Of a stretch of 64,000 nt of DNA, positions 1 to 64,000 are shown piece by piece. Source of the DNA: Methanosarcina sp. MSH10X1 (lineage in GTDB: Archaea > Halobacteriota > Methanosarcinia > Methanosarcinales > Methanosarcinaceae); contig NZ_SCHL01000012.1 in NCBI RefSeq assembly GCF_004099695.1, positions 1 through 64,000 of the forward strand, read 5' to 3'. The first letter of the stretch is position 1. Every line of letters begins with the position of its first letter. The notes under the pieces are model-generated. The model worked only from the letters and a program-made list of their open reading frames with translations. It searched no databases and had not been told where the DNA came from. Both the position numbers and the translations under genes were made by a program.

Positions 1-130
1 TGAAAAACTCTCACCGCCCAGAATTAACCGAACCGACAAAATCCTCGTCAGTCAGGAAATAACTCCTGACTCCATTAAAAGATGAAAGAGATATGTGATT
101 TGACCCACGCAATCAACTTGCGCAGGATCA

Positions 131-296
131 TATACAAGGTATTTCTTGTATATAAAGCTTTGTGTTATTCCCTTCAACACAATCGTGCTGTAAGAGGGAT
201 TCATACAAGGCATTTCTTGTATATAAAGCTTTGTATCATTCCCCTCAACACATTTGATTTGTGTGAGGACTATATACAAGGAACGCCTTGTATATA
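131..296. repeat. Three spaced palindromes with embedded TATA boxes
   Basis: Three imperfect copies spaced about 70-72 bp apart carry the inverted repeat ATACAAGG...CTTGTAT (cores near 131-152, 203-222 and 271-296). Each right arm runs directly into TATATAAA. The first two copies also share the following AGCTTTGT and CCTCAACACA-like segments, so the unit is about 70 bp. Palindromes overlapping TATA boxes suggest operator-controlled promoters or a duplicated promoter module. That role is inference. Confidence 0.6.
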
Positions 297-404
297 AATC
301 TTCTCCTGCAAAGGAGCTTGAACAAATTTGAAAGAGGGAAATGAGAAATAGTTGAAAGATTTCAAAAGAGTTGTACTTTTGAATCCCTAACTTTATCCGT
401 TTTT

Positions 405-545
405 ATGAGCCATTGTTCCGAGAACAACATCTCAAGGCACCTTCTGTCACCATTTTTCAGGTTCCGTTTTTCTGGTACCTTTAAGGTTCGTTTTTCAAGT
501 CCCGTTTTTCAGATTCCGTTTTTCCTTCTCCGGGTTGTCGTGTGA
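405..545 (+). CDS. Possible 46-codon leader peptide upstream of leuA
   Basis: A short ATG-initiated frame reads Phe-rich protein from the CCGTTTTTC repeats and ends in Leu-Leu-Arg-Val-Val-Val before TGA. Its last codons overlap the 5' arm of an inverted repeat (GGGTTG at 532-537 with CAACCC at 558-563). That 3' arm can instead join a second hairpin (ACCCT-AGA-AGGGT, 560-572). This resembles attenuator geometry in front of a branched-chain amino acid gene. There is no clear ribosome binding site, and a transcript covering it would have to start near 320. It could be chance. Confidence 0.2.
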   Translation: MSHCSENNISRHLLSPFFRFRFSGTFKVRFSSPVFQIPFFLLRVVV

Positions 546-650
546 CATCCTGAGAAGCAACCCTAGAAGGGTGTATCTACTATAAATAATTTTCTGTCGG
601 AAAGCCAAAAAGTAAAACCTAAATTCAAACTCCAAAAAACTTACGTCGGA

Positions 651-658
651 TTTATATA
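651..658 (+). promoter_or_regulatory. TATA box of leuA
   Basis: TTTATATA stands about 80 bp before the leuA start, so transcription would begin near 680-685 and give a leader of about 50 nt. The leader contains the inverted repeat ACATTCA...TGAATGT (about 669-698). Confidence 0.5.
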
Positions 659-711
659 CCAGAAATCTACATTCAAGTAGATGATTACCATGAATGTAAG
701 AACTGAAAGAA

Positions 712-735
712 GGGATCGATTTTTACATCGAACCC
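712..735 (+). promoter_or_regulatory. Hairpin abutting the leuA start codon
   Basis: GGG-A-TCGAT, a 6-nt loop, then ATCGA-A-CCC ends on the base before the ATG. The only purine-rich stretch that could bind the ribosome (AAGAAGGGA) lies on its 5' side and is partly inside the stem. The fold could therefore limit translation initiation. This is inference from base pairing only. Confidence 0.4.
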
Positions 736-2244
736 ATGCAGAATAAAACGATAACTGTTTTTGACACTACACTGCGCGACGGAGAACAAACCCCTGGGGT
801 ATCCCTGACTTCTGCCCAGAAGCTGGAAATTGCCCATCAACTCGACAAACTCGGGGTAGACATAATAGAAGCCGGATTTCCGATCTCATCAGAAGGAGAT
901 AAAGAATCCGTAAAATCGATTTCTAATGCCGGGCTGGATGCTAAAGTCTGCGGACTTGCCCGTGTGTTGAAAAAAGATATCGATGCCTGTTTTGAAAGCG
1001 ATGTCGGACTTGTGCATACTTTCGTCCCTACTTCTGAAGTACAGCGGACATATACTATCAAAAAGAGCCAGGAAGAAGTAATTCAACTGGCTGTGGAAGC
1101 TGTCCAGTATATCAAAGATCACGGGAGTAAGTGCATGTTTTCTGCAATGGATGCTACGAGGACCGAACCCGAATATCTGATAGAGGTTTTCAAGGCGGTC
1201 CAGGAAGCAGGTTGCGATATTATTAACGTGCCAGACACCGTAGGTGTTATGGTTCCATCTGCAATGTACAGGCAGATAAAAGATATCGCAGCCGAAATAA
1301 GCATTCCCATTGACGTGCATTGCCACAATGATTTCGGGCTTGCCGTAGCAAACAGTCTTATGGCAGTCGAAGCAGGCGCGTCCCAGGTTCAGGTTACAAT
1401 AAATGGCATCGGAGAAAGGGCAGGAAATGCCGATCTTTCCCAGACAGTCATGAGCCTGATTGCAATGTATGGGGCAAAAACGAATATCCGGACCGAATAC
1501 CTTGTAGAGACTTCAAAACTGATTGAAAACTATACTGGAGTCAGACTTCCTCCGAATACACCTGTTGTAGGTCAGAATGCCTTTTCCCATGAATCGGGAA
1601 TCCACAGCCAGGGGGTACTTGAGAAATCCGATACTTTCGAGCCCGGAATAATGACCCCGGAAATGGTAGGACATAAACGGCGTATTGTACTTGGAAAACA
1701 CACCGGCAAACACGCAGTCAAACAATCTCTCGAATCTGCAGGCATAATTACCAATGATAAGCAGCTCGATGAGATCGTATCCCGGATTAAGGAAATTGCA
1801 AATAAGGGAAAACAGATTACGGATGCGGACCTCTATGCGGTTGCTTCTGCCGTACTCGGGAAAGCAAGTTCTGAAGAAGAACTGATTAAACTCAAAGAAG
1901 TCTCCGTAATGACAGGAAATATCCTGACACCCACTGCTGTAGTCAAGGCAGACATTGAAGGCAGGGAAACTATTTCGGCAAAGACAGGGGTTGGGCCTGT
2001 GGATGCAGCTCTCAATGCTGTAAGAGATATCCTGGGAGAAAGTAATCATTTCAAACTCCAGGAATTCAGGATCGATGCAATTACAGGCGGAGCAGATGCC
2101 CTTGCAGACGTATACATAGGGCTTGAAAATGAGAGGGGCAGGATCGTAACTGCAAGATCCGCAAACCCGGACATAGTCATGGCTTCGGTAGAAGCCCTTA
2201 TAAATGCAATGAACCTCCTTTACAAAAAAGAAGAAAAAAGCTAA
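736..2244 (+). CDS. leuA: 2-isopropylmalate synthase (LeuA family)
   Basis: The 502-residue protein belongs to the HMG-CoA-lyase-like acyltransferases. It would condense acetyl-CoA with 2-oxoisovalerate in the first committed step of leucine synthesis in the cytoplasm. The catalytic TIM barrel shows FDTTLRDGEQTPG (Arg14, Asp15), the metal-binding HCHND (His195, His197) and GIGERAGN. A C-terminal LeuA-type allosteric domain occupies roughly residues 375-500. Length and the regulatory domain fit archaeal LeuA. The paralogues citramalate synthase (CimA) and homocitrate synthase (AksA) share these motifs and cannot be fully excluded. The gene stands alone with its own TATA box and a structured leader, and the start is preceded by a hairpin rather than a good ribosome binding site. 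Confidence 0.82.
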   Translation: MQNKTITVFDTTLRDGEQTPGVSLTSAQKLEIAHQLDKLGVDIIEAGFPISSEGDKESVKSISNAGLDAKVCGLARVLKKDIDACFESDVGLVHTFVPTSEVQRTYTIKKSQEEVIQLAVEAVQYIKDHGSKCMFSAMDATRTEPEYLIEVFKAVQEAGCDIINVPDTVGVMVPSAMYRQIKDIAAEISIPIDVHCHNDFGLAVANSLMAVEAGASQVQVTINGIGERAGNADLSQTVMSLIAMYGAKTNIRTEYLVETSKLIENYTGVRLPPNTPVVGQNAFSHESGIHSQGVLEKSDTFEPGIMTPEMVGHKRRIVLGKHTGKHAVKQSLESAGIITNDKQLDEIVSRIKEIANKGKQITDADLYAVASAVLGKASSEEELIKLKEVSVMTGNILTPTAVVKADIEGRETISAKTGVGPVDAALNAVRDILGESNHFKLQEFRIDAITGGADALADVYIGLENERGRIVTARSANPDIVMASVEALINAMNLLYKKEEKS

Positions 2245-2407
2245 GCCGATCGGATCAGATTAGAACTGACCGAAAGAAGCCGGATGTTAGTTAAAGGATA
2301 AAATTAAAAGACGAAAAACTCGGATAAGAACTGCTATTCTTTTTTCGGGTCTGTGTTCCATAAATCGTGTATAAAAAGTAAAATAAAATGAAATGGAATA
2401 CAGATCC

Positions 2408-3166
2408 ATGTCTTATCCAATTATTGATTCTCACTGCCATCTTGATTTTCCTAAATTTAACCGCGATAGGGAAGAGACTATTCTCCGAGCCAGGGAAGCA
2501 GGAATTGTTGGAATGATAAATTCCGGAATTACCCTGAAGGGCAACCAAATAAGCCTTGAACTCTCGGAAAAGCACGAAGATATTCATGCCACACTTGGCC
2601 TGAGTCCTGATATTGGCAGGGGAGGGGCGGATGAAGAGATAAATGATATTCTTGCCCAGATTGAAGCAAATGCGGGAAAAGCAGTGGGTATTGGGGAAGC
2701 AGGCCTGGACTTTCAGGACTGTAAAACAAATGAGGAGCGTGAGAGGCAGACCGCGGCATTTAAAAAAGTGATCGAGCTTGCAAAAGAGCTGGACAAACCA
2801 CTTGTAGTGCATGCCCGGCTGGCTGAAGCCGAAGTGCTGAAGCTTGTCAGAGATATAGATACGGTTATCTATCATTGCTATAGCGGTCCTGCTGAGACAA
2901 TGCAGGAAATCGTGGATAAGGGATACTATATTTCTCTGGCAACTCTTGTCTGCTTTTCCGAACATCACCAGGCTCTTGCAGAAGCCGTACCCCTTGAAAA
3001 CCTGCTTCTGGAAACCGACAGTCCCTTCCTTTCTTCCCGCAAAGGCAGAAACGAGCCTGCCTTCATAGTAGACTCAATCCCTGTGATAGCGCAACTTAAA
3101 GGTATGGACCCGGCAGAGATCGCAAAATCGACTACTGAAAATGCACGCAGGGCTTTTAATATCTGA
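2408..3166 (+). CDS. TatD-family metal-dependent hydrolase
   Basis: This is a TIM-barrel amidohydrolase-fold protein of about 252 residues. It begins with the metal-binding SHCHLDFP, followed by GEAGLDF, VVHARLAE, YHCYSG and LLETDSPF, which together give the usual TatD ligand set. Family members are phosphodiesterases or DNases; the substrate cannot be read from sequence. An in-frame ATG lies five codons upstream at 2393. I prefer 2408 because the TATA-like GTATAAAAAG near 2368 would place the transcript start at about 2396, and because family members start close to the SHCH motif. Confidence 0.85.
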   Translation: MSYPIIDSHCHLDFPKFNRDREETILRAREAGIVGMINSGITLKGNQISLELSEKHEDIHATLGLSPDIGRGGADEEINDILAQIEANAGKAVGIGEAGLDFQDCKTNEERERQTAAFKKVIELAKELDKPLVVHARLAEAEVLKLVRDIDTVIYHCYSGPAETMQEIVDKGYYISLATLVCFSEHHQALAEAVPLENLLLETDSPFLSSRKGRNEPAFIVDSIPVIAQLKGMDPAEIAKSTTENARRAFNI

Positions 3167-3291
3167 AATCTGAGACTTTAAAAAGCCAGAAGTGAACCTG
3201 GGAAATAGTGCAAAGAGCTCAAGGAAAAGAGCAAGAGAAAGAGTAAGGGAAAAGCAAGGAAAAAGAAAAAAGGAACAAAGGAGGAAAAAAC

Positions 3292-3933
3292 ATGGAAGTC
3301 CGGTACATTTGCCCCACAGCTTACGATTCCAGCGTATATCTGGTAAACGGAAAAGTCCTGATTGATGCAGGAATGAACAGCGACCTGATTATCAAGCAAC
3401 TGGAGAAATATATAAAGCTTACAGACCTGGAACTTATAATCCTGACCCATTGCCACTATGATCATACTGCGGCAGCGGCAGCAATTGCAGAAAAGAGCGG
3501 TGCGAAAGTCGGAATACACAAAGCTGACTTGGAAGGTGTAAGTGACGAATATCTCAGCGTGTCCGTACTTTTCGGGGAACGGGCTCCTGCGGTCAAGCCC
3601 ACAGTTACATATGAAGAAGGGGATAAAATTGACATAGGGAATGGGGAATATCTGGAAGTTATCCATACACCGGGTCACTCTAAAGGGAGTATATGCCTCT
3701 ATGAGCCAGTTTCAAAAAGCCTTTTTTCCGGAGATACTGTTTTTCCAGGCGGGGGCTTCGGAAGAATGGATTTTGAAGGTTCAGAACCTGAAAAGATGGC
3801 TGGCTCGATAGAAAAGCTCACAAAGCTGGATGTAAAAACCCTGTACTCAGGACATGGAGCTCCTGCGGACAGGGACGGGAACAACCAGATTATGGCTTCG
3901 TACAGAATGCTAAAAATGATGATGGGCGAATGA
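3292..3933 (+). CDS. Metallo-beta-lactamase-fold hydrolase (glyoxalase II-like)
   Basis: The 213-residue cytoplasmic protein carries the HxHxDH signature (THCHYDHTAA), a later HTPGHSKGS histidine, FSGDTVFPGG with the bridging Asp, and a C-terminal SGHGAP histidine. This is the complete binuclear zinc site of glyoxalase II-like hydrolases. No extra domain is attached. A good ribosome binding site (AAAGGAGG) precedes the ATG. The gene sits 125 bp behind the TatD gene on the same strand and could be co-transcribed with it. Hydroxyacylglutathione is an unlikely substrate because methanogens use other thiols, so the true substrate is unknown. Confidence 0.85.
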   Translation: MEVRYICPTAYDSSVYLVNGKVLIDAGMNSDLIIKQLEKYIKLTDLELIILTHCHYDHTAAAAAIAEKSGAKVGIHKADLEGVSDEYLSVSVLFGERAPAVKPTVTYEEGDKIDIGNGEYLEVIHTPGHSKGSICLYEPVSKSLFSGDTVFPGGGFGRMDFEGSEPEKMAGSIEKLTKLDVKTLYSGHGAPADRDGNNQIMASYRMLKMMMGE

Positions 3934-4049
3934 AATCAGTATACAAGAGGCTCCATAAGTATAGTCCAGATATAAAACAGTCCGAATATAGAACAGCCCA
4001 AATAGCCTTTTAACCAGATCAAAGAAAGTAAGGAGTCTTAAAATAAATT

Positions 4050-6296
4050 ATGACCGGAGAGAGAGCAATTTCAAGGAAGAATAAGAGTTTGAGCTCAGAA
4101 AAGCCGAATAAAGAGGGCTCGGGGAGAAAAACAGGTTCTTTCATTCCCAAAAGAGTTGAAGTGGAGAAACCAATAAAGCGGGATGAATCAGGAACAAAGC
4201 CTGGGATAAAGCCGGAAAAAGGGGAAAAGGGAGTAAGACCTTCAGAAGTAAAACATCCGGCAGAAGCAGAAAAAAAGCCTCCAGAGATAAAATCTCCCAC
4301 AGAAGCAGAGAAAGGATCGGGAAAAGGATCCGGAACTAAACGGAGTAAAAGCAGAAAAAAAGAGAAATCCGTTTCTTCCCGCATACCTGTATCGAAATTC
4401 CTTCCAATGAGCCCTGAGGAGATGAAAGCTCGCGGCTGGAAAGAACTTGACATTATTCTGGTTACAGGGGATGCCTATGTGGATCATTCCAGTTTCGGCA
4501 CGGCAATAATAGGAAGAGTCCTCGAAGATGCCGGTTTCAGAGTAGGAATAATTGCCCAACCGCAATGGGACAGTCCTGAAGATTTTAAGAAACTCGGAAA
4601 GCCCAGGCTTTTCTTCTCTGTAAGCGCAGGAAATACTGACTCTATGGTCAGCAACCTTACTCCAGGCCTGAAGCCACGAGACAAGGATGCTTACTCTCCC
4701 GGAGGCAGAGCAGGGCTTCGCCCGAACCGCGCGGTAATCATCTACTCGAACAGAATAAAGGAAGCTTTCCCTGAAGTGCCTATAGTGCTGGGAGGAATTG
4801 AAGCTTCTTTACGGCGTTTTGCCCATTACGATTATCTTTCGGATAAAGTCAGGCAGTCCATCCTGGCTGATGCACCAGCTGATCTCATAATCTACGGTAT
4901 GGGAGAGCTCCAGATTGTGGAAATCGCAAAACGACTGCAAGCCGGCGAAGACATAAAAAATATCAGAGATATTCCGGGTACAGTCTGGAAAATGGAAGTT
5001 AAAGCCTGGAAAGAACTAAAAGAAGGAGTTGAGAAGCCGGAAAAGAGATCGGACAAACATGAACTGAAAGAGAACAAGTCCGGACAAAAATATGGGAAAA
5101 TAGCCGGAAATGCAGCCGAATTTTTAAACGAATATATCGGAATTCCTTCCTTTTCAGAGGTTTCCCAGGATAAAGCAGCTTTTGCAAAAGCTTTTCGCAT
5201 GTATTTCGAGGAACAGAACCCAGTTAATGGAAAAGGGGTTATCCAGCCTCACCCAAAAACTGTAATCGTGCAGAACAGACCAATGCGCCTCCTGACAGAA
5301 GCTGAGATGGATCATGTATACGAACTGCCGTTTACTGGCGAAACCCATCCATCCTATACCGAACCTGTTCCTGCCCTGGAAATGGTAAAATTCTCCCTGA
5401 CAACTCACAGGGGTTGCTTCGGAGGCTGTGCCTTCTGCGCAATTACTCAGCATCAGGGGCGCATGATTGCAAGTCGCAGCATCGAGTCCGTCCTGCATGA
5501 GGCTAAAAAACTCACAGAAAAACCGGATTTCAAGGGCATCATAAACGGAGTGGGCGGCCCAAGTGCAAACATGTACGGAATGGAGTGCGGAACCTGGGAG
5601 AAAAAAGGAGCCTGTCTGGACAAGTCCTGCCTTTATCCTCGCATTTGCCCTGCACTTGATACCAGCCACAAAAAACTGCTAGAACTCTTGCGCCGCCTGC
5701 GCGAGCTTCCAGGGGTCAGGCAGGTCTTTACAGGCTATGGCGTACGCTATGACCTGGCTCTTAAGGATGAAGAGTATCTCGAAGAACTTTGCACTTATCA
5801 CATTAGCGGACAATTGCGGGTCGCACCCGAACACTTTTCAAGGCAGGTTACGAATGCAATGTGCAAGCCGGGCAGGGAAGTCTACGAAAAGTTTGCCCAG
5901 AAATTTACAGTTCTCAACCGGAAATGCGGTAAAGAACAGTATATAGTAAACTACCTGATGTCAGGGCATCCGGGCTGTACCCTTGAAGATATGATAGAGA
6001 TGGCAGAGTATGTGAGGGAACATGGAGGCTATACCGAACAGGTGCAGGACTTCACTCCAACGCCTATGACCGTATCGACATGCATGTATTACACAGGATT
6101 GGACCCTTTCACAGGTAAAGAAGTGTATGTTGCAAGAGGCAAGAAAGAGAAAGCCATGCAGAGAGCCCTTATGCACTACAGGAGCCCTGCAAACTACGAG
6201 CTTGTATATGAGGCTCTAGAAAAAGCAGGAAGACTTGATCTTGTTGGAAACGCCCAAAAGTGTCTGATAAGAAGGAAAGAGAAGCGGCAAAGGTAA
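4050..6296 (+). CDS. ygiQ: YgiQ family radical SAM protein
   Basis: The 748-residue protein has a B12-binding-like N-terminal segment (residues about 130-300) and a radical SAM core with CFGGCAFC, giving Cys456, Cys460 and Cys463 as the [4Fe-4S] ligands. Long conserved stretches such as GVGGPSANMYGMECG and LRVAPEHFS are typical of YgiQ (UPF0313). The reaction is unknown for the family. Residues 1-120 are an extra Lys/Glu/Pro-rich, probably disordered extension, and a second charged insertion lies near residues 310-350. Both are absent from typical bacterial YgiQ as I remember them. The gene is monocistronic, with about 115 bp before it. Confidence 0.88.
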   Translation: MTGERAISRKNKSLSSEKPNKEGSGRKTGSFIPKRVEVEKPIKRDESGTKPGIKPEKGEKGVRPSEVKHPAEAEKKPPEIKSPTEAEKGSGKGSGTKRSKSRKKEKSVSSRIPVSKFLPMSPEEMKARGWKELDIILVTGDAYVDHSSFGTAIIGRVLEDAGFRVGIIAQPQWDSPEDFKKLGKPRLFFSVSAGNTDSMVSNLTPGLKPRDKDAYSPGGRAGLRPNRAVIIYSNRIKEAFPEVPIVLGGIEASLRRFAHYDYLSDKVRQSILADAPADLIIYGMGELQIVEIAKRLQAGEDIKNIRDIPGTVWKMEVKAWKELKEGVEKPEKRSDKHELKENKSGQKYGKIAGNAAEFLNEYIGIPSFSEVSQDKAAFAKAFRMYFEEQNPVNGKGVIQPHPKTVIVQNRPMRLLTEAEMDHVYELPFTGETHPSYTEPVPALEMVKFSLTTHRGCFGGCAFCAITQHQGRMIASRSIESVLHEAKKLTEKPDFKGIINGVGGPSANMYGMECGTWEKKGACLDKSCLYPRICPALDTSHKKLLELLRRLRELPGVRQVFTGYGVRYDLALKDEEYLEELCTYHISGQLRVAPEHFSRQVTNAMCKPGREVYEKFAQKFTVLNRKCGKEQYIVNYLMSGHPGCTLEDMIEMAEYVREHGGYTEQVQDFTPTPMTVSTCMYYTGLDPFTGKEVYVARGKKEKAMQRALMHYRSPANYELVYEALEKAGRLDLVGNAQKCLIRRKEKRQR

Positions 6297-6387
6297 AGGT
6301 TCTTTGCATAAAAATTTGAATGAATCGATTAATCGTTCTTTACCTGAGAATTGTGAATCAAACACGACATGCTGGTACGTAGCAATA

Positions 6388-6669
6388 TTACAGTCCCTGG
6401 CACTCACGGAAGAAAGCCCTGAATTTCCCGCTTACCTGCCCGCAGTAAGTATTCAGAGACCTTTCCTTGATCTCAATTACCAGGTTTGCCTCACCATCCC
6501 AGCTAAAGTGGGCAATAATTCCATTTCCTTCAAACATCCCGGAAGTTCCGCATGGAACTTTCATCCCATAATTCTGAAGCTTTTTCTTCATGCAGGAAAA
6601 TACTTCAGGGGTTACATTTTTGAATTTGATTCCCTGGCAGCCTTCAGTATCAATCTTTCTTTCACTCAT
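6388..6669 (-). CDS. Small protein, paralogue A of a tandem pair
   Basis: This 93-residue soluble protein of unknown function shares the core IKFKNVTPEVFSCMKKK, then WDG, a short beta-rich stretch and a C-terminal FFREC with the next gene upstream (6699-6956). The pair is a tandem duplication with about 30 bp between copies. A stretch of roughly 28 bp within SCMKKKLQN is identical in DNA. GGGAT lies about 8 nt before the ATG. No domain name could be assigned, and the two conserved Cys are not arranged as a metal site. Confidence 0.7.
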   Translation of the reverse strand: MSERKIDTEGCQGIKFKNVTPEVFSCMKKKLQNYGMKVPCGTSGMFEGNGIIAHFSWDGEANLVIEIKERSLNTYCGQVSGKFRAFFRECQGL

Positions 6670-6698
6670 GCTTCATCCCAGACTATTCCGGATTTCCT

Positions 6699-6956
6699 TT
6701 ACGAACTATGACACTCTCTTACGAAGCCTTTTATTTTCATGGCTGCGACTTCACAACTGACTATAAAAGGTTTTTCCGTAATTGTAACGATGAGATTGGA
6801 CTGCCCATCCCATTCGAAATCCGCAGTAATCCCTTTGCCAGATAGTTCCCCTCTATTTCCTGGCGGAACATGGATGCCAGCGTTCTGAAGCTTTTTCTTC
6901 ATGCAGGAAAATGTATCAGGTGAAACATTACGAAATTTTATAGGTCTACAACTCAT
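6699..6956 (-). CDS. Small protein, paralogue B of a tandem pair
   Basis: This is the 85-residue homologue of the neighbouring 6388-6669 gene, with IKFRNVSPDTFSCMKKK, WDG and FVREC in the same order. The ATG at 6956 is chosen over one 11 codons upstream because AGGAGA stands just before it, and because the paralogue begins at about the same place relative to the IKF motif. The two genes probably form one transcription unit with this one first. Function is unknown. Confidence 0.7.
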   Translation of the reverse strand: MSCRPIKFRNVSPDTFSCMKKKLQNAGIHVPPGNRGELSGKGITADFEWDGQSNLIVTITEKPFIVSCEVAAMKIKGFVRECHSS

Positions 6957-7289
6957 TATCTGTTCTCCTAACCTATTTCTAAAGCTCATATTCTGCCGTA
7001 AAATCCGGTAAACAAGAGTCGTTTTCCTGAAATAAAAATATGGTGTTATATGTTGTTAATGGAGACCAGAGAGCATCTACAGAAGACTCGGAAAAAATAA
7101 GAGAAAACTCGAAAAGAGATAAAATAATTGCTACGAAGGTTCAGTCCGGAAAAATGAAGATTGAAGACAAGATTAATTGACCAGAAACAGAAAAAAGAAA
7201 GGGTGAGCCGATAAAGCCGACTCTTAGTGAAGTTAATCATAGGCAGGCAGTTAAACTTAAAATATCCAGACTCAGAAGTAGCCAGATTA
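6957..7289. other. Intergenic region without a recognised gene
   Basis: The stretch is AT-rich and lies between the small-protein pair and the GlcF-type gene, both on the minus strand. It must hold the promoter of the small-protein pair. I see no convincing reading frame or strong repeat in it. Confidence 0.5.
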
Positions 7290-8450
7290 TTATTCCATTG
7301 CCATTGCCACGAGTTCTACAATGTCAATAACCTCGATATCTCCGCCCGCATCCCTGAGGTTTCTTACACAGAGTGGACAGGAAGTGACAATGTAATCCAC
7401 ACCTTCCGGCACGTCCTGAAGCCTGTTTTTCGCAAGTTCAAGTGAGATATCAGGATATCCTATTCTTACCCCGCCTCCGCCGCCACAGCAACGTGCGTTT
7501 TCTTTAATATTTTTCATCTCCTTCAGGGTAGAGATTGCCTGGATAACTTTCCTGGGAGCGTCATAAACCTTATTGTGCCTGCCCAGATGGCAGGGGTCGT
7601 GATAGGTGACTACAAGGTCAAGTTTCTTCAAATTGAGTTGTTCCAGGTGTTCGGCAAGAAACTCAGGAAGGCTGATAACCCTGAGTTCTTCAGGGTAATT
7701 GTTCTTGAGGGTTGTATAACAGCCTGCACAGCTTGTAATAATCGTGTGCGCTCCCACTTTCCTGATCTGCTCTAGGTTGCGCTCCATGACCTTTTCTGCG
7801 TCCTCTCTAAATCCTGTGCGCAGGAGAGGAGAAGCACAGCATTGCTCATCAGGCAGGAGGGTGACTCCAAAGCGCTGCAGGACTCCAAACGTCTTTCTGG
7901 CAAACTCCGGATAGCGGTAGGAATCGAAACATCCCACGAAATAAACGTAATCGGACTTTTCAGGCAGCTTTGAAAGTTCAGATTTGGAAAGCCAGTGTTT
8001 GCGGGATTTCGTTTCCCCGAAAGAGTTCCCGTGAGTCAGGACTCCCGATTTCAGTTTATCCTGTGCTCCTGTTGTGATGCCGCATTTCACAAGCTGGGTA
8101 CGGGCAGCTTCCACAACTTCAGGTGGATTTGCTCCTGCAGGGCATTTGGAAGCGCAGATTCCGCAGGTTGTGCAGGAAGCCAGGCTAGATAAAACATCTT
8201 CGGAAGGAGACCTGCCTTCGATTAAGCTTTTAATAATGAGCATTCTGCCGCGTGTATTGGCAGATTCCCACCCTACCACATCAAATACAGGGCAAACCGA
8301 ACGGCAGGTTCCACACTGCACGCATTTGTAAACCGACCGGCGGTCAACTTCAAAAGCCTGTTTTCCACACTCTTTACCGGTAATTTCGGTTTTATCCGGC
8401 TCTTTCACCTGTTCAATTTCTTTTTTTTCTTCGTTTTTCATGTTTTTCAC
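7290..8450 (-). CDS. Iron-sulfur subunit of a GlcD/GlcF-type oxidoreductase
   Basis: The 386-residue protein has two [4Fe-4S] motifs (Cys43-46-49-53 and Cys93-96-99-103) and two CCG domains (VGCFDSY...EQCCASP and HDPCHLG...ARCCGGGGG...SCPLC). This is the layout of GlcF, LldE-like proteins and the HdrD C-terminal half. It would pass electrons from the flavoprotein encoded just upstream to a membrane or CoM-S-S-CoB-linked acceptor. Its ATG overlaps the stop of that gene by 4 bp, so the two are translationally coupled. Lactate or another 2-hydroxy acid is the probable substrate of the complex; this is inferred. Confidence 0.85.
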   Translation of the reverse strand: MKNMKNEEKKEIEQVKEPDKTEITGKECGKQAFEVDRRSVYKCVQCGTCRSVCPVFDVVGWESANTRGRMLIIKSLIEGRSPSEDVLSSLASCTTCGICASKCPAGANPPEVVEAARTQLVKCGITTGAQDKLKSGVLTHGNSFGETKSRKHWLSKSELSKLPEKSDYVYFVGCFDSYRYPEFARKTFGVLQRFGVTLLPDEQCCASPLLRTGFREDAEKVMERNLEQIRKVGAHTIITSCAGCYTTLKNNYPEELRVISLPEFLAEHLEQLNLKKLDLVVTYHDPCHLGRHNKVYDAPRKVIQAISTLKEMKNIKENARCCGGGGGVRIGYPDISLELAKNRLQDVPEGVDYIVTSCPLCVRNLRDAGGDIEVIDIVELVAMAME

Positions 8451-9817
8451 AGCCCAAGCTTCCCCGGATTCAGTATACCTTTCGGGTCAAGGACCTTTTT
8501 GATTGCACGCATTACCTCAAGAGCAGGACCCCACTGGGCTTCCATGTACTCCGCCCTTGCCGCACCTACTCCATGCTCGGAACTGACCGTGCCTCCGAGT
8601 TCAATTGCTGTCCTGTGGATCAGATCCGCAGCCCTGTTCAGGCGGTCCCAATCATCTTTATTCAAGACATCGATGAAGAGGGCAAGATGCAGGTTTCCGT
8701 CTCCTATATGCCCGTACTTCATAGCAGGCAGGTTAAATTTCTCCGAGATTTCCTGCGCTCGCTTTAACAGTTCAGGAATCTGCTTTATGGGAACTCCCAC
8801 GTCTTCTCCGACATAGATACGGGTCTTGGTCGGATCCAGACGGGAAACCGCAGCCCCTACAAGCTTTCTGGCTGCCCAGATATCTGCCATTTCATGTTCA
8901 CTTTCTGCAAGCCTTATTGAAAGCGTCAGGGGAGCACAGACTTTCATTATCTGTTCTGCGGCTTCACGTGCCGAACTTTCAGTGCCGTCAACCTCGAAGA
9001 GAAGCACGTCGCCTTCCGCAGGGAGCACAAGGTTAGGGTCGTAACGTTTGAGCACCTGCAGGGAAACTCTATCCAGGATCTCGCAGGCTGAAGGTATAAC
9101 CCCGTTTGAGAAAGTCTTTACAACGGCCTGCCCTGCAATTTCCGCATTTTCAAAGGATGCGATGACCAGTTTTCGGGTTTTCGGGAGAGGAGCGATCTTC
9201 AGGCTGGCTTTCGTGACAATGCCGAGAGTACCCTCCGAACCTATAATAAGCTGGGTTAAATCATATCCTGCAGCGGATTTCAGCATTTTCGAACCTGTAT
9301 GGATAACTGTCCCGTCCGCAAGCACCACTTCAAGGTCGCGCACATAATTTCTGGTAGTGCCGTATTTAACGCAGCGCATACCGCTTGCATTGTAAGCTAT
9401 CATACCCCCTATAGTGCACATGGCTGAACTGCCTGGATTGGGAGGAAAGAAAAAACCATACGGTTTTAGCGCGCTATTTAAAGCGTCCTGAATAATTCCA
9501 GGCTCCACGACAACCTGGATATTATCAATATCGATTTCAAGAATCCGGTTCATACCCGACATATCGAGTACAATACCCCCTCCGACAGGGACTGCCCCGC
9601 CTGCAAGTCCGGTGCCTGCTCCCCTTGCAGTCACAGGAATCTCGTTCTCATAGGCAAGCCTGACAATCCGGCTTACTTCATCTGTGCTTTTCGGGCGTAC
9701 CACGTAATCAGGCATCCCCTTGACCTGGGATGCGTCAGAAGAATAACAATAAAGTTCCGATGGCGAAACTGAAAGTCGTCCACCAACGATTTTTTTAAGT
9801 TCTGCAGTTATATCCAT
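8447..9817 (-). CDS. FAD-binding 2-hydroxyacid dehydrogenase, GlcD/DLD type
   Basis: The 456-residue flavoprotein belongs to the vanillyl-alcohol-oxidase fold family. The FAD-binding segment is RGAGTGLAGG (near residues 65-74), followed by GGMIAYNASGMRCVKYG and GSEGTLGIV. The C-terminal cap has HIGDGNLH and SSEHGVG. This fits D-lactate or glycolate dehydrogenase. The start at 9817 gives MDITAELKK and is preceded by GAGG at good spacing. An in-frame start 22 codons further out (9883) adds a segment unlike the family. It forms an operon with the iron-sulfur gene downstream. The promoter lies in the divergent gap shared with arcS. Confidence 0.85.
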   Translation of the reverse strand: MDITAELKKIVGGRLSVSPSELYCYSSDASQVKGMPDYVVRPKSTDEVSRIVRLAYENEIPVTARGAGTGLAGGAVPVGGGIVLDMSGMNRILEIDIDNIQVVVEPGIIQDALNSALKPYGFFFPPNPGSSAMCTIGGMIAYNASGMRCVKYGTTRNYVRDLEVVLADGTVIHTGSKMLKSAAGYDLTQLIIGSEGTLGIVTKASLKIAPLPKTRKLVIASFENAEIAGQAVVKTFSNGVIPSACEILDRVSLQVLKRYDPNLVLPAEGDVLLFEVDGTESSAREAAEQIMKVCAPLTLSIRLAESEHEMADIWAARKLVGAAVSRLDPTKTRIYVGEDVGVPIKQIPELLKRAQEISEKFNLPAMKYGHIGDGNLHLALFIDVLNKDDWDRLNRAADLIHRTAIELGGTVSSEHGVGAARAEYMEAQWGPALEVMRAIKKVLDPKGILNPGKLGL

Positions 9818-10090
9818 TCTAAACCTCAAATTGAAATTCCTATGTGAAAAAATAGAATTTTTGTCATGGTTAGGGACAGACAAATGAAAGATGAGTTAAG
9901 ATGAGTTGCAGCAGATAATCACGATTAATAATATATAAGAATATACCATCCTCCTTCCTCCTGAAAAGCTATAAAGAATAAAACGTAAAGCTGAGCATTC
10001 TTCAGGTTCAGAAAAGCAGGCAATAAAAGGAGCGTTCAGGAAAAAGTGCAGGACAAACCTTTACATCCTGATAGAGATAAGAGGACAGAT

Positions 10091-11965
10091 ATGACACAGT
10101 ACTTTGAGATAGAACAGAGAGATGGAGCAGCAAGGATTGGAAAACTTCTGCTGTCTCCCGAGCTTCGTACGCCCTGCATTTTGAGTACGGCAGAACTCGG
10201 AAAGCTTGAAAGCCCTGGCCCTGTTGTTGATGCGGGAAGTTTCTGGGCTGTAAAATCCGATGAAGAGCTTGAGGGGCATATAAAACAAATCCGGGAAAAA
10301 GCAGGAAAGGGAACCCTAATAATTCTGCCGCATCAAGCTTATCCGCCTGCCATTCCAGCTGAATCCCTGGGAATAATCGAAAGATTTACTGCCAGCAGTA
10401 GTGAAAACATTGAAGGCCCGACAGGCTCTCTCCTGAGAGTAGGAGAAAAGCCTGAAAAAACCGACCTGTATATAATGGAAGGGGCAGGTACCCTGGAAAA
10501 TAATGCAAGAAGGTTTCTTGGCACTGTAATAGAGCTTAAAAACCAGATTCCTCCCGATACAGCTTTTTACGCCCCTAATCTGGCGCTTCCTGAAAACGTA
10601 GCCATGCTGGTCTATCTCGGAATTGATATTCTGGACGACACGAGGGCGGAAATTGCAGCCTATTCGGATATCTACCTGACAGCAGCAGGCAACTTTTATC
10701 TCGATTCCCTGACAGAGTTTCCCTGCAGGTGCAGGGTATGTGCCTCAAGTACGCCCGAGGAGCTCAGAAAGCTCCCGAAAACCGAGAGAGCCAGGTTTCT
10801 TTCAGTCCACAATAAGGATGCCCTCGAAGCGGAACTTTCCCTTGTGCGGGAAAAGATCAGGGCCGGAACATTAAGAGAGTATATAGAAGGCCAGTGCAGG
10901 GTCAGGCCCTGGCTCACAGCCCTGTTAAGACTTGGCGATTTCGAATATTCCTATCTGGAGGAGAGAATTCCTGCTTTTCGGCAAAACCAGCTTCTTGCGG
11001 ATACTTCCGAAGCTCTGTCCCGAATCGAGGTGGCAAGATTTGCACGGCGCGTAAAGGAAAGGTATACACCTCCTGAACTTGAGATTCTTGTGCTTTTCCC
11101 CTGCTCGGCAAGGAAACCTTATTCAACCTCACAGTCCCATCAAAAATTTATTCTGGCGCTTGGCAAATACCGAAAGTTTGTCCATGAAGTGGTTTTAACC
11201 TCACCTCTTGGGATAGTGCCCAGGGAACTGGAACTAACATACCCTGCCTCCCATTACGATACTGCGGTTACAGGGCATTGGGATGAAGAAGAAAAAGCCT
11301 GGGTTTCCGGCTGCCTTGAGACTTATCTCTCAATGTACAGATATAAGGCTGTGGTAGCTCACGTAGAAGGCGCATACAGGGAAATCTGTGAACGGGCGGC
11401 AAGCAAGCTCGGTATTGAAATAACTTACACTGCTACTGGAAATCTTGTATCCGCAGAGGCTCTTTCAAGTCTCAGGAACACCGTTGAATCTATCTGTACA
11501 GCCGAAAACTTCAGCAAGAAAAGCCTGAATGCCGAGGAGGAGAAAAAGAATTTCCTGAGAGCAATTGCAGAATATCAGTTCGGAGGAGAGGCCGCACCTC
11601 TTTTCTCTGAAGAAGCAGGAAAGCTTGCGGTCAAAGGCAGGTTCCCCAAGTACCAGCTCTTTGTCGGGAAAAAACAACTTGCAACTCTGGTTCCGCAATA
11701 TGGAATGCTTGCGCTTTCCCTTGAGGGGGCTGAGCTGATGTTAAAAAGTGAAAAATACCTTGTAAAAATTGATGATTTTCTCCCGCGCGGTTCCATTCTT
11801 GCCCCGGGGGTTATTCAGGCGGACCCTGGAATACGGCCCAATGACGAGGTAATTGTACTTGGAAAAAAAGCGCTCTGCGTAGGGCGGGCTGTAATGGGCG
11901 GAGAGGAAATGGTAAAGTCCAGTAGAGGAGTCGCAGTAGATGTCAGGCATGTCAGGAAACTCTGA
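10091..11965 (+). CDS. arcS: Archaeosine synthase ArcS
   Basis: The protein has about 624 residues and converts the preQ0 base at position 15 of archaeal tRNA towards archaeosine. It has a degenerate TGT-like barrel at the N-terminus, a middle domain with the ArcS hallmark PCSARKPYSTSQSH (Cys338 by the chosen start) and a C-terminal PUA RNA-binding domain ending in a DEVIVLG...VGRAVM stretch. The ATG at 10091 has AGAGG upstream. A GTG 15 codons earlier is less likely. It is transcribed divergently from the GlcD-type gene with about 270 bp between them. Whether it amidotransfers lysine alone or with RaSEA cannot be told here. Confidence 0.88.
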   Translation: MTQYFEIEQRDGAARIGKLLLSPELRTPCILSTAELGKLESPGPVVDAGSFWAVKSDEELEGHIKQIREKAGKGTLIILPHQAYPPAIPAESLGIIERFTASSSENIEGPTGSLLRVGEKPEKTDLYIMEGAGTLENNARRFLGTVIELKNQIPPDTAFYAPNLALPENVAMLVYLGIDILDDTRAEIAAYSDIYLTAAGNFYLDSLTEFPCRCRVCASSTPEELRKLPKTERARFLSVHNKDALEAELSLVREKIRAGTLREYIEGQCRVRPWLTALLRLGDFEYSYLEERIPAFRQNQLLADTSEALSRIEVARFARRVKERYTPPELEILVLFPCSARKPYSTSQSHQKFILALGKYRKFVHEVVLTSPLGIVPRELELTYPASHYDTAVTGHWDEEEKAWVSGCLETYLSMYRYKAVVAHVEGAYREICERAASKLGIEITYTATGNLVSAEALSSLRNTVESICTAENFSKKSLNAEEEKKNFLRAIAEYQFGGEAAPLFSEEAGKLAVKGRFPKYQLFVGKKQLATLVPQYGMLALSLEGAELMLKSEKYLVKIDDFLPRGSILAPGVIQADPGIRPNDEVIVLGKKALCVGRAVMGGEEMVKSSRGVAVDVRHVRKL

Positions 11966-12087
11966 GCCTGTATGCTGATTTCAAAATAAATGCTTTAAAA
12001 CAAGTTTTACGAAGCCTGACTGCAGGACTTGAGAAAGAATTCTCCCTCTCGAAGAAATAATAAAATGGCAGGAATATATTAGATATT

Positions 12088-12618
12088 ATGATAAGGCGTT
12101 TTGCACCTGAGGACTTCCGTGAAGTAGTTGAAATTGAGAGCGAGGCCTTTTCGGAGCACAACTCCCTTTTATATATGAGCTTTTACGAAACCGTGGGAGA
12201 TGGTTTCCTTGTCGCGGAGCAGGACTGCAAGGTCGTAGGGTATGTGGTAGGTTACCGTTCCGCAGAAAACGAGGGGCATATTTTTTCTGTAGGCGTCAGA
12301 CAAGAATATAGGGGGAGAGGAATAGGTAAAGAGCTTATTCATGCTATCTGTGATATTTTTGTTGCAAACGGGCTTCGATATGCGAGGCTCGAAGTGAGAA
12401 ATAGTAACACAGGAGCGCAGAAATTATACAGATCGATAGGATTCGTACCCTGCTGGACTGAAAAAAAATATTATTCAGATGGAGAGGATGGCATGGTGAT
12501 GAAAATGCATCTTCACCCTTACCGTCTTCTTATCTCAAAACAAAAATATATGGAACCTATACTTTCAGACAACAAATTCTTTGTCACTTTCAAAGGCCCT
12601 ATCAGTTATTACCCATAA
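12088..12618 (+). CDS. GNAT-family N-acetyltransferase, RimI-like
   Basis: The 176-residue protein has the acetyl-CoA-binding motif A (VRQEYRGRGIGKEL, near residues 70-83), LEVRNSNTGAQKLYRSIGF and a C-terminal YYSDGEDGMVM typical of RimI/ArdI N-terminal acetyltransferases. Likely substrates are protein N-termini. About 30 residues after the GNAT core (HPYRLLISKQKY onwards) are not part of the family and run 17 bp into the oppositely oriented UPF0058 gene. No ribosome binding site precedes the ATG, so the mRNA may be leaderless. Confidence 0.8.
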   Translation: MIRRFAPEDFREVVEIESEAFSEHNSLLYMSFYETVGDGFLVAEQDCKVVGYVVGYRSAENEGHIFSVGVRQEYRGRGIGKELIHAICDIFVANGLRYARLEVRNSNTGAQKLYRSIGFVPCWTEKKYYSDGEDGMVMKMHLHPYRLLISKQKYMEPILSDNKFFVTFKGPISYYP

Positions 12619-12880
12619 GCTTGATGACGGAATTCAGTGAATCCCTCATCTGGGTTGATGTTTCCTCAAAGATAGGGTCATCCCGGGACATTAGAGTTGC
12701 AAGCTCGCCTCCTAAAATAAAAATCGCGCGCTTGTGATCCGCTTTACTCCGGTGAATGTGTACAGGGCTTATGGACAAAGCCTTGTAATCATCGAATTCG
12801 TGCGTTACTCCGTGCCTTTCGAAGTACCTCTTCATTTGGGCCATATATGTGTGCAGTTGTATGAGCTCTTCCTTGTGCAT
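12602..12880 (-). CDS. UPF0058 family protein
   Basis: This small acidic protein of 92 residues starts MHKEELIQLHTYMAQMKRYFE, which matches the archaeal UPF0058 family (PF01893). The length is typical, and it is predicted to be largely alpha-helical. Its biochemical role is unknown. The family is widespread in Euryarchaeota and often occurs as single copies. The gene converges on the acetyltransferase gene and overlaps its last 17 bp. Confidence 0.85.
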   Translation of the reverse strand: MHKEELIQLHTYMAQMKRYFERHGVTHEFDDYKALSISPVHIHRSKADHKRAIFILGGELATLMSRDDPIFEETSTQMRDSLNSVIKLMGNN

Positions 12881-13284
12881 AGCGAACAGACCTACAATTT
12901 TACAAGATCAATTTAATATTATCTTGAATCGGATAAAAGAATTATCCGAGGAAATGTAGTTCCTAGTTTTCTATGATAAAGTTTTTCATATAATGTGTAT
13001 GATAAATAATGAAGGATTATGGCAGAAAGTGTGAAGTTTAGCACCATAGTGTGAAATAATGCCAAATCGTAGTGAAACCAAGATTCCCGTACATAAAGAT
13101 TAGACATAAAATAATAATCCATAGAAAATTAGTCCTATAAAAAATTTTAGGTTATTAAGTATTGACTTTAGGGAATCGAGAAGGAGAAAATCGATAACTT
13201 CTGGAAGAAAGATATGTTATTATAAAAACATTCCAAACAAAAAAGAGTGATAGGGAAATGAAAAATTGAGAGAGGAAAGATCTC
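12881..13284. other. Intergenic region downstream of dnaG
   Basis: This AT-rich stretch of 404 bp lies between dnaG and the UPF0058 gene, both on the minus strand. It presumably holds the end of the dnaG transcript and the promoter of the UPF0058 gene. I see no convincing reading frame. Confidence 0.5.
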
Positions 13285-14829
13285 TCAAAGCATGCTTGAG
13301 GTCAGAACTTCCATATCAGCTGGAACCTTAGCAATGTTGCCTATTTTTACACCTACAAGGTTCTTAATTGCGTTACTCGAAGCGATGTCAACGAGCCTCT
13401 GAGTAATTACACCATCAAAAACTATACTCTGGATGTTGTCTTTATAGGTTTTTAGCCTGCTGGCAAGGTCCCGGACTGCAATTTCTTCTATTACCTTATC
13501 CTGGGAGTCAAGAATTCTGGCAGTTAGAGTTCCTTTCAGAGCGTCGACATGGGGCCTGAACCTGGCGGCCTCAGGAGAAACGGTAGCCGTTTTTACCGGG
13601 GCAGGGGATACCCTGACTGCCTCACCTCCGGGAACTTTGACGGCAGCCGAAACCTTCTCGGCAGGTTTTTCTCTGGAAACTCTGGCGGCAGCAGGAACCG
13701 CCCTTGCAGAAATATGGGGTTTTGCGACAACAGGTCTTGCTTTGACTTTCTCTGCAGTCACAGAAGCTGTTTCCTGGACTTTTTCAGCCACCTTTTCGAA
13801 AGCCTTTTCAGGTTCGCCCTGCCTTGCTTCTTCTTCGGAGAGTTCCTCTCCATAAAGGTCCGGCTTTGGAGATACCCTGTGAACCTTAATACGCTTGTGC
13901 AGCTTCTTCTCAGCAATCCGGGGGACAATCTCAGGTGTCCTCATTTTTCTCTTTGTGCCTCTCTCCACTCTGCAGGCACTTTCGTCGCCTTCCCTTTCCT
14001 GGATTCCGTACTTCTCAATGATCTGTTCTACAGGTACTTTCCGGCGCAGAGCTCTTATAACCTCTTTCTGGACAAGATCCTCCACGCATTTTCCATCGGG
14101 AGCACGGGAAACATAGTCAATGTCTGCCACCTGCAGAAGCTCACGTATTATGAGTTCTCCGCCACGATCCCCGTCAGTAAAAGCCGTAACAGTTTTCTTT
14201 TTAGTAAGCTCCGCAACTTCAGGAGGGATGTTTGTTCCTCCCACACAGATGGTATTCTTGATACCATAACGGAGCAGGTTGAGAATGTCAGCTCTCCCTT
14301 CGACAATGATTATTGCGTCTGAGTTAAGTACGTTCGGCCCGCAGGGAATCCTGGATTTCCCATAGTAAGTAAGTTCGTCAACTCTTACGGACTGACGGAC
14401 TTCATCAGCCAGCTCCTGGGATTCGGGCACGGTCTCATCAAACATTTTGGTAAAAATGAGTTTTGCCCTTTCGATAATTTTCTTGCGCTTTACAGCCCTT
14501 ACATCTTCTACCTGGAAAACCTCGATTTTGGCACTGCAGGGTCCTACCCTGTCTATGGTTTCCAGAGATGCGGCAAGAATTGAAGTTTCAACCTTATCAA
14601 GGCTTGAGGGAACAAAGATATTTCCTTTGGTTTTTCCCCCTTTAGCCGTAACCATTACTTCAATCCTTCCAATCCTGCCAGTTTTTTGCAGGTCACGTAG
14701 GTCAAGATCAGCTCCAAGTAGCCCCTCAGTTTGCCCGAAGATCGCACCTACGATATCAGGACGTTCAATTACCCCATCAGCGTTGATTTTAGAATGGATG
14801 ATGTACTTTGTAGTATCTGTATTTTGCAT
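13285..14829 (-). CDS. dnaG: DNA primase DnaG, archaeal
   Basis: The 514-residue protein carries a TOPRIM domain at residues about 170-260 with Glu177 (VEGRAD) and the DGDRGG acidic pair near 219-223. In archaea DnaG makes short RNA primers in vitro and is also a stable part of the RNA-degrading exosome. The C-terminal part (about 430-510) is the conserved exosome-binding region. Residues about 280-430 form an unusually long Lys/Glu/Ala/Pro/Val-rich linker. AGGAGA precedes the ATG at ideal distance, and a TATA box stands about 52 bp upstream. Confidence 0.93.
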
Positions 14830-14880
14830 ATGAATTCTCCTGAGATATTGTGAATGATTTATCGTGATAGTTATTTCAAA

Positions 14881-14888
14881 TTATATAC
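14881..14888 (-). promoter_or_regulatory. TATA box of dnaG
   Basis: Read on the minus strand, GTATATAA stands about 52 bp upstream of the dnaG ATG, giving a leader of about 25 nt that contains the ribosome binding site. Confidence 0.55.
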
Positions 14889-16298
14889 ACTAGGAATTTA
14901 TTCCTAACAGTTTTGACTGGTTGATTTTCTGGATTACAATCCATCGAGTTTCCTGATAATACAAACTATTCTCTATACTCCGAAAACTCGTAAAGTCTGC
15001 ACATGCAAAAATAGTAAAAATCAGATTTATGTCGGACCAGGGATAAAACACCCTTGAAGAGGCAGATTAAGAATTAATGACAATTGTCGCCGGAAATAAG
15101 TCTCCGGACCTGCCTGGAATTTCCATTATACTTATGCCAGAGATCTGATCCGGCAGAATGCCAGAAATATACGCGATCTGCTGAAAGCACTTACTTACGA
15201 GAACCTTTAGTTCCCAGGTCTGTATTTAGCCTGGCTTAAGGCTCTCTTAGGCAGAGATGCTCTGAGTTTCAAGCTGGGCAGACAATAATACCTGTGTTGT
15301 TCCTGAGGCTTTCCACATCTGCCCGCAAGCCCTCGCCCTAACATAAGTTTTTATTATGGCGCTGATACGATTTCAGAGCCTGTAGTCAAAACAAGTGTTC
15401 ACATTTCAATGAGCCTGATAACTCAAGTTTTCAAGAAATGCCCCTGAATGCGGGCAATCCGGGCATGAGCAGCCAAAATATGCAAGACGCCCTATCCCGT
15501 AAATTAAGGAGCTGCGTAGTGATAATTGGTAAGCGGAAAGTTAAATGCGTATCAGGTTTATTGAGAGCACTTTTTGACTTTTACTTCATGGGTGATAATG
15601 TATGAATTCAGTTTTGCATTGAATGGTTATTTTAGCCCTGAGTGATAATGCAGTAAATCTGAAGTTTTTATTATATTTGCATATGGATTAGTTACATTGG
15701 ATATCTTTACGAATTTAGCAATGATGAATAGATGAAGCTGTTAATCAATGACATGACCTGACAGAACGCTCTCGCCCACCTCTAAAGGAAGTTCAGCGAA
15801 AGAGGTATCCTGTGCGTCACATATTTTAAATTCATGTATTTAATGCCCGCAGGCTTTAAGAACTTTGTGGTTATTTAAAAAGTTCTATCAAGTCGGGATC
15901 GTTTTTTCGTGCCTGATATTGTTGAAAATACTAACTTTCAAAACAATCTCGGAAGAGTTATTTTGGAACCACTTCAAAAGAGATTTAAAAAATATTAAAA
16001 ATAATAAACTGGAAAAATTTAGAAAAGTTTATATAAAACAAAGGACTTGTAAAAAGTTGAACGGGCGAGACATAGAAACTTTTTTATGTACTAACCCCCC
16101 ACTCCCAAACTCGCTCGTTCGACCCCCACTGGAGTGAAGAAGCATTTTTTCAGTTTTTGCAAATATATCAGAGACACCAGAATCTGTTTTCCATATAAGC
16201 TCAAATGTTGAAAAGAACCTGTTTTTAAGAAAGCCTGATAAGACAGTTATAAAAATTCCCGTATTCAATAGCCTGGAAACTTTTCGGGCATTTAAAAA
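14889..16298. pseudogene. Long gene-poor region with a degenerate coding-like stretch
   Basis: No intact gene is seen over about 1.4 kb. Positions about 15050-15560 are visibly richer in G and C than the neighbouring intergenic DNA. In translation they give protein-like segments broken by stops and frame changes, for example YARDLIRQNARNIRDLLKAL followed in another frame by LKALLGRDALSFKLGR. This suggests a decayed gene of unknown identity. The right end (15600-16300) is AT-rich. A short C-rich patch at 16085-16125 resembles nothing I recognise. Confidence 0.25.
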
Positions 16299-16306
16299 CT
16301 TATAAT
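16299..16306 (+). promoter_or_regulatory. TATA box of the 16333 flavoprotein gene
   Basis: CTTATAAT lies 27-34 bp before the ATG, which predicts a leaderless or very short-leader transcript and supports 16333 as the start. Confidence 0.5.
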
Positions 16307-16332
16307 AGGCGTGAAATGCAATTATTAGCAGT

Positions 16333-17817
16333 ATGGGAAGCGATTTTGCCGCAGAGAGGGCTGTATATAATGGTATCCAGAAAGCAGCCGGAGTTAAGGG
16401 AAAATTTCATAGAACAATATCCACACAGAACCCTGAAAAAAAAAGTTCTGAAAGAGTGGTTATTATAGGAGGGGGAGCCTGTGGCATGGCAGTTGCCACC
16501 AAAGTTCGAAGACAGAGTGATTCTGAGATCACCGTACTGTCAAGAGATTCCCATACTGCTTACAGCCATTGCGGAATTCCTTTTGTTCTGGGCAGGGAAA
16601 TTGAGAGTTTTGAAAAACTGATAGTAAAGCCCCAGGATTTCTTCCGAAAAAACGGGATAAATGTCCGGCTAAATGAGTGCGCCAGTTTAATAGACCTGGA
16701 TTTAAAAATTGTCCGGACAGGGGAAGGAATTTATCCTTTTGACAAACTCGTGATTGCCACAGGCAGCATGCCCTTTATACCTAGAGCAGGCAGCGCAAAT
16801 ATCCTCCCTTACGGCATTTTTACCCTGAGAAGCCTTGCTGATGGAATGCTTTTTGAAAAAGCCCTGGAAACTGTTAATAAAGTCTGTATAATCGGTGCAG
16901 GGACGATAGGGATAGAGTGTGCAGTTGCGCTTGCGAGAAGGGGAATAAAATGTTGCCTCATAAGCAGAAGCAAAAACCTTCTTTCCAGACAACTTGATCC
17001 TGACATCTCTGAGATTATACGAGAGCATCTGGAAAATCTCGGAATTGAAGTTATTACCAGGGCTACTGTGGCTTTTCCGGAAAGTTTCTGGAAAGAAAAA
17101 ATCCTGTATTTAGAGGATAGGCAGCTCCCTGCAGACCTTGTACTTTTTGCGAGTGGTGTCAGGCCTGAAATTTCCCTTGCCCTGGAGGCAGGGATCGAAA
17201 TCGGAAAAGCCGGAGGGATAATTGTAAATGAGATGCTCCAGGTTAAGGCAGGAAAAGAATTTCTTCCCTGTGCGTATGCAGGTGGGGAATGTGTAGAAGT
17301 AACTGACCTTATAACAGGGGAAGCCAGATTAAGTCAACTGGGCACAACAGCCCGATATATGGCTGATATAATCGCCAACAATATCACAGGAAAATATACT
17401 ACTTTCAGGCCGCTTGCCAGCCCCTGGGTAGCTGTGGCAGGAGATTTGCAATTTGGTGGAGTGGGCATTACTTCAAGAGAGGCTGAAAGCCGCGGAATAA
17501 ACGTAATCACAGGATTCTCCAGGGGGCGTACAAGAGCTTCCTATTATCCGGATCGGAAAGATCTGTACATTAAACTCCTGTTCAAAGATGAGGTTCTCGT
17601 GGGGGCTCAGCTTGCAGGTGGAGAGGGAATAAAAGAAAGAATTGATGCCCTTTCCCTCGCAGTCCGAAAGAAAACAACTATCAGAGATTTCCTTGATCTG
17701 GAAACCTGCTACGCACCACCGGTCTCCATGCTTGTAGACCCTCTAAGACCCGCTGTAAAAGCTGCAGTCCGAAAAATAAAGGAAAAAAAAGAAAAAGAAG
17801 GCAGTGAAATAAGATAA
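16333..17817 (+). CDS. NAD(P)/FAD-dependent oxidoreductase, CoA-disulfide reductase / NADH oxidase family
   Basis: The 494-residue class-I-like pyridine nucleotide-disulfide oxidoreductase has an FAD-binding Rossmann motif (VVIIGGGACGM, residues about 37-48), the single redox-active cysteine in AYSHCGIPF (Cys80), an NAD-binding IIGAGTIGIE and a C-terminal dimerisation domain. The single-Cys motif is that of CoA-disulfide reductases and NADH oxidases. A role in thiol redox balance or oxygen removal is likely but not provable. The first 35 residues precede the usual N-terminus of the family. rtcA follows 20-32 bp downstream, so the two may be co-transcribed. Confidence 0.85.
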   Translation: MGSDFAAERAVYNGIQKAAGVKGKFHRTISTQNPEKKSSERVVIIGGGACGMAVATKVRRQSDSEITVLSRDSHTAYSHCGIPFVLGREIESFEKLIVKPQDFFRKNGINVRLNECASLIDLDLKIVRTGEGIYPFDKLVIATGSMPFIPRAGSANILPYGIFTLRSLADGMLFEKALETVNKVCIIGAGTIGIECAVALARRGIKCCLISRSKNLLSRQLDPDISEIIREHLENLGIEVITRATVAFPESFWKEKILYLEDRQLPADLVLFASGVRPEISLALEAGIEIGKAGGIIVNEMLQVKAGKEFLPCAYAGGECVEVTDLITGEARLSQLGTTARYMADIIANNITGKYTTFRPLASPWVAVAGDLQFGGVGITSREAESRGINVITGFSRGRTRASYYPDRKDLYIKLLFKDEVLVGAQLAGGEGIKERIDALSLAVRKKTTIRDFLDLETCYAPPVSMLVDPLRPAVKAAVRKIKEKKEKEGSEIR

Positions 17818-17849
17818 GATCGAATCAGGGCAGGAATGTGGGGAAGGAA

Positions 17850-18845
17850 ATGTTAGAAATCGATGGCTCTTATGGTGAAGGGGGAGGACAGATGGTCAGA
17901 ACAGCTGTTGCTCTTTCCGCAGTTACGGGGAAAGAAATCAAGGTTACGAATATCAGGAAAAACAGGCCAAATCCAGGCCTTAAACAGCAGCATTTAAAGG
18001 CTCTGGAAACTGCAGCCAGGATCTGTGAAGCCCGGATTTCGGGGCTTTTCCCAGGCTCTACTGAACTTTCTTTTGCTCCAGTGGAAATAAAGGGGGGTAA
18101 GTATGATATCGATATTGGGACCGCAGGAAGCATAACTCTGCTTCTCCAGTGCATTATGCCCGCCCTGCCGTTTGCTAAAGGGGAAGTCGAACTCACGGTA
18201 AGAGGAGGAACTGATGTGGCCTGGTCGCCAACAATGGATTACCTGCAGCATGTGACCTTAAAGGCTCTGGAAAGGCTTGGCTATTCAGGCAGCGTAACCC
18301 TGAAGGAACACGGTTACTATCCTAAAGGGGGAGGAAAAATTTTAGCTTTTTTTAAACCGTGCAGACTAAAAAGATTTCACTTTTTAAAAGAAGAAGAGGA
18401 AATAAAGGGGGTTTCTCATGCTTCGAATCTTCCGACTCATGTACCTTTACGCCAGGCTGAAGCTGCTGCCGCGAGATTAATGGAAGCCGGATATTCCTCC
18501 CGGATCGAAACTCAATCTTTTGAAGCCTTTTCCACCGGAAGCGGGATAACTCTCTGGACAGGTTATACAGGTGGGAGTGCCCTTGGGGAAAGGGGGCTTC
18601 CCGCAGAAGAAGTGGGCAAACATGCTGCAGACGAAATTATTCCTGAACTTAGATCAGGAGCTTCTGTAGACACCCACCTGGCAGACCAGCTAATACCTTA
18701 TATGGCTCTTGCAGGAAGCAGTTCCTATACGGTCAGGGAACTTTCTCTCCATGCTGCGACAAATATCTGGGTTACTGAACAGTTCCTTGATGTCAAATTC
18801 AGCATAGAGGAAAAAGAAGGCCTTTTTGAAGTATCGGTGAGCTGA
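17850..18845 (+). CDS. rtcA: RNA 3'-terminal phosphate cyclase RtcA
   Basis: The 331-residue enzyme turns RNA 3'-phosphate ends into 2',3'-cyclic phosphates, using ATP through an enzyme-AMP intermediate. The start MLEIDGSYGEGGGQ is typical, followed by PGLKQQHL, KGGGKI and ADQLIPYMALAG. The catalytic histidine is His301 in LSLHAATNI. A GTG four codons upstream is possible, but the family begins at the ATG used here. It follows the flavoprotein gene closely and converges on kptA, so two RNA-end enzymes are neighbours. Confidence 0.92.
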   Translation: MLEIDGSYGEGGGQMVRTAVALSAVTGKEIKVTNIRKNRPNPGLKQQHLKALETAARICEARISGLFPGSTELSFAPVEIKGGKYDIDIGTAGSITLLLQCIMPALPFAKGEVELTVRGGTDVAWSPTMDYLQHVTLKALERLGYSGSVTLKEHGYYPKGGGKILAFFKPCRLKRFHFLKEEEEIKGVSHASNLPTHVPLRQAEAAAARLMEAGYSSRIETQSFEAFSTGSGITLWTGYTGGSALGERGLPAEEVGKHAADEIIPELRSGASVDTHLADQLIPYMALAGSSSYTVRELSLHAATNIWVTEQFLDVKFSIEEKEGLFEVSVS

Positions 18846-18907
18846 AAAGGAGAAAGAGGAAAAGAAGGAAAAAATCCTGAGAAGAACTTGATAGCAAAAT
18901 TTTTAAA

Positions 18908-19531
18908 TTAGTTCTCAACGACAAAAAGGTATTCAGGAGGTATTTTTTCAGTAAGTACGATGTCGTCAGTTGCATGTTTGAGAGAAATCCCGTCTGCCTG
19001 AGCTTTAAATGCATCGATTTGAAGGATGACAGGGTTTTCGGTATGAATGAGGGCCACCTTTACTGCTTTCTCGTATGAGGTGCTGAGGTGGACATGTCTC
19101 TGTTTTATCGGGAAAATCCCGTTCTCCAGTAAAACATCGACTTCTTCGGGACTTGCCCCGTAATACAGGTACTGAGAATCACTTTCCCTGTAGTCCAGGT
19201 CAATATTGACAGAGTGCCCGTAACGTGCCCTGATTCTTGAATTACGGATCTCATACCTTCCTTTTTCATCGGATTCCACCAGGGCATAAAGGTATTCCTT
19301 CCTCATCCAGTTGTAACGCTTTCTCATAACATCACAGAAAGCATTCAGATTCACCCAGCCAAACCTGTCCATTTCAACTCCCGCAGATGCCGGGAAATGC
19401 CTGAGAGCGCCTGAAACAAACCTGCCAAGTTTTTCCTCCTTGCTGTCATCCAGCAGGTATCTGCCGGGGCGTTTACACTGCAGACAGCTGCCTCCTCTAA
19501 AATAGCCGTGCTCAGTGCATTTTCGAATCAT
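18908..19531 (-). CDS. kptA: RNA 2'-phosphotransferase KptA/Tpt1
   Basis: The enzyme removes a 2'-phosphate from RNA by transfer to NAD+, giving ADP-ribose 1'',2''-cyclic phosphate. The catalytic domain has RYGHS, YYGASPEEVDVLLENGI, HVHLSTSYEKAVKVA and a final VVEN. An N-terminal zinc ribbon (CTEHGYF...CLQCKRPG) is typical of archaeal KptA. The start at 19531 begins right at the zinc ribbon. Another ATG ten codons upstream (19561) cannot be excluded, as neither has a good ribosome binding site. It converges on rtcA with about 60 bp between the stops. Confidence 0.9.
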   Translation of the reverse strand: MIRKCTEHGYFRGGSCLQCKRPGRYLLDDSKEEKLGRFVSGALRHFPASAGVEMDRFGWVNLNAFCDVMRKRYNWMRKEYLYALVESDEKGRYEIRNSRIRARYGHSVNIDLDYRESDSQYLYYGASPEEVDVLLENGIFPIKQRHVHLSTSYEKAVKVALIHTENPVILQIDAFKAQADGISLKHATDDIVLTEKIPPEYLFVVEN

Positions 19532-20718
19532 GATATCACGTACATAATGAAACTTTACCATAAATAAGGTTTTGTTTTAAGGTTTTGTCCTGACAAAGCT
19601 GGAAGTTAAGATTCTCCAATTCTTAGCTATTCTGAGCCTCAGCATTATCTCCAGATTTTATAGAACAGGAAATCCAGAGCAGCCAGAAAAGCAGTCCCTA
19701 TTGCTGTTTCCCTGAAACCGAAAAGCTGGAAAGAAATCCCCCCAGGCGAGCCCTGCAACTTACGCAGCCTCGGTCATTGAATTGATAAGACCTGTTGCAG
19801 TCGCTTTATCCGGATTCAGTTCGACAACCTGGCGGGTAGAACCTATTATAGAAGAGCCCAGGCGCAAGCAACAAGAAATATGCTGAGTATGATGTAAAGA
19901 TAGGATAGAGCATATACAATGAATGAAAATTATGGAGAACAGTTTGCTATATTTTAGAGAAACTGGATCTTATATACCTGTATCAAGCGATCAGCACTAG
20001 AGGAGCACGGGTATAATTTATTAATATCGTTCCCGCTTTCTTGAGAAATACTTTCATTGTACACACGGCACTCTTTAGTACAACGGCTTGCATACGTAGC
20101 GCGATGTTTAAAGCTTCTTACCGACTACCGCATTCAAGCGCTATTTAAGCCCGCGCCGATGGCAAATTCGCACTTTCGATGTAAGGTGGAGCCCGGATCA
20201 ATAACTCTTTGAGCGCATTTCTATACTTGACTTCAAATATAATGTCAATACAATGCCGGACCTTGATCCAAAACCCTTATAGTACAAAGCCTGCTGAACT
20301 GCCTGTAAAATAGTCGCTGCGGCAATGCCAAAAAAAAGATAAAATATTACTTAGGCAATAAGACTTAAAACATAAGATTTAGAAAAGTAAGATTTAAAAC
20401 AGCGGAAGCTTAAAATCAAAAAGAATGAAATAGACTTTGAAAAATATTTAACTATGATCTTTCTTATGATAGGTTTACTAAAGGTATAAGTGAAAGATAA
20501 TACTAAAAATCCACCTGAAACCTGCCTGAGACTTAACCGAAGATTAAACTTTTGTGAAAAGATTGAGATTTGCTGGTCGCCTAATCTTTTAAACAGTTTT
20601 AAATTTTATGCCGATGCCTGAACAGGATCCAAAGCAATAACTTCACTAACACTATTGCCACAGGAACTCAGGCAAATAATAAATGCTGAAAATAAGAATT
20701 GCACATTAAGGGGATAAT
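19532..20718. other. Gene-poor region upstream of rpa1 with coding-like remnants
   Basis: No intact gene is seen. At 19760-19860 on the minus strand there is an open, codon-like stretch (GSTRQVVELNPDKATATG...) ending in a stop but with no start. At about 20210-20282 on the plus strand, FERISILDFKYNVNTMPDL-like sequence ends in a stop. Both look like pieces of decayed genes I cannot identify. Positions 20340-20700 are AT-rich and must include the rpa1 promoter and leader. Confidence 0.35.
19760..19860 (-). pseudogene. C-terminal gene remnant of unknown identity
   Basis: The minus-strand frame reads about 30 plausible residues (GSSIIGSTRQ, VVELNPDKATATG, LINSMTEAA) to a TAA at 19760. Upstream the frame loses protein character, and no start or promoter is visible. 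It may be the tail of a gene otherwise lost. The identity is unknown. Confidence 0.25.
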
Positions 20719-22173
20719 ATGACAGATATTGAATCGATATATAAAAAGCTCAGCCATGTCATCAGTAAAGAAAATTTCCTGCAGCGTGTTCAGGAAAAGG
20801 TCGAAAGCCTGGGAGACCTTTGCGATGAGCCTATGGCTGCCATGCTGGTTGCCAACGAACTCGGATTTTCAGATGTAGGTCGGGACAGTGTTAAAATTGA
20901 GAACATTAATGCCGAGAGCGGGCAAGTTAACTTCATTGCAAGAGTTGTGTCCGTTTTCGACACCAAAGAATTTACTCGAAACGATGGGACGATAGGCAGG
21001 GTTGGAAATCTAATTGTCGGGGATGAAACCGGAAAAATTAAGGTTACTCTCTGGGACAATATGGCAGATCTAATCAAGGCTGAAAAAATCAAAGCAGGGC
21101 AAACCCTCCAGATCAGCGGCTATGTAAAACAGGGATACTCAGGCGTGGAAGTCAATGTAGGAAACAATGGTGTCCTTGCCGAAAGTGAAGAGGAGATCGA
21201 TGTGGCCGCAAGCAGCCAGAAGATTAAAGATGTAAAGGACGGCATGGGAGATCTGAATTTGACAGGAAAAGTCCTGGAAATCTCAGAAATAAAGACCTTC
21301 CAGCGAAAAGACGGCAACAGTGGAAGGGTTGGAAGCTTGCTTCTCGGGGATGATACAGGTACAATTAGAGTAACTCTGTGGGACGAAAAGACCGAATTTC
21401 TGAACCAGATAGAGCACGGAGACACTGTGGAACTGATCAATGCTTATGCTCGGGAGAACGCCTTCAGTCAGAAAGTTGAGCTGCAAGTAGGAAGCCGAAG
21501 TATAATCCGCAAGAGTGAGAAAAAGATCGAGTATGAAGAGAAATTTACCCCCATTGCGGATATCAGGGCTGATATGAGTGACATTAACGTTTCCGGAAGG
21601 ATACTCGATACTGGGGAAATCCGCACCTTTGAGAAAAAAGACGGGTCCGCCGGAAGAGTGGGAAATCTCCTTCTTGGCGATTCCACAGGCAAAATCAGAC
21701 TGACTCTCTGGGATGAGAAAACTGATATTCTGGATGAAGTTGACTTTGACGAAACCATAGAGGTACTCCATGCTTATTCCCGGGAAAATGCCTTCAGCCA
21801 GCAGGTGGAATTGAACCTGGGAGGCAGAGGGATAATCCGGAAGAGTGAAAAGGAGATTGAGTACACGGAAAAGTTTACGGACATCGCTGGTATTGTCCCC
21901 GGGGAGAGCTATTCAGTCCAGGGAAAAATTTCCGAAATAGGGGAACTCAGGGAGTTTGAAAGGGAAGACGGAACCGAGAATGTGGTTGCAAACCTTCGAC
22001 TTAAAGACGAAACTGGCAGCATCAGGCTGACTCTCTGGGGAGAACAGGCATATGTAATTGAAGATCTTGATATTGATTCCGAAATCCAGATTATTAACGC
22101 TTATGCGAAGTATGGTCTTAACGAGGAAATCGAGCTGAGTATTGGGAATCGAAGTAGAGTGATTATACTTTGA
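20719..22173 (+). CDS. rpa1: Replication protein A, four OB folds (RPA1)
   Basis: The 484-residue single-stranded DNA-binding protein acts in replication and repair. Four homologous OB folds lie at about residues 68-150, 178-258, 288-368 and 397-480, each with the pattern GRVGNLxxGDxTGxIxxTLWD (degenerate in the fourth). There is no zinc finger. Length and fold number match the M. acetivorans RPA1 described in the literature. The second and third folds are most alike and share ARENAFSQ and SRENAFSQ, which indicates recent internal duplication. AAGGGG precedes the ATG. Two origin-box-like sequences lie within 320 bp after the stop. Confidence 0.93.
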   Translation: MTDIESIYKKLSHVISKENFLQRVQEKVESLGDLCDEPMAAMLVANELGFSDVGRDSVKIENINAESGQVNFIARVVSVFDTKEFTRNDGTIGRVGNLIVGDETGKIKVTLWDNMADLIKAEKIKAGQTLQISGYVKQGYSGVEVNVGNNGVLAESEEEIDVAASSQKIKDVKDGMGDLNLTGKVLEISEIKTFQRKDGNSGRVGSLLLGDDTGTIRVTLWDEKTEFLNQIEHGDTVELINAYARENAFSQKVELQVGSRSIIRKSEKKIEYEEKFTPIADIRADMSDINVSGRILDTGEIRTFEKKDGSAGRVGNLLLGDSTGKIRLTLWDEKTDILDEVDFDETIEVLHAYSRENAFSQQVELNLGGRGIIRKSEKEIEYTEKFTDIAGIVPGESYSVQGKISEIGELREFEREDGTENVVANLRLKDETGSIRLTLWGEQAYVIEDLDIDSEIQIINAYAKYGLNEEIELSIGNRSRVIIL

Positions 22174-22294
22174 TCATTCTCCCCCTTTAGCTTCTATTTT
22201 CTCATTTACTCATTATACCCTTGCTTTTCAAGGTAGAAACTTATGAGGTAAAAGCTTATGGAATGTGTTCCGAGGTAAAAACTTATGGAGTGTA

Positions 22295-22315
22295 TTCCAG
22301 TCGAAATAAAGGGGT
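22295..22315 (+). promoter_or_regulatory. ORB-like element downstream of rpa1 (copy 1)
   Basis: TTCCAGTCGAAATAAAGGGG plus T matches the archaeal origin recognition box bound by Orc1/Cdc6, with one change in the central GTGG. It is followed by GTTAAAAATTTCCTG, shared with copy 2 177 bp further on in the same orientation. Confidence 0.65.
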
Positions 22316-22471
22316 GTTAAAAATTTCCTGTGAGAAAAGTAGAAAGCATTGAAAATATAATTCGAGCTTTTTCTAAGCTATGTAAGCCTTCTTTCTAAAA
22401 TATCCTTCTCTGCTGCACTCTTTCCTTATACTGTTTTCGGATAATCGGACATTTTTCATTCTCAGCAAAAA

Positions 22472-22493
22472 CCTCCAGTGGAAACGAAGGGGT
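22472..22493 (+). promoter_or_regulatory. ORB-like element downstream of rpa1 (copy 2)
   Basis: TCCAGTGGAAACGAAGGGGT is a near-perfect match to the archaeal ORB core. As in copy 1, an AAAAATTTCCTG segment follows. Orc1/Cdc6 would be expected to bind here, either as part of an origin or to control a neighbouring promoter. Confidence 0.7.
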
Positions 22494-22640
22494 TGTGAAA
22501 AATTTCCTGCAACACTGTCGCAAACTTTTTGTTACGAATAAGTGGCACGAATCTTAAAAAGAATGCTCTCCCAACTTCGCGCAAACTTCTATTCTCTGCA
22601 GAAAAAGCAAATGCCGTTATCGTTATGTACCATTGACTCG

Positions 22641-22648
22641 TATATAAT
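22641..22648 (+). promoter_or_regulatory. Upstream TATA box of the CBS cluster
   Basis: TATATAAT would start transcription near 22668 and give a leader of about 230 nt that includes the 22724-22781 stem-loop. A second TATA-like TTTTATAT at 22836-22843 would give a leader of only about 30 nt. Confidence 0.4.
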
Positions 22649-22662
22649 AAGTGTTACAAAAA

Positions 22663-22700
22663 CGTCCTAAAAGTATGGGGAATACTTTTTAGAGGGGACG
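22663..22700. promoter_or_regulatory. Inverted repeat at the presumed transcript start
   Basis: CGTCCTAAAAGTAT, a 5-nt centre GGGGA, then ATACTTTTTAG and GGACG form a long inverted repeat about 20 bp after a TATA box. It could be an operator or a 5' hairpin. Confidence 0.45.
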
Positions 22701-22723
22701 GACAAAAAAATAAACCAGGAGAT

Positions 22724-22781
22724 TCCGGTTTCATCGGAACATTGTCTCTAGAAAGCCAATGATTCCAGGGCATGAACCGGA
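22724..22781 (+). ncRNA. Long stem-loop in the leader of the CBS cluster
   Basis: About 20 base pairs form in sequence: TCCGGTT with AACCGGA, CAT with ATG, GGAA with TTCC and CATTG with CAATG, separated only by small bulges. The apical loop is about 12 nt. Such a regular hairpin outside a gene suggests selected RNA structure or a mobile-element-like inverted repeat. Whether it is transcribed depends on which TATA box is used. Confidence 0.5.
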
Positions 22782-22898
22782 GGGAAACTAAAGCAGTCTG
22801 GAATGTTTTTCCACAGGAACTGGAAACTGAAGAGCTTTTATATCGTGAATTTTATATTGAATTGCCGAAGTACGGAGCTAAAGGGGGAACGGCAGTAA

Positions 22899-24167
22899 AT
22901 GGCAGATGGACCTGAAAGGGATACAGATGCTGATAGGGGAAAATATGCTGGTATTCACAATAGAGAGATTGAAAGAGAGCTCTCAGTTGCTGAGGTTATG
23001 AATAAAGTAGTAATAGTAATGGATATCGACTCAGATGTTCCTACTATTGCAAGAGAAATGGTCAGTCGTGATGCAGGAAGTGTTATCATCACTGAGAGTG
23101 GCCTGGCTATGGGGATCATAACTGAGAGAGATCTCGTGAAAGGTATTGTTACAGAAAATATAAAACCAGGTGAAGTGAAAGCGAAGGAAGTTCTCTCAAG
23201 CCCTCTTATAACCGTAGAGCCTGAAACTAATATAATAGAAGCTTCCGAAATCATGTTAAAAGCAAATATTAAAAGGCTGCCCATCCTGGAAGACAAAACA
23301 GTAATAGGAGTGATCTCGAATACTGATATCCTGATGGTAACACCCGGACTTAGTACTATCCTCAAAGATCTTATTGATATGAATCGAGAGGCTCTTTTCT
23401 CCATTCCCTCGAGAGATGAGATTCCAAATTTAGAGAATTCTAGAATAAATGTATGTGAATCATGTGATTCTACTTCCATTGACACAAAGTACATAGATGG
23501 AAGATACTTATGTGGAAACTGTCGGCATGAAAAGGACATGGATGCTGACATGGGAAAACATGCTGGTATTCGCAGTAGAGACATCGCTAGAGACATCTCG
23601 GTTGCAGAAGTAATGAATAAGGCACTCATACTGATGGATATCGATTCAGATGTTCCTGCTATTGCAAGAGAAATGGTCAGTCGTGATGCAGGAAGTGTTA
23701 TCATCACAGAGAATGGCCTGGCTATGGGGATAATAACTGAGAGAGATCTTGTGAAGGATATTATTTCGGAGGATAGAAAACCAGACGAAGTAGACGCAGG
23801 TGAAATCCTCTCAAGTCCCCTTATAACCATAGAGCCCGAAAAAAGTATTGTAGAAGCTTCCGAAATCATGTTAAAAGCAAATATTAAAAGGCTGCCCGTC
23901 CTGGAAGACAGAACAGTAATAGGAGTGATTTCGAATACTGATATCCTGATGGTAACACCTGGACTTAACACCATCCTTAAAGATCTTATTGATATGAACA
24001 GAGAAGCTCTACTCTCTATCCCATCAATTGAAGAGATTTCAGAGTCAGAAGATTTTCACTCGGGTATATGTGAATCCTGTTATACTTTCTCATATGACCT
24101 TAGATCAGTGAATGGACAGTACCTATGTGGAAGATGTCGGGAAGAAGTAGGGGAAAATTACGAGTAA
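22899..24167 (+). CDS. Duplicated CBS-pair and zinc-ribbon protein (CBS cluster gene 1)
   Basis: The 422-residue protein consists of two near-identical halves of 205 codons, each with two CBS domains and a C-x2-C...C-x2-C zinc ribbon (CESCD...LCGNCRHE and CESCY...LCGRCREE). The halves remain strikingly similar in DNA at an offset of 615 bp, so the duplication is fairly recent. CBS pairs usually bind adenosyl ligands such as AMP, ATP or SAM; the zinc ribbon may bind a partner or nucleic acid. No catalytic domain is present. It is the first of five tandem CBS genes on this strand. The target is unknown. Confidence 0.85.
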   Translation: MADGPERDTDADRGKYAGIHNREIERELSVAEVMNKVVIVMDIDSDVPTIAREMVSRDAGSVIITESGLAMGIITERDLVKGIVTENIKPGEVKAKEVLSSPLITVEPETNIIEASEIMLKANIKRLPILEDKTVIGVISNTDILMVTPGLSTILKDLIDMNREALFSIPSRDEIPNLENSRINVCESCDSTSIDTKYIDGRYLCGNCRHEKDMDADMGKHAGIRSRDIARDISVAEVMNKALILMDIDSDVPAIAREMVSRDAGSVIITENGLAMGIITERDLVKDIISEDRKPDEVDAGEILSSPLITIEPEKSIVEASEIMLKANIKRLPVLEDRTVIGVISNTDILMVTPGLNTILKDLIDMNREALLSIPSIEEISESEDFHSGICESCYTFSYDLRSVNGQYLCGRCREEVGENYE

Positions 24168-24231
24168 CTTATAAGCTTGAGATATTTATTTCCAGCTATT
24201 CTTTTCTAAAGGGAGTATAGGAAGGTACGCA

Positions 24232-25047
24232 ATGAACGTTAGCGAGATTATGTCAGAAGAGCCTGTCAGCATCAAAGAAGGGGATTTTGTTACTCGTGCC
24301 CGTCAGATGATGCGAGACTACCTTTTTCGAAGCCTCGTTGTTATTGACGAAGAGGACAGGCTTGTGGGAATGCTGAGCGACCAGGATATCATGAGGGTTA
24401 CATCGACGCGCTCGAATGTCACAGTGGGGGGATATGCAAGACAATCGCCTACGGTCACTCCGGATATGGACATGATGAAGGCTGCGAAGTTAATGGTGCA
24501 ATCGAGGCAGAATCGAGTTCCGGTCGTTAAATCAACTACAGACCGTACCGTGGTTGGAGTCCTCAGTAGTGTGGATATTCTCAGAAACGTGGAAGTGCCA
24601 AAAAATGTTCCCGGAGCACTGGAAGCTGTTATGACAAAAAAGGTCAAAACCTGCTCGACAGAAGATAAAATCAACACGGTCTGGGGACACATGCTTGAGA
24701 CAGATTATACGGGCATTCCTGTAGTTTCAAAGAGAGGCGAACCCATTGGAATGATAACCAGAAGAGATATAATTAAATCAGGTTCCGTCCGATTCGAAGT
24801 TGAAGATGAAAGACGCACAAGGCCCAATGACAGCCCGAAAGTTGAGAAAGTAATGTCAACTCCTACCTATACACTTTCTGAAAATGATTCCATTCAAAGT
24901 GCAATAAAGATGATTCTCCATTATGATATTGGAAGGGTTACCATAGTAAATGAGAAGGACAGGGTATGCGGAATTGTAGATAGACAGGATCTCCTGGAAT
25001 CTATTGTTAAAGTATGGCCTGAAAAGCTCTTCGAAAATCGCTTTTGA
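24232..25047 (+). CDS. Four-CBS-domain protein (CBS cluster gene 2)
   Basis: The 271-residue protein is built almost only of four CBS domains (about residues 1-55, 66-122, 127-185 and 200-262), recognisable by repeats of the VMSxxxxT...VPV/IPV...GMxTxxDI pattern. It would form two Bateman modules able to bind adenine nucleotides or SAM. There is no fused enzyme or DNA-binding domain, so it probably regulates a partner. It lies 64 bp after gene 1 with GGAAGG before the ATG, and co-transcription is likely. Confidence 0.85.
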
Positions 25048-25355
25048 AAGAAAAGCCAGCCTGGAAGAAATCTATATGGTGAAATTTCCAGTATAAGAAT
25101 ACGCACTTACAGGCGATAACTGACAGAAAATTAATATGAAAAAGCAGTTGCATATTTTCATGCAAAAAGATTATAACGTCAAAGATCATCATTAATAATA
25201 ATTATAGATTCACAAGTAAAGGAAACCTTTCGGAAAGATTCGGGAGAAATTGCTTTCAGGTTTTATTTTTTCCAGGAGCAAGCCCGGGCCCGCTGAGAAA
25301 TAAACCATGGGCTCCAGGGAAATTTCTGCAAAATAGCAGGAAAAAGAAACGCAAT
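25048..25355. other. Spacer within the CBS cluster
   Basis: This 308-bp spacer has no gene. At 25275-25315 a GC-rich patch (GGAGC, AGCCCGGGCCCG, then GGGCTCC) can fold into a hairpin in front of CBS gene 3. Confidence 0.45.
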
Positions 25356-26384
25356 ATGAAAAAAGCAATTAACTGCAACTCGAATTCGGTGATCCTATTG
25401 AACAGAAATGGTACATTTTCGCCCGTCGATAAGATGAAAGTTCAGCCAGGTGTGAGCAAATCCAAGAAAGCGCAGCACAAAGACCCGCATACGACTAGTA
25501 GCATGGGCACTATGCGAATAGGTCCTGAGTTTAAATCCCGCATTTCGGAACATGAAGGAAAGATCCTGGCCCTGGCAACAAGGAACGTAATAACCCTTCC
25601 TCCTACCTCAACGATCATGGAAGCAATCCGGATTATGACTGAGAGGAGGTTCAGGCGCATTCCTATTACAGACGCCGGAACGAGAAGGCTGGAAGGGGTA
25701 GTTACTACCGTGGATATTATTGATTTCCTGGGGGGTGGCAGAAAGAACCTGCTCGTTGAAAATCGCTTTAAAGGTAACCTTCTGGCGGCAATCAACGCAG
25801 AAGTAAGGCAAATCATGGAAACGGATATTCCTTACCTCCATGACCAGGCAGACTTTAAAGATGCGGTTTCAATGATGCTTGAGAGAAGGACAGGCGGTTT
25901 GCCAATTGTAAACAATGAAATGCAGGTTGTTGCAATCTTTACCGAGAGGAATGCAGTTGAGCTGATGGGCGGGCTTGTGACAAACCGAACTGTTGATGAA
26001 TATATGACCGAGAATGTCAAGATGGTGTCAACCGACACACCCATTGGACAGGCAGCAAAAGTAATGGTAAATAACAGGCTCCGAAGGCTTCCTGTGGTCA
26101 AGGATGGGATCTTTGCGGGAATTGTCACTGCCTCTGATATTGTTCATTTTCTTGGCAGAGGAGACGCTTTCAGCAAGCTGACAACAGGAAATATTCATGA
26201 GGCGCTTGATCAGCCTGTAGGTTCTATTGTCTCAAAAGAACTGATATGGACCGGCCCGGGTACTGACCTGGGAAAGGCAATGGAAATAATGCTTGAGAAA
26301 AAGATAGGTTCACTCCCGATTCTGGAAGAGGGAATGCTCCGTGGCATCATTACCGAAAGGGATTTTCTGAGATCCCTTGAGTGA
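25356..26384 (+). CDS. Four-CBS-domain protein with N-terminal extension (CBS cluster gene 3)
   Basis: The 342-residue protein has four CBS domains at about residues 75-130, 150-205, 215-270 and 285-340 (for example [36 protein letters not shown] and [12 protein letters not shown]). Roughly 55 basic, probably disordered residues precede the [11 protein letters not shown] segment where relatives tend to begin. An internal Met at that point is an alternative start. The protein likely senses an adenosyl ligand; its partner is unknown. Confidence 0.8.
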
Positions 26385-26824
26385 ATCCTGGAAACCATCA
26401 ATTAATAAGAAATGGTACGTGCTAATTTGCTGGTTAGACCGGTTTGAACTGGCTTAAACTGACTCAGGACGTCCCGGAAATCGGAGAAATTTAGTGAGAA
26501 TTGGAGTGCTAAAACTGTAGCCAAAGTAAGCCCGAAAAGCTTTTCGGGCTTAAGTTTCCGGGAGTTTAAGTTTTTCAGGGGTGTAGGAGAAAAGGAAGAT
26601 TCTCTGGCTGGATAGATCGAGAGGTAACCTGTACTCTGTATATTCAGAATTCTGAAGTGTAGCTCATTTTGAGTAGACTTTTCAAGTTAACTCTCACTTC
26701 AACAAAAAATACCATTACTCCTCTAAAACTTTAGTGCCTGTAGCTAAAAATTGTAAAGTTCGCAACCGATTCAAAAACTATAATTATTGATACTTATATA
26801 TTGTAAAAGTGAAGGAGGTACTTC
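26385..26824. other. Spacer with a perfect 26-bp palindrome
   Basis: There is no gene in this 440-bp gap between CBS genes 3 and 4. Positions 26527-26552 form a perfect palindrome (TAAGCCCGAAAAG and its complement), followed by a T-containing stretch. It could end the transcript of the first three CBS genes. A TATA-like ACTTATATATTG near 26790-26800 would drive gene 4. Confidence 0.6.
26527..26552. terminator. Perfect palindrome, possible terminator or binding site
   Basis: Both 13-nt arms are perfectly complementary. The hairpin would have almost no loop, and the downstream sequence is only moderately T-rich. A terminator role for the preceding CBS genes is plausible, and a protein-binding site equally so. 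Confidence 0.35.
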
Positions 26825-27670
26825 ATGAATGTGGCGGACATCATGAGTTCACCTGTGTATGTTATAAACACAGATGAGCCCGTGTCACATGCGAGAAAAC
26901 TGATGTTAAGGCATAGAATCAGTACGTTGCTTGTCCTCAACGAGGGCAAGATGGTGGGAATCGTCACAAAATCAGACATCACTAACCGGCTGGCTCAAGC
27001 CGAACCCCTCTGGAGGAGAAGGCCGATAGACCAGGTTCCTATCAAGTTATTGATGACTGAATCGGTTATTACCATCTATCCTGAAGCCTCTATTTCCCAG
27101 GCAGTCGCCTTAATGCTTGAGAACGGAGTGCATAACATTCCGGTGGTAAAGAACGATATTGTAGGTATTGTCACCAGGACAGATCTTGTGCGTTATGTTG
27201 CGGAAAATGACGAGGAAATGAAAACGAAAATCCCCAAATTAATGACCGAGGATATCATTTCTGTTCACAGGCATCATACTATCAATCATGTAATTGATGA
27301 GATGAACAGAAATGAGATCGAAAGGGTAATCGTTAAAGACGATGCAGGAAAACCTGTAGGGATTATTTCCAGTAAAAGCCTTGCATTGAACCTCTTAACT
27401 GACTTCCAGGGCGAACTTTCCACAAAAAATATCAAAATGACTCGTAAGTCTTCCCCTGCAGGCCAGAAGACCTACAGATACGTAAAAGAGGTGCCTTTGA
27501 CCGCAGAAGACATTATGGTTTCTCCAATAACTTCCATTGACGTAAATGAAAATGTAAGTGCAGCCGCAAAAAAATTGATTGAAGAAGGATTGACTGCACT
27601 GCCTGTCAGTGATGGAGAAGATATAGTGGGCATATTAAGCAGAACCGACATTATGAAAGCCATCCTCTGA
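26825..27670 (+). CDS. Four-CBS-domain protein (CBS cluster gene 4)
   Basis: The 281-residue protein has CBS domains at about residues 1-58, 78-133, 140-195 and 225-280. The first begins at the initiator ([19 protein letters not shown]), as in genes 2 and 5. A strong ribosome binding site (GAAGGAGG) precedes the ATG, and a TATA box lies about 25 bp further upstream, so this gene probably has its own promoter. No other domain is present. It is likely a ligand-sensing regulatory protein. Confidence 0.85.
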
Positions 27671-27807
27671 AACAGTGCGGTGCGAAGGTACATACCAAAA
27701 ATGCCGGTATAAAAATCGATAAAACAGCAAAAAATGAGAGAAGGATGCGAATTTAAAGCACAGGAAAACGGATGAAGAAAACACGCAAATAATTGCGAAA
27801 AATATAA

Positions 27808-28617
<810 letters not shown>

Positions 28618-28698
28618 GTTCAAATCCAGAGAAGGCTAACCAGAAAAGGCTAACCAGAAAAAACTTATTTAAAATACTAAAAGCAAATAATTAAGTGA

Positions 28699-28729
28699 AG
28701 GCCTGCTCTTTTAACACAGGCCTTTTTTC
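28699..28729 (+). terminator. Hairpin terminator after the CBS cluster
   Basis: AGGCCTG, an 11-nt loop, CAGGCCT and six T residues lie about 80 bp after the last CBS stop. The next gene is on the opposite strand, so this may terminate from both sides. Confidence 0.65.
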
Positions 28730-28792
28730 TAATTTTTCTTCCGATTGATTTCTCAATTTTGAAAGGGTTTTGTTTTATAACGATTTGCCTTT

Positions 28793-29584
28793 TTAAAATG
28801 CCTTGTCTCCACCAATCAGACCTCCAAGGACATCACTCCCAAGAATGCCGTTCTGTTCTTCCCGGTTACGGCCGTAAGCAGAGGCTGCAAAGATTCTGTC
28901 AGCGAGACGTGAGAAAGGCAGGCTCTGTATATACACTGTGCCCGGACCTGTAAGGGTTGCAAGGACAACTCCTTCACCGCCAAAGAGAGCATTTTTGAAA
29001 TTCCTTGACCAGGTTATATCATAGGTCACGGTTTCGGTAAAAGCTGCCACGCAGCCCGTATCGATGCGATATGTCTCGCCAGGCGCCAGGTCCTTTCTTA
29101 TTACGGTGCCTCCTATATGCAGAAAAGCCAGGCCGTCGCCTTTCAATCTCTGCAGGATAAAACCTTCGCCACCAAAGAACCCTGCTCCAAGTTTGCGGGT
29201 GAAAGCAACTTCCACTTCTACTCCGCGAGCGGCACAGAGAAATGAGTCTTTCTGGCAGAGAAGACTGCCTCCGAATTTTTTCAGATCAAGGGGAATGATC
29301 TTTCCCGGATAAGGAGCCGCAAAAGCTACATGCCCTTTTCCGGAACCTTTGTGAATAAAGCTTGTAATAAAGAAACTTTCTCCTGTAAGCATCCTTTTAA
29401 GTCCTTTTTTCAAGCCTCCGAATAATCCGCCTCCTTCATTACCCGTGCTAGTCTGCATCTGGATTCCGGGTCCCATATATGCCATAGCCCCGGCTTCTGC
29501 CTGGACAGCTTCTTCAGGATCAAGCTCGATTTCAACGATTTGCATATCGTCGCCCATGACTTTGTAGTCGATTTCATCTGCCAT
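28793..29584 (-). CDS. AIM24 / TIGR00266 family protein
   Basis: The 263-residue protein has the glycine-rich beta-sandwich pattern of the AIM24 (PF01987) family: VEIELDPEEAVQAEAGAMAYM near the N-terminus, GGGLFGGLKKGLKRMLTGESFF and repeated GGEG turns further on. Family members occur in bacteria and archaea and as a mitochondrial protein in yeast; the molecular role is unknown. No signal peptide or membrane segment is visible. The gene faces the CBS cluster tail to tail. Confidence 0.88.
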   Translation of the reverse strand: MADEIDYKVMGDDMQIVEIELDPEEAVQAEAGAMAYMGPGIQMQTSTGNEGGGLFGGLKKGLKRMLTGESFFITSFIHKGSGKGHVAFAAPYPGKIIPLDLKKFGGSLLCQKDSFLCAARGVEVEVAFTRKLGAGFFGGEGFILQRLKGDGLAFLHIGGTVIRKDLAPGETYRIDTGCVAAFTETVTYDITWSRNFKNALFGGEGVVLATLTGPGTVYIQSLPFSRLADRIFAASAYGRNREEQNGILGSDVLGGLIGGDKAF

Positions 29585-29809
29585 TTATGATCTCCAGTGT
29601 CTTTTGTAAGTTTAAATGTAATAAGATTAAGAACAGATTAGAATCAAATGCTTAAAAAGATTTTTAATGTACTGAACTACTTCTCAGTATTTCCGGGTTA
29701 ATTTCCAGAAAAACTGGCTATTGCAGAATATGCCTGCATCTGAAGACCTGTTCCGAAAATCTGCCTGAGAATGAAAATTTATTTCAGGGCTGAAAACAGA
29801 TAAATAAGC

Positions 29810-30982
29810 ATGCGTAGAGAGGGGAACGAGGAAATAGATCCTGAATTTGTGGCTCGGCTTGCAAGTTACCTGGGATTTGATAAGGAAAGGGTTCAGCACC
29901 TTTTTGAGAAGAATTATCTCGCCCGAAACTGGGGAAAATATGAATATTTGCTCCGTTTCGATAAGGAAATCTCCCATATCGAAAGGGGAACAGTGCTTTA
30001 TGAGAAAGCTGCTTCTTTTGAAACCATTATGGGCTTTCCGAAAATCCGGCGAGCTATGGTGCTGGATCCCACAATAAAAAGACACTTCAGCGGCCTTGAA
30101 AAGGTAGCCGTAGAAGAAAAAATGAATGGATATAATGTCCGCATAGCGATTGCAAACAACGAAATCCTTGCAATTACACGGAGCGGATATATTTGCCCTT
30201 ATACGACTCAAAAGGCAAAAGAAAAATTGAACTTGAAATTTTTTGACGATTTCCCCGGGCTTGTACTTTATGGAGAAATGATAGGTCCTGACAATCCTTA
30301 TGTCTCTAAAGAGATCTATGATATCGAGTCAGTAGAATTTTATATTTTCGACATTCGGGAGAAAAACAGCGGGAAGCCTCTTCCGATAAACAGGAAGCAG
30401 GAAATCCTGGAAAAATACGGTTTCTTTCAGGTAAGGTTTTTCAATGAATTTCCGCTGGAAACTGCTGCTGAAGAAGTTATAAAAATTATCCGGAAACTGG
30501 GGGAAGAAGAGCATGAAGGCGTTGTAATAAAAGATCCAGACATGGTTCTTTCCCCGTTAAAATATACTTCTTCCCAGAGTAATTGCTCGGACCTCAGGCA
30601 CGCCTTTAAGTTTTACAATGAAACCGGCAGAGATTACATGCTTTCCCGGATTGTCAGAGAGGGTTTCCAGACCGTTGAATGGGATGAAGACGAAATCGAG
30701 TTTGGAAAACGCTGCATGCAACTGGGAGAAAGCATATTGAACCCTCTGAGGAGATCCATTGAAAGTGTAAAAAATGGTCAGAGATTGTATGAGGAAGCCA
30801 GGATAAAGGTAAGGGATTTAAAAACTGCAGCCGAATTTGAAGATTACCTTAAAAGACTAGGGGTTGATGCCGTTTTTGAAGAGCCTCAACCAATCGAAGA
30901 AGAATATCTGATAATTATAAGAAAAATCAATAAAAGCACCAACGACAAAACTCAGGCAATCTTGCAGGGCGAGACCTGGTAA
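29810..30982 (+). CDS. ATP-dependent RNA ligase, archaeal Rnl3-type
   Basis: The 390-residue homodimeric-type ligase joins 5'-phosphate and 3'-OH RNA ends. The nucleotidyl-transfer motif I is EEKMNGYNVR, making Lys104 the adenylated residue. Further motifs are LYGEMIGPDNPY (motif III), EGVVIKDPD (motif IV) and a downstream LKYT. The C-terminal third is the dimerisation region of the archaeal family (Pab1020/MthRnl type). Archaeal members have been linked to RNA circularisation. A hairpin with a T-run follows the stop. The gene lies about 10 kb from rtcA and kptA. Confidence 0.9.
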   Translation: MRREGNEEIDPEFVARLASYLGFDKERVQHLFEKNYLARNWGKYEYLLRFDKEISHIERGTVLYEKAASFETIMGFPKIRRAMVLDPTIKRHFSGLEKVAVEEKMNGYNVRIAIANNEILAITRSGYICPYTTQKAKEKLNLKFFDDFPGLVLYGEMIGPDNPYVSKEIYDIESVEFYIFDIREKNSGKPLPINRKQEILEKYGFFQVRFFNEFPLETAAEEVIKIIRKLGEEEHEGVVIKDPDMVLSPLKYTSSQSNCSDLRHAFKFYNETGRDYMLSRIVREGFQTVEWDEDEIEFGKRCMQLGESILNPLRRSIESVKNGQRLYEEARIKVRDLKTAAEFEDYLKRLGVDAVFEEPQPIEEEYLIIIRKINKSTNDKTQAILQGETW

Positions 30983-30991
30983 TCTTTTCTT

Positions 30992-31012
30992 CCGAGACTT
31001 TTTCTCGGTTTT
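30992..31012 (+). terminator. Terminator after the RNA ligase gene
   Basis: CCGAGA, a 5-nt loop, TCTCGG and TTTT begin 10 bp after the stop codon. Confidence 0.5.
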
Positions 31013-31321
31013 GAAGCTTTAAGAACCCTTTTCAAAATGTTTCGAAAAGAAATATATTACAGTATAATTATACCAGATGCGGGTTTAAGAGTTAAAAACC
31101 AATTATAGGAAAAGCAGTTATAAGTTATAAAGTCCGAAAAGTATCGGAACCCGGAGAATATCCAGAGTCGGAAAATATCCAGGTTCAGAAAATATCCAGA
31201 TTCGGAAGCATTATAAGATTAAAATTATTTTATCCAGAATAATCTGCATCAGAACTCGCATTTAAAAAGCCTTAACTTAGTTTAGAAGAAATGACAGAGA
31301 AGGAATTGAAAGGGATCCAGT
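31013..31321. other. Intergenic region with short direct repeats
   Basis: There is no gene. At about 31150-31207, three copies of a 17-bp unit (AAAATATCCAGGTTCAG and variants) follow one another. The stretch must hold the promoter for the 31322 gene. Confidence 0.5.
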
Positions 31322-32392
31322 ATGACAAATCTTGCAATTATCGGGACGGAAAAGAGTGGAAGGACTTCCCTTGCCGCAAATCTCGGGAAAAAGGGGACAT
31401 CCTCCGACATAGCCATGTATAATAACGACAAAGAAAGCCGGAAAATGGTCTTTATAGACCCTCACGGCTATCCTAAAGCCATAAAGCCTCTGGTTACAGT
31501 ACTGAACATTACGGATATGGCAATCCTCTGCATCCCTCCTGATGGCCTGAACAGAGATAATCCTGTAAGTGTTCACACAGGAGAATGCATTGTTGCCCTG
31601 GACCTGCTCGGCTTCAAGCACGGAATAATTGCCCTGACAAAATCCGACAGTACCCATATGCATGCAATCGACGAGCTAAAAAAGAAAATAAAACTAATGA
31701 CTGCGGGCACTTCTCTCCAGGACTGGGAGTGTATCTCTCTGAACACCAATAAGGGTGCAAAAAATCCTTTTGAAGGTGTGGAAGATCTCAAAGCCAGAAT
31801 TAACGAAATTTCAGAAAAAATCGAAGCTGAACAGGCTGAGTTAAATGGCCTGCCTGCAAGGGTGTTTATAGACCATGCTTTTAATGTGACCGGAAAAGGC
31901 TGTGTTGTCCTTGGAGTTGTCAAACAGGGGATTTCAAAAGACAAGGACAAGACCAAAATTTTCCCACTGGACAGGGATATTGAAATCCGGTCCATTCAGA
32001 GCCATGATGTGGATATTGACAGCGCGCCCACAGGCACCAGGGTAGGCATGCGTCTTAAAAACGTGCAGGCTAAAGATATCGAAAGGGGATTTATTATTTC
32101 CGACAAAGAAATCGTAAGTACTGACTATACCCTTGAGTGTACCATCTCGAAATTCACACGAGCAGTTGAAACCTCAAGTGTACTTCATCTCTTCGCTGGT
32201 CTGCAATCCGAACCTGTGCGTGTGGAGAAGATTCTGGTTGATGGGCAGGAAGTTAAAGAAGTAAAGCCCGGCAGTACCTGTGTGATGGAACTTTCAGGCA
32301 ATAAAAAAGTAGCTTACAGCAAAGAGGACCGTTTCCTGCTGGCAAATCTTGACCTGCCCCAGCGGTTTGCAGGTTATGGATTTCCTAAATAA
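31322..32392 (+). CDS. GTPase-like protein related to EF-Tu/SelB, with altered P-loop
   Basis: The 356-residue protein resembles translational GTPases: a G domain followed by two beta-barrel domains (about 185-275 and 280-350). The P-loop reads GTEKSGRTS, with Arg14 in place of the usual Lys. DPHG (G3) and TKSD (G4) remain recognisable. The G domain lacks much of the switch I region and is shorter than in EF-Tu. The domain order is most like archaeal SelB-type factors. It may bind GTP weakly or not at all. An elongation-factor-like role is only inferred; no partner is encoded next to it. Confidence 0.75.
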   Translation: MTNLAIIGTEKSGRTSLAANLGKKGTSSDIAMYNNDKESRKMVFIDPHGYPKAIKPLVTVLNITDMAILCIPPDGLNRDNPVSVHTGECIVALDLLGFKHGIIALTKSDSTHMHAIDELKKKIKLMTAGTSLQDWECISLNTNKGAKNPFEGVEDLKARINEISEKIEAEQAELNGLPARVFIDHAFNVTGKGCVVLGVVKQGISKDKDKTKIFPLDRDIEIRSIQSHDVDIDSAPTGTRVGMRLKNVQAKDIERGFIISDKEIVSTDYTLECTISKFTRAVETSSVLHLFAGLQSEPVRVEKILVDGQEVKEVKPGSTCVMELSGNKKVAYSKEDRFLLANLDLPQRFAGYGFPK

Positions 32393-32450
32393 CTTTCCTT
32401 AAAATATTTTTTGAGGATATAAGGGTTTTTGAGGGTATAAGGGTAATAGT

Positions 32451-32984
32451 ATGGAAAACGATTCAGGAAAAAATGGAATCATAAACAAAAACGGGGAAGA
32501 TAAGGTAAGGGACAAAACTCTTTATGGGCATGTCTTCCATAGAAATGTCTGCTGGCAGCGTTCCTATGAGAGACCGGAAGGTGAGGAGCTTATTATGGCA
32601 TTGTACGGCAGCCTCAGAAACGGCCTTTACAACAGTCGGCGACTTGACCTGCAAAACAGGTCAGAACTGCTTGGCACAACACAAGTAAGAGGATACGCCC
32701 TTTACTCTCTAGGACCCTACCCATGCGTTTATCCTTCTGAAGATTCTTTCATTATAGCCGAAGTACGCAGGTTTTCAGGAAAGCAGCAGCTTGAAGTCGC
32801 CAGGTCAATTGATTATATGGAACTCTTCGGAGGCTACCACAGGGAATACGTGGATCTCGAAATTGGTGAGCAGAAGCTCAGAGGCTTTATTTACGTTTAC
32901 GATGAAAAGCCTGAGTCAGAAGAGATCGAGCATGGCGACTGGGCAAGGTACCTGGAAGAAAAAGGGTTACAACAAGGACAGTAA
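32451..32984 (+). CDS. Gamma-glutamylcyclotransferase / AIG2-like protein
   Basis: The 177-residue protein has the AIG2-like fold signature ALYGSLRNGLYNSRRL, which forms the substrate-binding loop (YGSLRxG), then GYALYSLGPYPCVYP and DYMELFGGYHREYV with the conserved acidic residue. The last 25 residues are acidic. The first 45 residues precede the fold and are hydrophilic. Family enzymes cyclise or cleave gamma-glutamyl amines. The gene starts 58 bp after the GTPase-like gene and may share its transcript. The substrate is not known. Confidence 0.8.
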   Translation: MENDSGKNGIINKNGEDKVRDKTLYGHVFHRNVCWQRSYERPEGEELIMALYGSLRNGLYNSRRLDLQNRSELLGTTQVRGYALYSLGPYPCVYPSEDSFIIAEVRRFSGKQQLEVARSIDYMELFGGYHREYVDLEIGEQKLRGFIYVYDEKPESEEIEHGDWARYLEEKGLQQGQ

Positions 32985-33082
32985 TCTGAATTAAAGAGAC
33001 AAAAAATAAGGAAAAATGGAAGTAGAAGTATCGAAAATAGAAATCTAAAAATTATACATTTCTTAAAGATAGGGACCTAAAA

Positions 33083-33856
33083 TCACAGGTTCTTTAAAAA
33101 CTCAAGACTCTCGATCCCTTCTTCTACCGAACTCACTTCGGTAACAAAGATTCCCTTATAATCTGAAAGTTTTCCCATTACTCGTTTCCAGTCTATTGTA
33201 CCTTTACCCAGTGGAAGGTGTTCATCCTTTTTGCCCATATTATCATGGATGTGTATATGGGAGATTTTTTCTACAAGAAGGTCAAGGAAGTCATCAATAA
33301 GCCCAACTGTGTTTGCATGCCCAACATCGAAAGTAAAACCCACATTATGGCTTCCGATAGATTCTAGCATTTCGAGCATTTCATCGGGATATTTTCCGAA
33401 GATCTTCGGCAGGTCGGGCATATTTTCAACTGCAACCAGGATTCCGAAATCTGCTGCGAAATCACAGATTTCCTGAAGAGAAGCAAGATTGGTAAAATAA
33501 GCTTCCTGTGGAACCTGCACGCCATAAGGGGAAAGATATCCAGGGTGAATTACAGCCAGATTAACATAGTTAGATGCGAGAGTAAGGTAATGTTTCATCT
33601 GCCTGAGCACTTCTGCCCTGATTGAGTCATTCAGACCTGCCAGATTCATGTCCGAGAAAGGCAGGTGCAGAGTTAGCTCAAGACCTGTGGTTTCACTGAT
33701 ATTTTTTAAGTTCTGGATGTTCTTGCTGTTCAAGCACTGAGATCCTTCCTGTACGATCTCCCAACCGGTATACCCGTGATCCTCGAGCGTGTAAGCCCAT
33801 TTGAAAGGGTCTTCAACGACTGCACGTGACGAATAGCTAATTCTCTGCAACTGCAT
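33083..33856 (-). CDS. Xylose-isomerase-like TIM-barrel protein (AP endonuclease 2 superfamily)
   Basis: The 257-residue protein has the metal-site pattern of the sugar phosphate isomerase / endonuclease IV superfamily: HPGYLSP, ENMPD, DVGHANTVG, HIHDNMG with KDEHLPLGKGTIDW, and a final VTEVSS. All expected His, Glu and Asp ligands are present. It could be an isomerase, epimerase or AP endonuclease-like enzyme; its short length favours the sugar enzymes. It is a single gene, convergent with the cyclotransferase-like gene. Confidence 0.82.
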   Translation of the reverse strand: MQLQRISYSSRAVVEDPFKWAYTLEDHGYTGWEIVQEGSQCLNSKNIQNLKNISETTGLELTLHLPFSDMNLAGLNDSIRAEVLRQMKHYLTLASNYVNLAVIHPGYLSPYGVQVPQEAYFTNLASLQEICDFAADFGILVAVENMPDLPKIFGKYPDEMLEMLESIGSHNVGFTFDVGHANTVGLIDDFLDLLVEKISHIHIHDNMGKKDEHLPLGKGTIDWKRVMGKLSDYKGIFVTEVSSVEEGIESLEFLKNL

Positions 33857-33930
33857 GGCGAGAGTTCATTCCTTTTAATTTATCGATATAGATCTGTGGA
33901 TGCGAATTAAGATATATTTAACTGAATCAT

Positions 33931-33969
33931 TTAATTGGAGTATTTAATTGGAGTATTTAATTGGAGTAT
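33931..33969. repeat. Three 13-bp tandem repeats
   Basis: TTAATTGGAGTAT occurs three times head to tail between the TIM-barrel and UPF0201 genes, upstream of the former. Confidence 0.8.
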
Positions 33970-34002
33970 TTAACTGAATAAACTGCTAAACCCTAAATTT
34001 TC

Positions 34003-34482
34003 TTAATCCCTTTCCACATAGTCCATTTCTACTTCAACAATAGGTTTTCCTTCTTCCGTAAGGGGTAAAAGCCACTCAAAGAGTCTTTCCATTTCCTTCT
34101 CAGAGTCAGCATTGATAATAACTTCGATAGATCCGAGAGGTTCTTCCTGTGCAGGAACACTGGGAATTCCGACAAAAGCAGCCTGCTTATTGAGAGAAAA
34201 GCGGACTGAAAGCCCGTCGCGAGATAAGCCTTTACCGAAGGCTTTGTTGCGAACGGTATCTATGATTTCTTCTCTGCGAATTAGCCCATGCAAGGTTTGT
34301 AAAATGTCAATTTCCCCTTCTGCAGAGAAGAAAAAAGAGGGGGAAACTCCTGTTTCAGATTCTGTGCCCTCAATAGTGTCTTTTTTGAGTTCAATATCAG
34401 TGAAAAGGGACGAGATTGCTTTGATAACTTTTTCCGGATCTTCTGTAGGATATACAGCTGCTGAAACCTTAACATGTATCAT
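34003..34482 (-). CDS. UPF0201 family RNA-binding-like protein
   Basis: The 159-residue protein starts MIHVKVSAAVYPTEDPEKV and has the LHGLIRREEIIDTVR segment typical of UPF0201 (PF01877), an archaeal family thought to have an RNA-binding fold. The biochemical role is unknown. It lies 117 bp downstream of a UPF0200 gene on the same strand. In some archaea the two families are fused into one UPF0200/UPF0201 protein, so the products probably act together. Confidence 0.85.
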   Translation of the reverse strand: MIHVKVSAAVYPTEDPEKVIKAISSLFTDIELKKDTIEGTESETGVSPSFFFSAEGEIDILQTLHGLIRREEIIDTVRNKAFGKGLSRDGLSVRFSLNKQAAFVGIPSVPAQEEPLGSIEVIINADSEKEMERLFEWLLPLTEEGKPIVEVEMDYVERD

Positions 34483-34599
34483 AAGTTTGCTCCACTAAAT
34501 TTAAAGTAGATTGTCTCAGAGATTTGTTGCATATTTTTTAACGTAAATTAATTTCATACCTGTTCAGAAAAATTATTCTTTTATTCCTGTTTTTAAGAT

Positions 34600-35157
34600 T
34601 TATTCTGTGGAGCTTCCCAGGTAATTGCTCAAAACTTCAACGACATCCTTTTTGAAAGTTTCCAGAGTGGAATTATTTTCGATTTCTACATTGGATGCCT
34701 CTATAGCGTCTCCCATGCCCCAGCTGAGTTCCCGTTCATCCCGGCTGCGAAGCCCTTCTATATTGTTCATATCATCGCTTCGGCCTCGTTTCTTGACTCT
34801 GGAAAAGCGAACTTCGATAGGAGCATAGATAGAAATCAGGATGAATCCTTCTCCGAATTCTTGCCTGAAGCATTCCACTTCGGCAATCCCGCGTACCCCG
34901 TCCACAACAATAAGGTCAGAACCAGCCTCCTTAATTTGAGAAATACAGCGTATGGCAACCGCGTCCATACCCTCGCATTTGCGAAGCTGTGTTGCAACCA
35001 TTCCGGTATTGGAATCATTGGGCTCAAGCCCGCGTCTCAAAACTTCCTTCCGAATTACGTCACCCATGTTAACAACGGGAATGCCCATTTCAGCAGCAAT
35101 TCTGGCAGCTTCCGATTTTCCAGATGCTGGCATGCCTACGAATGCTATTATTTTCAT
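34600..35157 (-). CDS. UPF0200 family P-loop kinase-like protein
   Basis: The 185-residue protein has a Walker A motif (GMPASGKSE, near residues 8-16), NMGDVIRKEVLRRG and VVDGVRGIAEVE. It belongs to UPF0200, related to adenylate and dephospho-CoA kinases. The substrate is unknown. The ATG at 35157 is preferred over the adjacent upstream TTG. UPF0201 follows on the same strand. The two are found fused in other archaea, which suggests a common function. Confidence 0.85.
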   Translation of the reverse strand: MKIIAFVGMPASGKSEAARIAAEMGIPVVNMGDVIRKEVLRRGLEPNDSNTGMVATQLRKCEGMDAVAIRCISQIKEAGSDLIVVDGVRGIAEVECFRQEFGEGFILISIYAPIEVRFSRVKKRGRSDDMNNIEGLRSRDERELSWGMGDAIEASNVEIENNSTLETFKKDVVEVLSNYLGSSTE

Positions 35158-35225
35158 CAAAAATTACCCTTTAAACTTGAATTATTAGACCTGAATTATT
35201 AACTTGAGCTGTTAGACCTTATCAT

Positions 35226-35390
35226 TACTTGAGCTGTTAGATCTGGGTTATTCACTTGAACTATTAAATCTGAGTTATTCACTTGAACTATTAAATCTGA
35301 GTTATTCACTTGAGCTGTTAGATCTGGGTTATTCACTTGAACTATTAAATCTGAGTTATTCACTTGAACTATTAGATTTGAACCATTAAA
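35226..35390. repeat. 27-bp tandem repeats with two alternating variants
   Basis: About six copies of CACTTGAACTATTAAATCTG plus AGTTATT (or the variant with AGCTGTTAGATCTGGGT) run head to tail from 35226. Degenerate copies extend leftwards to 35165. They fill the upstream region of the UPF0200 gene. Confidence 0.85.
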
Positions 35391-35650
35391 CCGCTAAATT
35401 TGAATTATTGAGTCATTGATTGAATTATTGGATCGTTAGAAATGCATAAAAGCCTGGTTATTATTAAATTTGATTTCTGACGGAGTAGATTGAATTATAA
35501 CTGAATGGTCTGAATAATGATACCTGACGTTAACCATGAGATGGTACCGTGTAGATGATATAATTCTAGTCAAACCGCAGGATCATATATATTATTTCCT
35601 GAAAAACTGACGCCTGGGTAATGGGAAGATAGTCGGGGCTAAAAGAGGCT

Positions 35651-35736
35651 GAAGAATATGAAAGAAACGGAAGAATATGAAAGAAACGGAAGAATATGAA
35701 AGAAACGGAAGAATATGAAAGAAACGGAAGAACATG
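35651..35736. repeat. 19-bp purine-rich tandem repeats
   Basis: GAAGAATATGAAAGAAACG is repeated four times with a partial fifth copy just downstream of the orc1/cdc6 stop. The plus strand is almost pure purine. Confidence 0.85.
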
Positions 35737-35811
35737 CAATTAAAGAAGGTTATTAGGTCAAGAAAAAATAAAAGCAGGAAAATATGAGGATGGAAAATAT
35801 GAGGGTACACC

Positions 35812-37056
35812 TCATGAGAACATCTTGTTGAAAACTGACGTTTTAAAATCCACCAGAGGTTTGAGCCTGTAATCTTCAAGAAGTACTTTACGGGTGTTTT
35901 CCACCGGAACACTCAGGGAAATTTCTTTAGTCCTGCCGTAGCGGCCTTTGCTTACAACGACAGCATTGACTATACCTAGCATATCAAGCTCGGACATAAG
36001 GTCAGTAACCCTGCGCTGTGTGAGGATGTCAACATCAATGTGATGACAAAGCTGGCGATAGACATTATACATCTCGCCCGTTGTGACATTCTTACCTTCT
36101 CTTCCCCGGTTCCGCAGGAGAATAATACTGTAGAGTACAAGTTTGGACTGAGTAGGAAGGGTTCTTACCACTTCAACCACACGATCAATTTCGATTTTTT
36201 CCTGAGCACGTCTCACATGCTCTTCAAGAACCTGAGGCTGGTTTTCCCTTTCTGCAATTTCCCCTGATACCCGCAGGAGGTCAAGTGCGCGCCTTGCATC
36301 GCCATGTTCCTGAGCTGCAAAGGCAGCGCATAAGGGTATTACCATTTCACCAAGAACTCCATCAGTGTAGGCCATTTTTGCCCTTTGTTTCAGAATATCG
36401 CTGATCTGTTCAGCGTCATAAGGAGGGAAAATGAGTTCTTCTTCGCCCAGGGAACTTTTAACTCTGGGATCCAGAAATTCAGTGAATTTCAGATCATTTG
36501 AAACACCGATCATACTGACTTTGGCTCTCCGCAGGTCTGTATTAATTCTTGAGAGGTTGTAAAGGACATCGTCACCTTTTTTAATCAGCTTATCGATTTC
36601 GTCCAGAATTATAATAATAACCTGTTCTCTGGAATCAATAGCCTCTTTAAATTTCATGAAGACCTGGTCGGTAGGCCAACCGGTCATAGGAACTTCTTCT
36701 TCAAAATGTCTGGCAAGATTTGCAAGGAGCCTGTACTGGGTATCGATTACCTCACAATTGATATAAACAACCGAGCAGAAAAGTGATTTGTCTTCGCTGA
36801 CCCTCTCAAGCTCTTTACCAACGTAGCGGGTAACAGCAGTTTTTCCTGTTCCTGTTTTTCCGTAAATGAGGACATTCGAAGGGGTTTCTCCTCGGAGTGC
36901 GGAAACCAGAATTGTTGCAAGACTATTAATTTGCTCATTCCTGTGCAGCAAAAGGTCAGGCGTGTAAGAAGGCCGAAGTACTTCTTTGTTTTTGAAAATT
37001 GATTTTCCGTCAAGTAATTTTTCGAATAAGCCGTCTAGTGATTGAGCTTTTATCAT
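35812..37056 (-). CDS. cdc6: Orc1/Cdc6 origin recognition protein
   Basis: The 414-residue AAA+ initiator marks origins and loads MCM. Walker A is GKTGTGKT (residues 66-73), Walker B is IILDEIDKL, and sensor motifs include GVSNDLKF. A C-terminal winged-helix DNA-binding domain occupies residues about 310-400 (TQRRVTDLMSELDMLG). Length is typical of archaeal Orc1/Cdc6. The gene points away from the ORB cluster at 38.2-39.2 kb, the usual arrangement for Orc1-1 beside its origin. Its upstream region is very AT-rich. Confidence 0.95.
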   Translation of the reverse strand: MIKAQSLDGLFEKLLDGKSIFKNKEVLRPSYTPDLLLHRNEQINSLATILVSALRGETPSNVLIYGKTGTGKTAVTRYVGKELERVSEDKSLFCSVVYINCEVIDTQYRLLANLARHFEEEVPMTGWPTDQVFMKFKEAIDSREQVIIIILDEIDKLIKKGDDVLYNLSRINTDLRRAKVSMIGVSNDLKFTEFLDPRVKSSLGEEELIFPPYDAEQISDILKQRAKMAYTDGVLGEMVIPLCAAFAAQEHGDARRALDLLRVSGEIAERENQPQVLEEHVRRAQEKIEIDRVVEVVRTLPTQSKLVLYSIILLRNRGREGKNVTTGEMYNVYRQLCHHIDVDILTQRRVTDLMSELDMLGIVNAVVVSKGRYGRTKEISLSVPVENTRKVLLEDYRLKPLVDFKTSVFNKMFS

Positions 37057-38172
37057 GAATGACCCTCTATAAAAATTGATGATATCAAGCGCTTAAGGGG
37101 TTAGATAATAGATACACCTTTAATGCGAATAATTAATATATATAATAAATTAATAAAGTCATAATGTGTATGCAATTTATTAATACGGTGGGTACACAAT
37201 GTGCTAACTTTTTCTTTGCACTACTTTCATTTGTTTTATTGGCTAGAGTAAACCGTAATAGTTGAGACTTTATTCACAGAATATATTTTTGGAGGATTCT
37301 GCTACGCAGTTTTAAATTTTTTAGCTTGAATATAGGCCTGCGAATTTAATAGCCAGGTTTACTCTTTTTAATACTTTTTTAAATTCACCTTTAAGGTTTT
37401 ACTGTTGCCTGAAACGGGAGAAATTCTTAAAGGTTGCGCCAAGTTTTATTCTTTGACTCAACTGTTGGACATTTGTGTCTTATATTATCTCCTGAAGTTA
37501 GCTCCTTAGAGTTATCTCCTGAGAACTGTTTTCTTGGAGTTACTGTTATATATTTTTCTAAGAAAATATTTTAAGTAACTAGAATTATAACTTCAACTTA
37601 GGGATAAGTTTTATATTGCTGATACAATAGCCATTGAGCCATTTTAAGATAATTATTGTAATGATTACCAGAAAACTTCAAAGTATTGTAAATTGAATTT
37701 CTTAAATGGAATATTTGAAGGGGGGTTGGTTTCAAATTTCAAACTTTTAATTTCAAACCTTTAACTTCAAACCTTTAACTTCAAACCTTTAATTTCAAAC
37801 CTTTAATTTCAAACCTTTAACTTCAGACCTTTAACTTCAGATCTTTAATTACAAAATCTTTATTCCCGCAATCAGGAACTAAACTTTACTTTATGTACTC
37901 TGGATTTTCACTTATGATTCTTTGCGCTTTTTATGAAAACCCCTCTGAATCCTGTTCATAAGGAGAAAGGGATAGAAGATACATGTTTCTTATAGTTAAT
38001 GCCTGAAATATTCATTTTTTGCTAATTGCTGCTAAATTGTCGGGCAAGTCTTCCTTAATAAAGCGCACTTCAAACCCAGAGAAAATCTACATTCAGGATC
38101 TTCTTTTAACAAAACTTTAGGTGAAACTGGTATATAAGCAAGTAATTTTTAGCTATATTTGCAGTAGATGCA
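37057..38172. other. AT-rich region upstream of orc1/cdc6
   Basis: There is no convincing gene in 1.1 kb. AT-only stretches occur at 37120-37180. An exact 14-bp repeat array lies at 37737-37848. It must hold the orc1/cdc6 promoter. A TATA-like TATATAAG lies near 38130, in front of the small 38173 gene. Confidence 0.6.
37737..37848. repeat. Eight exact-length 14-bp repeats near the origin
   Basis: Eight consecutive 14-bp units of the form TTTCAAACCTTTAA or CTTCAAACCTTTAA follow one another without length change; the last two carry CAGA. Regular iterons next to orc1/cdc6 may help unwinding or bind a protein, though similar arrays occur in other gaps of this window. Confidence 0.85.
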
Positions 38173-38370
38173 ATGGAAGTACACGTTATTAATTGTTATG
38201 GTAAAGACCCGTTTGTTTCCACTGGAAAGCGTTTTACCTTAAATATCCATAACAGAAATCGTTATCATGAAGCACATTATGTTTTAAAAAAAAGATTCCG
38301 GATTCCAGAACCAATCGAGGTTGAATTTAAATCCTTCTTTTCAGATGGAAGAAGTTATGAAAATTTTTGA
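38173..38370 (+). CDS. Small protein of unknown function overlapping an ORB
   Basis: The 65-residue, rather basic protein starts MEVHVINCYGKDPF and ends SDGRSYENF, and its composition is protein-like. A TATA-like sequence lies about 40 bp upstream, and a 15-bp inverted repeat follows the stop directly, which supports a real transcript. The codons for GKDPFVSTGKRF are at the same time an ORB on the minus strand (38206-38229). The frame may therefore be an accident of origin DNA. No family was recognised. Confidence 0.4.
   Translation: MEVHVINCYGKDPFVSTGKRFTLNIHNRNRYHEAHYVLKKRFRIPEPIEVEFKSFFSDGRSYENF
38206..38229 (-). promoter_or_regulatory. ORB-like element 1 of the putative origin
   Basis: On the minus strand TTTCCAGTGGAAACAAACGG followed by GTC matches the ORB core with one change in the G-tract. 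The flanking TTTACC recalls TTTTCC next to element 2. Confidence 0.65.
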
Positions 38371-38372
38371 TT

Positions 38373-38412
38373 TTTTATCTTAAATTTAAAGAATAAAAAA
38401 TTTAAGATAAAA
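38373..38412. terminator. AT-rich 15-bp inverted repeat
   Basis: TTTTATCTTAAATTT and its complement enclose a 10-nt loop, starting 3 bp after the small-gene stop. It could be a terminator or an extruding cruciform in origin DNA. Confidence 0.5.
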
Positions 38413-38499
38413 TCACACTTATACATGAATTATCCTGCTTGTAGTAAAAAAGAATAGGGGAATTGAGCATACAAGAGAAGAATATAACCAAAAGAGAAG

Positions 38500-38800
38500 A
38501 ATTAAGGAAATGGGGAAAATAAAGGAAGATAGATAAAATAGGGGAAGTAAGGGAAACAAAGAAAATAAGGGAAGTAAGGGAAGATAGATAAAATAAGGGA
38601 AGTAAGGGAAGATAGATAAAATAGGGGAAGTAAGGGAAACAAAGAAAATAGGAGAAATAAAGGAAATAAGGAAGATAGGGGAAAAAGGGGAAAAAGGGGA
38701 AATAAAAAATAAAGAAAATAGGGGAAAAAGGGGAAATAAAAAATAAAGAAAATAGGGGAAAAAGGGGAAAATAAAGAAAATGAGAACAATGATAAAGGAG
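38500..38800. repeat. Purine-rich low-complexity tract left of the origin core
   Basis: The plus strand is almost only A and G, built from repeats of GGGAAGTAAGGGAAGATAGATAAAATA and AAAATAGGGGAAAAAGGGG. It ends just before ORB elements 2 and 3. Confidence 0.85.
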
Positions 38801-38823
38801 AAATTAAAGTAACTATAGGAAAA

Positions 38824-38847
38824 GACCCCTTTATTTCCACTGGAAGG
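38824..38847 (-). promoter_or_regulatory. ORB-like element 2 of the putative origin
   Basis: On the minus strand CTTCCAGTGGAAATAAAGGG followed by GTC is a near-perfect ORB core. Confidence 0.75.
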
Positions 38848-38861
38848 TTTATATAACCCCC

Positions 38862-38884
38862 GGACCCCATGATTTCCACTAGAG
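38862..38884 (-). promoter_or_regulatory. ORB-like element 3 of the putative origin
   Basis: On the minus strand CTCTAGTGGAAATCATGGGG followed by TCC has the ORB core with small changes. It lies 38 bp from element 2 in the same orientation. Confidence 0.6.
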
Positions 38885-39151
38885 AGGGGTTAGGGTTCAG
38901 AGCAACAAAATAAAAAAAGGTTTTATTTTGTGAAGCAACAAAATAATGTTGTTTAGTTATAAAACTATTAGTATATATAGGTTATTATAAGTACAGACTG
39001 AAAACTGGATTTTAAAATTTAAAGCACATTGTAGAAAAAATTCTCATTCTCCAAAATAAAATGATTCATTCCCTAAAATAAATTCTTTTTAATATTCCTA
39101 AATTCATTAGAATTTACTTCTCTATTCGCTTCCCTTATCATCGTGGAAATG

Positions 39152-39172
39152 TTTCCAGTAGAAATATAGGGG
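39152..39172 (+). promoter_or_regulatory. ORB-like element 4 of the putative origin, inverted
   Basis: TTTCCAGTAGAAATATAGGG followed by G and T lies on the plus strand, opposite to elements 1-3, and marks the right edge of the AT-rich core. Confidence 0.65.
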
Positions 39173-39224
39173 TCCCCCTCTGTAGCAGACATTTCTATGA
39201 TTAAAGTAACTTATCGCTCCTCAT

Positions 39225-39620
39225 TTTTACTAATTATTTATCCAGTAGATACGATAACTTTTCTTTTTTATTTCCTTTTCTATTTCCTTTTTTATTTCAT
39301 TCTTTTATATTTCCCTCTTTTTTATTTCCTTTTTTATTTCATTCTTTTTTTGTTTTGCATAAGATCTTACTTATTTTTTTTATTTCTCTTTTTTCTTGCA
39401 TTTCTTTCTTTTTACGATAATTCTTACTTTATTTTAATTTCCTTTCCTTCCACTCTCTATTTCACTTACTCTTCTCTAAACACTAAATCTTTCTTTAATT
39501 TACCTTTACCTTCATCAGTTTATTCTCTTTTAATCCTCTTTTAATTCTCTTTTAATTCTCTTTTAATTCTCTTTTAATTCTCTTTTAATTCTCTTTTAAT
39601 TCTCTTTTAATTCTCTTTTT
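39225..39620. repeat. Pyrimidine-rich tract with 11-bp repeats right of the origin core
   Basis: The plus strand is dominated by T and C (TTTTATTTCCTTTT-like words). From 39525 to 39617 about eight exact 11-bp units of CTCTTTTAATT follow one another. It is the mirror image in base composition of the purine tract on the other side of the core. Confidence 0.85.
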
Positions 39621-39879
39621 TATGTTTGGCTTTCTTTTCATGCTCCTTTTACTGGTTGATAGTATCAACAATATCATTCTCTTCAGCATTAATCTCACGT
39701 ACTTCCCGATCCCAGTATTACTCACATATCTCTTTTGTGGGCATTTTCTTAACTGTTAAATCATTCATAATAAGTCGGTGCTTCTGGACTCTTCTGAAAT
39801 GCCATTAAGACGGTTATCCGGTAATTTAGCAGTTATAATCCATAAGTCTTTTAAATAAAATTGGTTTTACTTTATCCAT

Positions 39880-41082
39880 ATGAATGAGCAGGGTCTTTCT
39901 GAGAACGAGATATTTTCCTATCTGGAAAATGTAAAGTCAGAAGATACGGATTACTATAAGGTTCTGAGTTCGATGTGCACTCACCCGCATAAGATCGCGG
40001 TTGAGGCTCACAGACTTTTTATTGAAGCTAACCTGGGTGACCTGGGACTCTTTGCTGGTGCTCACAGGCTGGAAAGAGAAGTAGTCGGAATGCTTGGAGA
40101 ACTTCTTCATGCTCAATCTGTTGATACTCAGTCTGTTAAAATTCCTTCCGGAGAATCCTGTGAGAATACAGTCTGCGGCTATCTCACAACAGGAGGTACG
40201 GAATCCAATATCCAGGCTGTCAGGGGTATGAAAAACCTTGTAGAAGCTGGCGGGAAAAACTCAGGGGAAATTCCCAATATAGTTATTCCCGAATCAGCTC
40301 ATTTCTCATTTGACAAGGTTGCAAATATGATGGGCATTGAGGTTAAAAGAGCTCTTCTGGATTCCGAATTTAAAGTGGATACCGCATCTGTGGAAAGTCT
40401 GATAGATGCAAATACCATCGGACTCGTAGGGATAGCAGGCAATACAGAATTCGGTCAGATAGATCCTATTGAGGAACTTGCAAAGCTTGCTCTTGATAAT
40501 GAGCTTTTCCTTCACATTGATGCAGCTTTTGGAGGGTTTGTGATCCCATTCCTTGAAAACCCGCAACCTTTCGATTTCAAAGTTCCGGGCGTTACTTCCA
40601 TTGCAATAGACCCTCATAAGATGGGACTTTCCACAATTCCGTCAGGTGCCCTATTATTCAGATCTCCTTCTTTTCTGGATTCCCTCAAGGTAAACACTCC
40701 GTACCTTACAACAAAGGCACAGTTTACTCTTACAGGTACCCGGAGCGGGGCTTCAGCTGCTGCCACATATGCTGTTATGAAACACCTGGGCCGTGAAGGA
40801 TATCGAAAAAATGTACAGTATTGCATGCAGCTTACATCAAAACTGGTTGAAGAAGCTCGAAAACTCGGGTTCGAACCTCTAATCGAACCCGTAATGAATG
40901 TAGTTGCCCTGAGAGTTCCAAGCCCTGACCTTGTGCGAGAGCGACTCCTGAGAAAATTCGGCTGGAATGTTTCAATAACCCGTAACCCCAGATCTCTCCG
41001 TCTTGTTCTAATGCCCCACAACACCCCTCAGGACGTTGGAGAGTTTCTACAAGATCTGGAAAAAGTAACGGCAGAATTTTAA
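39880..41082 (+). CDS. mfnA: L-tyrosine/L-aspartate decarboxylase MfnA
   Basis: The 400-residue PLP enzyme is a group II decarboxylase. In methanogens it makes tyramine for methanofuran, and in some archaea beta-alanine from aspartate. The Schiff-base lysine is Lys247 in IAIDPHKMG; further marks are TTGGTESN, HIDAAFGGF and TGTRSGA. Length is typical for archaeal MfnA. It lies just right of the putative origin on the plus strand, with a TATA-like TTTTAAATAAAA upstream. Confidence 0.9.
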   Translation: MNEQGLSENEIFSYLENVKSEDTDYYKVLSSMCTHPHKIAVEAHRLFIEANLGDLGLFAGAHRLEREVVGMLGELLHAQSVDTQSVKIPSGESCENTVCGYLTTGGTESNIQAVRGMKNLVEAGGKNSGEIPNIVIPESAHFSFDKVANMMGIEVKRALLDSEFKVDTASVESLIDANTIGLVGIAGNTEFGQIDPIEELAKLALDNELFLHIDAAFGGFVIPFLENPQPFDFKVPGVTSIAIDPHKMGLSTIPSGALLFRSPSFLDSLKVNTPYLTTKAQFTLTGTRSGASAAATYAVMKHLGREGYRKNVQYCMQLTSKLVEEARKLGFEPLIEPVMNVVALRVPSPDLVRERLLRKFGWNVSITRNPRSLRLVLMPHNTPQDVGEFLQDLEKVTAEF

Positions 41083-41789
41083 AATCTTACTTTCTTTTGT
41101 CTCATTTCCCTTAAATTCGCTTCTCTTCCTTAATATTTAAATACTTACTTACTTATTTTCCTAAATCTTGATTTACTTACTTTCCCTAAATCTTGATTTA
41201 CTTATTTTCCTAAATCTCGATTTACTTATTTTCCTAAATCTCGATTTACTTATTTTCCTAAATCTCGATTTACTTATTTTTCTTTAATATTTATTTACTT
41301 ACTTATACTAATTCCCGACTAATTTAATAATCACGTACAAGCAAATATGTATAATATTATCTCCAAATAATAGATGGATATTGTTGTCAAACAATAGTGA
41401 TGTAACTATTTTATGAGGGAACATATACAAAGAGACCTCATGAGTGAAGGTTACAAAGCGGCTTTATCAGGAACATTTATCAGGGACTCTATTAAGAATA
41501 TTTAGCATGAAAATTTGAGATAAGAATCAGAAGAATTTATGAACAGAATTAGGGTAATCTGTTAGCAGAACTACCGACAAATTTCGATTTCCTGTAAGTT
41601 ATGCCTTCTGCTAGACTTTGGAATTGATATCTAAGTTCCAGTTTGAGGTCAAGATTTATAATATATAAATTCATAACTTAATAAAGATATAATAGGCCAA
41701 AGTTTCTTGAAGCCATTTAGAATTGATTCACATTCAGCGCTTAACCGTAAATTCAATTTTATATAAATAAAAATGGGGGTATTTATTTC
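41083..41789. other. Repeat-containing gap after mfnA
   Basis: There is no gene. A 24-bp repeat array lies at 41152-41283; the rest is AT-rich. A TATA-like TTTATATAAATA near 41758-41769 is the probable promoter of the protease gene. Confidence 0.6.
41152..41283. repeat. 24-bp tandem repeats
   Basis: About five copies of CTTATTTTCCTAAATCTCGA plus TTTA follow one another, one copy with an extra base. Confidence 0.85.
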
Positions 41790-42884
41790 ATGAAATCGTC
41801 ATTGAAAATCGGAAGTGTGATGGGTATACCTATCAAGCTGCACATAACTTTTCTTCTCATACTGCCCATATTCGCTTATGTGTTTGCAATCAACCCACAG
41901 CCTTTCGGTTTTAGGGGAGTTGAGCCGGCTATCACAAAGTATTCACTTTCAGTCCTGACCGCTATCCTGCTTTTTGCTTCAATCGTCTTACATGAGCTCG
42001 CGCACTCATACATGGCAATGCGCTATGGGGTCAAGATTGAGAGCATCACTCTCTTCCTATTTGGGGGTGTATCAGCTATGGAAGAGATGCCCAGGAAACC
42101 AGGGGAGGAGGCGAAGATGGCTTCTGCGGGTCCTCTTACAAGCCTTGTAATAGGTTTTGTTTGCCTGTTTATATATGGAAACCTGATTTCCCCTAACCCG
42201 GCACTTTCTCAAAATCCGGTATACCTCACTATCTGGATTCTTGGGGTTATGAACCTTGTACTCGGAATCTTCAATCTGCTGCCTGCTTTTCCAATGGACG
42301 GGGGTAGAGTGCTTCGTTCATTCTACGCAAGAAGAATGTCCTATGTAAAAGCTACTCAGAGTGCAGCATCCGTGGGGAAATTCTTTGCTATTCTTATGGC
42401 AATTTTCGGGATTCTCATAGGCAATCTCTGGTTCCCTCTTATTGCGCTCTTTATCTATGTCGGCGCATCCGAAGAGGAACGTTCTACACGGGCTGAGGTA
42501 ACGCTCGAAAATATCTTTGTCAGGGATATTATGACCAGAGATGTGGTATCAGTCAGTCCTTCCATGAATGTTGAAGACCTGGTCAAATTCATGTTTGAAA
42601 AGAAACATATGGGATACCCTGTGATGGAAGGGGACAGCTTAAAAGGAGTAGTAACATTTACCGATATCCAGAAGGTCCCGTACGTCGATCGCCCAGTATC
42701 CCAGGTCTCGGATATCATGAGCAGAAATATTATCTCGGTACCTCCGGACGCACAGGCAAGCGATGTTCTGAGACTGGTTACATCTAAAAATATCGGAAGG
42801 GTCATGGTCATTGACAATGGATCAGTCGTAGGCATTCTTTCAAGAACGGATCTGGTACGGATCTTGAGACTCCGGTCAGAGTAA
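41790..42884 (+). CDS. Site-2 protease family (M50) membrane metalloprotease with two CBS domains
   Basis: The 364-residue protein has about six membrane segments in residues 15-230. The zinc site is HELAH (His68 and His72 around Glu69) together with NLLPAFPMDGGRV (Asp170). It would cut substrates within the membrane. Two cytoplasmic CBS domains (residues about 242-360; SRNIISVPPDAQ in the second) probably gate activity with an adenosyl ligand, a known M50 subfamily layout. It stands alone, about 13 kb from the CBS cluster. Family members release membrane-bound transcription factors; no such target is seen nearby. Confidence 0.9.
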   Translation: MKSSLKIGSVMGIPIKLHITFLLILPIFAYVFAINPQPFGFRGVEPAITKYSLSVLTAILLFASIVLHELAHSYMAMRYGVKIESITLFLFGGVSAMEEMPRKPGEEAKMASAGPLTSLVIGFVCLFIYGNLISPNPALSQNPVYLTIWILGVMNLVLGIFNLLPAFPMDGGRVLRSFYARRMSYVKATQSAASVGKFFAILMAIFGILIGNLWFPLIALFIYVGASEEERSTRAEVTLENIFVRDIMTRDVVSVSPSMNVEDLVKFMFEKKHMGYPVMEGDSLKGVVTFTDIQKVPYVDRPVSQVSDIMSRNIISVPPDAQASDVLRLVTSKNIGRVMVIDNGSVVGILSRTDLVRILRLRSE

Positions 42885-43523
42885 TATCATAAAGTCTCTG
42901 AATTAAAGATGGTTCTTAAGGTGAATTTATTATAAGGGAAGACATCAAAAATGAATTCATCAAAAGGATCATCATTCTGACCTATCAAAAAGTCTTTCTT
43001 TCAGAAGAGTTACGAATAGGAAAGAAAATTATTAAAATAGAGTAAAATTATTAAAACGGGTTAAAATTATTAAAATGGATTCAAATTATTAAAACTGATT
43101 TCCATCAAAAGTTATTTTTATTAAAAGATACTACTTTCTTAAGTTATTTATAAACCGGGCTTGCCAGAAATATATAAATAAAGTATTACGTAATTTATAA
43201 AGAATTATATAAAATAAAGACTATAGAATAACGTGATTTATAAAAAATTATATAAAATAAGGATTATAGAATATGGGGTAAAACCTGAAGGCAACAAAAT
43301 ATAAATCCCTTACAGATAATTACAACCAGTTAATTATCTGCTTATCGCTAAGTTGTCTTATAGCCTGGTTGTTTTATGTGAACGATAGCCTGGTTATTTT
43401 ACGTGAAAATTATAGCTTGATAATTTTATGTGAAGAGCTTAATTATTCATGCGATTAAATGCAATCCTTCAGTAATGTATTCTCACGCACCACTTTTAAC
43501 TCGTCGCAGCAGAGAGATTAACA
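42885..43523. other. AT-rich gap with several short repeats
   Basis: There is no gene. About four copies of AAAATTATTAAAA separated by short GG-containing links lie at 43027-43105. A roughly 55-bp direct repeat (GATTTATAAAAAATTATATA-like, two copies) lies at 43190-43275. Three TAGCCTGGTT-TTTTATGTGAA units lie at about 43360-43435. Confidence 0.6.
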
Positions 43524-45059
43524 ATGAACAAACCTGAAATTACAGATTCTCAGGACAAGGACCCTGACTACAATTTTCATAGTTCATCTCAGGAGTCAAT
43601 ATATTCTATGGACAAACTTGTGACAGAATCCGCAGAAAACTCCATTTCTGTAGGAAAGTCTAAAATTTCTGATTATTCAATTAATGTGCCGGAGGAAGAC
43701 GAAATTTCTGTACCGGCACCTGGAATCGAAGCTGGAGAACTTGAAACAAAGCTTGACATAAGTTCCGAACTCATTGCAGAACCCATTCCTGATTCGGTAT
43801 CTAAAGTTTCAGTTTCTTCGCCTTCCCGGTTACCAGACGGTCTTCAGGCTGAATACCAACCGTCAAAAATCGTGCTTATAGGGACAGCCCACGTTTCGGA
43901 AAAGAGTGTTGCTGAGGTCAAGGCTGCTATAAGGAATCTGAAACCCGACATTGTAGCTGTCGAACTTTGCAGGGGACGGTACGATGCCCTGAAGGGTAAT
44001 GTGCAGGAAAAGCAGGTTCCTATAAAGGAAATTCTCACTGAAGGCAAGGTTTACTATTATATCATTCACTGGCTGCTTGCCTATGTGCAGAAAAAGATCG
44101 GTGACGACATGGGTGTAAAACCCGGAGCCGAGATGCTTTCCGCGATCGAGGAGGCAGAGTCCGTAGGGGCTAAAGTCGCATTAATTGATCGGGATATCCA
44201 GGTAACTCTTCAGCGTTTCTGGGGAAAAATGAAATTCCTGGAAAAAATTAAGATGGTTGGCTCCCTCCTGGGCGGTCTGATAGGTGTAGGAAAAGGAACC
44301 GAGATCGATATCGATCAAATCACAGAAAATGACGTCGTGACTGCCCTTGTAAGTGAGCTCAGAGGTTTTGCCCCAACTGCAGCTGAAGTCCTCATTGATG
44401 AGCGGGACGCATATCTCGCAGGAAGCATCTTGAGGGTTGCGGCAGGTGGAAACAAAACGATCGTGGTGGTAATCGGAGCCGGGCACAAATCCGGGGTACT
44501 TAATTATCTCAGGAATCCGAAAAGTGTTCCTCCTCAGGATAGCCTTATGCAAATTCCAAAGAAGCGCGTAGGCGTTGGAAAAGTTCTTGGCTTTGCTTTT
44601 GTCGGCCTTATAGTCGGATTCTTTTTCCTGCTGCTTCTTTCCGGCATTGATCTGAATACTCTTTTGATAGCTTTCGGGTGGTGGTTCATTATTACCGGAA
44701 CCCTGAGCGCAGCGGGAACTCTGCTTGCAGGAGGGCATCCTTACTCAGTTTTGACTGCCTTTTCGGTTGCCTGGCTGACAACTCTGCACCCTCTAATTGC
44801 CGCAGGCTGGTTTGCTGGCCTAGTAGAAGCAAGACAGCGAAATCCTACCACTGCAGACATAAAAGCCCTGGCAGGAATAGAAACTTTCAGTGAGATGTTC
44901 AAAAACAGGTTTATGCGAGTTCTTCTTGTCGCAAGCTTTGCAAATATAGGAAGTATGACAGGAACTTTCGTTGCAGCTTATTTAATGATGGATAAATTTG
45001 CCCCAATGGATGTTATTCTCGATGCTTTCCATGCCGGGTTAAATGCAATTGGACTTTGA
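43524..45059 (+). CDS. TraB-family membrane protein
   Basis: The 511-residue protein has a TraB/GumN domain (residues about 110-330) opening with VLIGTAHVSEKSV and DIVAVELCRGRYD. A C-terminal membrane part (about 350-510) holds around four hydrophobic segments, for example LGFAFVGLIVGFFFLLLLSG. The first 110 residues are acidic and Ser-rich, probably disordered and not conserved. Members are related to the Enterococcus pheromone-shutdown protein TraB and have been proposed to be peptidase-like; the true activity is unknown. It is a single gene with about 460 bp of repeat-rich DNA before it. Confidence 0.85.
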   Translation: MNKPEITDSQDKDPDYNFHSSSQESIYSMDKLVTESAENSISVGKSKISDYSINVPEEDEISVPAPGIEAGELETKLDISSELIAEPIPDSVSKVSVSSPSRLPDGLQAEYQPSKIVLIGTAHVSEKSVAEVKAAIRNLKPDIVAVELCRGRYDALKGNVQEKQVPIKEILTEGKVYYYIIHWLLAYVQKKIGDDMGVKPGAEMLSAIEEAESVGAKVALIDRDIQVTLQRFWGKMKFLEKIKMVGSLLGGLIGVGKGTEIDIDQITENDVVTALVSELRGFAPTAAEVLIDERDAYLAGSILRVAAGGNKTIVVVIGAGHKSGVLNYLRNPKSVPPQDSLMQIPKKRVGVGKVLGFAFVGLIVGFFFLLLLSGIDLNTLLIAFGWWFIITGTLSAAGTLLAGGHPYSVLTAFSVAWLTTLHPLIAAGWFAGLVEARQRNPTTADIKALAGIETFSEMFKNRFMRVLLVASFANIGSMTGTFVAAYLMMDKFAPMDVILDAFHAGLNAIGL

Positions 45060-45978
45060 AGGGTTTCTATAAGGCTTTAGAAATCAATAAAATTCTGGAA
45101 ATTCAGTAAAATTTCAAAGGTTTTATTAGACTTTAAAGGTTCCAGTAACCTTTGTTTTTTGAGAATCCTTCTGGACCAGGTTCCTTTTTTCCGTTCATTC
45201 TTTATTTTATTTTTTCCATTCATTTCTTCACTTTATTTATTCCATTCATTTCTTCATTTTATTTATTCCATTCATTCTTCACTTTATTTATTCCATTCAT
45301 TCTTCATTTTATTTATTCCATTCATTCTTCACTTTATTTATTCCATTCATTCTTCACTTTATTTATTCCATTCATTCTTTACTTTCATTCATTCTTTATT
45401 TTGTTTTTTCCTTCTTCTTTTATTATACTCCCCCTACCTTCTTTCGAGCCTTTTCATTACTATTTTTTCTTTACGAATAGCATTTTTCATTTTCTAAAAA
45501 AGCATCTGGTAGTGTGTACGATCCACTGCCAGTTGTGCCTGCAACTACAAAGAAGAGAGTTGTCAGAATGAGATCTATAAATAATTGGTTCCTGTTCGGT
45601 TCAGAGTTTCACTCCCAGTTTATCTCCGTATAATTTGGGAAATTGGCTCCTCTGAGTGTAAAGTTAAATAAATTTGCTTCCCGTCACTTGATCTCTAAGC
45701 GACTTGATTTTTAAGGCAGATCTTTCTTTAAACAAATTGTTTTTAGAAATTAATTTCATCCAGAAAATAAAAAGTTTTGTTAAAAGAACAGTTGAATGTT
45801 GAATATAAAAAGGAAAAAACAAGCTTGAATATGAGAAAGAATAAGCTTGAATGCGAAAAAATGTCACTAATCAAAAATGATGGTGAAAAAAGCCAGGTAA
45901 ACTGAAAGTGAAGGAACATTGAGCTGATTAAAGAGATAAAATGGAAAAATAATGCAAAATAAATAAAAATGATTGAGC
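45060..45978. other. Repeat-rich gap between the TraB-family gene and ftr
   Basis: There is no convincing gene in 919 bp between two convergent genes. The 21-bp repeats at 45205-45400 fill the left part. The right part is plain AT-rich DNA. Confidence 0.6.
45205..45400. repeat. 21-bp tandem repeats
   Basis: About eight copies of CATTCTTCACTTTATTTATTC, with C/T variation, run head to tail in pyrimidine-rich DNA. Confidence 0.85.
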
Positions 45979-46872
45979 TCAGAAGAGCTCGTGCAATTTA
46001 AACTGATATTTCCCAAGCTTTCCACCGTAGTTTCCTGCGGAAATTTTCTTAATGCCCGGGACAGTTACAGCAGCTTTGATTCCTGCTTTCATGGAGGCTT
46101 TTATACTTTCCTCATCAAGCCCGTTGATAACGATTTCATAAATAGCATTGACGTCTGAAGGGACTTCGGTGTTCTCGACTTTGTCCTTTATGGAGGGGCA
46201 GAATTTCTCATTAGCAGTAGCTTTCAGGAATTTATATTTGTTTGCGCCGGATTTGGATCCGCTGGCTACAATTCCGCCAGGGAAGGGAGTAATTGTGCCT
46301 TCAAGTTCTGTAATTGCGTCAACAGCAGCTTCGGCTGCAGTTAGGGCGCTCATCTGGGAATCCCCGAAGATGAAGAAGTTCCCGCCTGCAATTCCAGCAA
46401 CAGCGCCTATATTATCCTCGGTCAGGAAATCCCCTTCCATGATTGGAACTTTATATATCTTGCGGCCTGCAATGTCGGTCTCGGACTCCATGCCATCTGC
46501 GAAGAACTTAAGTTTAAAGCCTACATTAAACTGTTTTTCAGCTTCAGGAAGCGCATTGAAGACTGCAGTTGTAGGGGCTGTAAGTACACACTGTCCAATT
46601 CTTTCTAGTAACTGCTCTTCAAGAGCTTCGTATTTGAAAGTGCAGATCTGGATATAAACTCCAGGTCTCCCATCAGGGGTTTCGCTGGGACTTGCTAATC
46701 TCTCGATTCCTGCTTCTGCGGGACACATTATAACAGATGTAGCAAAGCCTGTAGCTTCAGTAGCTGCCACAAGAGCCCAGCGCTTTGTAGCAGCTGTTAT
46801 GAGCACCCTTGCAATCTTGATCGGAAACGCTTCTGCATAAGTATCTTCAATTTCTACTCCATTGATTTCCAT
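45979..46872 (-). CDS. ftr: Formylmethanofuran-tetrahydromethanopterin formyltransferase
   Basis: The 297-residue cytoplasmic enzyme transfers the formyl group from formylmethanofuran to tetrahydromethanopterin (tetrahydrosarcinapterin here), the second step of CO2 reduction in methanogenesis, run in reverse during methylotrophic growth. The sequence begins MEINGVEIEDTYAEAFPIK and follows the two-lobed Ftr family over its whole length, with PFPGGIVASGSKSGA in the C-terminal lobe. The size is the usual 297. It is transcribed alone, from a promoter in a repeat-containing gap. It is the clearest methanogen marker in the window. Confidence 0.96.
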   Translation of the reverse strand: MEINGVEIEDTYAEAFPIKIARVLITAATKRWALVAATEATGFATSVIMCPAEAGIERLASPSETPDGRPGVYIQICTFKYEALEEQLLERIGQCVLTAPTTAVFNALPEAEKQFNVGFKLKFFADGMESETDIAGRKIYKVPIMEGDFLTEDNIGAVAGIAGGNFFIFGDSQMSALTAAEAAVDAITELEGTITPFPGGIVASGSKSGANKYKFLKATANEKFCPSIKDKVENTEVPSDVNAIYEIVINGLDEESIKASMKAGIKAAVTVPGIKKISAGNYGGKLGKYQFKLHELF

Positions 46873-47589
46873 AAAGATCCCTCGTTTACTTATTATTACA
46901 TTTGAAGCCGGTTTGTAAATAGGCAGGTTTGATTTTTCCCTGCTTAATCACTTATTAAGCTCTCAGAACTTTCCAGATACCTTACAGAATAACATAGAAT
47001 ATAGCATTTACTCAGAGTTCTGCTCAAAGAGCTTTATAGTGCTGTTCAGAGTTTTGCTCCGAGAATTCCAGAATGCTGTTCAGAGTTTTACTCCGAGAAT
47101 TCCAGAATGCTGTTCAGAGTGCTATTCAAGGTATATTTAATGTATATTTGAAGGCAGCAGAGTGCACTTAGATTAATACCTGGAGTGCATTTAAAGTGTG
47201 CTCAAAGTATTGATGGAATTATACTAGAGTGCGCTCAAAATGTACCTAAAATATACTCACAATATTACCTAAAGTGCTATTTAGCCTCAGAATTAGCCTC
47301 AGACATGCATTTAATGTTTTATAATACTTTTATTTCTTCTGCTTACTCAGGGGGCTAATAATGGGAATTATAATGGTCAATTATAATATTTATGTCAAAT
47401 ATATAATTTTTGACAGAAAAGATAAAGGAATAAAAGTGATTTAATTAATAGTTTCCAAAATATTCTCAATAAAACTTCGATAATATCCAGGCAAGTAGAA
47501 ATTCATTAAGTAAAATAGATTAAATAAAAACGGATTAAGTAAAACAGATCAAACTCAAAGACAGACTAAGTCAAAAGCAGACTAACATT
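46873..47589. other. Gap upstream of ftr with 34-bp repeats
   Basis: There is no gene in 717 bp. Two full and one partial copy of a 34-bp unit lie at 47042-47121. GTGC-containing words such as AAAGTGC and GAGTGC recur loosely to about 47300. The ftr promoter must lie near 46880-46920. Confidence 0.6.
47042..47121. repeat. 34-bp direct repeats
   Basis: CTGTTCAGAGTTTTGCTCCG plus AGAATTCCAGAATG occurs twice with one change, followed by the first 12 bases of a third copy. Confidence 0.85.
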
Positions 47590-48069
47590 TCAAATTATCT
47601 TATCCCCTCTCAAAATTGTTCTTATCAGGAGGTCACCAGTGGAGGTATCAAGGGTTACTGTGCGTCCATAATTTTTCCCGGTATCCTCAGCTACAATTGA
47701 TATTTCAAGCCTTTCCAGGGTCTTTCTGGCCAATTCAATATTTCTCTCACCTATATTCATATTCCGATTTTCAAACATATGCGCTCCTCCCACAAGCTTC
47801 GCTTCAAGCCTTTTTCTGGATGAGCCTTTTTTCACGATCTCACCTGCAAGATATTCTATCCCGGAATCCGTATATTTCAAAGGATTTTCTTTTATTCGTG
47901 CGTTACTTATACTCGGAAGCATTGCATGGACAAGCCCTCCTATCCTTTCCCGCCTATCATAGAGTGCTATACCCACACATGAGCCTAATCCGTAGGTTTT
48001 AATTTTCACCGGGCTCCTGGCTAATGCATAGGCTCCTATTCCCACTATAATTAATTTTGAGTCGGTCAC
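47590..48069 (-). CDS. cheD: Chemoreceptor glutamine deamidase CheD
   Basis: The 159-residue protein deamidates glutamines of chemoreceptors and interacts with CheC. The catalytic Cys31 lies in [12 protein letters not shown] and His48 in GGLVHAMLP, as in the family. The start is GTG with GGAGG upstream. It is the last gene of the minus-strand cheY-B-A-R-C-D run, 98 bp after cheC. Confidence 0.92.
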
Positions 48070-48167
48070 CTTGAAAAAGCCTCCTGATTTCGAAAACTTC
48101 CGAGTTTAAGATCTCCTGGTTAAAAACGGCCCTTCTTGATAAATATTTAAGCAACTCCGATCTCCGA

Positions 48168-48806
48168 TCAGGCAGATTTCCGTGGAAATATTTCATCAAT
48201 TCTTTTTAAAATGTATTCCAGGGAAGCAGGATCAAACAGAGTCAAAACATTTCCGTAAATCTTCTCTTCTTTTATCAGGAACTCTGCATCAAGCAGAAGG
48301 GCAAAATCTGTCTTACAGCTCATTTCCGTAAGCACAGAATTCAGGATAGAGCCGAACATATCATACACCGTATAGGGTGTGGAAATCAGAATATTGAGGC
48401 CCAGAAACGTCGAAAGCGCAGTTACATAAGTTCCTGCCAGGATGTGGCTGACTTCTTCTATCAAAGACCTGCTTATGGTATCAACCGAATCTATTCCTCT
48501 ATCCTCGCCCGAAAGAATTATAGAAAGGTTTTTTACGCTCTTTTCAGGAAAGAAGATCAGGATATATCCGCTCAGATCTTTTTCAATATGCATAAATGAC
48601 CCCAGAACCGGGAATTCCGAAATGCCTGTTATCTTAGGAATATTTTCAATTAGCTCAAATTTTGCGCCCAGAACCCTTGTCTGAACCAGGTTATTTGTTA
48701 GCTTATAGAGGGAAGTCGCCGAATTCCCTATTCCGATATTTTCAAGCTCTCTCAGAGCCCCATATTCATATTCACGTAAATTCTTTAGGTTCTTACCCTC
48801 TTCCAT
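48168..48806 (-). CDS. cheC: CheY-P phosphatase CheC
   Basis: The 212-residue protein dephosphorylates CheY-P. The first active-site helix has the ExxN motif (Glu20-Asn23 in RELENIGIGN). The second equivalent helix reads EEVSHILAGTYV, where His121 stands in place of the expected Asn, so one of the two sites may be weak or dead. It overlaps the end of cheR by 14 bp and precedes cheD, its usual partner. Confidence 0.9.
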   Translation of the reverse strand: MEEGKNLKNLREYEYGALRELENIGIGNSATSLYKLTNNLVQTRVLGAKFELIENIPKITGISEFPVLGSFMHIEKDLSGYILIFFPEKSVKNLSIILSGEDRGIDSVDTISRSLIEEVSHILAGTYVTALSTFLGLNILISTPYTVYDMFGSILNSVLTEMSCKTDFALLLDAEFLIKEEKIYGNVLTLFDPASLEYILKRIDEIFPRKSA

Positions 48807-49743
48807 AAATATCCCTTGAGATTTCTTTTATGTAAAGGCGCTCTCTTGCATTATAAGGTCTAAATAAACTGGATGCAGACCCAAGCAGGGTTTCGGACTT
48901 CCCTATTACAAAAAATCCTCCTTTTTCGAGAGCCTGGTAGAAATTAAGCTGCAATCGTTCCTGAATTTCCTTTTTAAAATATATCATCACATTTCGGCAG
49001 ACAATAATATCAAACCGATCAATTCTTGTGCCTGAAATCAGGTCGTGATGTTTAAAATGTGTTATATTTTTCAGCTCGTCTATTACCTGATACGCATCTC
49101 CCTGTTTCAAAAAATAGCGCTCTCTTATGTTCGGATCAAGATTTTTAAGTGAATTTTCATTATAAACACCTCTCCTGGCTTTCTCCAGACTTTGAGTATC
49201 AATATCCGTACCTGTAATTCTTATTCTATACTTATTAAAATCGGAATTAAGGACTCTGTGCAGCAGGATAGCAAGGGAATAGGCTTCTTCTCCCGCTGCA
49301 CAGCCAGCACTCCAGATACGGATTGATCGGACTAATGACTCGGGTTTGCATTTAATAATAAAGGGAATGATCTCTTTTTCGATTATCCTGAAGGTTTCGG
49401 GATTTCGGAAAAATTCACTGACATTTACAGTAAGAGTGTCAACAAGAAACTCATATTCCTGAGGATTTCTCTTCAAAAGTTTCAAGTAAGCTCCGTAACT
49501 CTCGGAATTGGTGGCTCGAACGCGTACGTTAATTCTTCGCCTGAAATGAGCTTCCTTATAGTGCTCACAGTTAAAGCCTGTGTTTCCAGTAATAATTTTC
49601 TTTAACAGCTCAAACCCCAGATCTTCTTCCAGGTTCCGACCTGTTTCTGATCCTCTGTTCATCTCTCTCTTTATTTCATTATTGTCTGCTTTTCTAACCG
49701 GATCGTTACCCTTGTCTGCTTTTCTAACCGGATCGTTACCCAT
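48793..49743 (-). CDS. cheR: Chemoreceptor methyltransferase CheR
   Basis: The 316-residue protein methylates receptor glutamates with SAM. The N-terminal helical domain (about 35-110) is followed by the methyltransferase domain with IWSAGCAAGEEAYS and ICRNVMIYFK. The first 30 residues are not part of the family and contain two copies of GNDPVRKAD encoded by a perfect DNA duplication. A later start is possible, so the true N-terminus is uncertain. It overlaps cheC by 14 bp. Confidence 0.9.
   Translation of the reverse strand: MGNDPVRKADKGNDPVRKADNNEIKREMNRGSETGRNLEEDLGFELLKKIITGNTGFNCEHYKEAHFRRRINVRVRATNSESYGAYLKLLKRNPQEYEFLVDTLTVNVSEFFRNPETFRIIEKEIIPFIIKCKPESLVRSIRIWSAGCAAGEEAYSLAILLHRVLNSDFNKYRIRITGTDIDTQSLEKARRGVYNENSLKNLDPNIRERYFLKQGDAYQVIDELKNITHFKHHDLISGTRIDRFDIIVCRNVMIYFKKEIQERLQLNFYQALEKGGFFVIGKSETLLGSASSLFRPYNARERLYIKEISRDIYGRG
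49668..49742. repeat. Direct repeat at the cheR start
   Basis: Two adjacent identical copies of about 30 bp (GTCTGCTTTTCTAACCGGAT plus CGTTACCC) encode the repeated GNDPVRKAD of CheR. Confidence 0.85.
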
Positions 49744-49899
49744 TTCTTCACCGACAGCTTTTTTACACAGGCATTTTTGTCTATTATGACATTTTTTCGT
49801 TTTATGAATTTTTCATGATTTGCAGAATTCTTTCTTTTTACAAATTTCTGTCCATTACAGTCTTCTGCCTGCTCTGGAGTCGTTTTGTCTCTTAATATT

Positions 49900-51756
49900 T
49901 TAAACCAGAGAGTTAACATCAATTATTAAAATAACGTTTCCATCACCCAGGATTGTTGCTCCTGCAAATCCTCTGGTGTTCTCGAGAAGCTTGCTTTTGA
50001 AGCTCTTAACTATTACCTCCTGTTTTCCAAGCAGTTCATCCACGATTATTCCAATATGTTGCCCGCGTCTTTCAACCAGAACTGCGAAAATATTATCAGT
50101 CCCGTCCATATCAGGCAGCTGAAACAGCCTTCTCAATCTCAGAAGCGGAAGAATTTTATTATCTACTAAAATGACTTCCTGCCCCTTGATATGCTTGATT
50201 TCCTGAGAGTTGACTTTGATGTTTTTTACAATATTTGTAAAGGGAATTGCGTATCTTTCCTTCCCCACTCTTATCAGCATAGCCTGGTAAACCGCAATGG
50301 TTAGAGGCAGTCTTAATTCGAATCTGGAACCAGAACCAGGTTCTGACTCGATTTTTACGGAACCTCCAAGGCGTTCAACTCTGTTTTTTACAACGTCCAT
50401 TCCAATCCCCCTTCCTGAGATGTCGGTAACGTTGCCGGAAGTACTGAAACCCGGAGTAAAGATCAGCTGCATTACCTCTTTTTTCTGAAGCTGTTCCGCG
50501 CTTTCTCCTGAGATAATTCCTTTTTTTAATGCAACGCTTCTGATTTCGTCGATATCTATTCCGCGTCCATCGTCCTCAATTTTGATAAGGGCAAAATTCT
50601 CCTGCCTTGAAGCTGTAATCAGTATCGTGCCAGTTTCTTTTTTCCCAAGTTCTGCCCGCCTTTCCGGAATTTCGATTCCGTGATCAACTGCATTTCTTAA
50701 CAGGTGCACCAGGGAATCTCCAATTTCTTCAAGAATAGTCCTGTCGAGCTTGATTTCTTTTCCTTTGATTATAAGATCGATTTTTTTATTCTGGGCTCGT
50801 GCAAGGTCTCTCACCATTCTGGAATAGATATAGGTTACATGGTCCAGAGGCACCATTCTTGCCTCGATAACCTCATCTTGAAGTTCTCTTGTCAGTTTAT
50901 AGAAATCTGAAAGTGCAACCTTGAGCTCCTTGGATCTCAAGTCGCCTGTAAGCTCGTTTATTCTGCTCCGATTAATTATGAGCTCACCTACAAGATTCAT
51001 TAATTTATCGAGCTGTTCGGCACTGATTCTTGAACTCTGGATAGTTTTTGGCTTAAGATCTGGTACAGGAGAAGCAAGATTCTTTTCCTCCTTTTCTACT
51101 TGATAAACTCCTTTCCCAGTTTTGCAAACTTCCTCTTCAGTCCTGCGAGATTCTTTTTCAGTTTTATCAGTACTTCTCTCAATTTGATGAAGAGGTTCTG
51201 AAGCTCTTTCAGTCAATCCTATTTCTTCATTACTTAAAGCATTCTGATTTTGATTGTCATATTCTTCTATAAATAATGGCATGTTTTCATCTAGCGGCTT
51301 ATTTTCAAATTTTTTTAGTGATGCCTTTCCAGAAGATTGATTTATATTCCTTAGTGTTCTCAGCAACTCGCCAATGTCAGAATGGGGTTCATATCTATTT
51401 TCCGTCTTTTTCTCTCTTTTTCCGGATCTATCCCCATTAATCTCAAAGACGCTTTCCACAAGCTTTTCAAGAGAGTCCACACACGCTAAGAGAATATCAA
51501 TCAAAAAAGAATCAAGAATAAGTTGCTGCGTTCGAAGCCTATCTATCAGACTCTCCATTTCATGAGCTAACTCGACAATATGTTTGAAGCCCATAGTTGA
51601 AGCCATACCTTTGAATGTATGGGCTGCACGGAACAGGGTATTCATCTGTTCCGAATTATCGGGGTCTTTCTCAAGTGCAAGCAGGGAATCGCTCATTTCT
51701 TTAATATATTTTTCAGATTCTGCTCTGAAAATGTCCATATATTTCGACATATCCAT
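49900..51756 (-). CDS. cheA: Chemotaxis histidine kinase CheA
   Basis: The protein has about 618 residues. The P1 phosphotransfer domain carries the phosphorylated His46 (RAAHTFKGM). A long charged linker (about 115-255) follows without a recognisable CheY-binding P2 domain. The dimerisation domain, the ATPase (LRNAVDHG, IEDDGRGID and GRGIGMDVV) and a C-terminal CheW-like P5 domain (from QAMLIRVGKERYAIPF) complete it. An upstream TTG at 51786 is in frame; the ATG at 51756 matches the usual MDMSKYMDIF start. It signals to the CheY and CheB encoded upstream. Confidence 0.93.
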   Translation of the reverse strand: MDMSKYMDIFRAESEKYIKEMSDSLLALEKDPDNSEQMNTLFRAAHTFKGMASTMGFKHIVELAHEMESLIDRLRTQQLILDSFLIDILLACVDSLEKLVESVFEINGDRSGKREKKTENRYEPHSDIGELLRTLRNINQSSGKASLKKFENKPLDENMPLFIEEYDNQNQNALSNEEIGLTERASEPLHQIERSTDKTEKESRRTEEEVCKTGKGVYQVEKEEKNLASPVPDLKPKTIQSSRISAEQLDKLMNLVGELIINRSRINELTGDLRSKELKVALSDFYKLTRELQDEVIEARMVPLDHVTYIYSRMVRDLARAQNKKIDLIIKGKEIKLDRTILEEIGDSLVHLLRNAVDHGIEIPERRAELGKKETGTILITASRQENFALIKIEDDGRGIDIDEIRSVALKKGIISGESAEQLQKKEVMQLIFTPGFSTSGNVTDISGRGIGMDVVKNRVERLGGSVKIESEPGSGSRFELRLPLTIAVYQAMLIRVGKERYAIPFTNIVKNIKVNSQEIKHIKGQEVILVDNKILPLLRLRRLFQLPDMDGTDNIFAVLVERRGQHIGIIVDELLGKQEVIVKSFKSKLLENTRGFAGATILGDGNVILIIDVNSLV

Positions 51757-51824
51757 ATTTTTCCCTGCCTCGGTTTCAAATATCAACTTTTTTCTTATAA
51801 GTTAGCCAGTTTTCTTTATAGACA

Positions 51825-52910
51825 TCAAGTTACTATTTTTATAATTTCTTCAGCCATTTTATCCAGAGGTAGCACAGAATCTGCCAGTTTTCGTTTCACA
51901 ATTTCTTTTGGCATCCCGTAAATTACGCATGAACTCTGTGCCTCAGCAATTACTTTTCCTCCCATTCTTTTTACTTCTTCAGCTCCATCCGCTCCATCGC
52001 AATTCATTCCTGTCAGAATCAGGGAAATCACCCTAGAGCCGTAAACAGGAGCAATAGATCTGAAAAGAGCATTTACTGAAGGTCTTGATCCCAGCTCTTT
52101 CGGGCCGCATGAGAGATGCACGATTTCTTTTTTCCGATTGTTTACGGTCTTCTGTACTATTTCCATATGATAGCCTCCGGGAGCTATAAGTACAGTCCCT
52201 TCTTCTACCACATCCCCCTCCTGCGCCTCTTTTACCTTAAGAGCCGTTTTCGAATCGAGCCTCTTACACAGCGACGCCGTAAAACCGGGAGGCATATGCT
52301 GTACTACCAGGACTGCGGCAGGAATGTTAGCAGGAAGAGAGCCTATGAGTTTCTCCAGGGCTCTTGGGCCCCCAGTGGATGCACCTATTGCAAGCACGTT
52401 TCTAACGGAACCTATCTCTCTCCGAAACCTGCTCTCTTCTTTTCTCTCTCTCTTTCCGTTTGCTTCCGGCTTTTCTGATTCCTGCTCTCGCATGCATTCC
52501 AGATTTTCAAGGTTAGCTTTTGTAGCTGCCCGGATTTTTCTGCAAATCTCTTCTGCCATGTCCGGCATGCTCTGACTGAGAATTCCTTCAGGCTTCTGGA
52601 TAACATCCACTGCTCCGTATTCAAAAGCTGTAAGCGTAATTTCTTCAGCTCTCTCCCCAAGGGCTGAAATTATCACAACAGGAGTCGGGAATTCTTTCAT
52701 AATCCTAGCAAGTGTCTTGAGACCGTCAAGAACAGGCATAACATTGTCTAAAAGAACGATATCAGGTGTTAGCTTGCCAATCTTTTCAAGTCCGTCCTTT
52801 CCATTGATTGCAGTTCCTACGACCCTGATTTTTGGGTCTTTACTTAAAATATCGGAAAGGAGCTTGCGAATTAAAGCAGAATCATCAACTATGAGTGCGC
52901 GGATAGTCAT
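51825..52910 (-). CDS. cheB: Receptor methylesterase CheB
   Basis: The 361-residue protein has an N-terminal receiver domain (Asp9, Asp10 and phospho-acceptor Asp55 in VLLDNVMP) and a C-terminal esterase with the Ser-His-Asp triad in GASTGGPRAL, QHMPPGF and TGMNCDGADG. A charged linker of about 50 residues joins them. It demethylates receptor glutamyl esters. A GTG three codons upstream is an alternative start. The gene lies between cheA and cheY. Confidence 0.93.
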   Translation of the reverse strand: MTIRALIVDDSALIRKLLSDILSKDPKIRVVGTAINGKDGLEKIGKLTPDIVLLDNVMPVLDGLKTLARIMKEFPTPVVIISALGERAEEITLTAFEYGAVDVIQKPEGILSQSMPDMAEEICRKIRAATKANLENLECMREQESEKPEANGKRERKEESRFRREIGSVRNVLAIGASTGGPRALEKLIGSLPANIPAAVLVVQHMPPGFTASLCKRLDSKTALKVKEAQEGDVVEEGTVLIAPGGYHMEIVQKTVNNRKKEIVHLSCGPKELGSRPSVNALFRSIAPVYGSRVISLILTGMNCDGADGAEEVKRMGGKVIAEAQSSCVIYGMPKEIVKRKLADSVLPLDKMAEEIIKIVT

Positions 52911-53210
52911 CTCAAGCACTTTTTCGTTAAATGCAATATTTAATCCTTCTTAATACTCTAACTGCCAATATTTATTTGAAGTTACCAGGATTTGATAATT
53001 TTATTTAAATTTGATAATTTTACTTATATCTACTAGTTTTATATATTTGATAACTTTATATATTTAATAATTTTATTTATATTTAATAATTTTATATATT
53101 TGATAACTTTATATACTTGATAATTTTATTTACTTTTGATGTAGCTTGATATCTGACTTTACTTAAAGTACTTTTAATAATGGTCTGATTTAACGGAGTC
53201 TCAAATAGGT
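52911..53210. repeat. AT-rich gap with imperfect short repeats
   Basis: Between cheY and cheB, positions about 52990-53140 carry six or more imperfect copies of TTTGATAATTTTATTTATA. No gene lies here. The repeats would be transcribed if the che genes form one operon. Confidence 0.7.
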
Positions 53211-53576
53211 CTAATTTGGCTCGGCAATTTTTCGAATTACATCCAGCATTCCATCAGCCTCAAAGGGCTTTACAATAAACCCCATAGCGCCTATCTTCAT
53301 TGATTCAGTAATGAGCGCCTGCTGCCCAAGGGAGGAGCACATTACTATCTTTGCCTCCGGATCCATAGTAAGAAGTTTTTGCAATGCCTCTTTTCCATCC
53401 ATATCCGGCATAATTATATCCATTAGCACAATATCGGGCTTTACCTCAAGATACGTCTGAATTGCCTCTTCTCCATCACTGACCTCAGCGACCACTTCAT
53501 GTCCGTGCATCAGAAGAATGTCTCTAATTACCATTCGCATAAATTCGGCATCGTCCACGATCATAACTCTGGCCAT
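53211..53576 (-). CDS. cheY: Response regulator CheY
   Basis: The 121-residue single receiver domain has the acidic pair Asp8-Asp9 (MIVDDAEF), phospho-acceptor Asp53 (IVLMDIIMP), a conserved Ser (CSSLG) and Lys103 (FIVKPFEA). It would carry the signal from CheA to the archaellum switch through adaptor proteins not encoded here. The ATG at 53576 has GGGAG at ideal spacing. It is the first gene of the minus-strand che run. Confidence 0.93.
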   Translation of the reverse strand: MARVMIVDDAEFMRMVIRDILLMHGHEVVAEVSDGEEAIQTYLEVKPDIVLMDIIMPDMDGKEALQKLLTMDPEAKIVMCSSLGQQALITESMKIGAMGFIVKPFEADGMLDVIRKIAEPN

Positions 53577-54590
53577 GCATCTCCCTTCTTTCAATCTTGA
53601 ACAAGCGACAATATCGGATAATATTTCACACTCCTATTTTCTGGAATGTTCCGACACCTTATTCCCGTGTGTGCCGAATCTCGCCTCTTGCCTGTAGATT
53701 CTTCATAAATCAATGCTATGAATCAAAGGACCTCAGTTGAATAACTACTCGCGGTTAACAAATGTAACCAGCGAATGTTTTTCTTATTAAGGCAGATCTA
53801 TCCTAATTATGTAGAAAAATATATACGAGACCTGCTATATTAAACTTTTTTAATTATCTTTAGCAAATCTAGAGTTAAAAATTTGTCCGGAAGAGCCCGA
53901 GAACTGGCACGTTAACAAACTATCCTAAAATTTGTAGTTCCTCTCCGACTTTTCATCCGAATGTTGACTTTGATTTATAAATTTAAATAAAAATATTAAT
54001 GATAACACTTTATAAATAAAAATGCTACTATAATTGTTTTAAAACTAATTTAGCCTAATTTCCAATCTTTTTATGAAATAATAACACCGGAAATGATACT
54101 GTAGTTTAAATAAATAACTTTTATTGTTGTTTATATATTGAAAATATGACTCTAAGTTTAGCAAATAAATTTATATCCTCTCGGACTTCATATATTACTA
54201 AGTAAATTGAGGAATTACTCTCGATGTAATTTGCAGGTCTAAGACTTGCTGAAGATATAGATGAGAAGATTTCATTTTATACTCTCTTATATCAGATCAG
54301 GGAAGATTCGAATTCAATGTTTCTTTAAAAGGATTTCATTTGCAAGAAACTTGTTTACAAAATCCTTGACAAATCAGCTTATAAAACTTCCTTGAAAATT
54401 ACTATAAAGCTCCTTTGAAACTTACTATAAAGCTCCCTTAAAAATTACTATAAAGCTCCCTTGAAAATTACTATAAAATTCCCTTGAAAATTACTATAAA
54501 ATTCCCTTGACAAAATTAGCTTATAAAAAGCTTCTCTTATAGAGATTCCTTTTACAAAATCTCCAAGTTGTCCTCCAGGAGTAGATTTTA
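53577..54590. other. Divergent gap between the two chemotaxis transcription units
   Basis: About 1 kb of AT-rich DNA lies between cheY (minus) and the response regulator (plus). No gene is recognised. A 23-bp repeat array lies at 54380-54513. It must contain both promoters. Confidence 0.6.
54380..54513. repeat. 23-bp tandem repeats
   Basis: Five consecutive units of TTACTATAAAGCTCCCTTGA plus AAA, some with AATTCC for AGCTCC, begin at 54399, and a partial copy precedes them. Confidence 0.85.
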
Positions 54591-54965
54591 GTGCCTGAAA
54601 TCCTGATTGTTGAAGATAATTTACTTAACCTGACGGTCGAAGCAGACTTACTTAAGTCCTTTGGATATGAACCGAAGAAGGCGAAAGATGGCTTTGAAGC
54701 TCTCGAGATTCTAAGCGAATTGAAATTTGATCTGATATTGCTCGATATGGAGCTCCCGAAAATGCACGGTCTCGAACTGCTTCAAAAAATTAAACTTAAT
54801 CCTGAAACCAGGGGTATAAAGGTCGTCGCAGTTACAGGTCACTCCGACCCCGAGAATAAAGAAAAGTTCCTTAAAGCCGGGTGTTATGCCGTTCTTGCCA
54901 AACCCATAAACTTTGGTGATTTTGGTTCACAGGTCACGAAATTCCTTGCAACGGCAGACTCCTGA
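54591..54965 (+). CDS. Single-domain response regulator
   Basis: The 124-residue receiver domain has Glu8-Asp9 (LIVEDNLLN), phospho-acceptor Asp52 (ILLDMELP), Thr in AVTGHS and Lys104 (LAKPIN). The VEDNLLN and MELPKM pattern is more like the receivers of hybrid kinases and DivK than like CheY. The start codon is GTG, with CCAGGAG upstream. It lies before the receptor gene and may be a second phosphate acceptor for CheA, or belong to another kinase. Confidence 0.9.
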   Translation: MPEILIVEDNLLNLTVEADLLKSFGYEPKKAKDGFEALEILSELKFDLILLDMELPKMHGLELLQKIKLNPETRGIKVVAVTGHSDPENKEKFLKAGCYAVLAKPINFGDFGSQVTKFLATADS

Positions 54966-55331
54966 ATATAGAAAGTAGACATTAAGACAAAAGAGCAGGT
55001 GCGAAAACAGAAAAGTAAATTTATCAAGATCTGTCGATAAAAAAATTAATTGCTGGAAAGTTACCGATTAAAAATTGACACTTAAGATTATAGTTAAGAA
55101 ACTTACTTAATGAATATTTTAGTCTGGTTTCGACTTTTTAATGAATCAGAAAATTTATCAATTCAAATAGTCTGTATAAAATAATAGTCTGTATAAAATA
55201 TCTGGTTGGGAAGATCAGGCAGTTTTCTATAGAGATATTTCCGCCCGTTTACCCCCCTCAGCAATGCCGCTGATAGGTTTAGTTCAGTTACAGGTCGAAA
55301 GGGTACAGAGGCGGAGAAGCTGGAGGTACGG
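54966..55331. other. Gap upstream of the receptor gene
   Basis: No gene lies in this 366-bp gap. Two adjacent copies of TAGTCTGTATAAAATA (about 55167-55200) give TATA-like sequences that may drive the receptor gene, with a leader of about 120 nt. Confidence 0.5.
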
Positions 55332-57410
55332 GTGAGAGAAATGTATAAAAACACAAAAATAGGTCATATAGTCATAGGTTTTGCTATTCTTCTAATTTTA
55401 ATTTTTTTTGTTGGGTATACAGGCTATCAGGGTATTAACGATGTTGAAAAAAAGAGCCGAGCCATTCAAAACATGACCTCTATCATGAATAACATGCAGG
55501 GAGCCCTAGCAGCTCAGGAAAATTATGTTATCTATGGTGACCCTGTCTATAAGGAAGAAACTTATAAAAATCTTAATCTCGTACCCACGCAGGCAACCAT
55601 ATCCAAAGAAATATATCTTGGCTATCTTGATCCTGTTAATCAGGGCCGAATGGATTCTATTCTGAAAACTTCCGATGAGTTTAGAGACAATTTTGACAGT
55701 TATGTTGAAGCAAATAATGAAGAAATTATCCTGAGAGCCGACATTGTCTCAAAAGGCGAGCTTATTTTGCAGGAAGCGGATGAAATCTATAAGGACCAGA
55801 TGCTCCAATATCAGCAATATCTTGAGAATGGCTCTTCGAGCGAAACCCTCCAGCGAAAATTAGCCAATGCTCAGGAAGCCCAGAGGATCAGCCTACTTGC
55901 GATGGAAGCCCGAAACGAATATCAGAATTACATTATTGACCCCGAAGACCAGTATGCGGAAAATTTCGATCGCCTGATGGGGGACATAATCGAAGTTACC
56001 GATAATCTGGACGAACAGCTGGCTAGACCTGAAAATCTTGAGCGTGGAAATACAATAATTTCCAGTGCCAGAGAGATCCGGACTCATTTTGACCGGCTGG
56101 AAACTCTTAAAGAGAGAAAGGCAGTTGAAGTTCAAAACATGGGAATTATAGCTGCGAGGGTTGAAGGGATTGCTCAGGATGCCAGTGCGGACCAGAGAGA
56201 AAGGCTCAACCTTTTGATAACAGACTCTGTAAATAAGATCCTTCTCGTTACACTTCTTTCAATGCTTATCGGGGCTTTACTCGTTTTCGTAATTCTGAAC
56301 CTTTATAGGAAGCCCATTTATGAATTGCTTGAGGCGGCTGACAGGATCTCGGAAGGAGACCTGAATGTTCAGATAAAAGGGAACTCAAGGAGTGAAATCT
56401 CCCAACTCTCACAGGCTTTTAGATCGATGGTTGAGAACCTTCGTGGTTTAATTAAAGAGATTCAGGAAAGTTCACTTCACCTTTCTACACTTTCGGAGGA
56501 GATGTCTGCTTCCTCCGAGGAAGTAGCGTCAGCATCAAGAAAAATTTCCGATACTGCAGCTGAAATTTCAAACGGGACAGAAGTGCAGAGCATAAAAATA
56601 GTGGATATAACTCATGCAATGCAGGATATGACACATAATATCCAGGAAATTGCAGAAAATACTCAAAAAGTTTCCAAAAATACCAATGTTGTCAATAACA
56701 CTGTAAGTGATATTGGAGATGCTTCAAGAGAAATCCTATTAAAAATGGACCTTATTCGTTCTTCAGTTGATGAGACCGAGCAAGTAATAATGGAACTGGA
56801 CTCCAAATCTCAGCAAATTAATGAGATTATAACTCTTATTACCAGGATTGCGGACCAGACAAATATGCTTGCACTGAATGCTGCAATCGAGGCCGCCCGG
56901 GCTGGCGAACATGGCCGGGGTTTCTCTGTCGTAGCCGATGAAGTCCGAAAACTTGCCGATGAATCCGGTCGTGCTGCAAATAACATTTCTAAACTAATTG
57001 ATGAGATAAGAAGTAGCATCGGCGAAACCGTGGAAAGCATAGAAGCCAGTAAAAAAGATGTGCAGGTCGGTTCACAGTCCGTTAACAGCGCGGTTGAAAT
57101 GGTTGCAGGGATTGTTTCTACAATCAATGAAATTACTAATATGATAGAAGACGTTGCAGCCGCTACAGAAGAACAGTCCGCATCCATTGAAGAGATAACT
57201 TCTACGCTGGAGGATATTTCCTCAATCTCAGAACAATCCGCCGCAGGAACCCAGGAGACTGCTGCAGCTCTTGAGGAACAGAGTGCTTCAATGTCAGAAC
57301 TTGCCAATATGGCCAGCGACCTTTCTTTGCTCGGGGAAAAGATGAGAAAGGCTACGGAGAAATTTAGGCTTGGCAACTCAAGAGAAGGGCCGGAAAATAA
57401 GGTCAGTTAA
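55332..57410 (+). CDS. Methyl-accepting chemotaxis protein
   Basis: The 692-residue receptor has one membrane segment at residues about 10-32, an extracellular helical sensor domain of about 270 residues, a second membrane segment at about 303-325, a HAMP domain (325-378) and a cytoplasmic signalling coiled coil with the conserved tip [19 protein letters not shown]. The ligand is unknown. The GTG at 55332 has GGAGG at 5 nt spacing; an ATG three codons later is possible. It is followed by cheW 28 bp downstream. Confidence 0.93.
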
Positions 57411-57438
57411 AAACCTGGAATTAGTTTGAGGAATTCAA

Positions 57439-57951
57439 ATGTTTGAAGAAGCGTTAGAAGGAGGTTCGAGTCTCCCGGAAAAAAATCTTCATTTAGTGAC
57501 CTTTGAGCTTTCAGGCGAAGATTTCGGAGTAGACATCATGCAGGTTTCCGAAGTTCTTCCGGTTCCGAGAATTACCCGCGTTCCCCAGGCCCCGGCATGC
57601 ATAAAAGGACTCATTAACCTGCGGGGAAAAATCCTCGTAGTGATAGACCTTAACAGGCGGCTTGGTTTCCCGTCGAAAGAAACTGACAGCCTGTCCAGGA
57701 TTATCATAGTGGAGGTCAAAGATACGGTCATTGGAATGCTTGTAAATTCCGTAAAGGAAGTCATGCGCCTGCCTCTCTCTTCAATTGAACCAACCCCTGA
57801 GATGATTAAATCGAAAATTAATGCAGAATATCTAACAGGTGTAGGAAAGACAGGGAACAGGCTTCTTATTCTCCTGAACCTGGCAAGGGTAATTGGAGAA
57901 GAAGAGATTGAAGAATTCAATAAGCTATCCTCTCCTGAGGCGAATAGTTAA
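57439..57951 (+). CDS. cheW: Chemotaxis adaptor CheW
   Basis: The 170-residue CheW-domain protein links receptors to CheA. It carries VTFELSGEDFGVDIMQVSEVL, followed by the RGKILVVIDLNRRLGF and MRLPLSSIEPTPE segments of the family. It lies directly behind the receptor gene on the same strand and is probably co-transcribed with it. Confidence 0.93.
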   Translation: MFEEALEGGSSLPEKNLHLVTFELSGEDFGVDIMQVSEVLPVPRITRVPQAPACIKGLINLRGKILVVIDLNRRLGFPSKETDSLSRIIIVEVKDTVIGMLVNSVKEVMRLPLSSIEPTPEMIKSKINAEYLTGVGKTGNRLLILLNLARVIGEEEIEEFNKLSSPEANS

Positions 57952-57976
57952 AAACTTGATAGCAAATTTTAAAATC

Positions 57977-59287
57977 ATGCATCCTGTGTTTATATTCCTT
58001 TTTGCCCTTATCCTTATTCTATTTTTTACAGCCAGACTCAGGCTGCACCCTTTTCTTAGCCTTGTTCTTGTATCCGTTTTTACAGGCGCCCTTGCAGGGG
58101 AGCCCCTGGCTACGGTTGAAGCAATAACTGAAGGATTGGGCAGCGTTTTTTCCCGTTTTGCTATTATTATTACCTGTGGAAGCGTCATAGGAATTCTACT
58201 CCAGAGCACGGGAGGAATGTCGTTAATAGCTTCTGATATTATACGTTTTTTCAAAAACCCTTTACTTGCCCTGAATCTTATCGGGTTTCTCTGTTCTGTA
58301 CCCCTGATGTGTTACATTCTTGCCTATGTTATCTTTATTCCAATAGCTAAAGAGTTAGCTGCCAGACTCGATAACCCCTCTATTTCCACTGCAACGGCCC
58401 TTGCACTTGGAGCTGTTGCCTCATTTAATCTTGTCTATCCTTCACCTGTAATAATCTCGGCAGCAGAAGAACTTTCAGCCAGTGAGGACAGGCTTTTTAT
58501 CCTTGGATTTCTTATCGCAATTCCGGTTTCCGTAACAGGTTACCTTTATGCCAGAAGGCTGGGAATGACTGGATCCGAAACAACCAGAACCGTAAAAAAG
58601 AAAGTGGAAATAGGGAATGAAAACATAAAAATTTATAAAACCACTGCCGAAGAACCCGGAAGGCTTGAGGCTTACTCTCCTATTTTTTTCCCTTTACTCC
58701 TGATTTTCTTTCAGGCAGGTTTTGAGCATTCGTATCCTGTGCTTGAATTCCTGGGAGATCCTAATATTGCGCTTCTTACAGGAGTTATTCTGTCCATATC
58801 TTCCGGCAGAAGGCTCGGATTTTCCGTGCTGAGTGAACTGATCGAAAAAGCTGTGAGGAGAAGTGGAGTTGTCCTTCTCGATCTTTGCGGAGGAGGAGCG
58901 CTCGGTGCAACCCTTGCCATGACAGGAGCAGGTGAAGCGTTAGGCCAGCTTTTCCTGCAATTGAGCCTTCCTCATATTCTTATACCTTTTCTTGTAGCCG
59001 CAGCCCTTCAAACCGTACAGGGATCAAGGGTTGTAACCATGCTCATTGCACCTTCCCTGATATTGCCTCTTGTTCCTGAACTCGGGCTTCCTCCGGAAAT
59101 CCTTATTCTCTCAATGGCTTCTGGCACTTTTGTATTTTCCCATGTCAACGATCCTTTCTTCTGGATTTTCGGAGAGCTTGCAGAACTGGAGCCCTCCGAA
59201 GTTTTCAGATCAAATACTCTTGGGAATGCCCTTATGGGTGCAGTGAGTCTCCTGCTTGTATCTGCTGCTTATGTGCTCTTTTATTGA
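57977..59287 (+). CDS. GntP-family permease
   Basis: The integral membrane protein has about 436 residues and roughly 11-12 hydrophobic segments. LHPFLSLVLVSVFTGALAGE, a conserved AIIITCGSVIGILLQSTGG and the late AALQTVQGSRVV follow the gluconate permease (GntP) family. The substrate in a methanogen is unknown and may be an organic acid. A start 28 codons upstream would overlap cheW and add a basic, non-membrane segment, so I use the ATG at 57977. It may be co-transcribed with cheW by position, but no functional link is evident. Confidence 0.82.
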   Translation: MHPVFIFLFALILILFFTARLRLHPFLSLVLVSVFTGALAGEPLATVEAITEGLGSVFSRFAIIITCGSVIGILLQSTGGMSLIASDIIRFFKNPLLALNLIGFLCSVPLMCYILAYVIFIPIAKELAARLDNPSISTATALALGAVASFNLVYPSPVIISAAEELSASEDRLFILGFLIAIPVSVTGYLYARRLGMTGSETTRTVKKKVEIGNENIKIYKTTAEEPGRLEAYSPIFFPLLLIFFQAGFEHSYPVLEFLGDPNIALLTGVILSISSGRRLGFSVLSELIEKAVRRSGVVLLDLCGGGALGATLAMTGAGEALGQLFLQLSLPHILIPFLVAAALQTVQGSRVVTMLIAPSLILPLVPELGLPPEILILSMASGTFVFSHVNDPFFWIFGELAELEPSEVFRSNTLGNALMGAVSLLLVSAAYVLFY

Positions 59288-59424
59288 GAATTTTTCTTTC
59301 ACTGGAAACCTTCTCTTACTCGGATATGATCCTTATTCTTCCAGTCTTCTTTCTTCCGGATCTTCTATTTTTTCTGATTTGCCTGAAGCACAACTATAGT
59401 TTTATAATTTGGTGTGTGGCAAAC

Positions 59425-59432
59425 AATATATA
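59425..59432 (+). promoter_or_regulatory. TATA box of the DtxR-like regulator
   Basis: AATATATA lies 23-30 bp before the ATG at 59455, which predicts a leaderless transcript and argues against a longer upstream start. Confidence 0.55.
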
Positions 59433-59454
59433 CCGGTTTTTTATATTCCTGTAT

Positions 59455-59916
59455 ATGAATGAGCAGAGTTATCCTGAGTTTACAGGCCTTGAACTCTCCC
59501 CGAGAAAGGTAGACTATCTTAAGTTCATTCTTGAAAGAGGAGGCACTGCAAAAACCACCGAGATTTCCTCAGGCATGCAGGTCGATCCTTCAACTACAAG
59601 CAAAACCTTAAACGAGCTTGCAAGTGCCGGCTATCTGAACCATGTTCCCTACAGGGGTGTGAACCTGACGGAGCTGGGGAAGGCATATACGCAATTTCTC
59701 GTCCGAAGGCACAGGATTCTCAGTCTTCTTTTAACTCACTACGGCCTGTCCTCGGAGGAAGCATGTGATGAAGTTTCGCGCTTTGAAGCATTCGTCTCCA
59801 GGGGGGCTGTAAATAAAATCTGCAGCTCGATGGGCCATCCTATGTTCGGGGTATGTGGTGAAATAAGTCATGAAAAATGCCTGCATGAGGAAAACCATCA
59901 TTCAATGCCGAAATAA
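59455..59916 (+). CDS. DtxR/MntR-like metal-dependent transcriptional regulator
   Basis: The 153-residue protein has an N-terminal winged helix (residues 15-75; MQVDPSTTSKTLNELASAGYL as recognition helices) and a dimerisation/metal-binding part with LTELGKAYTQFLVRRHRIL, EEACDEVSRFEAFVS and a Cys/His-rich tail (GHPMFGVCGEISHEKCLHEENHH). No SH3-like domain is present. Metal binding through Glu, His and Cys is expected. It lies directly upstream of a ZnuABC-type operon with palindromic sites between them, so it probably controls metal uptake. Confidence 0.85.
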   Translation: MNEQSYPEFTGLELSPRKVDYLKFILERGGTAKTTEISSGMQVDPSTTSKTLNELASAGYLNHVPYRGVNLTELGKAYTQFLVRRHRILSLLLTHYGLSSEEACDEVSRFEAFVSRGAVNKICSSMGHPMFGVCGEISHEKCLHEENHHSMPK

Positions 59917-59917
59917 A

Positions 59918-59934
59918 TTTGGGGTTACACCAAA
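59918..59934. promoter_or_regulatory. Candidate metal-regulator operator 1
   Basis: TTTGGGGTTACACCAAA is an imperfect palindrome starting right after the regulator stop codon and lying 40 bp from site 2. Confidence 0.5.
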
Positions 59935-59957
59935 AAAATTTCCTTGTATCTCAAAAG

Positions 59958-59974
59958 TTTGGGGCATACCCAAA
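59958..59974. promoter_or_regulatory. Candidate metal-regulator operator 2
   Basis: TTTGGGGCATACCCAAA is a nearly perfect palindrome. It shares TTTGGGG...CCAAA with site 1 and GGGGCAT with site 3. Confidence 0.55.
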
Positions 59975-60010
59975 TTCTGGATATTACGGACTCCTGACGC
60001 AATAATAAAC

Positions 60011-60025
60011 TCTGGATGCCCCAGA
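60011..60025. promoter_or_regulatory. Candidate metal-regulator operator 3
   Basis: TCTGGATGCCCCAGA is a related palindrome in reverse orientation (TCTGGGGCATCCAGA), 90 bp before the binding-protein gene and close to where its promoter must lie. Confidence 0.5.
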
Positions 60026-60114
60026 TTTATTTTCCCTGACATCGGTCTCATCTAATCCAGAAGTCAATTCAGGAACCAATAAAAAGCAAAAGTGAAGAAA
60101 GCGGGATCTCAAGT

Positions 60115-61128
60115 ATGAATCTGAAAATTCTACCTTTATTAGTGCTCTTGACCATAGGTCTGAGCCTTTTCGCCAGCGGCTGTACAGGTCCAGACGATTC
60201 CCGGACTAATGGAAATACAGGACAGGAAGTAGAAGCAGTAGAGTCGGATGAGCCTATAATCGTAGCCGTAAGTGTGCCCCCCCAGGCTGAATTTGTAGAA
60301 AAAGTGGGCGGAGATAAAGTAAAAACCGTTATCGTCATTCCTCCTGGATCAGATCCTCACACTTACGAGCCTTCTCCACGGGAACTGGAGGACGTGAGCG
60401 AAGCCAGTATGTATGCAACAGTCGGGAGTGGAATGCCCTTTGAAGAAGTCTGGATCGAGAGGTTCAGAAGCACCAGCAGCGAGACTCTAATAGTGAATTC
60501 TTCGAATGGAATCCAGCTTAAAGAGCTGGCTGCCCATGATCACGAAGAAACGGGAGAAGAACATGCAGGAGAACTTGAAATCGATCATGCAAATGAGAGC
60601 GAAGCCGATCACGGAAACAATGATGACGGTCACGATGAATCCGAACTGGACCCACACATCTGGACATCTCCTTCAAATGCAAAGTTAATGGTCGAAAATA
60701 TCTATGAAGGGCTTGTGGTAATCGACCCTGAAAACAAAGAGTATTATGCCCAGAATAAGAATGCTTACCTGGTAGAACTGGATGCCCTGGACGCGAAAAT
60801 TCGGGAAAGACTCGAAGGGAAGAAAGAAAGGAATTTCATGGTTTATCATCCTTCGTGGGGCTATTTTGCAGCAGATTACAACCTTACTATGATCCCTGTT
60901 GAAATTGAAGGAAAAGAGCCGAGTGCTAAGGACCTTGCTGAACTTATAGATCTGGCAAAAGAAAAGCAGGTTAAAGTAATCTTTGTTCAACCTCAGTTCA
61001 GTACGAGAAATGCTCAGGCTGTAGCTGAGGGAATAGACGGTGAAGTCATAGCTGTTGACCCCCTTGCAAAGGATTACATTGCAAACATGGATAGAGTATC
61101 CGATGCTTTTGCCAGAAACCTTGTATGA
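60115..61128 (+). CDS. znuA: Metal ABC transporter substrate-binding protein, ZnuA-like
   Basis: The 337-residue lipoprotein has a lipobox (LFASGC, Cys23) and captures metal outside the membrane. The three metal-site histidines are in DPHTYEPSP, DPHIWTSP and YHPSWGYFA, with an Asp in VIAVDPLAKDY. Between the first and second lies a His/Asp/Glu-rich loop (about residues 139-178) typical of zinc-binding ZnuA. It is the first gene of the transporter operon. Manganese or iron is less likely because of the His-rich loop. Confidence 0.9.
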   Translation: MNLKILPLLVLLTIGLSLFASGCTGPDDSRTNGNTGQEVEAVESDEPIIVAVSVPPQAEFVEKVGGDKVKTVIVIPPGSDPHTYEPSPRELEDVSEASMYATVGSGMPFEEVWIERFRSTSSETLIVNSSNGIQLKELAAHDHEETGEEHAGELEIDHANESEADHGNNDDGHDESELDPHIWTSPSNAKLMVENIYEGLVVIDPENKEYYAQNKNAYLVELDALDAKIRERLEGKKERNFMVYHPSWGYFAADYNLTMIPVEIEGKEPSAKDLAELIDLAKEKQVKVIFVQPQFSTRNAQAVAEGIDGEVIAVDPLAKDYIANMDRVSDAFARNLV

Positions 61129-61216
61129 AACCGAAAAGGTCCTTATTCGAGTTTCATAGCTAAATACCAGAAGAACGTAATCCAATAAAGTAAAAACGAT
61201 ATCTGAAGGGAAGGCA

Positions 61217-61981
61217 ATGGAAAAGGTTATAGAATTAAAGGATATCTGGGTTCGTTACGGAAATCAGATAATTCTTGAGGCAATAAATCTGGAACTTAAA
61301 GAGCCCCATGGACTGCTTGGGATAATCGGACCAAACGGAGGAGGAAAAACCACATTTCTTAAATTGCTTCTCGGGCTTTTGAAACCTTACAGGGGCAGTG
61401 TGAGACTTTTTGGGAGACCTCCCGAAAAGAGTAGAGAGCTCGTAGGCTATGTCCCTCAATACAGAGGTTTTGATTTTGATTTTCCCATCAGCGTCTGGGA
61501 AGTTGTGCTTACAGGCAGGATAAGCCATACGGGTTTCCTGAGAAAGTATCGGGAAGAAGACAGAAAAGCTGCCGAAGAAGCCCTGAAGACGGTAGAGATG
61601 TTCCAGTATAGGGACAGGCAGATCGGTCAGCTTTCGGGCGGTCAGCGGCAGAGAGTCCTTATTGCACGAGCTCTTGCCACTAACCCCAAACTCCTGCTTC
61701 TGGACGAACCAAACTCCGGGCTTGATCCCCATATGCAGGATGAACTATACCGCCTTCTGGACAGGCTCAAACATGAAATGGCGATTATCATGGTTACCCA
61801 CGATCTCAGTGCGGTTTCGGTTTATGTTGATAAAATAGCCTGCTTAAACCGCACCCTCCATTACCATAACTCCAGGGAAATCCCGATTGAAGACCTGGAA
61901 GCTACCTACCAGTGTCCTGTCGAGCTGATTGCCCATGGAATACCCCACAGGGTATTGAGTAGCCATGAGGGGAACCGCTGA
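61217..61981 (+). CDS. znuC: Metal ABC transporter ATPase, ZnuC-like
   Basis: The 254-residue ATPase has Walker [10 protein letters not shown], signature LSGGQRQRV, Walker [13 protein letters not shown] and switch histidine VTHDLS. It belongs to the zinc/manganese ABC family and would drive the permease encoded next. AAGGGAAGG precedes the ATG. It lies between the binding-protein and permease genes in one operon. Confidence 0.92.
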
Positions 61982-62019
61982 AGATCAAAATTAGTTCGAA
62001 AAACGAGGGAGAAATAAAA

Positions 62020-62856
62020 ATGTTTGATCTTCTGCAATACAATTTTATCCAGAATGCCCTTGTAGCCGCAGTCCTGGCAAGCATAGCCTGCGGGATTATT
62101 GGGGTCTATGTTGTCGTCAAGAAAATAGTCTTTATCAGCGGAGGGATAGCCCATGCTTCATTTGGAGGTATTGGGCTGGGTTATTACCTGGGAGTCAATC
62201 CTATGCTCGGCGTCCTTCCCTTTAGCCTGATCTCTGCTCTTGTAATGGGGACCGTAAGCAAGAAGTCTAAGATCCCGGAAGACAGTGCTATAGGTATACT
62301 CTGGTCTCTTGGAATGGCGCTTGGGATAATTTTTGTCTACCTGACCCCTGGATACGCCCCTGATCTTATGACATATCTTTTCGGTAATATTCTCACAGTA
62401 CCCCGTTTCGACCTTTATTTCATGCTGGTACTTGATATCGTGATAATAGGTGCAGTTTACTTATTTTATAAGGAATTCCTTGCTCTCTGTTTTGACGAAG
62501 AATTCACAACCGTGCAGGGTCTTCCCACAGAGAAGCTTTACCTTTTCCTGCTCTGTATTATCGCGCTGACAATTGTAGTTCTTATTAAAGTCGTGGGTAT
62601 TATCCTTGTAATTGCCCTTCTTACTATTCCTGCTTCTCTGAGCCGCAAATTCACTTATAACCTGAAGCAAATGATGTTGATTTCCATAGCTTTCGGAACT
62701 GTGATCAGCGTGACTGGAATAGGTCTTTCATATGCTCTCGATGTCCCATCCGGTGCAACGATCATTCTCGTGTTGAGCTTTGTATATGGGCTTGTAGCCT
62801 TCGGGATGGAGATGCTTGAAAATAGAAGAAGTTCAGGCGACTTAAAGGAATCCTGA
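62020..62856 (+). CDS. znuB: Metal ABC transporter permease, ZnuB-like
   Basis: The 278-residue protein has about eight membrane segments and the ABC-3 family signature [18 protein letters not shown]. The stretch [13 protein letters not shown] after the [14 protein letters not shown] helix is typical of the ATPase-contacting loop. AGGGAG precedes the ATG. It is the last gene of the transporter operon, 38 bp after the ATPase gene, and is followed by a GATATC-rich repeat. Confidence 0.92.
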
Positions 62857-62885
62857 TCTCTATTGTGCCAGGCTACGGTACATTC

Positions 62886-63004
62886 TGTCTTCCCTGATAT
62901 CCCGATATCTTCTCTGATATCCCGATATCTTCCCTGATATCTCATACCCGTTCTGATATCTCGATATCCTTTCTGATATCCTGATATCTTCCCTGATATC
63001 ATAT
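62886..63004. repeat. GATATC-rich direct repeats after znuB
   Basis: Units of about 19-20 bp of the type TTCCCTGATATCCCGATATC recur about six times and contain many GATATC palindromes. The region could form hairpins at the end of the transporter transcript. Confidence 0.8.
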
Positions 63005-63111
63005 ATGATGCCTTCCCATTTCGTGCCTGATTATTATAAGTGCAAACTTTAGCGGAATTGAGTAATGATTCCTTTCTTAATTATATTTACTCTGTTTTAT
63101 TAAGACAAAAT

Positions 63112-63119
63112 TTTATATA
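63112..63119 (+). promoter_or_regulatory. TATA box of the structured RNA or leader
   Basis: TTTATATA within an AT-rich stretch would start transcription near 63138-63142, just before the GC-richer folded region. Confidence 0.5.
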
Positions 63120-63139
63120 TGGTGAGATGCAAGAGCCTA

Positions 63140-63370
63140 ATCGTTTAATTGATTTCATTTTATAGAATCCGGGGACTAAACCTCTCAGATGGATTCGTAA
63201 AGAAAAAACGGAATCTGAAGCATCTAACCCGTGTGCGTACAACTGCTTCGAGTGGGGAAGTGACGGATACGCCGGCGAGCTAAACACACTGGATCTACCT
63301 GGAGCCACCCAAGCCAGATCCATTAAGTGTATCTGAAAGCCACCTCTAAGCAATGACTGAACCTGTTACA
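63140..63370 (+). ncRNA. Structured RNA or long leader of unknown class
   Basis: A GC-richer island in AT-rich DNA lies downstream of a TATA box. Visible pairings are CAGAT/TTCGT with ACGGA/ATCTG (63186-63217), GCGTA (63235-63239) with TACGC (about 63268-63272), and a long stem in which GATAC, ACACT and GGATCT pair with AGATCC, AGTGT and GTATC (about 63266-63334). The GATAC strand can pair either way, so two exclusive folds exist. No match to RNase P, SRP, 5S, tRNA or known riboswitches was recognised. It may be a free RNA or the leader of the 63427 gene. Confidence 0.5.
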
Positions 63371-63426
63371 TAAGAACGGGAACCACCAGATTGTTTATTA
63401 AAACAAAATGCCACCAGGGTGATAAA

Positions 63427-63882
63427 ATGGATCGTGATACAACCCGGGATCAAAATATAAAAGAAAACGAAAACTTCGATGGAGAATACCTCGGCCTTCC
63501 GGACATCCCCCTTCCGGAGACTGATAACGTGCTGTATTCAATCCTGAACTCTTTAAACCAGAATATCGCAGATTTTCACACCTTTGTGAAATTCAACCCC
63601 TATCTGTCTGAAGATCACCTGAACGTCGAATTGCTTAAAAGAAGTATGGGAATCCATAGGGACTTTGCAGCTCTGTTCCTGCACACCAAAGAAGAACTGG
63701 TATTTACTTACCCCGAATTTATAGAAAAAACCGAAAAATTGCTGTTCAAGGGGGATGTTGGTACCGACTGTATAAAATATACGCACAAATTATGCAGAGC
63801 GATAAGCGATTATAAAATCGCCCTGCACAGAGAAGGCTATTTGCCTGATCTTAGAAGACAGTTACCGTTAGTTGATCTGTAA
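63427..63882 (+). CDS. Protein of unknown function
   Basis: The 151-residue soluble protein begins MDRDTTRDQNIKENENF and has a helical middle part (NSLNQNIADFHTFVKF, KRSMGIHRDFAALFLHTKEEL) and a C-terminal SDYKIALHREGYLPDLRRQL. No known domain, membrane segment or metal motif was recognised. The ATG at 63427 is preceded by GGTGAT at ideal spacing; an in-frame TTG 12 codons upstream is unlikely. It follows the structured region at 63140-63370 and may be controlled by it. Confidence 0.7.
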   Translation: MDRDTTRDQNIKENENFDGEYLGLPDIPLPETDNVLYSILNSLNQNIADFHTFVKFNPYLSEDHLNVELLKRSMGIHRDFAALFLHTKEELVFTYPEFIEKTEKLLFKGDVGTDCIKYTHKLCRAISDYKIALHREGYLPDLRRQLPLVDL

Positions 63883-64000
63883 TCATCCGGTAACTTACTT
63901 TTTTTCTATAAAACTATCTCTTTTACTAACATCTGAAGCCGAGTTTTAGTTCCGGTTTTAAAAATACCGTGAAAGCCATAAAAGATCCTAAGAATTCTAA

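Follow-up and report, generated by a model that had tools for sequence, protein, structure and literature searches.

We propose that positions 38160-39173 of the window, which is the first 64,000 nucleotides of contig C3 in a Methanosarcina genome (3.56 Mb in 55 contigs), are in all probability the chromosomal replication origin oriC, of the cdc6-linked archaeal type. The earlier note had read this place as oriC, and its reading is now supported by the initiator gene, inverted origin recognition boxes (ORBs), an A+T-rich core, a hairpin and spacing that is fixed across Methanosarcinales. The region belongs to an intergenic space of about 2.8 kb (37057-39879) between orc1/cdc6, on the minus strand, and the tyrosine decarboxylase gene mfnA, which starts at 39880 on the plus strand and makes up the far flank. 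The initiator gene (35812-37056) is of the Orc1-1 type (NF001625, E 3.3e-220; TIGR02928, E 4.7e-150): its product carries the lid and winged-helix domains in Pfam, and the nearest solved structure is that of Sulfolobus Orc1-1 on DNA (2qby_A, E 5e-113). A second cdc6 gene, cdc6-2 on contig C22, was ruled out as a second origin, as no ORB lies near it.

ORBs were sought with the motif published for Methanomicrobia, TCCA[GC]T[GT]GAAA[CT][AG]A[AT]GGGGT (PMC4164010, table 1), allowing up to 3 substitutions. The intergenic space holds only four matches: three on the minus strand, at 38207 (1 substitution), 38825 (none) and 38864 (2), and one on the plus strand at 39154 (2). They are the four boxes that had been pointed out earlier, at 38206, 38824 and 38862 (minus) and 39152 (plus). 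In 300 dinucleotide shuffles of the space the motif was not matched once, so ORBs with the GGGGT end are commoner here than chance (four against none). This test is independent of our own ORB matrix. Trained on these very loci of the order, the matrix matches shuffled sequence at a rate of 0.006 per kb at 10 bits or more. With the matrix, the box of element A (38207-38228, minus) scores 31.5 bits, B1 (38825-38846, minus) 35.4 bits, B2 (38864-38885, minus) 28.2 bits and the inverted box C (39152-39173, plus) 29.2 bits; B2 and C each depart from the consensus at two positions. The matrix also finds a fifth, degenerate box absent from the earlier note: B1' (38330-38351, minus; 14.9 bits), placed 123 bp from A.

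B1 and B2 stand on one side of an A+T-rich core, the presumed unwinding element, and C on the opposite side in inverted orientation. The core (38886-39151) measures 266 bp and is 74% A+T, in line with the stretch of about 265 bp proposed before. The 11-bp inverted repeat claimed for it is equally real: the hairpin (38905-38931, arms 38905-38915 and 38921-38931) lies 19 bp past B2, and its fold is stronger than that of shuffled sequence (z -3.7). A long perfect stem occupies the same place in 12 of 13 Methanosarcina loci and in 17 of 29 from other Methanosarcinaceae (p<=0.05 each); none was found at this position in the loci of ANME-2 and Methanoperedens. Beside the core, a purine-rich tract on the left (38440-38800, purine fraction 0.88) and a pyrimidine-rich one on the right (39230-39620, 0.23) are the most extreme of the window, with a weaker likeness in part of Methanosarcina. 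As an origin feature such symmetric arms were rejected, being absent in other genera.

The arrangement was followed through 80 fetched loci with a related cdc6. Reading upstream from cdc6, one arrangement is repeated: box A, the B1 and B2 pair, the core, then the inverted C. A B pair with an inverted C is present upstream of cdc6 in 62 of 81 sequences; the remainder are mostly truncated at contig ends, apart from a few without a pair. Of the 44 Methanosarcinaceae that have a pair, 43 place B1 and B2 at a pitch of 39 bp; in lineages further removed the pitch is 34-39 bp. Between the two boxes lies a TATA-like box, GTTTATATAA (38847-38858, plus), which recurs in 36 of the 44 Methanosarcinaceae as against 10% of random A+T-rich 22-mers; this may be a promoter directed towards the core, or simply DNA that bends easily. 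The conserved islands coincide with element A and with the B-core-C module, and the low-complexity tracts fall outside them. Judged by sequence, every testable hallmark of a cdc6-linked archaeal origin is present and kept across Methanosarcinales.

In the other genera the entire origin is compact, about 0.5 kb long, and sits immediately upstream of cdc6. In Methanosarcina, a weak box B1' follows about 124 bp past A, and several species add a B2' 39-40 bp further on; the B1' relic is seen in most Methanosarcina loci, sometimes together with B2'. These boxes look like relics because their spacing from A is the ancestral one. The intact B1-B2-core-C module is found 0.3-4 kb past the part with A and the relic, beside mfnA. 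As the alignments have it, then, the Methanosarcina origin is bipartite: A and a decayed B relic 1.1 kb upstream of cdc6, and an intact B-core-C by mfnA. The ancestral compact origin (A-B1-B2-core-C, about 0.5 kb) would have been split into these two parts within the genus. At four of the loci (L004, L009, L013 and L014), box A is separated from the B-core-C module by a gene of about 500 codons, sodium/solute symporter-like by its sequence, to which the genome of the window has nothing closer than distant homologues (26-28% identity). We infer that B was duplicated with insertion of this gene, which was later lost in the genome studied here.

The ORB nearest to cdc6 is part of a larger unit. 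Across 15 aligned Methanosarcina loci, element A (38160-38228, minus) combines the box with a near-invariant extension of about 45 bp, to a total of about 68 bp, and reads in the cdc6 direction GGGTCTTTACCATAAC-ATTAATA...CTTCCATTGCATCTACTGCA, after which comes a conserved TTTATATA. It is recognisable in other Methanosarcinaceae and weaker in ANME-2 and Methanoperedens; in Methanolobus, ANME-2 and Methanoperedens, parts of it lie no more than some 35-50 bp from the start of cdc6, where a promoter is expected. In the window, the conserved TTTATATA would provide a TATA box at about 38129-38139 for a candidate cdc6 promoter (38105-38139, minus), whose transcript would begin near 38105 and would therefore have a leader of about 1.05 kb, running through the iterons. 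These features suggest an ORB-controlled cdc6 promoter at element A: through box A, on a promoter-like element 1.1 kb upstream of cdc6, Orc1/Cdc6 would most likely regulate its own gene.

Conservation around element A covers 37876-38425, and does not extend to the iterons or the purine tract. About 300 bp of this, from the iterons to element A (37876-38172), are gene-free and conserved in close relatives; they may be part of the long cdc6 leader, and a search of Rfam with this stretch returned no match. The iterons themselves (37735-37855) had been described as eight exact 14-bp copies; the array exists, but it is not exact, with 8.6 copies at 91% matches. We rejected it as a set of functional origin repeats, since it falls outside the stretches conserved in relatives and many such arrays occur in the window; it is probably irrelevant to the origin.

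By analogy with characterised archaeal origins, ATP-bound Orc1/Cdc6 would occupy B1 and B2 at one edge of the A+T-rich core and, with opposite polarity, C at the far edge, and would recruit MCM into the core itself. Melting of the core would then give rise to two divergent forks.

ORBs also occur away from the origin. With up to one mismatch, ACCCCNNNNTTTCNACTGGA has 12 matches genome-wide, as against 1 for the reversed control, and the matches outside the origin and coding sequence fall into two satellite sites. One is a pair behind rpa (22294-22493, plus; boxes 22294-22315 and 22472-22493, of 33.5 and 35.1 bits), with the motif at 22296 and 22474, 178 bp apart, and about 16 kb from the origin; it keeps its place in every Methanosarcina genome checked and also occurs in sister genera. 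The other is a cluster of three same-direction ORBs on contig C22 (279105-279915; 3106-3916 of locus L087), where a radical-SAM-like gene and a DhnA-type aldolase gene converge, hundreds of kb from the origin; most Methanosarcina have it, as does genus g11, and single boxes occur in genus g5. In a closed relative (G006), of which 1.6 Mb were scanned, five of the ten sites of at least 20 bits belong to these two satellites. Further ORB-like sequences lie in coding DNA, at 18075-18096 (rtcA) and 58374-58395 (a gluconate-permease-like gene), and also near the origin in the same relative; they are probably fixed by protein sequence, and the matches at 18077 and 58374 were excluded as satellites for lying inside coding sequence.

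Both satellites have their boxes in the same direction, with no inverted partner and no cdc6 gene. They correspond to what defines a titration locus, clusters of initiator boxes away from the unwinding element, and by this analogy could be initiator-titration or regulatory sites. More tentatively, and with some doubt, we suggest a dispersed metering of the initiator, in which Orc1/Cdc6 would repress its own promoter via element A while the cdc6-less satellites would titrate it.

Strand composition was analysed in G006, at half coverage; the genome of the window is split into 55 contigs. The GC skew of G006 gives a two-arm pattern that is not significant against permutation. In the contrast of purine content between left and right, the site homologous to the origin ranks 1 of 80 positions at a 500-kb span, and 6, 4 and 2 at the other spans tried. 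The cumulative purine curve peaks in the sampled stretch adjoining the origin. Taken together, composition is weak support for the origin.

A rival reading is that the boxes only regulate cdc6, and perhaps mfnA, the origin being elsewhere or replication being started by recombination as in Thermococcus kodakarensis and origin-deleted Haloferax. In its favour, origin-independent replication is known (PMC5663688), the genome has further ORB clusters, a promoter-like element is joined to box A, and GC skew gives the origin weak support. We nevertheless consider this very unlikely: the intact B-core-C sits apart from the cdc6 promoter, and its inverted boxes, core and hairpin, needless for a regulator of cdc6, are kept even past an intervening gene, while inverted boxes are what the satellites do not have. 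It is very improbable that the aldolase-side cluster (contig C22, 279105-279894) is instead the main or a second origin. The genus has kept its three ORBs, which lie within 0.8 kb, but all point in one direction, no initiator gene adjoins them (cdc6-2 is 247 kb away), and their distance to the cdc6 origin differs among genomes.

Box A could itself be the mere coding sequence of a small gene, since a 65-codon frame with an ATG is open over it (38173-38370) and the DNA is conserved. Relatives keep the DNA block and the ORB, yet in them the frame is interrupted by frameshifts and in-frame stops, and it has no match in Pfam or NCBIfam; on the strength of the stops we rejected the small gene, and leave it next to no probability. 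The cdc6-linked origin at 38160-39173 stays our preferred reading.

An origin of this type, the cdc6-linked archaeal oriC, is already known. Single origins have been predicted from composition in M. mazei and M. acetivorans (PMC3984812), the former by the Z curve (Zhang and Zhang 2002, as cited in PMC3984812 and PMC5333045); among methanogens, only the origin of M. thermautotrophicus has been tested (PMC3984812), and our literature search found no experiment on any Methanosarcina origin. The prediction for M. mazei (see also DoriC/Ori-Finder 2, PMC4164010) concerns the same genus, a single origin and the same class of ORB motif; the accounts that cite it do not mention a bipartite layout, the 39-bp pitch, element A or satellites.

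Sulfolobus oriC1, arranged as ORB2-DUE-ORB3 beside orc1-1 (PMC12141716), likewise has inverted ORBs around an A+T-rich core and an Orc1-1 type initiator gene close by. Methanosarcina differs in having, on one side, a tandem pair of ORBs together with a TATA-like box, and in a core of 266 bp compared with the 130 bp of the Sulfolobus ORB3-DUE-ORB2 (PMC12141716). Inverted ORBs are also a feature of oriC1 in Haloarcula hispanica, in which the ORB-rich oriC2D, outside the origin, dampens firing, probably by titration (PMC3936714). However, oriC2D is directly downstream of oriC2-cdc6E (PMC3936714), whereas the Methanosarcina satellites, which have no cdc6, lie at distances of 16 kb to more than 1 Mb from the origin. 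Bacterial datA and the boxes of the dnaA promoter (named in PMC3936714) offer an analogy, with initiator boxes both in the initiator's promoter and at a distance, although the proteins and boxes are unrelated.

The present analysis adds to this the conserved map, the bipartite layout, element A and the satellites. The map names the boxes to mutate, and the bipartite layout separates the probable replication boxes (B1, B2 and C) from the probable cdc6-control box (A). Both M. acetivorans and M. mazei are amenable to genetics. With the satellites, titration of the initiator can be put to the test in an archaeon that has one main origin; if they do titrate, these distant cdc6-less sites would extend the idea of oriC2D in Haloarcula hispanica, and conserved ORB copies elsewhere in the chromosome may help to meter replication.
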